From Mariprofundaceae bacterium (GTDB lineage: Bacteria; Pseudomonadota; Zetaproteobacteria; Mariprofundales; Mariprofundaceae): DNA of 34,156 bases. Location of the stretch: positions 1 to 34,156 of the forward strand of contig JAUZRG010000201.1 in assembly GCA_030950585.1 (NCBI GenBank). The letters are read 5' to 3'. Numbering within the stretch: the stretch's first letter is position 1; the number at the start of each line of letters is the position of its first letter. Both the position numbers and the translations under genes were made by a program. The notes beneath the pieces are model-generated. The model was not told the origin of the DNA. It did no database searches and saw only the letters and a list, made by a program, of their open reading frames with translations. Below, piece after piece: positions 1 through 34,156 of this stretch.

Positions 1-410
1 AGGTATCCGCCACATACAAGGTGCCAGAGGCATCCACCGTGATGCCAATGGGAGTATTAAATTGTGCAGCCGTGCCTGTCGCATCGGCAAAACCCGCAAC
101 ACCACTGCCTGCAACGGTCGTGACCACACCCGACGCGCTTATTTTACGAATGCGATGATTAGAGGTATCCGCCACATACAAGGTGCCAGAGGCATCCACT
201 GTGATGCCTCTGGGATTATAAAATCGTGCAGCCGTGCCTACGCCATCGGCAAAACCCGCAACACCACTGCCTGCAACGGTCGTGACCACACCCAACGCGC
301 TTATTTTACGAATACGATGGTTGGAGGTATCCGCCAGATACAAGGAGCCAGAGGCATCCACTGCGATACCTTGAGGATTATAAAATCGTGCAGCCGTGCC
401 AAGACCATCG
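1..410. repeat. 162-bp tandem coding repeats (NHL units)
   Basis: The same 162-bp unit starts at 1, 163 and 325, as shown by the recurring string aggtatccgcca(c/g)ataca. Copies one and two are nearly identical over their full length; the third is more diverged. Each unit encodes one 54-residue NHL-type repeat on the minus strand. The high DNA similarity between copies indicates recent duplication or gene conversion, and copy number may vary between strains. Confidence 0.85.
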
Positions 411-523
411 GCAAACCAAGGATTACCTGCAACGGTCGTCACGGTGCCCACAGCCGTCACTTCCATTGAAAAAAGACACATCAAAAATAGTGTTGTACAT
501 AATATCTGAATCTTTTTTAGCAT
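1..523 (-). CDS. NHL-repeat protein, N-terminal part (runs off the window)
   Basis: Only the first ~174 codons lie in the window; the C-terminus is beyond base 1. Reading begins at ATG 523, with a weak GGGG-type ribosome site just upstream. An in-frame ATG at 535 is the alternative. A short hydrophobic leader (MLKKIQILCTTLFLMCLFSM) suggests export. It is followed by units of 54 residues (162 bp) that contain TTVAGSG, GFADG, GTAARF, NPxGIxVDASG and LYxADTSNHRIRKI. These are hallmarks of NHL repeats, which fold into beta-propellers, here in an exported protein. The ligand cannot be told from the sequence. It lies downstream of the DUF928-like gene on the same strand, about 140 bp away, so co-transcription with the secretion operon is possible but not shown. 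The call is confident for the family; function is unknown. Confidence 0.8.
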   Translation of the reverse strand, partial: MLKKIQILCTTLFLMCLFSMEVTAVGTVTTVAGNPWFADGLGTAARFYNPQGIAVDASGSLYLADTSNHRIRKISALGVVTTVAGSGVAGFADGVGTAARFYNPRGITVDASGTLYVADTSNHRIRKISASGVVTTVAGSGVAGFADATGTAAQFNTPIGITVDASGTLYVADT

Positions 524-540
524 TTTCTGCCCCATATTAC

Positions 541-560
541 AAAAAGACTTTCGTCTCTTT
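541..560 (-). terminator. possible terminator or leader hairpin before the NHL gene
   Basis: On the minus strand the RNA would read AAAGAGAC-GAAA-GUCUUUUU. This is an 8-bp stem with one G-U pair and a GAAA tetraloop, whose 3' arm is U-rich. It lies ~114 bases past the DUF928-like stop codon and just ahead of the NHL gene start. It could end the secretion operon or form part of the NHL gene leader. The stem is short, so this is tentative. Confidence 0.3.
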
Positions 561-673
561 AGATTGAGTAATGGGTAAAAAAACTATCTTAATTAGAAGA
601 AATACTTCTTATTTTAAAACAAGCTTCCCACGAATCATCATCGCGAAAGTCACATCAACAGACTTCAAACATT

Positions 674-1567
674 TTACTCATTGCTCACAACCCAACGACT
701 CACCATCGCTAATTTTTCCGCGCCTAACAATTCACTTAATTGTTGTTTGGTTTTTGTTGGTTGCTTACTTTCAGAAAGCGTCTGTATTTGATCGTACCAC
801 GCGCTCTGAAAACTAGCACTTGGCTGATAAGAAACCACTCCGCTGGCTAAAAAATCTGCTGAACGCTCTAAGGGATCTAAAATAATGCTTACAAACCATT
901 CATATTGCACATCTTTTTTAAGATGCACGCCTAAAGCCTTTAAATCAATGGCATGAATACCTGCATGATTGGGTGCAGCTATTTCCATCATGATCAAGGG
1001 TTTTGCTTGCCTTGGTGCAATGATACTAAAGACTATTTTTTGATGCCAGTCAGAAGAAATATAATAATAAAGGGTCGGCTGATCATGCATGGATACGCCA
1101 ATACGCTCAGGTGCAATCGCTACCATACGTTCAGGCATCTCATCTTGAACAACTTCAGCAACCGCAACACCACGCTGCAAGCCTCTTTGTAGGCCACGCT
1201 GTAAGCCTCTTTGTAGACCACGCTGCAAGCCTCTTTGCAGACCACGTTGTAAACCTCTTTGTAGGCCACGCTGTAAGCCTCTTTGCAGACCACGTTGTAA
1301 ACCTCTTTGTAGGCCACGCTGCAAGCCTCTTTGCAGACCACGCTGTAAACCTCTTTGTAGGCCACGCTGCAAGCCTCTTTGCAGACCACGCTGCACAGAA
1401 GCTTGTTCGGATGAAGACACACCCGCTTCTCGACGACGCTTATCAGTCGTCATGCTTTCTTCTTTTGACAACAATTCACCTTTAGACGCAACATCACTTG
1501 CCCATGCAGGTGAAAAACAACAAATAGTAAATATCACAATAGACGATAATATCATACGAACAAACAT
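674..1567 (-). CDS. Exported DUF928-like protein with (QRGL)18 repeat
   Basis: Start chosen at ATG 1567 (MFVRMILSS, 297 aa) because AAGGAG lies 6 bases upstream; the longer reading from 1594 would overlap the previous gene. Residues 1-23 form a signal peptide ending near AWA. Residues ~58-130 are 18 tandem Gln-Arg-Gly-Leu units. Residues ~150-260 match the DUF928 pattern that I know from cyanobacterial proteins: PTLYYYI, then a beta-rich stretch, KKDVQYEWFVSIILDP, and LERSADFLASGVV. DUF928 has no established biochemical role, but in cyanobacteria it often sits with CHAT proteins and haemagglutinin-type secretion genes, which matches the neighbours here. It starts 10 bases after the CHAT gene stop, so it is the third gene of the transporter-CHAT operon. 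The repeat adds a strongly basic linker not expected of the domain itself. Family call is good; function unknown. Confidence 0.8.
   Translation of the reverse strand: MFVRMILSSIVIFTICCFSPAWASDVASKGELLSKEESMTTDKRRREAGVSSSEQASVQRGLQRGLQRGLQRGLQRGLQRGLQRGLQRGLQRGLQRGLQRGLQRGLQRGLQRGLQRGLQRGLQRGLQRGLQRGVAVAEVVQDEMPERMVAIAPERIGVSMHDQPTLYYYISSDWHQKIVFSIIAPRQAKPLIMMEIAAPNHAGIHAIDLKALGVHLKKDVQYEWFVSIILDPLERSADFLASGVVSYQPSASFQSAWYDQIQTLSESKQPTKTKQQLSELLGAEKLAMVSRWVVSNE
1171..1394. repeat. 12-bp tandem repeat (organised as nine 24-bp units) encoding QRGL
   Basis: Units of the form aagcctctttg(c/t)ag(a/g)ccacg(c/t)tg(c/t) start every 24 bp at 1179, 1203, 1227, 1251, 1275, 1299, 1323, 1347 and 1371, with a partial copy in front. 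Each 24-mer is two 12-bp subunits, giving 18 Gln-Arg-Gly-Leu repeats on the minus strand. Because 12 is divisible by three and no subunit contains a stop, other frames on both strands are also open here, which creates spurious ORFs (for example 1111-1485 on + and 1120-1422 on -). Changes in copy number would lengthen or shorten the linker without changing frame. Confidence 0.95.
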
Positions 1568-1577
1568 AACCAACTCC

Positions 1578-3770
1578 TTACAACCAGTTACCAATTAAAA
1601 TAAAAGCGCCCCAGTAAGCTGGGTGCCAAAAACGATCTTGTTGAATCAACGCAAGTTGGGCGGTTTGTAAAGCTTTTGCTTTAGACACCCCCTCTTGCTG
1701 TAATTTTTTATAAAAACGTCGAATAAGCTGTGATGTCGCTTCATCATCCACAAACCACAATGATGCCAAAGCACTGCGCGCACCTGCTTGAATGGCAATG
1801 CCAGCCAAACCCATCGCAGCACGCTCATTACCCATGGCCGTCTGACAAGCACTCAGGGTCAATAATTCTAAAGGTTCACGGTTATAACGCCCTAAAGCAA
1901 TCAATTCTTGTAGTCGATTCATGTTAATTTTTTCATCATAGGTCAACACATAACTGGTTTCAGGCTCACCAGAAAACACACCATGTGTGGCAAGGTGCAA
2001 TAAATTATACTCATTGCTTTCCAACTTCTCTTGCAAGTTTTTGGTCTTAAACTGTTTATTCTCTAGTAAGTCAGCCCCAAACATCGCACTCACAGCACTC
2101 ACTTCTTTGGCAATACTGGGTAGTTCTGAGAAATTTTGCACAGCATCGGACAAACCAAGCACCAAAGCTTTGATGTTTTTCTTATTCATTGGATGTGGAT
2201 TGGTCAACGTCAAACCCGGTGTGGTTGCCAGTGCAAAACGCTGGATTAAATAACGATCTCCATCATGCAAGGCCGTCATCGGAACCATACGCAAACTACC
2301 ATCAGGCACGAAAACCAAGGTATTAATTTGATGTTTTTTCAATTGCGAAAGTAAAGGCTTGATGAGCCAATTATCTAGTTGTTGGGCTTCATACAAAAAC
2401 AAGTTATTGGATCGTGTTTGCAAGTGTTCACGAAACAATTTCACGGTTTTATCTAATTTTTCTTGTGGAATCGGTTGTGACCACTGGCTAATTTGATCAC
2501 CAATACCCAACAACATGACCAAACGATCTTTCAACACAACAGGGTAAATAATCGCTGTTTGCTGATCGACATTGTCCAGCAAAGCTTGCTGTGAGTTGCT
2601 TAAATCAATGCAATCACTGGATAAATAATCTTGAATTTCCAAGCTTTTCATGTTTTCGATACTACTACGCGCCTGGCGTAACAATTCTTGTTTATCCACA
2701 GCTTCAGACTCAAGCTCTGCTTGCTGCAACAATGCATCTGCAAGCTCCATATATACAGGACGAATATGCGTATTAAAAGGACTTTCTGCTTTACGTAAAC
2801 CTTTGAGCAGTGCTGTTCGGATTGGGTTTAACGTATGAATGGATTTCTGATAAGCATCAATGGCCTCCAATAGCTGACCTTGCATCATCAATAAACGTGC
2901 ATATTGCCACTGCCAACGATAAAGTAATTCTGCACTGGCTTCTTGTTGCGCAAAAAACACCGCACGCTGATTCAATTTCAAAGCATCTTTCACATTCTTA
3001 TCTTCTTCGTATAATGCAGCCAAATAGCCATATGCTTGTGAAAGTGATGTTGCCTGACTTCCACTTTTGGCAGCTTTTAATGCCATATTCAACACTTGGT
3101 GCTCGGCTAAAAACCAATCTTCTCCCGACTTTTCTGTTTGTCGGATTTGGTGCACTAAACGAGATAAGGCAAGTAGTTGTCTTGCTGAGAATCTCAAGTC
3201 TGACTGCAACAAAACGAGCATCGTTTTTAATTTATTTTCACTTTCAAGTTGCTCTTTTTCTTTCCAAAGTAAACGAGCTTGATTCATCATCGCTTGCAAC
3301 AAAATAGGGTGTTGACCTTTCACACCTGTACTTAAATCAATACTTTCTTGAAATGCAGCATGTGCATAAGCATCTTCACCCGCAATGGCCGCAAGGTTGG
3401 CAAAATTATTCAGCGTTGATGCCAACAAAGGAGGCTGTTCCATATCTCGAGCCAACACCACCGCTTCAGATAAAAGAATGGCTGCTTTTTCCCAATGATG
3501 CAGCTGTAAATGCAAATCACCCAACTGACTCACAAATTGCACATAGAGCTGATCGCTATACACCTTTTTCTTTGATGCTTGCGCTTTCTTTATTTTTTCT
3601 TGTTGCACCAAAAGCTCTGACAAAGCCTGTAGGTGCAAGCCTTTCTTTTGCAAATGATCCGCTGCATACATCGCTCGCTCTAAGGACTTATTCTCAGTGC
3701 TCTCCAAGCACATCGCTGTCTGAAAAGAAAAGAGATAACAACATAAAAACAATAAGATTCGTTTCATCAT
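1578..3770 (-). CDS. Exported TPR-CHAT domain protein (caspase/separase-like peptidase)
   Basis: 730 aa. A signal sequence (MMKRILLFLCCYLFSFQTAMC) is followed by helical TPR-like repeats over roughly residues 25-400. A CHAT domain occupies ~450-730. The CHAT histidine is in LLHLATHG (His ~596) and the cysteine in LTLSACQTA (Cys ~642); further conserved pieces are FVPDGSLRMVPMTAL, GLAGIAIQAGARSALASLW and HPAYWGAFILIG. The Cys-His dyad is intact, so protease activity is plausible. CHAT belongs to the caspase/gingipain/separase clan. The start overlaps the end of the transporter gene by 4 bases, indicating translational coupling, and the DUF928-like gene follows after 10 bases. Export to the periplasm or cell surface is inferred from the leader. 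The cysteine in TAMC is a poor lipobox, so an anchored form is less likely. Substrate unknown. Confidence 0.9.
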   Translation of the reverse strand: MMKRILLFLCCYLFSFQTAMCLESTENKSLERAMYAADHLQKKGLHLQALSELLVQQEKIKKAQASKKKVYSDQLYVQFVSQLGDLHLQLHHWEKAAILLSEAVVLARDMEQPPLLASTLNNFANLAAIAGEDAYAHAAFQESIDLSTGVKGQHPILLQAMMNQARLLWKEKEQLESENKLKTMLVLLQSDLRFSARQLLALSRLVHQIRQTEKSGEDWFLAEHQVLNMALKAAKSGSQATSLSQAYGYLAALYEEDKNVKDALKLNQRAVFFAQQEASAELLYRWQWQYARLLMMQGQLLEAIDAYQKSIHTLNPIRTALLKGLRKAESPFNTHIRPVYMELADALLQQAELESEAVDKQELLRQARSSIENMKSLEIQDYLSSDCIDLSNSQQALLDNVDQQTAIIYPVVLKDRLVMLLGIGDQISQWSQPIPQEKLDKTVKLFREHLQTRSNNLFLYEAQQLDNWLIKPLLSQLKKHQINTLVFVPDGSLRMVPMTALHDGDRYLIQRFALATTPGLTLTNPHPMNKKNIKALVLGLSDAVQNFSELPSIAKEVSAVSAMFGADLLENKQFKTKNLQEKLESNEYNLLHLATHGVFSGEPETSYVLTYDEKINMNRLQELIALGRYNREPLELLTLSACQTAMGNERAAMGLAGIAIQAGARSALASLWFVDDEATSQLIRRFYKKLQQEGVSKAKALQTAQLALIQQDRFWHPAYWGAFILIGNWL

Positions 3771-5389
3771 AATACCTGCGCTGATAGTTCTAAGTGAATA
3801 CCGCTATCTTGTAAGCTGTGACGACCATCGCGACTCACTTTCTGTAGTGGTTTAGCACCATAAATTTCAAATTGATAGGATGGGTTTATTTGCCAACGCA
3901 AGCCCAAACCAACACTTGCCAACGAGTGCGCACCAACATCCACACTTCCAAACTTATTCCATGCATGCGCATAATCAAAGAAAGGCGCGAGACTCACTTC
4001 ACCATCCGAAGATGCGAGTCCGACATAGGGTAGTTTCAATTGAAAAATAGGAACGCGCCACTCCGCACTAAAAAGAACAGCATTATCCATCGTCCATTGA
4101 TTTTCACGATAACCACGAACCGTGTTTCGTCCACCCACGGCAAACTTATCCACTGCCAATAAGCTATCATTACTCCAACGCACATGCGTTCGCACAATGC
4201 TTTGACTATTCCACAACGACCAACGCTCTACCCACTGACTTTGGCCAAGCCAAGTCACAAAACGACCATCTGCACTATTATAAATACCTGGATCCAAACC
4301 AATGGACAGCTGAGAATTGACTGCAATCACCCTTGATGCCGTATGGTATGCCCATGTTTGACCCAATAAAAAAGCATGAGTGCTAATGCGGCCATTTTGC
4401 ACACCCACTGAAAAAGAAAAAGGCACACCCAACAATGAAGTAAAGCTGTTTTTATGTTCATAAGCTGCGGACAGCGACACATCATGGTGTTGATTATGCC
4501 ATAGAGGCTGTTCAAGCATCAGCCGTTGCGATTGTGAATGACTACGAATAGACAACGCCTTAAAGGCCTCAGACACCACTAAGGAGTGACTCGAAGAAGC
4601 CTGAAAAGACCAAGCCGTTCGCGCCGCATTCAGTGTCTTTCGATACAGTAAGTTATAATCTTTCAAGCCCGCAGAAAGACCAAAGTCCAAAGCCAAACTA
4701 TTGCCATAACCTGTTAAATTAAGGTGTTCGACATGCAGCGTCGAGTGCCAATATCCTAAAGAAGGCGCGCCATAATTATTCGCAAGCACATGCACACGCC
4801 ACGGACTTGTCTCTTCAATTTTAAGGTCTAGCAAAGCCTCACCTTGCACTTGGCTAGGGTTTAATTGTGCATGTACCACAGCAATACGAGGATCCTGTTT
4901 TAATCGCTTAAGACCCAGCTGCAAGACCTGCATATTCAATACACCATCAAGCTTGGCTTCTCGCCATAAATAGTCTTTAATATAAGCACGTTGTAATCTT
5001 TTTTGACCATGAGTGTGAATCTGTTTAACACGCCCTTCCACCACATGAAAAATAATATGACCATCTTTAATTTCTTGGTCTTTAAGCAAAACACCTGAGT
5101 TCAAATAACCTTGGCTAATATAAAGACGTGAAAGATTTAAGCGCAGTTCTTGCAGCTCGCTTGCAGACACAACACGACCTTCATAAGGCAAAGCAAGCTG
5201 ATGTAATACCGCATCACTGATAATACTGTTGCCCACAAAACTAATTTTATTCACGCTAAGCTGTGACACGGATGACAGACGATTTTGATCTTGTTTTTCT
5301 AACGATGGCAACAATGTTTCCGCCTGTAAAATAACAGGAAAAACACATATTATTATCATTAAAAATAAACGTATCGTATGGATATACAC
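3767..5389 (-). CDS. Two-partner secretion outer-membrane transporter (TpsB; ShlB/FhaC/HecB family)
   Basis: Forms the outer-membrane pore that secretes its TpsA partner. I place the start at GTG 5389 because GGGGAG lies 5 bases upstream and the product then begins with a clean signal peptide (MYIHTIRLFLMIIICVFPVILQA); the longer frame from ATG 5440 has no ribosome site and adds 17 residues. The protein is then 540 aa, close to the usual size. After the signal comes a POTRA-type region (ISFVGNSIISDAVL, SRLYISQGYLNSGVLL, GHIIFHVVEGRVKQI), then a beta-barrel with VRGYRENQW and FAVGGRNTV, the conserved loop-6 VRGY motif of the Omp85/TpsB superfamily. It ends in a hydrophobic barrel strand. It is divergent from the adhesin gene and is the first gene of an operon with CHAT and DUF928-like genes. 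Confidence 0.93.
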   Translation of the reverse strand: MYIHTIRLFLMIIICVFPVILQAETLLPSLEKQDQNRLSSVSQLSVNKISFVGNSIISDAVLHQLALPYEGRVVSASELQELRLNLSRLYISQGYLNSGVLLKDQEIKDGHIIFHVVEGRVKQIHTHGQKRLQRAYIKDYLWREAKLDGVLNMQVLQLGLKRLKQDPRIAVVHAQLNPSQVQGEALLDLKIEETSPWRVHVLANNYGAPSLGYWHSTLHVEHLNLTGYGNSLALDFGLSAGLKDYNLLYRKTLNAARTAWSFQASSSHSLVVSEAFKALSIRSHSQSQRLMLEQPLWHNQHHDVSLSAAYEHKNSFTSLLGVPFSFSVGVQNGRISTHAFLLGQTWAYHTASRVIAVNSQLSIGLDPGIYNSADGRFVTWLGQSQWVERWSLWNSQSIVRTHVRWSNDSLLAVDKFAVGGRNTVRGYRENQWTMDNAVLFSAEWRVPIFQLKLPYVGLASSDGEVSLAPFFDYAHAWNKFGSVDVGAHSLASVGLGLRWQINPSYQFEIYGAKPLQKVSRDGRHSLQDSGIHLELSAQVL

Positions 5390-5606
5390 TCTATCTCCCC
5401 AATAAAACACTCTTTCCAACACCAAAAAAACAAACATCATAAAAGTATGATATGGGCTAGCATACTCAAAAAAAGTCAGATACCATAACCTGTTTATAAC
5501 CGTCTAAACCTTTCATTTCTATAATCGCATACTTTGCAAGAAAGACTGTGTTTTGTAAGGTACAGCTAAAGACACACCTTTAAATGATTATTGAAGGAAA
5601 GAACTG
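5390..5606. promoter_or_regulatory. Divergent control region between tpsB and tpsA
   Basis: About 217 bp separate the two opposed starts and must hold promoters for both the transporter operon (-) and the adhesin (+). A possible but weak sigma-70-like pair for the adhesin is TTGCAA followed 16 bases later by TAAGGT, around 5534-5561. The minus-strand ribosome site GGGGAG is at 5395-5400. No strong operator palindrome was seen. Shared regulation of secretor and substrate is an inference from the layout. Confidence 0.4.
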
Positions 5607-8558
5607 ATGCCACATGCTATTCCATTTCATTTACTAAAAACGACCTTAATGATCGTTTTACTCCTTCTCACAGTGCAAGCCTTGCATGCCGAAGCCATTT
5701 ATGATGGTAGTATGGGTGCACAAGGACAGTTATCTGGCAACTTTATTGTACCTGCCAGCGCAGGGCAAACACAAGGCAACAATTTATTTCATAGCTTCTC
5801 TGATTTTCATGTGCGCACGGGTGAAAGTGCGACCTTTCAGGGTGCATCGACCATTCAAAATGTTATTAGCCGTGTCACAGGAGGAACGTCTTCAACCATT
5901 GATGGTTCGATTGACACTGCAACAGCCATGCCTAATGCTAATTTCTACTTTGTCAATCCAGCTGGTGTTATTTTCAACAGCAATGCATTCCTCAGCGTCG
6001 GTAAATCAATTCATATTTCAACAGCGAATTTCCTGCGCATGGCCGATAATCAACAGTTCTTTTCTACCCCACAAGCGGGCGAAGTTTTGAGTGCATCCGC
6101 ACCTCAATCTTTTGGATTTTTGGCCAATAACATAGGTTATCTTCAACTCAATGCAGCTCAAATAAACACACAAGGCTTAGAAACATTATCGCTTACAGCA
6201 TCTAATATCCAACTTCAAAACACATCTCTGAGCACCCCCAACGGACACATCGACATCGCCAGTGTGGCTTCTACAGGTGAAATCACGAGAACAGCAACAA
6301 ACAACTTAGACACCACTAGTTTTCAGCAAATGGGTAATATCAACCTGCTCAATAGCCAAGTAAGTAGCAGCGGGACTGGCGGCGGCAGTATCTTTATTCG
6401 CGGTGGTCAATTTGTCGCTGACAACAGTGACCTTTCTGCTGAAAGCTTTGGAACTCTCGCCGGCGGCAACATGAATATCAGTGTGGATAACATGCTATTT
6501 AGCAACGGAAGTAGTTTATTTGGTGTCACTAATGGCACAGCTCGCGGTACAGATATTAGCATTCAAGCCACGCAAGATATTTCTTTTTCAGGGCTTACAT
6601 CCGCAAGCACCAAGCAAAAAGATATAAGTCTAGCTGGTATTTACCTTACTTCTATAAACACAGCAGTCAATGCGGGTGATGCTGGTAATTTACAACTAAA
6701 TGCACAAAATATTAGTTTTCAGCACGGTGCAGCAATTTCAGCCAATTCATGGGGTGGTGGCAATGGTGGTGATGTCAACATCAACGCCACTACAAATGTA
6801 GTCTTTTCAGGCCCCAGTTCTTATATAGAAATTGGCCCTCATAGTTTGTTATATGCAGGACAAACAGGCATCTTAACCATCAACTCAGACACCACACATT
6901 TTAAAAATGGTGCAACCATTCAAGCTGGAAGCTACGGTTTAGGTCAAGCTGGTGCGGTGATCTTAAACTCAACACAAGCGATTCAATTCAGTGGTCAAAG
7001 TACAGAATATGACTCTAGTGGTATAGTTACAGGAACATTTGGTACAATAGCTGGGGCAGGTAATGGTGGTTTAATTAGCATACAAACAATGAATCTGAGC
7101 ATGGCCGATGGTGCCTATATTATAGCAAACACAATCGGTGCTGGTCATGCTGGAGACATAGGAATAAATGCCTCTAACCTGATCACCCTACAAGGCACGA
7201 ATGGATTTGGTTTACCAACTCTTATTGGCTCCAGTACGAACGCCACCACAGCTGGTATTATTGGTGGTAATGCGGGTCTAGTTCTAATCTCTGCCAATCA
7301 ACTAGAGCTTCTTGATGGCGCACGCATTGTAAGCAGTGCTGTAGCGGATGTAGCAGGAACCCAAGTTGGCACAGCTGGATACATTATCATCAAAACCACC
7401 GGCCTTTTACGCATTGATGGCTCTAATCCCTATGGTCAGTACGATGGCATCTTTGGTTCTGCTCTGTACTCACGCACCAATAGCAATGGTGGAAGCATTA
7501 AAGGCTCTGGTTATATTCAAGTGAATACAGGTAGCCTTGAACTTAGTAACGGTGGTGTGATTTCAGCCAATACCAATACTAACACCGATGCAGGCTTTAT
7601 AGATATCACAAGTCCACTTATTAGCTTCTCTGGCTCTGCCAGTAATACAGGTCTACTCACCACACCCAACACAGCAACTCTCACGAAAACACCATCTTTT
7701 TTACCTAGCTCCCCCATAAAATCCGTCTCAAGTGGCATCTATGCAGACTCCGTTCATAGCTCAAATGGTGGGAATAGTGGCTACATCACCATCACAGGCC
7801 AAAAAATCATTATGGATAATAGCATCATCAGCTCTTCATCAAGTAACACAGGGTTCGCGGGTGATGTTAACATCACGGGATCACAATTATTTATGAAAAA
7901 CATGAGCAGCATTAGAACATCTAGCAGCTACACAGGTTTAAATGCAGGCAATGCGGGTTGGATCAGTTTAAATTTCACGGACGAAGTCCGCATGCAATCA
8001 AGCTCTAAGATCACGACTGAATCCGTTAATAGCGGTGGCGGAGGCATCACATTAAACACCACCAATATTTTACGCATGGAAGACAGCACCATCAGTAGTA
8101 ATGTGGCTGTGGGTGGTGGCAATGGTGGGGACATTAATATCGACCCTCTATTTGTCGTACTCAACAATAGCACCATCTCGGCCAATGCATTTGCAGGTGC
8201 TGGCGGCAATATCACAGTGGTTGCAAATAATTTTTTACAATCGACAGATAGCCGCATCTCTGCCTCATCAGCTTTAGGCATTAATGGTAATATCAATATC
8301 GATTCACCCAATATCAATATTGCACAAGACTTAGAACACTTACCTGCACGCTTCATGGATACGCAAGAATGGAGCAGTAAAGTATGCCGATCAGACAATC
8401 AAAGTAGCTTTGTCATTCAACAAGGTGAAGCAAGTGCTTACACATCCAGTGACTGGCAGCCAAGCAACACTTTTAATCCCGCTCTCACCGCACCTCAGAA
8501 GAACACTGTGCAACAACAAAAGAAATACCCACAGTGCCATATCATTACCTCAATATAG
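5607..8558 (+). CDS. TpsA exoprotein, filamentous haemagglutinin-type adhesin
   Basis: 983 aa, preceded by GAAGGAAAG at a suitable distance from the ATG. The signal peptide (residues 1-28) ends LHA. The TPS secretion domain follows at ~30-150, recognised by NNLFHSFSDF, NVISRVTGG and FYFVNPAGVIFNSNAFLSVG, the NPxG-type motif of haemagglutination-activity domains. Residues ~150-900 are Gly/Asn/Ser/Thr-rich repeats (GNGGDVNI, NAGDAGNL, GGNGGDINI, STISANAF) of the kind that build a right-handed beta-helix. The only two cysteines are near the end (about 927 and 977). It is presumably secreted by the divergent TpsB and shown at, or shed from, the surface. The repeat style resembles cyanobacterial haemagglutinin-like proteins more than Bordetella FHA, and it is short for the family. 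Target unknown. Confidence 0.92.
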   Translation: MPHAIPFHLLKTTLMIVLLLLTVQALHAEAIYDGSMGAQGQLSGNFIVPASAGQTQGNNLFHSFSDFHVRTGESATFQGASTIQNVISRVTGGTSSTIDGSIDTATAMPNANFYFVNPAGVIFNSNAFLSVGKSIHISTANFLRMADNQQFFSTPQAGEVLSASAPQSFGFLANNIGYLQLNAAQINTQGLETLSLTASNIQLQNTSLSTPNGHIDIASVASTGEITRTATNNLDTTSFQQMGNINLLNSQVSSSGTGGGSIFIRGGQFVADNSDLSAESFGTLAGGNMNISVDNMLFSNGSSLFGVTNGTARGTDISIQATQDISFSGLTSASTKQKDISLAGIYLTSINTAVNAGDAGNLQLNAQNISFQHGAAISANSWGGGNGGDVNINATTNVVFSGPSSYIEIGPHSLLYAGQTGILTINSDTTHFKNGATIQAGSYGLGQAGAVILNSTQAIQFSGQSTEYDSSGIVTGTFGTIAGAGNGGLISIQTMNLSMADGAYIIANTIGAGHAGDIGINASNLITLQGTNGFGLPTLIGSSTNATTAGIIGGNAGLVLISANQLELLDGARIVSSAVADVAGTQVGTAGYIIIKTTGLLRIDGSNPYGQYDGIFGSALYSRTNSNGGSIKGSGYIQVNTGSLELSNGGVISANTNTNTDAGFIDITSPLISFSGSASNTGLLTTPNTATLTKTPSFLPSSPIKSVSSGIYADSVHSSNGGNSGYITITGQKIIMDNSIISSSSSNTGFAGDVNITGSQLFMKNMSSIRTSSSYTGLNAGNAGWISLNFTDEVRMQSSSKITTESVNSGGGGITLNTTNILRMEDSTISSNVAVGGGNGGDINIDPLFVVLNNSTISANAFAGAGGNITVVANNFLQSTDSRISASSALGINGNINIDSPNINIAQDLEHLPARFMDTQEWSSKVCRSDNQSSFVIQQGEASAYTSSDWQPSNTFNPALTAPQKNTVQQQKKYPQCHIITSI

Positions 8559-8660
8559 AAAACTTTTTTCATCATAAAAAAATATTTATTCAATGAACTG
8601 GACAAGTGATGATAAAACCCTCATTATTGTAGGCTCATCAATGAATCATTGGATATTTAT

Positions 8661-11600
8661 ATGGCATATTATTTTTGGAGAAGTCGTTTTTTATACATCA
8701 TATTAGCTACCTCCTTAGCTTTGGCTCTAACCATGTATTATGTTGTCGCTTTTGAAGATCAAAAAAAATTATTAATTCAAAAAGAAGTTAGTGCCGTAAA
8801 ATCATCGGAACGTGCCATTTCTGAACGTTTCACACCGATGATAGCTAACCTTAAATTACTCACCCAACTACCTATTACAAATCAAGACTTCAACAACTAT
8901 AACGCCAACGACTGGGAAGGTTTAGCCACAGAACTGATTCCTTATTACCAAAGCTGGGGAGTCTATGATCAAGTCAGGATTATTAACCTAGAAGGCATGG
9001 AAGTCGTGCGCATTAATAACAATGCAACAGCACCCAGGATCGTTAGCAGCAAAGATCTCCAAAACAAAGCAGAACGCCCTTATTTCAAAAGGAGCATGCA
9101 GCTCTCTAAGGGTGAAGTTTATATATCAGCTTTGGATTTAAACATTGAACATGGTAAAATTGAAAAGCCACTCAAGCCCATTATCAGAGTATCAACCCCT
9201 CTTTTCAATCAAAGTGATCAAAAGGTCGGTATTATTATACTTAGTTATCTTGCCGATAATTTATTGAGATCTTTTCAAAAGGCACATGATTCAAGGCATG
9301 AACAGCTCATGAAGCATACGGGCAATGTTCAGCTCATCAACTCCGATGGTTACTGGTTGCATGCGGATAATCCTGATTGGGAATGGGGCTTCATGTTAAA
9401 AGAAAGGGCGCAATACTCTTTTGCAAAAATACATCCCGAAGCTTGGCGTACCATCAACACAACGAAGTCAGGTATGATTAAAAGTCATCAAGCAACATTT
9501 ATTTATCAATACGTGTACCCTCTAAATAGTCATAATAAAACCACTAATGACCAATATTACTGGATTGTTTTATCACAATTAAACCCGCAAACACTCAACT
9601 CAGTACGCCAAGAACTACTGCTTAAAAGCATCTTCATTTATTTTTCTTTATTATTATTGCTTGGCCTCATTTTACGCTACTTTTTATCTGCGCATGATTT
9701 AAGGCAGCAGTTACATAAAAAAAGCATCAAAGCAGCCATTCAAGATTCTGCACTTGATAGCATCATCACCTGCGACCAATCATTTATCATCACAGAAGTT
9801 AACCCTGCAACAGAGCACCTATTGCATGTTAAAAAAGACCACTCTATCGGTAAAAACCTAACGTTCTTTATCCCAAACATTGAACATCAAAAGCTCAATA
9901 GTCAGTTTGAACTAGACATCACCTTAGACGATCAAACAGTGATTCATGTTGAAGGTAGTATATCAACCATTCAGCTTGAAGAATTTGAAGGTTTTATTTG
10001 TTTTTTACGTGATGCAACACAACGTAAAAAAGCTGAAACAGATGTCCAGCTTCTTTTAAACTCAACAGCAGAAGGTATCTATGGTTTAGACCTAGATGAT
10101 GTCTGCACCTTTGCCAATCAATCTTGCCTTAAACAATTGGGTTATGCGCATCAAGAAGAGTTATTAGGCAAAAAAACACTCGCGTTTACGCAAAAGACAC
10201 TCACAGACTCACACTCCACGCAAAAAAACATGCACAAAAAGGACGCTACCTTTCAACGCAAGGATGGCTCGACACTCCATGTTGAGTGCTGGTCACACCC
10301 TATTCACCAAGGTGAACAAGTCATTGGTAATGTTGTGACTTTCTTGGATATTACGGAACGCAAACAAATTGAAAAAAACTACCAATTACTGATTGAAAGC
10401 TCGATTTCAATGTCTGGTCAACAATACTTTGATGAAATTAGCCAGTTATTATGCAACTGGCTCAATGCAGACTGTGCTATTATCGGAAAATTAACAGATC
10501 ATGAAGAAATAGAAGCCATTGCGATGACTTTAGATAATGAACAAGTCGATCACTATACCTACCCTATCGACAATACACCCTGTAAAGAAGTTTATAAAAC
10601 AGGCTATTGCGAGTATCAAAAAGACCTTCAAACATTATTTCCAGAATGCCAAAAGCTACTTCATATTAATGCAGAATCTTATATCGGCAGTGCAATTATT
10701 GATACCCACACAAAAAAAACCATTGGTATTTTATCTGTTATTTCACGACAACCACTCACCTTACCACCCTATGCAAAAGAAATTTTAAATGAAGTTGCTG
10801 CAAAAGTTTCCGCAGACCTTAGCCGAATCAAAGCCCATGAAGAACTACATAAACTCTCCCAAGCGATTTCTCAAGCAGGCGAATCCATGCTCATTACCAA
10901 CCGCAGAGGCATTATTGAATACGTCAACACAGCTTTTTCTAAATTAACGGGTTACTCCGCAGAAGAGGCTATTGGGCAAACGCCTAGACTGCTTAAAAGC
11001 GGTCAACAAGATAAATCATTTTACCAAGACATGTGGAAAACCATTGCCAGTGGCCAAGTATGGCAAAGGAAAGTGATTGAACGCAAAAAAGATGGCAGTT
11101 TCTTCCCAGTGATTCTAACGATTGGCCCTATCACCAATATTCATGGAACGATCACACACTTTGTTGGTTCTCATGCTGATATTAGCGAACTAAAAAGCAT
11201 GGAAGAAAAGTTCCATCAAGCACAAAAAATGGAAGCCATTGGCACCCTTGTTGGTGGTATCGCACATGATTTCAATAATATGCTCGCAGGCATTACAGGC
11301 AACCTCTTTTTGGTCAAAGACCAGATTGGCTCGATGCCAGAAGTGGAGAAAAAATTAGATCGCATTGAACAACTTTCCTTTCGTGCCGCAGATATGATCC
11401 AGCAACTTCTCACTTTTGCACGCAAGGATCGTATCAGCATGAAAAATATGTCTCTCGTACCTTTTTTCAAAAATGCGATTAAACTATTGCAAACCTCCAT
11501 CCCAAACAACATCGATTTTAGAATTAATTTATGTTCGGATGAACTCATGATTCATGCAGATACCACCCAACTTCATCAAGTTCTCATGAACCTTGTTAAT

Positions 11601-12350
11601 AATGCATACGATGCAGTAGAAGATATTAAAGAACCCGTGATCACGGTTTCTTTAAAGGTATTTGAAGCAGACGAACAATTTGTAAAAGAACATACTGAGT
11701 TTAATATAGGCCGACACGCGCACCTAGAGGTTGAAGACAATGGCTGTGGTATTCCCCATCACCATTTGGTTCATTTATTTGAACCTTTCTTTACCAGCAA
11801 AGAGCAAGGTAAAGGTACTGGACTAGGCTTATCTATGGTGTACGGTGCCATTAAGAACCATAATGGTCATATTGAAGTTAAGAGTATTGAGAATGAAAGT
11901 TCCACTTTTCATATCTACTTACCACTATTACAAACAAAGGATCAACGACCTATGGCACTACCTTCACAACAAGAAGAGCAACAATATGTAAAAGACAAAC
12001 TCATTCTTCTAGCCGATGATCAACCACAGATCCTTGATGTTGCAAAAGAAGTCTTAATTTCTATGGGTTACAAGATCATCACAGCTGCGAATGGACAAAT
12101 AGCTTTTGATATTTATAAAGAAAGAGGTCATGAAATAGACCTATCTATTTTTGATGTCATCATGCCGGTTATGAGCGGAGATCAAGCAGCCCACCATATT
12201 CGTCAACTCGATCCCAAGGTAAACATCATTTTTGCAACAGGCTACGATAAAAGCTTATTAAGCAGCATGAAAAATGAGATTATTTTAAGTAAACCCTATG
12301 TCTTTGAAGACATGGACCGCCTTATTCAAAGCATCATTGTATCCAGTTAA
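8661..12350 (+). CDS. Hybrid sensor histidine kinase (Cache-like, PAS/GAF, HisKA, HATPase, REC)
   Basis: About 1229 aa from ATG 8661; an in-frame TTG at 8649 is the other candidate and neither has a strong ribosome site. A transmembrane helix near residues 10-30 precedes a ~290-residue extracytoplasmic region with double-Cache character (WGVYDQVRIINLEGMEVVRIN, KAERPYFKRS, GEVYISALDLN), then a second helix around 325-345. The cytoplasm holds PAS (~360-450), PAS (~460-565), GAF (~575-720) and PAS (~730-850) domains, then HisKA with GGIAHDFNNMLAG (phospho-His ~869), HATPase_c (NLVNNAYDAV, VEDNGCGIP, GKGTGLGLS), and a C-terminal receiver (ADDQPQILD, phospho-Asp ~1165 in IFDVIMP). It reads an external signal and passes phosphate to an unidentified partner; no HPt or separate regulator is visible nearby. 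It follows the adhesin gene by ~100 bp. Confidence 0.93.
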   Translation: MAYYFWRSRFLYIILATSLALALTMYYVVAFEDQKKLLIQKEVSAVKSSERAISERFTPMIANLKLLTQLPITNQDFNNYNANDWEGLATELIPYYQSWGVYDQVRIINLEGMEVVRINNNATAPRIVSSKDLQNKAERPYFKRSMQLSKGEVYISALDLNIEHGKIEKPLKPIIRVSTPLFNQSDQKVGIIILSYLADNLLRSFQKAHDSRHEQLMKHTGNVQLINSDGYWLHADNPDWEWGFMLKERAQYSFAKIHPEAWRTINTTKSGMIKSHQATFIYQYVYPLNSHNKTTNDQYYWIVLSQLNPQTLNSVRQELLLKSIFIYFSLLLLLGLILRYFLSAHDLRQQLHKKSIKAAIQDSALDSIITCDQSFIITEVNPATEHLLHVKKDHSIGKNLTFFIPNIEHQKLNSQFELDITLDDQTVIHVEGSISTIQLEEFEGFICFLRDATQRKKAETDVQLLLNSTAEGIYGLDLDDVCTFANQSCLKQLGYAHQEELLGKKTLAFTQKTLTDSHSTQKNMHKKDATFQRKDGSTLHVECWSHPIHQGEQVIGNVVTFLDITERKQIEKNYQLLIESSISMSGQQYFDEISQLLCNWLNADCAIIGKLTDHEEIEAIAMTLDNEQVDHYTYPIDNTPCKEVYKTGYCEYQKDLQTLFPECQKLLHINAESYIGSAIIDTHTKKTIGILSVISRQPLTLPPYAKEILNEVAAKVSADLSRIKAHEELHKLSQAISQAGESMLITNRRGIIEYVNTAFSKLTGYSAEEAIGQTPRLLKSGQQDKSFYQDMWKTIASGQVWQRKVIERKKDGSFFPVILTIGPITNIHGTITHFVGSHADISELKSMEEKFHQAQKMEAIGTLVGGIAHDFNNMLAGITGNLFLVKDQIGSMPEVEKKLDRIEQLSFRAADMIQQLLTFARKDRISMKNMSLVPFFKNAIKLLQTSIPNNIDFRINLCSDELMIHADTTQLHQVLMNLVNNAYDAVEDIKEPVITVSLKVFEADEQFVKEHTEFNIGRHAHLEVEDNGCGIPHHHLVHLFEPFFTSKEQGKGTGLGLSMVYGAIKNHNGHIEVKSIENESSTFHIYLPLLQTKDQRPMALPSQQEEQQYVKDKLILLADDQPQILDVAKEVLISMGYKIITAANGQIAFDIYKERGHEIDLSIFDVIMPVMSGDQAAHHIRQLDPKVNIIFATGYDKSLLSSMKNEIILSKPYVFEDMDRLIQSIIVSS

Positions 12351-12369
12351 GATTCGTGCTCGCATAAAA

Positions 12370-12399
12370 AAACACTGATGCTAAAAAACATCAGTGTTT
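12370..12399. terminator. Bidirectional intrinsic terminator
   Basis: An 11-bp perfect stem (AAACACTGATG / CATCAGTGTTT) with an 8-base loop, flanked by A-runs on the left and T/A-runs on the right. It lies between two convergent genes, the hybrid kinase and the RNA helicase, and can end both transcripts. Confidence 0.88.
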
Positions 12400-12427
12400 A
12401 AAAAACTATGAAACTATTTTTAGAAAG

Positions 12428-14251
12428 TTATGAACGACGTTTACGTGGACGAGATGATGGAGCCGCACGGCGTTGAGAAAAAGACTTGCGACGCGCGCCA
12501 CCAAAAGCATTATCTTTTTTACCATACGAACGTTTTTCATCTTTACCCGTATCAAGACTCATATTCAACTGACAACCAGCAACCCAAACCTTCTTAAGTG
12601 TGGTCAGAATTTCATTTGGCATGCCTTCAGGCAGATCGACAGTACTGTAGTCATCATAAATTTCGATACGACCGACAAACTCACGTTCCATATCAACTTC
12701 GTTTAAGATAGCACCCATGATGTTACCTGGTTTTACTTGATGCGATTTACCCACATCTACACGGTAACGAGCCATACCTTCTTCGGATTTTGTTGAACGA
12801 GGGCGTTGTGGACGATCACCACGATCATCACCACGCCCACGCCCACGATCATCACCACCACGCCCACGACCACGATCATCACGATCATCATGATTACGTT
12901 CTCTTGGTGCACGTTGTTTTTGATCAGTCAATAATAACGGAGTATCCCCTTGCACCATCTTAGCCAATGCAGCAGCCACATCCAATGCAGGAATATTGTG
13001 TTCTTGACGGTATTGTTCCATCATATCTGTAAAGAAACCCAAGTTTCCCATAGCTAAAGTATCACTGATACGCTGTTTAAATTCTGCAACACGTTTGTCA
13101 TTAATAGTTTCAGTTGAAGGCATTTGCATCAAATCTATCGTTTGACGGGTTGCTCTTTCAATGGATTTCAACATCCGACGTTCACGTGGCGCAACAAATA
13201 AAATGGCATCACCCTTACGACCTGCACGACCAGTACGACCAATACGATGCACATAAGCTTCTGTATCATAAGGAATATCATAGTTAATCACATGACTGAT
13301 ACGTTCAACATCCAAACCACGTGCAGCCACATCTGTCGCAATCAAAATATCTAATTTCTTCGTTTTCAGACGTTCAACCGTACGTTCACGTTGATTTTGA
13401 GGAATATCACCATTTAATGCCGCTGCTGCATAACCACGAGCATCAAGTTTTTCTGCCAATTCCACTGTTGTTGTTTTAGTACGCACAAAAATAATGATCG
13501 CATCAAAGGTTTCAGCTTCTAAAATACGTGTTAACGCATCCAGTTTATGAAAACCACTCACCATCCAATAACGCTGACGAATCGTAGAAGCAGTCGCGGT
13601 TTTTACTTTGATCGTAATTTCTTTAGGATCATTTAAATATTTTTGAGCAATACGACGAATTACTGTTGGCATCGTTGCTGAAAACAAAGCGACTTGACGA
13701 TTGTCTGGTGTTTTATCCAAAATCCACTCTACATCATCAATGAAACCCATGCGTAACATTTCATCGGCTTCATCAAGGACAAGGGAACGTAAATCTTTAA
13801 ACTTCAAGCTACCACGACGCATATGATCCATCACACGCCCTGGTGTCGCCACCACAACATGTACACCACGTTTTAACTGGCGTAATTGACCACCAATATC
13901 TTGACCACCATAAATAGGTAGTACGTGAAAACCTTTCATATGCTTAGCATAATTATGAAACGCTTCAGCAACTTGGATTGCCAGTTCTCTTGTTGGCGCA
14001 AGCACCAAGACTTGCGGTTCACGCAAATCTAAATCAATTTTAGATAAAATCGGTAGTGCAAAAGCTGCTGTTTTACCTGTACCTGTTTGTGCTTGGCCTA
14101 AAACATCATCCCCATTTAAAACATGAGGAATAATTTCCTCTTGAATAGGTGTTGGTGTTTCGTAGCCCACATCTGTTAGAGCCTGAAGTACTGGCTCGAT
14201 AAGATTTAAGTCACTAAACATTGTTTGTGCTGTAGATTCGTCAGAAGACAT
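12428..14251 (-). CDS. deaD: DEAD-box ATP-dependent RNA helicase, CsdA/DeaD type
   Basis: 607 aa. An N-terminal Q motif (FSDLNLIEP...TPTPIQEEIIP) leads into motif I AQTGTGK (residues 54-60), PTRELA, GG, TPGR, DEAD, SAT, then the second lobe with VRTK, TDVAARGLD and HRIGRTGRAG. A dimerisation/linker region follows, then a low-complexity DDRGRGRGG-type basic stretch, and a DbpA-like RNA-binding domain (GMARYRVDVGKSHQVKPGNI, EFVGRIEIYDDYSTVDLP), finishing with a basic tail. This order is typical of CsdA/DeaD, which remodels structured RNA in ribosome assembly, mRNA decay and cold adaptation. The first ATG used here gives a ten-residue lead before MFSDLNL. The upstream leader is unusually structured (see the hairpin at 14263-14286), hinting at control after transcription starts. 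Confidence 0.93.
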   Translation of the reverse strand: MSSDESTAQTMFSDLNLIEPVLQALTDVGYETPTPIQEEIIPHVLNGDDVLGQAQTGTGKTAAFALPILSKIDLDLREPQVLVLAPTRELAIQVAEAFHNYAKHMKGFHVLPIYGGQDIGGQLRQLKRGVHVVVATPGRVMDHMRRGSLKFKDLRSLVLDEADEMLRMGFIDDVEWILDKTPDNRQVALFSATMPTVIRRIAQKYLNDPKEITIKVKTATASTIRQRYWMVSGFHKLDALTRILEAETFDAIIIFVRTKTTTVELAEKLDARGYAAAALNGDIPQNQRERTVERLKTKKLDILIATDVAARGLDVERISHVINYDIPYDTEAYVHRIGRTGRAGRKGDAILFVAPRERRMLKSIERATRQTIDLMQMPSTETINDKRVAEFKQRISDTLAMGNLGFFTDMMEQYRQEHNIPALDVAAALAKMVQGDTPLLLTDQKQRAPRERNHDDRDDRGRGRGGDDRGRGRGDDRGDRPQRPRSTKSEEGMARYRVDVGKSHQVKPGNIMGAILNEVDMEREFVGRIEIYDDYSTVDLPEGMPNEILTTLKKVWVAGCQLNMSLDTGKDEKRSYGKKDNAFGGARRKSFSQRRAAPSSRPRKRRS

Positions 14252-14262
14252 ATAATTAAAAA

Positions 14263-14286
14263 CCTGTGCATTTTACTTCTCACAGG
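14263..14286 (-). promoter_or_regulatory. Terminator-like hairpin in the deaD leader
   Basis: In the deaD mRNA direction the sequence is CCTGTG-(12 bases)-CACAGG followed directly by TTTTTAATT, ending ~10 bases before the start codon. A short GC-containing stem plus a U-run is the shape of an intrinsic terminator, so it may attenuate the gene or sequester its start. The stem is only 6 bp, so this is a suggestion. Confidence 0.4.
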
Positions 14287-14454
14287 CTTAAAAGCTTAGT
14301 TCGAGGTAAGTATGCTTATAAATTTGATAAGAGACGTATTATGCAGATTTACATTCTTAGGCATAGTTTTTTATTGAAAACAACCTGAACTAAATTCAGC
14401 TTTAATACGATAAATATAAAGTTAAACTATTAAAAAAAACAGTGTACGAAACAA

Positions 14455-14486
14455 AAAAGGGGAGAAGTTTAAACTTCTCCCCTTTT
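14455..14486. terminator. Terminator after the cytochrome bc1 operon
   Basis: A perfect 16-bp inverted repeat (AAAAGGGGAGAAGTTT and its complement) with A-rich and T-rich outer arms lies 25 bases past the cytochrome c1 stop. It fits a strong intrinsic terminator for the pet operon. The remaining ~200 bp up to deaD are AT-rich and must contain the deaD promoter and leader. Confidence 0.9.
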
Positions 14487-14510
14487 AAAAAATCATTTAA
14501 AAATGATTAA

Positions 14511-15188
14511 TCAGTGAACATCTTTCCATATTTCACGCTTCAGTAGATACAGGATAAAGGTTAGGAATAGTAAAAATCCGACCACACCAGCACCAAGAGA
14601 ACGACGAAACTCTTGGTGAGGATCACCAATAAACGCTAAAAACGAAGCAACATCTTTTGCTTGCGCTTCTAATTCAGCAGTTTCATCGGCCTCATGGTCT
14701 AACCATGCCAATGGATCTGGCATGGCTATCGCATTACCTGGAAAATACATATTGTAGTTTCCATCTTCAACCTTACCACTTTTATCATGCGCATAGCCTG
14801 TTAGCAATGAATACACATAATCAGCACCACCACGGCGACCTGGCACAACAAGTGACAAATCAGGTGGAACCTTACCATATGATTCAGTCGCATCTTCAGG
14901 AGAAAGCTCAGAAATCAAACCACTCATCAACGCCTTATCACCACGAAGCTCATCAACAGCTTCACGACTCAAGCCGATTTCAGGGTAATCCATCAAACCT
15001 TGATACGTGATGTATTTGGCAGAATGACACCCCATACAAACATCGGTAAAAACTGTGAGGCCTCTACGCAATGTCTCCTGATCCATGGAAACTTCAGCAT
15101 CTTTTAAATGAACACTCGAACCTGATGCCAAGGCGGTCATCGGAACGAACATCATGAGTGCAGCTACAATCAAAAAAGTCCGTTTCAT
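14511..15188 (-). CDS. petC: Cytochrome c1, bc1 complex subunit
   Basis: 225 aa. Residues 1-21 are a signal peptide ending LAS. The haem-binding CMGCH is at residues 51-55; the sixth ligand is expected at Met156 in NAIAMPDPL, the usual cytochrome c1 motif. VPPDLSLVV and a C-terminal membrane anchor (GVVGFLLFLTFILYLLKREIW, ~200-220) complete the family pattern. Cytochrome c1 takes electrons from the Rieske centre and hands them to a soluble cytochrome c. The ATG directly follows the petB stop, and its ribosome site AAGGAGATATAG is embedded in the last petB codons, so the two are translationally coupled. It is the last gene of the operon. Confidence 0.95.
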   Translation of the reverse strand: MKRTFLIVAALMMFVPMTALASGSSVHLKDAEVSMDQETLRRGLTVFTDVCMGCHSAKYITYQGLMDYPEIGLSREAVDELRGDKALMSGLISELSPEDATESYGKVPPDLSLVVPGRRGGADYVYSLLTGYAHDKSGKVEDGNYNMYFPGNAIAMPDPLAWLDHEADETAELEAQAKDVASFLAFIGDPHQEFRRSLGAGVVGFLLFLTFILYLLKREIWKDVH

Positions 15189-16445
15189 CTATATCTCCTT
15201 AGGCTCAGGCGTACCAGCATAAAACTTCTCATCAAACTTATTGATGAATGGCAAACCAAGAATAAATATAAAGTAATAGGCAGTCGCAACACGTCCAACC
15301 CATGTTAATACTTCACTTGTTGCACTATGACCACAATAGCCAAGTACAAGCACAGAGATAAAAAACATGATAACTGATATGCGGAAAACTGGACGATAAC
15401 GCGCCGAACGACGCTTGGCTTGATCCAAGAAAGGAAGCAAGAATAAGATTCCTAATGAACCACCCATCGCAACAATCCCTGTTAATTTATCAGGAAATGA
15501 ACGTAAAATAGTGTACCAAGGTGTTAAGTACCACACTGGTGCAATATGCGCAGGTGTTTGCAAACTGTTCGCAGGTACATAGTTATCAACTTCAATAAAG
15601 TATCCACTCATTTGAGGATTAAAGAACACAATATAAAAATAAATAGCTAAAAAGAAAGCCACGCCCAATGCATCTTTGATGGTATAATAAGGATGAAAAG
15701 GAATAGTGTCTTTTTCATGATCAATATCAATACCTTCAGGATTATTAGAATGAACCACATGCAATGCATGCACATGCCCACCCACAATTGCTGCCAATAA
15801 CAATGGGAACAAATAATGCAAAGAAAAGAAACGGTTCAGTGTTGGATCAGCAACCGCAAAACCACCACGTAGAATCAAGTTGATATACTCACCAATGATC
15901 GGCACTGAGCCAAACAGGTTTGTAATAACCGTTGCACCCCAGAAAGACATTTGACCCCAAGGTAATAAATAACCAAAGAAAGCCGCGCCTTGCATCAACA
16001 ATAAGATAATGACACCAACGATCCACAATAGTTCACGCGGGTTTTTATAAGAACCGTAATACATGCCACGGCCAATATGAATATACACCACCAAGAAGAA
16101 CATGGAAGCACCGACTGCATGCATATAACGAACCAACCAACCAAATTCAACATCACGCATAATGCGCTCTACCGAATCAAAAGCGAGTGTGAACCCACCT
16201 TGCGTTGGAATGGCTGCAGGCTTATAATACATCGCCAAGAAAATACCTGTGACGATCTGTAGCACCAGCATAATCAAAGCCAAAGAACCAAAGTTCCACA
16301 TATAGTTCAGGTTCTTTGGTGTTGGGTATTCTGTGACATGCTCACGAATCAACGCACCCGCATTCGTGCGATCATCAAGCCATTGAAATGGGCGAGTATT
16401 CATGGCTTTGTTAATGTTACATAAGTCCATTATTTTATTAAACAT
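15189..16445 (-). CDS. petB: Cytochrome b, bc1 complex subunit
   Basis: 418 aa, multi-spanning membrane protein with full-length mitochondrial-type organisation (b6 plus subunit IV fused). Haem-ligand histidines appear as two pairs 14 residues apart: His109/His123 (RYMHA...YIHIG) and His210/His224 (SLHYLFP...GGHVHALH). The quinol-oxidation loop reads PVWY in HIAPVWYLTPWY, so the glutamate of the common PEWY motif is replaced by valine, a form I associate with beta/gamma-like proteobacterial enzymes. It sits between petA (12-base gap) and petC (no gap). A G-rich ribosome site (AAGGGGGG) precedes the ATG. Together with petA and petC it oxidises quinol and pumps protons by the Q cycle. Confidence 0.95.
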   Translation of the reverse strand: MFNKIMDLCNINKAMNTRPFQWLDDRTNAGALIREHVTEYPTPKNLNYMWNFGSLALIMLVLQIVTGIFLAMYYKPAAIPTQGGFTLAFDSVERIMRDVEFGWLVRYMHAVGASMFFLVVYIHIGRGMYYGSYKNPRELLWIVGVIILLLMQGAAFFGYLLPWGQMSFWGATVITNLFGSVPIIGEYINLILRGGFAVADPTLNRFFSLHYLFPLLLAAIVGGHVHALHVVHSNNPEGIDIDHEKDTIPFHPYYTIKDALGVAFFLAIYFYIVFFNPQMSGYFIEVDNYVPANSLQTPAHIAPVWYLTPWYTILRSFPDKLTGIVAMGGSLGILFLLPFLDQAKRRSARYRPVFRISVIMFFISVLVLGYCGHSATSEVLTWVGRVATAYYFIFILGLPFINKFDEKFYAGTPEPKEI

Positions 16446-16457
16446 AATTTACCCCCC

Positions 16458-17060
16458 TTATCCTATGTAAATCACAGATTTAGATTTGTATTCATATTCT
16501 GCTACATGCAAATTATGCGGTGCAGGAGAACCATTTACGACCCGAGCAGATAAATCATAGAAAGAACCATGACATGGGCAATGCCAACCACCATTCCAAT
16601 CCGAAGGTACAGATTCCCCCCAGTCTTTTTGGCCTTCACTAGGTTTAAATAAAGGAATACAGCCTAGATGAGTACAACTCGCAATCACAACCAAATATTC
16701 TGGTTTAATGGCACGGAATATACGCTTCTCTGGCGTATCCATCCAAGATGCTTGCACATCAGGAATGGCTTCAGATTTTACATCTTTTAATTTATCATCA
16801 TGACCATTCACACGCTTAAGCATCTCTTCGGTGCGATTCACCACAAAAACGGGCTTTCCACGCCATGAGATCACAACGAGTTGACCTTCTTTAACAGTGG
16901 CAACATCAAACTCTGTTGATGATGCAGCCATGGTATCGGCAGCTGGCATCATACTGGCAACAAATGGTAAGGCTGTTACAGCAGCAGCAACCCCACCTAA
17001 GGCACCAGAGGCAACAAACAAAAAGTTACGACGAGACTGATTTGTATTATCTTGTTGCAT
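16458..17060 (-). CDS. petA: Rieske iron-sulfur protein, bc1 complex subunit
   Basis: 200 aa. The N-terminus has a twin-arginine signal/anchor (SRRNFLF at residues 9-15, followed by a hydrophobic Ala/Val-rich segment), as expected for export of a folded 2Fe-2S protein that remains membrane-anchored. Cluster motifs are CTHLGC (129-134) and CPCHGS (161-166); ligands should be Cys129, His131, Cys161 and His164, with a disulfide between Cys134 and Cys163. The ATG is preceded by a near-perfect AAGGAGG. It is first in the petABC operon and carries electrons from quinol to cytochrome c1. The length is typical. Confidence 0.95.
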   Translation of the reverse strand: MQQDNTNQSRRNFLFVASGALGGVAAAVTALPFVASMMPAADTMAASSTEFDVATVKEGQLVVISWRGKPVFVVNRTEEMLKRVNGHDDKLKDVKSEAIPDVQASWMDTPEKRIFRAIKPEYLVVIASCTHLGCIPLFKPSEGQKDWGESVPSDWNGGWHCPCHGSFYDLSARVVNGSPAPHNLHVAEYEYKSKSVIYIG

Positions 17061-17095
17061 TATTCCTCCTTTTTAAATTTAAACATTTAAAACAA

Positions 17096-17125
17096 AGCCT
17101 GCCATGACCACCCTTATGACAGGCT
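17096..17125 (-). terminator. Probable terminator after rpe
   Basis: In the minus-strand transcript AGCCUGUCAU and AUGGCAGGCU form a 10-bp stem with one G-U pair and a 10-base loop, followed by UUGUUUU. It lies 22 bases after the rpe stop and 35 bases before petA. It may separate rpe from the pet operon, in which case the petA promoter overlaps it or lies within rpe, or it may act as a partial attenuator. Confidence 0.6.
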
Positions 17126-17147
17126 ACTTGCGCAGTGCCTTAATTAA

Positions 17148-17813
17148 TTAGGCATTCTCTGCAAGCTCGCGCAATTCTGAAATCGCTTTTGCATAATCAG
17201 GCGTATTATATACAGCCGAACCTGCAACAAATGCATCAGCACCAGCAGCAGACGCTGCTGCCATAGTCTTCAAGTTAACACCACCATCAACTTGCAACCA
17301 TGCATCACTGCCTGCGTCATCTAGCATTTTTCTTGCTTCTGCGATTTTATTGGTGACTGCATGGATATAAGACTGTCCACCATAACCAGGGTTAACACTC
17401 ATCAATAAAACCATATCAACACAATGTAATACACTGGCAATACTTGAGATAGGTGTACCGGGGTTTAAGCTTACACCAGCTTTTTTACCCAAAGAACGAA
17501 TCAATTGAAGTGTGCGTTCAAGATGAACGCAGGCTTCTTGGTGAACCGTGATGATATCTGCACCAGCAGCAGCAAAAGCTTCGACTTGGCGATCAGGTTC
17601 AACAATCATAAGGTGAACATCCAACACTTTTTTAGTGTGTGGACGAATAGCCTTCACAATATTATCACCAATCGTGATTGGAGGCACAAAACGACCGTCC
17701 ATGACATCAACATGGACCCAGTCGCAGCCGCCTTCATCGATAGCCACAATTTCTTGGCCTAGTGCTGCAAAATCAGCAGAGAGTATAGAGGGAGCAATAA
17801 TTACTTTTTTCAT
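17148..17813 (-). CDS. rpe: Ribulose-phosphate 3-epimerase
   Basis: 221 aa, the usual length. The enzyme interconverts D-ribulose 5-phosphate and D-xylulose 5-phosphate in the pentose phosphate or Calvin pathway. The TIM-barrel signatures are all present: IAPSILSADFA at the N-terminus, HVDVMDGRFVPPITIG (metal-binding His and Asp), VHLMIVEPD, MSVNPGYGGQ and QVDGGVN (phosphate/metal region). No clear ribosome site is visible before the ATG. It is on the same strand and just upstream of petABC but is probably ended by the hairpin at 17096-17125. No other sugar-phosphate genes are near, so a CO2-fixation role cannot be inferred. Confidence 0.95.
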   Translation of the reverse strand: MKKVIIAPSILSADFAALGQEIVAIDEGGCDWVHVDVMDGRFVPPITIGDNIVKAIRPHTKKVLDVHLMIVEPDRQVEAFAAAGADIITVHQEACVHLERTLQLIRSLGKKAGVSLNPGTPISSIASVLHCVDMVLLMSVNPGYGGQSYIHAVTNKIAEARKMLDDAGSDAWLQVDGGVNLKTMAAASAAGADAFVAGSAVYNTPDYAKAISELRELAENA

Positions 17814-18089
17814 AGAGGCGGGTTATACACTGTAAAGATACTTGTCGTCCAGTTTTTATCCATACACAAAAACGCAATATTAAGTAAAAACATTGCATAT
17901 TGATCACTTCCTAAGAAAAATAAAACAGCACCTTAAACATACTTTTAAAACACATTCACTTTCAATAGTTATAAGCTCATAAGACAAATATGCCTATTTA
18001 CAAGCATCATCACTTCGCTATAAGCTTCCGCTTGTCTCTTATTCGTCATAAGCAGACTTTCGGGGAAGGTTAACGGGGGAAATCAAGTT

Positions 18090-18497
18090 ATGGACATTCA
18101 GCCTAAAGCAACGGGACATGAAAAACGTATCAAGCTTTTACTTGATGCAGTCTGTAAAAAACTTAGTTTTACAGCCATGCTCTTAGCAGATCAACAAGGT
18201 TTTCCTGTCGCGTGTTCAGGTGATTTAAAAAGTGTGGGCATTGCTGCCATTGCACCCGAGTGTATTCGCATGGGGCAAAGAGCCGTTCGTTTTGGTCAGT
18301 TCTCAGGTATTCGTTGTGTGACCTTAATGCTTGAAGGTGGTCATATCATGATCATCAAAGAAATTAATATTCAATCACAAAAGTTCATTGTTGTAATTGA
18401 TACTAAGACTGTTCCTAATGTCATCAATAGTTTATTTCGTGTATTATCAGAACGCATAGATCTTATCTTAAATTCTCATAAATATTATTCCCACTAA
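18090..18497 (+). CDS. Roadblock/LC7-like protein (first of the cluster)
   Basis: 135 aa with no signal peptide. The core (FTAMLLADQQGFPVACSG, then ECIRMGQRAVRFGQFSGIRCVTLMLEGGHIMIIKEI, then KFIVVIDTKTVPNVINSLFRVLSERI) follows the alpha-beta Roadblock/LC7 pattern, in which a strand-turn-strand holding Asp-x-x-Gly precedes a helix and three more strands. Such proteins form dimers and commonly regulate small Ras-like GTPases (for example MglB on MglA) or act as scaffolds. No GTPase gene lies nearby. A GGGGGAAA ribosome site is upstream, a little distant. It is ~100 bp before the ODP gene and on the same strand, so a shared transcript is plausible. It is more diverged from the family than the third gene of the cluster. 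Confidence 0.7.
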   Translation: MDIQPKATGHEKRIKLLLDAVCKKLSFTAMLLADQQGFPVACSGDLKSVGIAAIAPECIRMGQRAVRFGQFSGIRCVTLMLEGGHIMIIKEINIQSQKFIVVIDTKTVPNVINSLFRVLSERIDLILNSHKYYSH

Positions 18498-18599
18498 TAT
18501 AAAGCCGTATCTGAATAGGTCTATACTCTAATAATAAAAACCAACTATCATCGCGATGGATCATCATTTTTCGATAGAAATATAAAGGAGAAATAAGTA

Positions 18600-19349
18600 A
18601 TGGCAGATATATTGTTTGAAAACGCTGAACATAAATGTGTGTTTTTTGAAGATTTTACCACTGGGGAAATGATCTCAGCAAACCAACATATGATTGTGCA
18701 TCAAGGCAAAGGTATTCTTCTTGATCCAGGTGGGCACAAAGTATATCCAAAAATCATGGAGGCCTTTCCAGAGTATCTTTCACCTATAGGATTAGAAAGT
18801 ATTTTCTTTTCACATCAAGACCCAGATATTGTTGCTTCGGCCAATGGTTGGTTGATGGTAACAGATGCCAAAGGCTATATTCCAGCCATTTGGAGACGTT
18901 TCTTAGCACATTTTGGTGTTGATGGCTCCAATATGTCTCGTGTTGTTGATATTCCCGATAAAGGCATGATTATCCCTTTGGGTGATTGTAATTTAAAAAT
19001 TATTCCTGCCCACTTCTTACACTCCTCTGGCAATTTCCATGTTTACGATCCTGTTTCAAAAATTCTATATACAGGTGATCTTGGTGCGTCCATGGCCGAG
19101 TATCGCTTTGTAGAAAATTTTGAAGATCATGTCCAATACATGATTGGTTTTCACCAACGCTATATGGGTAGCAGTGTTGCCTGTCGCTTATGGGTCGATA
19201 TGATTCGTGAATTAGATATTGAAACCATCGCACCGCAGCATGGCGCTATCTTTCAAGGCAAGGAAAACGTCAATAAATTTCTTAATTGGCTAGAGCAACT
19301 AGAAGTCGGCCCTGAGTTGATGAAAGATGTCTTTAAAATTCCATCTTGA
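18600..19349 (+). CDS. ODP-type di-iron metallo-beta-lactamase-fold protein (putative O2/Fe sensor)
   Basis: 249 aa, cytoplasmic. Metal ligands expected for flavodiiron-like MBL domains are visible: His72, Asp74 and Asp76 in FSHQDPDIV, His141 in AHFLHSSGNFH, Asp160 in YTGDLG and His214 in APQHG. There is no flavodoxin or rubredoxin domain, so it is not a complete flavodiiron oxygen reductase. The size and the HQDPD form match the oxygen-binding di-iron proteins (ODP) that have been described as oxygen/Fe(II) sensors in bacterial chemotaxis. A strong AAAGGAG precedes the ATG. It is flanked on both sides by Roadblock-like genes and no chemotaxis genes are in view, so its output here is unknown; the Roadblock partners are the obvious candidates. 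Confidence 0.85.
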   Translation: MADILFENAEHKCVFFEDFTTGEMISANQHMIVHQGKGILLDPGGHKVYPKIMEAFPEYLSPIGLESIFFSHQDPDIVASANGWLMVTDAKGYIPAIWRRFLAHFGVDGSNMSRVVDIPDKGMIIPLGDCNLKIIPAHFLHSSGNFHVYDPVSKILYTGDLGASMAEYRFVENFEDHVQYMIGFHQRYMGSSVACRLWVDMIRELDIETIAPQHGAIFQGKENVNKFLNWLEQLEVGPELMKDVFKIPS

Positions 19350-19394
19350 GTCGTTAATATATTTTGTAAAAACGAATAAAACAGGAGAAAGGAT

Positions 19395-19766
19395 ATGGTA
19401 ACAAAGCAAGATAAAATATTTAACGCCCTTGATGAATTAAAAAGTGCAACAACAGATATCCTAGGTTTAGCTGTTGTGAGCCCAGATGGGATGTTAATTG
19501 CTGACCGCTTAGCTGCTGGTGAAGGCGAAAAAGCCGCTGCTATGGGTGCTGTCATGGTCAGCCTTGGTAAACGTGTATCAACCACACTTAAAGCAGGTGA
19601 CCTACAAGAAGTTGCCATTCGTGGTGAAAAAATGACTATCCTTGTGTTTGATATTGAACATCATGCATCATTGGTTGTTGAAGTCTCTTCACGTGCCAAC
19701 ATGGGTCTTGTTTTATTAGAAGCAAGGGCAGCAAAAGATAGTTTACTTTCATTATTAACCAGTTAA
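19395..19766 (+). CDS. Roadblock/LC7 domain protein (MglB-like, third of the cluster)
   Basis: 123 aa, the size of a single Roadblock/LC7 domain. ILGLAVVSPDGMLIADRL is the typical first hairpin; EKAAAMGAVMVSLGKRV is the central helix; QEVAIRGEKMTILVFDI and ASLVVEVSSRANMGLVLLE are the later strands and helix. A clear AGGAGAAAGG ribosome site is present. It follows the ODP gene by 45 bases, before a strong terminator, so it closes the small operon. Expected role: homo- or heterodimer with the first Roadblock protein, regulating a GTPase or another partner encoded elsewhere. Confidence 0.88.
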   Translation: MVTKQDKIFNALDELKSATTDILGLAVVSPDGMLIADRLAAGEGEKAAAMGAVMVSLGKRVSTTLKAGDLQEVAIRGEKMTILVFDIEHHASLVVEVSSRANMGLVLLEARAAKDSLLSLLTS

Positions 19767-19813
19767 TTACAAGCGATATTCGTTAAAAAAACTAAACAAT
19801 CTTCTTTTAGTTT

Positions 19814-19855
19814 AAAACAAAACGCTCACGTATTGATACGTGAGCGTTTTGTTTT
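19814..19855. terminator. Strong bidirectional terminator
   Basis: A 20-bp perfect stem (AAAACAAAACGCTCACGTAT paired with its complement) with a 2-base apex, outer arms A-rich and T-rich. It sits between the Roadblock gene (+) and the outer-membrane protein gene (-), which converge here. Confidence 0.93.
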
Positions 19856-19873
19856 TATACAAACATCAACGAT

Positions 19874-20950
19874 TTAAAAACGAGTTGAAACACGCGCCAA
19901 GAACCAATTATCTGTGACTTGCTGAATACCGCCCGCATTTTGATAAAGAGGTATTCTATACTCAGCACTCGCAATCACACTCGGTGATATCACCCATTGA
20001 AAACCGGGTGCAATAAATACAGAAGTAATACCTGTGTTCGCAACATGATCAATCATAGACATCATTGGATTTTGATAGGCTACCTTGCCACTTTGTGCAT
20101 CAATACTTTGATCACTCGAATCTTTAGCAGCATAGATCAACTTCATGTCTAACTTGACGTTTAATGCTGAAGAGACACGATAACGAGAAGAAATGTCAAA
20201 ATTCAAGCGATTACCAAGCTTATAGCCCAAGTTATTGCGTGTATTAGCTTGATAGGTCAATGATGGATTAAATAACCATTGCGCACCACCATCTGCATGT
20301 TCACCCAAACCCATTGTACCATTGGCTAAAAACAAGAAATCATAAGATCCAGACCCTGCCTGCATCATCATATGTATCAAATCAGCATTGGCTTTTCTTG
20401 TGTCGTGTTTACCTGTCGGAACTTTTAAACCAAACCCCAAAGATAAACGCTTGCGTGTGCGGTATTCATCATCTTTATACACATCATGCAAATACACCAA
20501 GGACACATCACCCACGCCTTGAACCGTATCCATCGTTGTATTGTTAAAGCTCACATTACCCATCATTTTCATACCCATCTCCATCTTCATATCATTGATG
20601 AGATAAGGCACAGTCAAGACGACTGCACTTTCTTGATTAATACGATAAGCCGCATTCACCGAAAATTTCTGCATGACCATTTCTGTAGAACCGCCATACC
20701 TTGAGCCATTGGTTCTGGTGCTTAAGTTCTTTTGAATCACATCACGCAAAGCCACGGTGTTTAAGCCTTGTTTGATGGTTTTCATGGTCATATAATCATA
20801 TTGTGCTGTCACGCTAAGACCATTAGCACTTCCCACACCGTCAACACCTGCAGCAATACAACAAGATAGGCCACACTCACTGGCTTGCACAGCCGATATA
20901 TTAAATACAGCACTCGCCAAAGCAGCTGCTAAAATCATTTTCATATTCAC
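19874..20950 (-). CDS. Outer-membrane beta-barrel protein with Met-rich segment
   Basis: 358 aa from GTG 20950, chosen because AGGAG lies 8 bases upstream; the ATG two codons later is less well spaced. A signal peptide ends near VQA. It is followed by a cysteine cluster ECGLSCC and then alternating beta-strand sequence ending in ARVSTRF, whose final Phe is the usual barrel assembly signal. It resembles the broad 'transporter' family of outer-membrane barrels related to aromatic-degradation channel proteins; I cannot assign a substrate. Two Met-rich patches (MKMEMGMKMMG and HMMMQAG) are unusual and might bind copper or another soft metal; this is inference. The upstream Cys/His-rich exported protein is on the same strand with a 131-bp gap. 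Confidence 0.7.
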   Translation of the reverse strand: MNMKMILAAALASAVFNISAVQASECGLSCCIAAGVDGVGSANGLSVTAQYDYMTMKTIKQGLNTVALRDVIQKNLSTRTNGSRYGGSTEMVMQKFSVNAAYRINQESAVVLTVPYLINDMKMEMGMKMMGNVSFNNTTMDTVQGVGDVSLVYLHDVYKDDEYRTRKRLSLGFGLKVPTGKHDTRKANADLIHMMMQAGSGSYDFLFLANGTMGLGEHADGGAQWLFNPSLTYQANTRNNLGYKLGNRLNFDISSRYRVSSALNVKLDMKLIYAAKDSSDQSIDAQSGKVAYQNPMMSMIDHVANTGITSVFIAPGFQWVISPSVIASAEYRIPLYQNAGGIQQVTDNWFLARVSTRF

Positions 20951-21081
20951 GTTTTCATCTCCTGATGAACATCACGACGTTTTCATAGCTCAATAACCAT
21001 GAAAAACAGGGACACCAAGATTTCACACATAGCAACGTCATGTTGCGTATGAGAAATCAATTCAATCAATATTATGAACGA

Positions 21082-21534
21082 TCAGGAGATAGATTTAGGA
21101 GGGGGAATGGGGACGCGCAAAACAAAATCATAACGACTTTGATATAAATGAAAAACAGGCTTGATTTCTAGCTTAGAAAGTTCACTCAAAGTATCACTGC
21201 AAATATGAGGTGCCAAAAGATGAGGCATACCTTCCACATCACGATTGCAACCGCAACCACATTCAATACGACATTTTTTCTCTGCTGCACTCAATGTTTT
21301 ATGCTTAAAGGCTTTGGTCGATGCTTTTGCCACATGTGTGATTTGCTCACCTTCCAACATCATATCACTCATATCGAGGTCTTTGGATGCCACGGCTTGA
21401 CTATGATGTTGCTGATCGCAATCAGACAAAGCTGTTGATGCATGCGCACAAAGCATTTGCTTAGGCAAAAGAGGCACTGTACTGATGGAGACAAAAGCCC
21501 ACACCAATGTTAAGGCAATGAAACGGCGCAACAT
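21082..21534 (-). CDS. Small exported Cys/His-rich protein, unrecognised
   Basis: 150 aa. An N-terminal hydrophobic leader (residues ~3-24) suggests export. The mature part holds CAHAS, CDQQHH, a Met-rich MSDMM, a dense CRIECGCGC block and MPHLLAPHIC, then a C-terminal segment ending in Pro/Ser-rich PIPPPKSIS. The spacing of Cys and His suggests a metal-binding or disulfide-bonded periplasmic protein; I do not recognise the family. It is upstream of, and on the same strand as, the Met-rich outer-membrane protein, and divergent from a TlpA-like thioredoxin. A link among the three in metal or thiol handling is plausible from context only. Confidence 0.65.
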   Translation of the reverse strand: MLRRFIALTLVWAFVSISTVPLLPKQMLCAHASTALSDCDQQHHSQAVASKDLDMSDMMLEGEQITHVAKASTKAFKHKTLSAAEKKCRIECGCGCNRDVEGMPHLLAPHICSDTLSELSKLEIKPVFHLYQSRYDFVLRVPIPPPKSIS

Positions 21535-21624
21535 AGCAGCGCACTTTATCTATTTGCTCTACAGAGGCAAGGTTATGCCCTTTCAAACGACCAAAGAATG
21601 AACTTCTCACATCAAGGTGGTCTC

Positions 21625-22125
21625 ATGTTTTCAAAAAAACAATTTCTTTTCTTACTGCTAGCGATGCTACTATCTTTCCACAGCTCAGCATTTGGCATCG
21701 AATACAATTGGCAAGATGTTAAAGGCCAACACCACACCTTAAAATCTTTTGCAGGTAAGCCCACTATCCTGCATTTTTGGGCAAGTTGGTGTCCGCCATG
21801 TAAAAAGGAAATGCCTGAACTGGCCGCTTGGATGGCACAGCATCCTGAAGTTCAAGTCATTCCTATTTCATTAGATGCCAACCTCGACAAAGCAAGCGAT
21901 TACCTCAAATTAAGACAGCTGGCGATGCCCGCACTTCGTGGTGATCAATCCAAAGCCCTTCAGCTGGGCATCTATGCCTTACCCATATCCCTTTTGGTTG
22001 ATGCCAAGGGACGACTTGTTCGCAAAGAAATTGGTGCTAAACCTTGGTCAGATCCAGACTATAGCCTTGGTGTCATGAAACTCCTTGGCTTTGAAAAAAT
22101 AAAAAAATCAAATGAAAGTGAGTAA
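21625..22125 (+). CDS. TlpA/ResA-like periplasmic thioredoxin
   Basis: 166 aa from ATG 21625, chosen because AAGGTGG lies just upstream; the longer frame from 21598 would bury the signal peptide. The leader is MFSKKQFLFLLLAMLLSFHSSAFG. The active site is WCPPC (Cys56, Cys59) in FWASWCPPCKKEMPEL, with the conserved cis-proline in YALPISLLVDAKG. TlpA/ResA proteins reduce disulfides in the periplasm, often for cytochrome c haem attachment or copper-site assembly. It is divergent from two exported Cys/Met-rich proteins, and its end overlaps or abuts the HAD gene. The exact substrate cannot be told. Confidence 0.88.
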   Translation: MFSKKQFLFLLLAMLLSFHSSAFGIEYNWQDVKGQHHTLKSFAGKPTILHFWASWCPPCKKEMPELAAWMAQHPEVQVIPISLDANLDKASDYLKLRQLAMPALRGDQSKALQLGIYALPISLLVDAKGRLVRKEIGAKPWSDPDYSLGVMKLLGFEKIKKSNESE

Positions 22126-22771
22126 AACGATGCCTTTTGATCTTGCCGTGATTGATTTAGATAATACGCTTTATGCCGCCAACAACGGGGTATTTGACCG
22201 CATGGATCAACGCATGACGGCTTATGTTGCCAAACATTTAGCACTGCCAGAAGAAGAAGCCAACGCACTACGCATCAAATATTGGCACCAATATGGCACA
22301 ACCTTACGTGGTTTAATTTTGCATCATCATGTCGATGCAGAAGACTTTTTAACAGATGCCCATAATATTGCTGCACATGAATTATTAGAGAACGATTCAG
22401 AGCTTAATGAGGCCTTGCACAATATCGAAAGCCCTAAAGTGATTCATACCAATGGCACCCGCGAACATGCGCAAACTATTTTAAAAGCCTTGGGTATTTC
22501 GCATCATTTTCATTGTATTTATGACATTCGATTTCGTGACTACATCCCCAAGCCTTGCGCCCAAACCTTAGAAAAACTACTTAAAGTTGAAGGCGTAACT
22601 GCATCCCGAAGCTTAATCATTGATGATATGACCCCCAACTTAGAAGTCGCTCAAATATTGGGGGCAAAAACATGTTGGGTGGCCGATCAACCCCAAGACA
22701 ACACTTGGGATTATCATGTTACTTCCTTTCATCAAATACCATCCACAATCATCAAAAAGCATGGGATTTAA
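22112..22771 (+). CDS. HAD-family pyrimidine 5'-nucleotidase-like phosphatase
   Basis: 219 aa if it starts at ATG 22112, overlapping the thioredoxin gene by 14 bases; ATG 22130 is an equally possible start. Catalytic motif I is VIDLDNTLY (nucleophile Asp15, acid/base Asp17), motif II is HTNGT, motif III a lysine in YIPKP, and motif IV is IIDDMTPNLE. The small helical cap (FDRMDQRMTAYVAKHL, YWHQYGTTLRGL) is that of the Sdt1-type pyrimidine nucleotidase branch of HAD subfamily IA. It likely dephosphorylates nucleoside monophosphates or related metabolites in the cytoplasm. Overlap with the previous gene suggests translational coupling without implying shared function. Confidence 0.85.
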   Translation: MKVSKTMPFDLAVIDLDNTLYAANNGVFDRMDQRMTAYVAKHLALPEEEANALRIKYWHQYGTTLRGLILHHHVDAEDFLTDAHNIAAHELLENDSELNEALHNIESPKVIHTNGTREHAQTILKALGISHHFHCIYDIRFRDYIPKPCAQTLEKLLKVEGVTASRSLIIDDMTPNLEVAQILGAKTCWVADQPQDNTWDYHVTSFHQIPSTIIKKHGI

Positions 22772-22871
22772 TGCCACAAAAACAGCTTTGAAAAATAAGA
22801 ATCATAGACGATAGCAATCTCTGCCCCTACCCTTGCCACATTTTTAAAACTCAACCACGGATAACAACACA

Positions 22872-24467
22872 TTGATCTCTACATCTGGAATTACCATGCA
22901 ATTTGGGGATAAACCCCTATTTGAAAATATCTCTATTAAATTTGGTGACGGCAACCGCTACGGCCTCATTGGGGCAAATGGTTGTGGTAAATCCACATTC
23001 ATGAAAATTTTAGGTGGTGACTTAGTTCCGACAGCGGGCACCGTTAGTATCGATCAAAATGAACGCCTTGGTAAATTACGCCAAGATCACTTTGCCTTTG
23101 AAGAAAACACAGTGATTGATACCGTGATGATGGGCTATGATCGGCTATGGAAGATCAAAGAAGAACGCGATGCCATCTACGCCCAAGAAGAACTAAGCGA
23201 TGAAGACGGCATGCGTGCTGGCGACCTAGAAGGCGAATTTGCTGAACTCGATGGCTACAGTGCTGAAGCCAATGCTGGCGACCTCTTATTAAGTATGGGC
23301 ATTCCTGTAGAAGCGCACGAGGGTCCGATGAAAGCCATCGCACCTGGTTTGAAATTGCGCGTGCTACTTGCCCAAGCTTTGTTTGGTGATCCCGATATCA
23401 TCCTTTTAGACGAACCAACCAATAACCTCGATATCAACGCGATTCGCTGGTTGGAAGGTGTCATCAATAGACGCAACTGCACCATGATCATCATTTCACA
23501 TGATCGTCACTTTTTAAACAGTGTATGTACCCACATGGCTGACTTAGACTATGGTGAACTTCGTCTTTACCCTGGTAACTATGATCAATATATGACGGCT
23601 GCAACCCAAGTTCGTGAACGTTTACTTTCTGAAAATGCGAAGAAAAAAGCTAAAATAACCGAACTACAAGCCTTTGTAAGTCGTTTCTCAGCCAATGCTT
23701 CTAAATCCAGTCAAGCAACTTCACGCGCCAAACAAATTGAAAAGATTCAACTTGATGAAGTCAAACCATCGAGCCGTATCAACCCATTCATTCGTTTTAA
23801 CCTTGAGAAAAAATTATACCGCATTGCCCTAGAACTTAAAGATGTCAGCAAAGGCTTTGACAAAGAACCTTTGTTTAAAAACTTTAATGTCATGATTCCT
23901 GTCGGTGAACGTGTTGCCATCATTGGCCCCAACGGCATTGGTAAAACCACCCTGATGCGTTGTTTAGCTGGTGATTTAAGCACAGACTCAGGCAAGATCA
24001 AATGGTCAGAAAATGTGAAACTTGGTTATTATGCCCAAGATCATAGCCATGACTTTGAAGAAGATGTGAAGCTTTTTGACTGGATGGCACAGTGGAAGAA
24101 AGAAGAAGAAGGCGAACAGGAAATTCGCGGCATGTTGGGTCGCATGTTGTTTACACAACATGACATCTCAAAATCCGTAAAAGCTTTATCTGGTGGCGAA
24201 AAAGGCCGCATGTTATTTGGTAAAATGATGATGCAAAACCCCAATGTGATGCTGATGGATGAACCGACCAACCACATGGATATGGAGTGCATCGAAGCAC
24301 TTAACCTTGCCCTAGAAAATTATGAAGGCACATTGATCTTTGTGAGTCATGACCGTGAATTCGTATCTTCTTTGGCCACACGCATCATTGAGTTAACCCC
24401 TGAAGGCATTGTCGATTATCATGGTACTTATGAAGAGCACCTTAAAAAACAAGGGCTTGAGAAGTAA
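22872..24467 (+). CDS. ybiT: ABC-F ATPase, YbiT-like
   Basis: 531 aa, start TTG at 22872; the N-terminus ([23 protein letters not shown]) aligns with that of E. coli YbiT, which supports this start over the ATG at 22896. Two nucleotide-binding domains without membrane segments: Walker [10 protein letters not shown], a degenerate first signature ([14 protein letters not shown]), Walker [12 protein letters not shown]; then the second with [19 protein letters not shown] and [13 protein letters not shown] proteins bind the ribosomal E site and adjust translation; some give antibiotic resistance, but YbiT-type members are housekeeping. The intervening linker holds the charged P-site tRNA-interaction arm. 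It is followed by a second ABC-F gene 93 bp downstream. Confidence 0.92.
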
Positions 24468-24497
24468 GCCATTATATTAGAATAAACATCATCACCC

Positions 24498-24532
24498 GAT
24501 CACAAGCCATCCTGATTGGATGGCTTGTGATC
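24498..24532. other. Perfect 15-bp hairpin between the two ABC-F genes
   Basis: GATCACAAGCCATCC, then TGATT, then the exact complement. It lacks a T-tract, so it is not a standard intrinsic terminator. It lies 30 bases after the ybiT-like stop and 28 bases before the yheS-like start. It could stabilise the upstream transcript, partly terminate, or affect translation of the next gene. Confidence 0.7.
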
Positions 24533-24560
24533 AACCACTTTGTGAGAAAAGGCAAAAGCA

Positions 24561-26441
24561 TTGTTATATTTTGACAAACTATCATTGCGCCGAGGCAAGC
24601 GTTTGTTGTTTGCAGATGCGACTTTTACGATTAACGCTTCGGATAAAATGGGCATCACAGGTGCCAATGGTTCAGGTAAATCTTCTTTATTTAGCCTTAT
24701 CCTAAACCGTATCGAAGAAGATCGTGGCCAACTACGCCGCCATAAAAACATAGCCATTGCTCATGTGGCGCAAGAAACCCCAGCCGTTGACACTTCTGCA
24801 CTTGATTATGTGATGCAGGGTGATATCGAGCTTTCAACATTACAGCAACAGCTGGAATTGGCCGAACAACAACAAGATGGCACAAAACTCACCAAACTAC
24901 ACGAACGCATGCAACAAATTGATGCCTATGCTGCACCTTCTCGCGCTGCACGTTTATTAAATGGACTTGGCTTTACGGCCTCCCAAGAAAAACAAGCTGT
25001 TCAAAGTTTTTCAGGTGGCTGGCGCATGCGCTTAAACTTAGCACAAGCCTTGATGTGTCGATCTGATTTATTGCTCTTGGATGAACCTACCAATCACCTT
25101 GACTTGGAAGCGGTGATTTGGCTTGAACGCTGGTTAAACCATTATACAGGTGCCTTGCTGCTTATTTCTCATGACCGTGATTTTTTAGATCGTTGTGTTC
25201 AACACATCGCTCACCTCGAACAACAGCAAGTAAACCTCTACACAGGCAATTACAGTGCCTTTGAAATTCGACGTGCAGAGCAATTATCCCAAAAACAAAG
25301 CGCGTATGAAAAGCAACAGCAACAAAAAGCACACATGAATAGCTACATTGATCGCTTTAGAGCCAAAGCCAGCAAAGCACGCCAAGCACAAAGTCGTATC
25401 AAAGCACTTGAGCGCATGCAAGATCTTGCACCAGCCCATGTTGACTCCCCTTTTGACTTTGCCTTTCAACACCCCGGTGTCGTGCCTAATCCTTTGCTTC
25501 GCCTCAACAAAGCATCGGCCTCTTATGGTGAAACCTGTATTCTTGAAAAAATATCCATGAGTTTATTGCCGGGTGATCGCATTGGTTTACTCGGCTTTAA
25601 TGGTGCGGGTAAGTCCACACTCATTAAGATGCTTGCAGATAAACTGATCCCAAGCCAAGGCCAACGCGAAGAAGCACAAGGCTTGCGTATTGGCTACTTT
25701 GCCCAACACCAACTCGAACAACTCATGCCCACATGCTCGCCATTGCAACACTTACAACGCCTCAACGACAAAGCCTCAGAAAAAGAGTTGCGTTCTTTTC
25801 TTGGTGGTTTTGATTTCAATGGCGATATGGCTGTCGAGGCCGTTGCACCTTTTTCAGGTGGCGAAAAAGCACGCTTGGTTTTGGCCATGCTCGTGTATCA
25901 ACAGCCCAACCTTTTATTGCTGGATGAACCGACCAATCACCTTGATTTAGATATGCGCCACGCACTCACGATGGCCTTACAAAGCTTTGAAGGCGCAATG
26001 GTATTGGTCTCCCATGATCGCCACCTACTTCGTACCGTTTGTGATTCATTGTTATTGGTGCATGCATCAAAGGTTGAAACCTTTAATCATGACCTTGATT
26101 CCTATGCTTTGTGGTTGTCTGAACAGTCTAAACAACAAAATAGCGATCAAAGCACAGCTGAAAAAACATCATCAAACAAAGATGAACGTGACAAAAGTAA
26201 GCAACAACGCAAGCAATCACAACCGTTACGCAATAAAATCAAAAAATTAGAACAAAGCCTTGAAAGCATGCAACAACGCCAAGCTGAACTGGATAAGATC
26301 ATGGCTCAAGAAAACTTTTATCACGATGATAACAAAGAACAAATACAATGTTTAAGCTCTGAATATAGCAACATCGAGCAACAGCTTGAGCAAACAGAAG
26401 AAGATTGGCTTCACGCATGTGAAGCATTAGAAAGCTTGTAA
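24561..26441 (+). CDS. yheS: ABC-F ATPase, YheS-like
   Basis: 626 aa from TTG 24561, preceded by AAAAGG. The N-terminus LYFDKLSLRRGKRLLFADATFTI resembles E. coli YheS, which is of similar length. Two ATPase domains: GANGSGKSS, SGGWRMRLNLAQAL and LLLDEPTNHLDLEAVIWLE; then GFNGAGKST, SGGEKARLVLAML and LLLDEPTNHLDLDM. A Lys/Gln-rich C-terminal extension (~510-626: KSKQQRKQSQPLRNKIKKLEQ) is predicted coiled coil, as in this subgroup. Probable role is translation support at the ribosome. Its placement next to another ABC-F gene is notable; whether they share a transcript depends on the hairpin between them. Confidence 0.92.
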   Translation: MLYFDKLSLRRGKRLLFADATFTINASDKMGITGANGSGKSSLFSLILNRIEEDRGQLRRHKNIAIAHVAQETPAVDTSALDYVMQGDIELSTLQQQLELAEQQQDGTKLTKLHERMQQIDAYAAPSRAARLLNGLGFTASQEKQAVQSFSGGWRMRLNLAQALMCRSDLLLLDEPTNHLDLEAVIWLERWLNHYTGALLLISHDRDFLDRCVQHIAHLEQQQVNLYTGNYSAFEIRRAEQLSQKQSAYEKQQQQKAHMNSYIDRFRAKASKARQAQSRIKALERMQDLAPAHVDSPFDFAFQHPGVVPNPLLRLNKASASYGETCILEKISMSLLPGDRIGLLGFNGAGKSTLIKMLADKLIPSQGQREEAQGLRIGYFAQHQLEQLMPTCSPLQHLQRLNDKASEKELRSFLGGFDFNGDMAVEAVAPFSGGEKARLVLAMLVYQQPNLLLLDEPTNHLDLDMRHALTMALQSFEGAMVLVSHDRHLLRTVCDSLLLVHASKVETFNHDLDSYALWLSEQSKQQNSDQSTAEKTSSNKDERDKSKQQRKQSQPLRNKIKKLEQSLESMQQRQAELDKIMAQENFYHDDNKEQIQCLSSEYSNIEQQLEQTEEDWLHACEALESL

Positions 26442-26500
26442 AATGGTGTAAATATCATGATATTGTCAAAACTGATTTCTACAAAAGCTAGGGAGTTCAT

Positions 26501-28384
26501 TTGTTGTCATTAAGATTATTTTTATGTTTAATTATTTTAAGCCTAGTATCTTGCTCAAGCGGAGGTGGATCTTCTACCGCTAGCACCATCAGTGTCAAAA
26601 CAATCACTGGCACTGCTGCGGCAGGTCTCATTCATGATGCAACAGTGCAAGCCAACAACAACCTAGGTCAACTCATCCCATCTCCTGACAATAGCAACCC
26701 AACCACCACTGACCCACAAGGCCGCTACAGGATCAACTTAGGCCAATATACAGGTGAAGTTATCCTTGAAGTCACGGGTGGCATTTATGATGATGAAGCC
26801 ACAGGTTCGCCTCGAAGTCTGAGCATACCCATGCGTGCTGCCATTGGTTCCCTCACACAGCTTAACACGGTTATTTCTATCACACCGCTAACAGAAGTAG
26901 CTGTGCGCTTAAGTGCTGGAAACAAAGCTAATTTTGACAACAACAATACACTTGTTTCACAAGCTTTAAGTAATGGCTTAAACATCATCACACAACAACC
27001 AGCCAACTTGGCCAATCAAGCTCTCGCAACCACACAAGAAATTGAATATGCTGTGGTCTTAGCCACCCTTAGCCAACAAGAAAGAACCAATAATATCAAT
27101 TTAGATGGCGTCATTCGCCAAATCGAAGAAGATTTGAAAGGCAATGGTACAAACAACCAAGTTGGCATCATTGATCTTTATGCCCAAGGTTTATACAGCG
27201 CGGTCAACACCTTTTTAGCGGCTAGCAATACCGCACTCAACTTTGGCCTTACCGCCAAACAAACCAGCTTGGATAATATCCTAAGCAAAAACGTGATACC
27301 TACCACACCGCCTGCCACACCGCCTACCACACCGCCTGCCACACCGCCTACCACACCGCCTACCACACCGCCTGCCACACCGCCTACCACACCGCCTGCC
27401 ACACCGCCTACCACACCGCCTGCCACACCGCCTGCCACACCGCCTGCCACACCGCCTGCCACACCGCCTGCCACACCCCCTGCCACAACAGGCATGATGG
27501 TTGGCGCTACCTTTGCATCCTTCAACACCACCAACATGACCAATTGGGAACAAAATGTAGGCCATCGCATTCATCGTATACATCGCATGTATAACTTTTC
27601 CGCGCCTGCCTTCTTATGGACAGAAGTCGATAACACCATGGCTGCGGGTTACGATGTTATGCTCACCCTTGAACCTAGGTTCAATAATGATTTATCAACA
27701 CAAAGCCACTTAATTGATATTTATACAGGCGTACTCAATGCCACGCTTGACCAATCCATTAATGGTATTTTGGGTTTAAAAGCAGCTTGGCCCAATGCCA
27801 ATATCTTCATGCGTTTTGGCCATGAAATGAATGGTGATTGGTACCCTTGGGGCGGACTCAATGCTCACAATGGCAATACACCTCAAGACTATATCAATGC
27901 TTACCATCATATTGTTGATCGTTTTCGTGCCGCTGGCCTTGGTGCTAACATGGTGAAATGGGTATGGTCACCCAATGTTTGGTATCAAGATACCTTAACG
28001 CAGTATTACCCCGGTGATGCCTATGTGGATTATATGGGTTTAGCTGGTTTTAACTTTGGCCCCAACACCCTCCTACAACCCACCTTAGTTTGGCAGGATT
28101 TTAATACAATCTTTTCTTATTCCTACACATTATTAAGCACGACGTTTAAACAACCCATTATTATTGCTGGTATTTCCAGTGCTGAATCGGGTGGTAGCAA
28201 AGCCGCATGGATTGATGATACGGCACTTCAACTTAAAAATGGTTACCCACGTATTGCAGCTATCTTTTGGTTTGATGTTGATAAAACAGCAATAGGCGAA
28301 AACGATTGGCGCATCAACTCTTCGGTCACGTCTCTACAAGCAGCCCAACGCATGTATGGCGATACAACCTTATGGAAACCTTAA
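26501..28384 (+). CDS. Lipoprotein with Thr/Ala-Pro-Pro linker and GH26-like glycosidase domain
   Basis: 627 aa from TTG 26501, with GGGAG 5 bases upstream. Residues 1-18 form a lipoprotein signal (lipobox LVSC). Residues ~30-110 look like a carboxypeptidase-regulatory-type beta fold ([34 protein letters not shown]). Residues 268-327 are 15 tandem four-residue units of TTPP or ATPP. The C-terminal half (~330-627) resembles glycoside hydrolase family 26: [13 protein letters not shown] carries the predicted acid/base Glu442 and [10 protein letters not shown] the predicted nucleophile Glu562. GH26 enzymes mostly hydrolyse beta-mannans, but substrate cannot be assigned; exopolysaccharide trimming is also possible. 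It would be a membrane-anchored enzyme with a stiff extended spacer. Its stop overlaps the convergent purU stop by 4 bases. Confidence 0.85.
27302..27481. repeat. 12-bp tandem repeat, 15 copies, (A/T)TPP linker
   Basis: Fifteen units of (a/g)ccacaccgcct fill three 60-bp blocks. The first two blocks (27301-27360 and 27361-27420) are identical, showing a recent 60-bp duplication; the third consists only of ATPP units. Reverse-strand ORFs here are artefacts of the repeat. Copy-number change would alter linker length in frame. Confidence 0.95.
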
Positions 28385-29235
28385 AAGACCAAGGTTTTAC
28401 AACCATCGACAAGCACACGATCTTGTAGGTGACAAATCACCGCTCTAGCCAGCACCTGACGTTCGAGGTGCTGGCCAGTTTCTTTTAAACTATCTTTGCT
28501 TTGACGATGCGTAATGCGTTTCACACCTTGCTCAATAATGGGTCCCATATCTAATTCAGGGGTCACATAGTGCGCTGTAGCACCAATGAGTTTCACACCT
28601 TTATCATAGGCTTGCTGATAAGGATTTGCACCTCGAAAGGCTGGCAAAAACGAATGATGAATATTGATGATCTTTTCGGGAAAGTGGTTAATAAAGTTAG
28701 CTGATAATATTTGCATATAACGGGCTAACACCACCAAATCTACCCCCTCTAATAACTTTAAAGCCTCTTGTTCTGCTTGCTCTTTATTGTCTTTTTGCAC
28801 AGGTATTTCATAAAAAGGAATGCCAAAACGTTCTGTCGCTTGGCGCATATCGGGGTGATTGCTAATCACCATCGTGATGTCTGCATCCAACTCACCTTGG
28901 GCATGCCGCCACAACAACTCCATCAAAGCATGTTCAAACTTTGAAACCATGATTGCCATTTTCTTTTTCTTAGCCGCATAGTGTAACTGCCATTGCATCG
29001 CAAAGGGTTTAGCAACGGCTTGCCCAAAGTTTTTTTCTAAAAGAGGTCCAGACATATCTAAATCAGGGGTCTGGAACTCAAGGCGCATAAAAAAAGTACC
29101 ACCTTGCGGATCACTGCAATGTTGATCCAAATCCGTAATATTGGCACCATGATGATAAAAAAAGTTGGAAACTGCGGCCACAATACCGGGCTGATCTTCA
29201 CAACGAATCAATAATCGAGCTGAACTATCTTGCAT
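28381..29235 (-). CDS. purU: Formyltetrahydrofolate deformylase
   Basis: 284 aa from ATG 29235, preceded by AGGATAAGAG; this matches the usual ~280 aa, whereas the longer TTG frame from 29271 overlaps the neighbour. An N-terminal ACT domain (ARLLIRCEDQPGIVAAVSNFF) is followed by a formyltransferase-like catalytic domain with IINIHHSFLPAF (catalytic Asn and His) and ATAHYVTPELDMGPII (catalytic Asp). It hydrolyses 10-formyl-tetrahydrofolate to formate and tetrahydrofolate, balancing one-carbon pools and supplying formate for purine synthesis. The ACT domain presumably senses Met/Gly as in E. coli. It follows the AAA-like gene by 33 bases on the same strand, though the two seem functionally unrelated. 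Confidence 0.94.
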   Translation of the reverse strand: MQDSSARLLIRCEDQPGIVAAVSNFFYHHGANITDLDQHCSDPQGGTFFMRLEFQTPDLDMSGPLLEKNFGQAVAKPFAMQWQLHYAAKKKKMAIMVSKFEHALMELLWRHAQGELDADITMVISNHPDMRQATERFGIPFYEIPVQKDNKEQAEQEALKLLEGVDLVVLARYMQILSANFINHFPEKIINIHHSFLPAFRGANPYQQAYDKGVKLIGATAHYVTPELDMGPIIEQGVKRITHRQSKDSLKETGQHLERQVLARAVICHLQDRVLVDGCKTLVF

Positions 29236-29267
29236 ATCTCTTATCCTATATTTTAAACTTGACTTGA

Positions 29268-30815
29268 TCAAGCACGCTTTGCCTCAAAACCCACAATATT
29301 GCGCGCTTTGCTATTGAAGCTTACGCCCACCAGCCAAACCTCGCCTTCACCTGCATATTTCTCGGCGTAACCTTTGGCTTCGATTTGTGCCATCGCGCTA
29401 CCATCTCCTTCCATTTCCACAACTTTAAATTCGATGATGAAGATGCGCTTACCAAGTTTCACTATCACGTCGATACGACCTTTGCTAGTGGCATCTTCGG
29501 CGATCACTTCCAAACCAAGCGCGAGGAAATAACAATAAACAATGGAACAATAATAACCTTCGTAGTTTGCTAGCTGGTTGTTGCGGTACCAATCGTGTGG
29601 AATCGAGGCGAAAAAGGCGTGAAAAATATCGCGTAGCTCTTCTGGGTTACCTCTTTCCAATACATCGTAAAGGCGGTTGCAGTTGCGCTCTTGCGCCGAG
29701 CCATTGTGATTAAGCCAACGCAATAGCGAATCATGAAAACTGGTGCGCACTTCAAAATTAGGAAAGTCCAATTCGTAAGCAATCACCGAACCACGGTCAT
29801 GCCGTTGTTTGATGGTTAAATACCCTGTTTGAAAAAGCAATGCCTCTGGCTCAATGGTTTGCACATCAAAGCTGGAAAGCAACGCAGAACTGGCGCGAAG
29901 CCGTCTTAAATCCAGTGCCGATACCTGTCGCTCTTGCAACACACGCAATAAAAAAGAGGGGTTACCTGTCTCAAACCAAAAGCTACGAAATTCGCGTTCC
30001 TTCAAATAAAGCAACACATCAAAGGGGTTGTACACAGGCTCGCCATCAAAGCTGTAGCCGTTATACCAATGGCGCAGCTTCGTCATATCCACACCATCCA
30101 ACCAATCCACAAAGGTATGGCGCAATTCGGCATCGGTATAACCACACAAACTGGCATAACGTGGTGTGAGGGTGATGTCCTCTAAGTTATTGAGGCCACT
30201 AAACAACGACACCTTAGAGAACTTACTTACGCCTGTGAGTAACACAAAACGAATATGGCGATCAGAATCTTTGATGACCGCATAAAAGCCTTCTAAAGCA
30301 TCACGCACGGCAATAGCTGTTTCGTCACGTCCTGCGACTAGATTATCTAAAATCGGTTTATCATATTCATCAATAAGCAGCACGACAGGTTGATTAAACT
30401 TTTCGTGCAAGGCAAAAATGAGGTCTGAGAAACGACCTGGAATATCTTGTTCTTGGTTGAGATCTAAGTCATATTGTTCTTCATGCACACGCAACATATG
30501 GCGCAACCTAGAGTCTAATGCCTCACGACTATCCACCAGACCACTGCCAAAGCTAATGTGAATCACAGGAAAAGATTGTGACCAATCCCAATGTGGCTCT
30601 ATCGCCAAACCAGAAAATAAATCACCTTGACCTTTAAACAAAGAAACCAAGGTGCTAATCAACAACGACTTACCAAAACGGCGCGGGCGGGAGAGAAGAT
30701 AATATTTCCCGCTTTCCACCATTTGCCCAATCATCTCTGTTTTATCGGTGTAGCAATAACCTTGCTCCATCATTTCTGAAAAAGTTTGAATGCCTATAGG
30801 TAGTTTCTTACGCAT
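29268..30815 (-). CDS. AAA-ATPase-like protein with C-terminal PD-(D/E)XK nuclease-like domain
   Basis: 515 aa from ATG 30815 (GGGAG upstream); ATG 30839 would add 8 residues. The N-terminal part matches the AAA-ATPase_like family: LPIGIQTFSEMMEQGYCYTDKTEMI, then Walker A SRPRRFGKSLL, and a Walker B-like VVLLIDEYDKPI. The C-terminal part has GRIDVIVKLGKRIFIIEFKV, the D...ExK core of a PD-(D/E)XK nuclease fold (DUF1703 type). These proteins are widespread, often multi-copy, and lack a settled function; roles in mobile DNA or defence have been guessed from the architecture. No transposase or phage gene touches it here. Arch and motifs are clear, biology is not. Confidence 0.85.
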   Translation of the reverse strand: MRKKLPIGIQTFSEMMEQGYCYTDKTEMIGQMVESGKYYLLSRPRRFGKSLLISTLVSLFKGQGDLFSGLAIEPHWDWSQSFPVIHISFGSGLVDSREALDSRLRHMLRVHEEQYDLDLNQEQDIPGRFSDLIFALHEKFNQPVVLLIDEYDKPILDNLVAGRDETAIAVRDALEGFYAVIKDSDRHIRFVLLTGVSKFSKVSLFSGLNNLEDITLTPRYASLCGYTDAELRHTFVDWLDGVDMTKLRHWYNGYSFDGEPVYNPFDVLLYLKEREFRSFWFETGNPSFLLRVLQERQVSALDLRRLRASSALLSSFDVQTIEPEALLFQTGYLTIKQRHDRGSVIAYELDFPNFEVRTSFHDSLLRWLNHNGSAQERNCNRLYDVLERGNPEELRDIFHAFFASIPHDWYRNNQLANYEGYYCSIVYCYFLALGLEVIAEDATSKGRIDVIVKLGKRIFIIEFKVVEMEGDGSAMAQIEAKGYAEKYAGEGEVWLVGVSFNSKARNIVGFEAKRA

Positions 30816-30858
30816 GATGGATTCTCCCATGTCTGTCATATCTTAGTGCATTTAAAAC

Positions 30859-31239
30859 TTACTTCTTGCTGATGAATTGAATAATTTGTCGACGTGCTTT
30901 TTTGTCTGGGCGTTTTTCAGGGCGAGATGCCGCTTGCAAGCGGCGTTGTGCAACATCGACGGCACGTGCAGCAGTGCTCTCAGAAGTCTCTTCATATAAT
31001 TTTTGTGCCATCGTTGCAGAACCTCGCTTTTCAGCCAAAGCCAAAACCAAGACCACAAACGACTCTTCACCACGCTTAATATGCAAAACATCACCAATAT
31101 GCACAGGCTTGGATGCCTTCGTGGTGTGTTCATTTAAGCGCACATGACCTGCATGTACATTTTCAGTCGCTAAACCTCTGGTTTTAAAAAAACGAGCTGC
31201 CCAGAGCCACTTATCAATCCGTACTTGTGTTGCCTGCAA
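30859..31239 (-). CDS. hslR: S4-domain RNA-binding protein, Hsp15-like
   Basis: 126 aa from TTG 31239, with GGAGGT 4 bases upstream. The S4 domain opens with VRIDKWLWAARFFKTRGLA and GHVRLNE, the heat-shock protein 15 pattern; the basic C-terminal tail (RPEKRPDKKARRQIIQF) suits RNA binding. Hsp15 recovers stalled 50S subunits that still carry peptidyl-tRNA. It is upstream of the AAA-like gene on the same strand. No heat-shock promoter was identified with confidence. Confidence 0.9.
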   Translation of the reverse strand: MQATQVRIDKWLWAARFFKTRGLATENVHAGHVRLNEHTTKASKPVHIGDVLHIKRGEESFVVLVLALAEKRGSATMAQKLYEETSESTAARAVDVAQRRLQAASRPEKRPDKKARRQIIQFISKK

Positions 31240-31278
31240 ATCTACCTCCCCACACCAATGACAATAACCACGATAGCA

Positions 31279-32943
31279 CTAACTTAACTGCTGCAATAAA
31301 GCATATGGATCAACAGGTTTAGAAATAAAATCATCCATACCAATGGACAAACATTCTTTGGCAACATCTTCTAACGCATGTGCTGATAAGCCAATAATGC
31401 GGGTGCTATGCTTATTGCTGACTGCTTCGTAATGACGAATGCGCTTTGTTAACTCTACCCCATCCAAAAGCGGCATACAAACATCCGTCAACAGTAGATC
31501 ATAATGCTTTAATTGAATTTTATCCCAAGCTTCTAAACCATCTTTGGCTATTTCAACTTGAAAACCTGCTTTACTTAGTGATTTCTGCGCAATAATGCGG
31601 CAAATAACATCATCTTCAGCCAATAAAACACTTAAACCATCAGCAACCATCACGTTCTCTTCATGAGATTGAATTGAAATAGTATTTAAGTTGATGGTTT
31701 CTGTTAGCTCGCTGCGACCCACCACCTCGATCGGCAAGGTAATGGTAAACTGGCTCCCCTTGCCCAGTTCGCTACTGACTTCAATATCCCCATCCATTGC
31801 CAGCACAAGCCGCTTAGCAATGGTCGTGCCTAAACCTGTGCCCTTTCGACTCGCGTCCACGGATAATTGCACAAAAGGCTCAAACATCACCGCTAATTTT
31901 TCTGAATCAATGCCAATACCACTATCTTCCACCACAATAATGACATAACTACCATGCCCACCCACTTTAATACGCACATAACCTTGATGGGTAAACTTCA
32001 CCGCATTACCAATAATATTGAGCAAGACCTGACGCAAATGTGATTCATCGCCATTCACAATATTTGGCACATGTTCATAAACCAGCGTCAGTTCCACATT
32101 TTTCTCAGATGCCGACATCATAAAAGATGCCACCGTTTCCTGTAGCAAGGTGGAAAAACAAAAAGGTTTACATACGATTTCAACTTTATTGGCATCAATT
32201 TTTGATAAGTCTAAAATATCATCAATCAAAGACTGCAACACATGGGATGAATTTTGTGCTAAACGCAAGTGTCGCCGATGCTCCTCAGTCAAATAATCCG
32301 CTTCTTTTTCTAAGATATGATGCAAACCAATAATACCATGAATCGGTGTTCTCAATTCATGACTCATATTGGCAATAAAGAGTGATTTAGCCCGATTTCC
32401 CGCTTCAGCATCCCGTGCAGCTTGATGCAATTGATCAATCAAACTCGACATATATAGTGGAATAATCGTGAGAATTAAGAAAATAGCCACACTAACCCAA
32501 ATGTGTTCAGACCAAAAAGGATTGAATAAATAAACAATGAGAAAACAAACATTGGCAATGGCCATCGTGCCCAAAAGATACGATTTACCATAACGACAGC
32601 CATTACCAATAATCACGAAAAGGTAAATAGCCAGTACAAATGCACCTTTGTCTCCTGCTAAAAGTAAGATCAAGGAAATACCACTTAGATCAATGGCAAT
32701 ACCTATAAAACGTCGCAAAGGATTCATGCGCGGATCTAAAAAAATCCAAACAAAGACTGCACAAGAAAAAGGTACATAAATTGCACAAAGAAGAAAACCA
32801 ATGTGAACATCAACAATAAAAAAACAACATAAAAAAATAAATTGCAACACAACCCGTGTTGCAGCCTGTTTATGCTCAGTATCATCACGACTTCTGAACT
32901 TTAATAACTTTGCCTTAAACCATATCTTTGCTTTACTATTCAT
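31279..32943 (-). CDS. RpfC-like hybrid sensor histidine kinase
   Basis: 554 aa from ATG 32943; GTG 32949 is the alternative start and gives the numbering below. The input region has about five membrane helices (residues ~34-170) and includes RMNPLRRFIGIAID, FVIIGNGCRYGKSYLLG and TIIPLYMSSLIDQL, which resemble the membrane sensor of RpfC, the receptor for diffusible fatty-acid signals in Xanthomonas. It continues with HisKA (NMSHELRTPIHG, His197), HATPase_c (IGNAVKFTHQG, VEDSGIGI, GTGLGTTIAKRL) and a receiver (LLAEDD, phospho-Asp489 in LLTDVCMP, Lys in ISKPVD). Unlike typical RpfC it ends after the receiver, with no HPt domain. No rpfF or rpfG gene is in view, so the ligand and partner are unknown. 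Confidence 0.85.
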   Translation of the reverse strand: MNSKAKIWFKAKLLKFRSRDDTEHKQAATRVVLQFIFLCCFFIVDVHIGFLLCAIYVPFSCAVFVWIFLDPRMNPLRRFIGIAIDLSGISLILLLAGDKGAFVLAIYLFVIIGNGCRYGKSYLLGTMAIANVCFLIVYLFNPFWSEHIWVSVAIFLILTIIPLYMSSLIDQLHQAARDAEAGNRAKSLFIANMSHELRTPIHGIIGLHHILEKEADYLTEEHRRHLRLAQNSSHVLQSLIDDILDLSKIDANKVEIVCKPFCFSTLLQETVASFMMSASEKNVELTLVYEHVPNIVNGDESHLRQVLLNIIGNAVKFTHQGYVRIKVGGHGSYVIIVVEDSGIGIDSEKLAVMFEPFVQLSVDASRKGTGLGTTIAKRLVLAMDGDIEVSSELGKGSQFTITLPIEVVGRSELTETINLNTISIQSHEENVMVADGLSVLLAEDDVICRIIAQKSLSKAGFQVEIAKDGLEAWDKIQLKHYDLLLTDVCMPLLDGVELTKRIRHYEAVSNKHSTRIIGLSAHALEDVAKECLSIGMDDFISKPVDPYALLQQLS

Positions 32944-33015
32944 AAACACTAATCTTTTCCCAGTGGTGAAACTTTAGCATCCATTAAACTCAGCTTTGCA
33001 CACCATAAACCACAA

Positions 33016-33700
33016 TCAATTATCTAGTCTATCTTTTAGACTGACTTCTTTTTCCGCATCGCTGATTTCTTCATAAGGAAATGTTAACGTGAATCGTGTC
33101 GCATACATGCCTTTTTTAAGATCACTATAAACAATAGCCCCACCGTATTTACGCAGTAAAGATTGGTTAATGGATAAACCCAGACCTGTGCCTCCCTCTT
33201 GGCGTTTTGTGGTAAAAAAAGGCGTAAAGATATTCTTTAGATTCAGCTCATCAATGCCACAACCATCATCTTCAACATGCAATAAGATACATCTAGTCTT
33301 TTTTTCAAGTTGAAGATGAATATGCTGACAGCCCGCTTGTTTGGCATTCTCAAGCAAATTAGACACAATGCTTTCCAAAACATCTTGTGGCATTCCAAGC
33401 TAAACCTCAGTATGAGGTGGCTGCCAATTCACCCGAACAGACGATTCTTGCCAATCATTTAATATCAGACCCATTCAGAGAATAAGCTCAGTCTTTTCTT
33501 CCGAGATTTGCTTTAGATCAGCTTTGGCAAACTCCAACAAACGATACACTAACTTTTCCAAACGCTGGCTATCTTTTGCTAAATTTTTAAAAAACTTAAG
33601 CTGCTGTGATTTAGTCATGGTGTCATGGTGATCCAGCAAAAGTTCAACGGCATCCTGAATGGCGGTCACGGGTGTTTTAAATTCATGAGAAAGATCAATA
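33016..33700 (-). pseudogene. Decayed sensor histidine kinase (two in-frame stops, 5' end lost)
   Basis: Two open pieces lie in one reading frame. The upstream piece, ending with TGA at 33475-33477, carries the HisKA motif IDLSHEFKTPVTAI and the helical dimerisation region (LLDHHDTMTKSQQLKFFKNL, LVYRLLEFAKADL). The downstream piece (33016-33393) is the ATPase domain: VSNLLENAKQAG, VEDDGCGID, FTTKRQEGGTGLGLSI. The 27 codons between them contain the TGA followed by ATG, and a TAG, yet the spacer otherwise looks like normal kinase linker. So the gene was broken by nonsense changes, not by a frameshift. Homology stops at the codon before the IDLSHE motif (near 33700), where insertion-sequence DNA begins, so the sensor half is missing. 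Confidence 0.85.
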
Positions 33701-33718
33701 CCTTCGCCAAAAAGTAGC

Positions 33719-33782
33719 GGGTTCCAAGCAACCCCTTTAGTGTTCAGTTTAGACAAAAAACCTAAAGAAAGGCTCGGAACCC
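33719..33782. other. Imperfect hairpin at the insertion-sequence left end
   Basis: GGGTTCCAAGC (33719-33729) pairs with GCTCGGAACCC (33772-33782), 10 of 11 matches, with a second internal pair CTTTAG / CTAAAG. It ends right at the ATG that would begin the transposase. Hairpins at this position in insertion sequences can mask the start from read-through transcripts. The exact end of the element was not found; it should lie near 33700. Confidence 0.55.
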
Positions 33783-34156
33783 ATGTTCGATATGCTGTAA
33801 GTTTTATCCCCATTACGCAATGAGTTAAAATCCAAGAACTATCGTCGTTTTTCGTTGATTGTCGTTGCCGTACTTTCCATGGTTGGTCGAGTGACGATGC
33901 TTGGTATTTCGCGCTGGACAGACAAAGGTGGCAGCTACCGTACAGTCGAACGTTTTCTCAATGATGATTCAATTCATTGGGATATCTTAAACTATACCAT
34001 AAGCGCGCCATTGTTACGCGACCCTAACGATGTGATCCTCATCAGCGGCGATGAGACCATTACTACAAAAAGTGGTAAACACTCCTTTGGGTTAGGTCGT
34101 TTCTTTTCCTCCACACATGGTGTCCCAGTACCTGGTTTGTGCTTTTTATGTATCAG
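33783..34156 (+). mobile_element. Insertion-sequence transposase (IS4/IS701-like), partial, with an early in-frame stop
   Basis: The frame from ATG 33783 reads MFDML, then TAA (33798-33800), then runs open to the window edge: VLSPLRNELKSKNYRRF, VAVLSMVGRVTMLGISRWTDKGGSYRTVERF, SGDETITTKSGKHSFGLGRFFSS and VPVPGLCFLC. These are characteristic of DDE transposases with the GDE(T)..KSGK..FGLGRFFSS pattern; the Asp of SGDET should be the first catalytic residue. Without the stop, MFDML-VLSPL would be a natural N-terminus, so the copy may be inactive, or starts later at TTG 33855 or ATG 33879, which would remove conserved residues. The C-terminal two thirds lie outside the window. It adjoins the truncated kinase. 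Confidence 0.82.

Follow-up and report, generated by a model that had tools for sequence, protein, structure and literature searches.

A diiron oxygen-binding protein accompanied by two classes of Roadblock proteins: a candidate iron/oxygen-sensing module in Zetaproteobacteria and other bacteria

What would an oxygen-binding diiron protein (ODP) be doing between two Roadblock proteins? The question is raised by a 34,156-nt stretch of DNA (the window), which is contig C115 in a 2.5-Mb, 99% complete genome of Mariprofundaceae (Zetaproteobacteria). The source organism is a member of this family that belongs to a genus other than Mariprofundus, and the closest named relatives of its ODP come from Mariprofundus, Ghiorsea and further Zetaproteobacteria. 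Three ORFs follow one another on the plus strand, where the earlier note had placed them: robA (18090..18497), encoding a divergent Roadblock-fold protein of 135 aa, odp (18600..19349), encoding a 249-aa member of the ODP family with a metallo-beta-lactamase fold, and robB (19395..19766), encoding a Roadblock/LC7 protein of 123 aa. The Roadblock-ODP-Roadblock arrangement described in that note holds, RobA being recognised by its predicted fold and both ODP and RobB by Pfam, and so does the strong terminator said to end the unit: a nearly symmetrical plus-strand hairpin at about 19814..19856 (-27.6 kcal/mol, z -8.4) separates the trio from a convergent gene (19874-20950, minus strand), which by eye has the look of an outer-membrane protein. 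A simple terminator scan did not return the 19814-19856 hairpin, probably because its stem runs into its own T tract. The intergenic region 17814..18089, located between robA and a divergent ribulose-phosphate 3-epimerase-like (rpe-like) gene (17148-17813, minus strand, annotated by eye), is presumed from its position to hold the promoter, and a promoter scan upstream of robA gave scores not above those of shuffles; cytochrome bc1 genes were recognised by eye beyond the rpe-like neighbour. No chemotaxis or GTPase gene was seen by eye on the whole 34-kb contig, in line with what had been noted for the surroundings of the trio. We consider that the trio would hold a diiron Fe(II)/O2 sensor that signals through a heteromeric Roadblock complex with a lineage-dependent output, and we give this reading a probability of roughly 60%.

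The sensor is the best defined of the three proteins. ODP matches Pfam family PF19583 over its full length (E 1.1e-70; 238 bits against a gathering score of 27.2) and is homologous from end to end with two PDB entries termed 'oxygen-binding diiron protein', 6qrq (E 2e-69) and 6qnm (E 1e-63), with which it shares 44-46% identity. H72, D74, D76, H138, D160 and H214 are invariant in an alignment of ODP with 6qrq, 6qnm and family members from several phyla, and we take these six positions to be the diiron ligands on the basis of the flavodiiron/metallo-beta-lactamase motif (H-x-D-x-D / H / D / H). All metal ligands that had been expected in ODP are thus present, six of six, and the site has been kept, not lost, in the aligned homologues.

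The two Roadblock proteins are recognised by different kinds of evidence. RobB matches Pfam PF03259 (Robl_LC7; E 1.1e-10, 41.5 bits with a cut-off of 23) and scores 13.9 bits against the NCBIfam MglB model, whose cut-off of 200 was set for a model built for one lineage. RobA gave no Pfam or NCBIfam family over cut-off and no PF03259 match, the Roadblock-fold family LAMTOR5 being reached at E 0.017. An AlphaFold2 model of RobA made with 22 relatives (pLDDT 89, pTM 0.82) has the predicted Roadblock topology, i.e., helix, two strands, helix, three strands, helix, and its top Foldseek match is Myxococcus xanthus MglB (E 3e-8, TM 0.67-0.72), with a Streptomyces Roadblock, Asgard Roadblocks and LAMTOR2 among the further matches. 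On the predicted structure, RobA can confidently be regarded as a Roadblock-fold protein closest to MglB and too divergent for Pfam. Aligning the RobA profile with that of RobB gave no useful information, the two barely matching; their kinship rests on the fold. The nearest experimental precedent for two such divergent Roadblocks occurring together is the MglB-MglC pair of M. xanthus, in which both proteins have the Roadblock fold, are less than 9% identical and form a 2:4 complex (PMC7949163).

Is the association of ODP with Roadblocks peculiar to this genome? For the survey, the 80 top-ranking genomic ODP loci of one scan were combined with another 13 taken from relatives, ORFs were called, iterated Roadblock profiles were run and an ODP tree was built; retrieval was pattern-based and started from one query, many of the genomes were MAGs and the tree was a quick one. 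A same-strand Roadblock gene was found within 250 bases of ODP, mostly at a gap of 4-60, for 37 of the sampled ODPs, and all 37 fall inside one clade of 49 rows (SH-aLRT 98), when the outlier L006 with its very long branch is ignored. Outside that clade none of the 44 sampled ODPs had a Roadblock neighbour, the retrieved flanks reaching up to 6 kb for 32 of these loci and about 1.4 kb for the rest. The difference between 37/49 and 0/44 corresponds to a Fisher p of 8.5e-16 when shared ancestry is ignored, and on the ODP tree the adjacency label changes 8 times, compared with about 30 times in shuffles. The clade spans Zetaproteobacteria, Myxococcota and other former Deltaproteobacteria, Nitrospirota, Acidobacteriota, Actinomycetota and one Acidithiobacillus MAG. 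Among 78 Zetaproteobacterial genomes ODP is present in 18 (genera g1, g8 and g9), and 15 of these carry the complete RobA-ODP-RobB trio; two of the other loci (L185, L187) are cut by contig ends, and the third (L186, genome G112) has ODP-RobB with no RobA frame upstream. The neighbourhood search for Roadblock-flanked ODPs that the earlier note had called for therefore found both the pair and the trio conserved, the pair in several phyla and the trio in most ODP-bearing Zetaproteobacteria.

A Roadblock tree, built from few columns and containing several long branches, places the ODP-adjacent Roadblocks of all phyla, RobB included, in one clade (35 rows, 97% SH-aLRT), even though this gene precedes odp in most phyla and follows it in Zetaproteobacteria. 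A separate clade (96) is formed by RobB', the MglB-like Roadblock of a GTPase module. RobA and 12 Zetaproteobacterial orthologues encoded upstream of ODP form a single clade, and the RobA clade (96) takes in also RobA', which comes first of the two Roadblocks in the GTPase module, and the second Roadblock at 13 loci from outside Zetaproteobacteria. At L057:5339-5989 a possible further Roadblock (E 1e-4) was considered doubtful and was left out of the count. Judged from the sequences, many ODP loci hold one B-class and one A-class Roadblock, and since RobA groups with the second Roadblock of the non-zetaproteobacterial loci, the bracketing in the window is the Zetaproteobacterial form of a wider pattern. 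The gene order in Myxococcota is Roadblock, ODP, a receiver/DUF4388 regulator, a membrane protein (with an OmpA domain at L045) and an A-class Roadblock, and in several loci of Nitrospirota, Acidobacteriota and Myxococcota type it is Roadblock, ODP, HD-GYP, in some a histidine kinase, receiver/DUF4388, ParA and an A-class Roadblock. DUF4388 is, we assume, the Pfam name for the PATAN domain. PATAN-domain regulators have been linked to MglA/MglB genes (PMC4316618). As far as gene content can tell, the constant core is a B-class Roadblock with ODP, often joined by an A-class Roadblock, and the output varies.

From the genes, their folds (one of them predicted), the metal ligands, the conservation across phyla, the Roadblock classes and the synteny we infer a physical complex, ligand binding, a direction of the signal, an output and a phenotype. 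The trio would act as a cytoplasmic sensory module, in which the non-haem diiron site of ODP would report the Fe(II)/O2 (or redox) status through a changed iron-oxygen state. This state would be read by a heteromeric Roadblock complex composed of the ODP-dedicated B-class RobB and the A-class RobA, by analogy with MglB that binds its paralogue MglC. The output in Mariprofundaceae would most likely be a module of RobA', RobB', D132, U211 and an MglA-type GTPase, with type IV pili or surface behaviour as the possible target of the module, and in Myxococcota, Nitrospirota and Acidobacteriota it may consist of receiver-DUF4388 regulators, HD-GYP proteins and ParA.

The earlier note had suggested that the output may go to a Roadblock heterodimer and so to a small GTPase, as a redox- or iron-responsive switch for polarity or motility; put more definitely, the RobA/RobB heterodimer would be a dedicated GAP or GEF of an MglA-type GTPase, and the Fe/O2 state of ODP would switch cell polarity or motility. 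What speaks for this is found mainly in Mariprofundus, where the cluster consists of RobA', RobB' (161 aa) and D132, a metallophosphoesterase gene on the opposite strand, RobA-ODP-RobB, often a protoglobin, U211 and an MglA-family GTPase; in 8 of the 12 ODP-bearing genomes of this genus (g9) the GTPase gene lies on the same strand within 5 kb of ODP. MglA is among the structure matches of this GTPase, and its G3 motif, TPGQ, lacks the usual Asp, a trait reported for the MglA family (PMC4316618). The genome of the window has such a GTPase as well, located on contig C59 with RobA', RobB', two D132 and U211 (L141:3927-9021). Two further MglA-like proteins of this genome, L142:8429-9052 (minus strand, contig C154) and L143:5039-5674 (minus strand, contig C104), were rejected as functional GTPases because they have lost the P-loop and TPGQ; these degenerate proteins are possible pseudo-GTPases. 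Within the genus Mariprofundus the GTPase is present in 11/12 genomes with ODP and 4/11 without it (p 0.009), but over all 78 Zetaproteobacteria the association is weak (13/18 versus 26/60, p 0.06), and in the Ghiorsea-like genus none was found. No MglA-family match was detected at 1e-6 in G112 and in four genomes that carry the trio (G081, G082, G087 and G094; the trio of G082 is cut at a contig end), and a search at 1e-3 left four Ghiorsea-type genomes empty as well. Reported completeness of the GTPase-less genomes ranges from 56 to 93%, and joint absence through incompleteness alone is unlikely because the product of the missing fractions is about 7e-5. Moreover, the GTPase module carries A- and B-class Roadblocks of its own and occurs without ODP in many genomes and genera, and no GTPase was seen near the Roadblock-ODP pair in the loci sampled outside Zetaproteobacteria, where the neighbours are of other kinds. 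The route from ODP through Roadblocks to a small GTPase, and the co-occurrence with MglA-like GTPases, are thus supported by synteny and statistics in Mariprofundus and do not extend to the pair in general; as an account of the trio as such, a dedicated GAP/GEF appears rather unlikely. At almost every Zetaproteobacterial locus examined, U211 is encoded directly ahead of the MglA-type GTPase (e.g., L040:7977-8609); its confident model (pLDDT 84) has no PDB match and its sequence no Pfam family over cut-off, and it is possibly a new fold or a GTPase partner.

A sensor that signals through a Roadblock complex, as we prefer, is also to be weighed against an ODP that would work as an enzyme scavenging O2, NO or peroxide, or as an iron store, with the Roadblocks as scaffolding or localisation factors and no signalling relay. 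ODP and flavodiiron proteins have a common fold and ligand pattern, as would suit such an enzyme. However, the Pfam search found no flavodoxin domain in ODP, which consists of the metallo-beta-lactamase-like core only and so by itself is no flavodiiron enzyme, and neither flavodoxin nor rubredoxin was noticed by eye in the conserved neighbour clusters. Protoglobin genes occur near ODP at six loci of Zetaproteobacteria and Myxococcota (L033, L036, L039, L040, L045 and L057), and L072:2477-3928 is a natural hemerythrin-ODP fusion whose ODP belongs to the Roadblock-linked clade; these partners favour an O2/iron input and would also suit O2 handling. ODP is said to stabilise an iron-peroxo species. 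At L033:6787-9496 (Mariprofundus erugo) three equal-scoring RobB copies alternate with two protoglobins, a tandem that reflects either recent duplication or an assembly effect. The entries 6qnm and 6qrq are presumably the ODPs of Treponema denticola and Thermotoga maritima. Against the enzyme or store stand the signalling neighbours in other phyla (receiver, histidine kinase, HD-GYP) and the ODP of T. denticola, a chemotaxis oxygen sensor that is genetically coupled to a cytoplasmic MCP (PMC7666581), and we regard this alternative as improbable. That ODP and Roadblock genes are neighbours by accident, or through inherited hitch-hiking with no functional link between them, is hardly credible, for although the 14 sampled Zetaproteobacterial loci represent one lineage, the pair is found in separate phyla, with altered gene order and matching ODP and Roadblock clades, and no Roadblock accompanies any of the 32 other ODP loci for which flanks as long as 6 kb were retrieved. 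The genome of the window holds two Pfam-detectable Roadblock genes, one of which adjoins its single ODP, and this scarcity, together with the recurrence across phyla, makes the trio more than a chance arrangement.

How does the proposed Roadblock-coupled sensor relate to known systems? It shares all six metal ligands with the chemotaxis ODPs 6qnm and 6qrq, yet these fall outside the Roadblock-linked clade that includes the window ODP, and the T. denticola protein has its genetic coupling with a cytoplasmic MCP, whereas that of the window ODP is with Roadblocks; no link of ODP to chemoreceptor or Che genes was seen on the 34-kb contig, and the one MCP gene of the genome is on another contig. 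The MglA-MglB-MglC/RomY polarity module of M. xanthus is similar in that RobA folds as MglB, two divergent Roadblocks occur together and an MglA-family GTPase is found also in the Mariprofundus cluster. It differs in having no diiron or gas sensor, according to the literature consulted, and the RobB clade stands apart from GTPase-linked Roadblocks, with no GTPase beside the window trio. Actinobacterial conservons (CvnA-D) likewise combine in one operon a Roadblock (CvnB), an MglA-family GTPase (CvnD) and a dedicated sensor (PMC4316618), but their sensor is a histidine kinase, and neither an ODP nor a second Roadblock class has been described for them. In the eukaryotic Ragulator (LAMTOR) heteromeric Roadblocks also connect an input to small GTPases, and RobA and RobB' weakly match LAMTOR5 and LAMTOR2, respectively; this resemblance is at the level of fold only, in a bacterium that has no lysosome or Rag GTPases.

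For the organism of the window some outputs are more plausible than others. Its genome has three PilT-family genes over cut-off and one MCP gene, and family searches gave no flagellin match and no DUF4388, which makes type IV pili under control of the MglA-type GTPase a reasonable target and a Myxococcota-type output unexpected; polarity or motility would be a putative output. The question is of interest because the genome paper of Mariprofundus ferrooxydans PV-1 reported very few chemoreceptors and left the coordination of motility with chemical gradients still to be established (PMC3179512). An Fe(II)/O2-type sensor with Roadblocks, and in Mariprofundus with an MglA-type GTPase, offers a concrete candidate here.

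The open-access literature that was searched contained no description of ODP with Roadblocks or of MglA in Zetaproteobacteria. The kinds of parts are known, and their combination, its conservation across phyla and the two-class Roadblock make-up appear to be undescribed in that literature. The trio thus looks like a widespread, apparently undescribed bacterial route to iron/oxygen sensing, iron-oxidisers included; it would add Roadblock hubs to the chemotaxis arrays in which ODP is already placed, and would provide the Roadblock proteins of prokaryotes with an input that can be identified physically. More tentatively, and at somewhat less than even odds, it may represent a new class of bacterial signalling, where a diiron sensor of Fe(II)/O2 acts on a hub of two Roadblock classes whose outputs can be exchanged (small GTPase, receiver-DUF4388 regulator, HD-GYP, ParA) in at least five phyla, and by which iron-oxidising Zetaproteobacteria would position themselves in opposing Fe(II)/O2 gradients.

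Elsewhere in the window, two regions were remarked by eye. A gene at 674-1594 (minus strand) encodes a protein in which RGLQ recurs in tandem about two dozen times, its neighbours being TPR-CHAT-like, ShlB/FhaC-like transporter and filamentous-haemagglutinin-like (1578-8558) genes, and at 28381-30839 (minus strand) a formyltetrahydrofolate deformylase-like gene adjoins a gene of AAA-ATPase/PD-(D/E)XK type.
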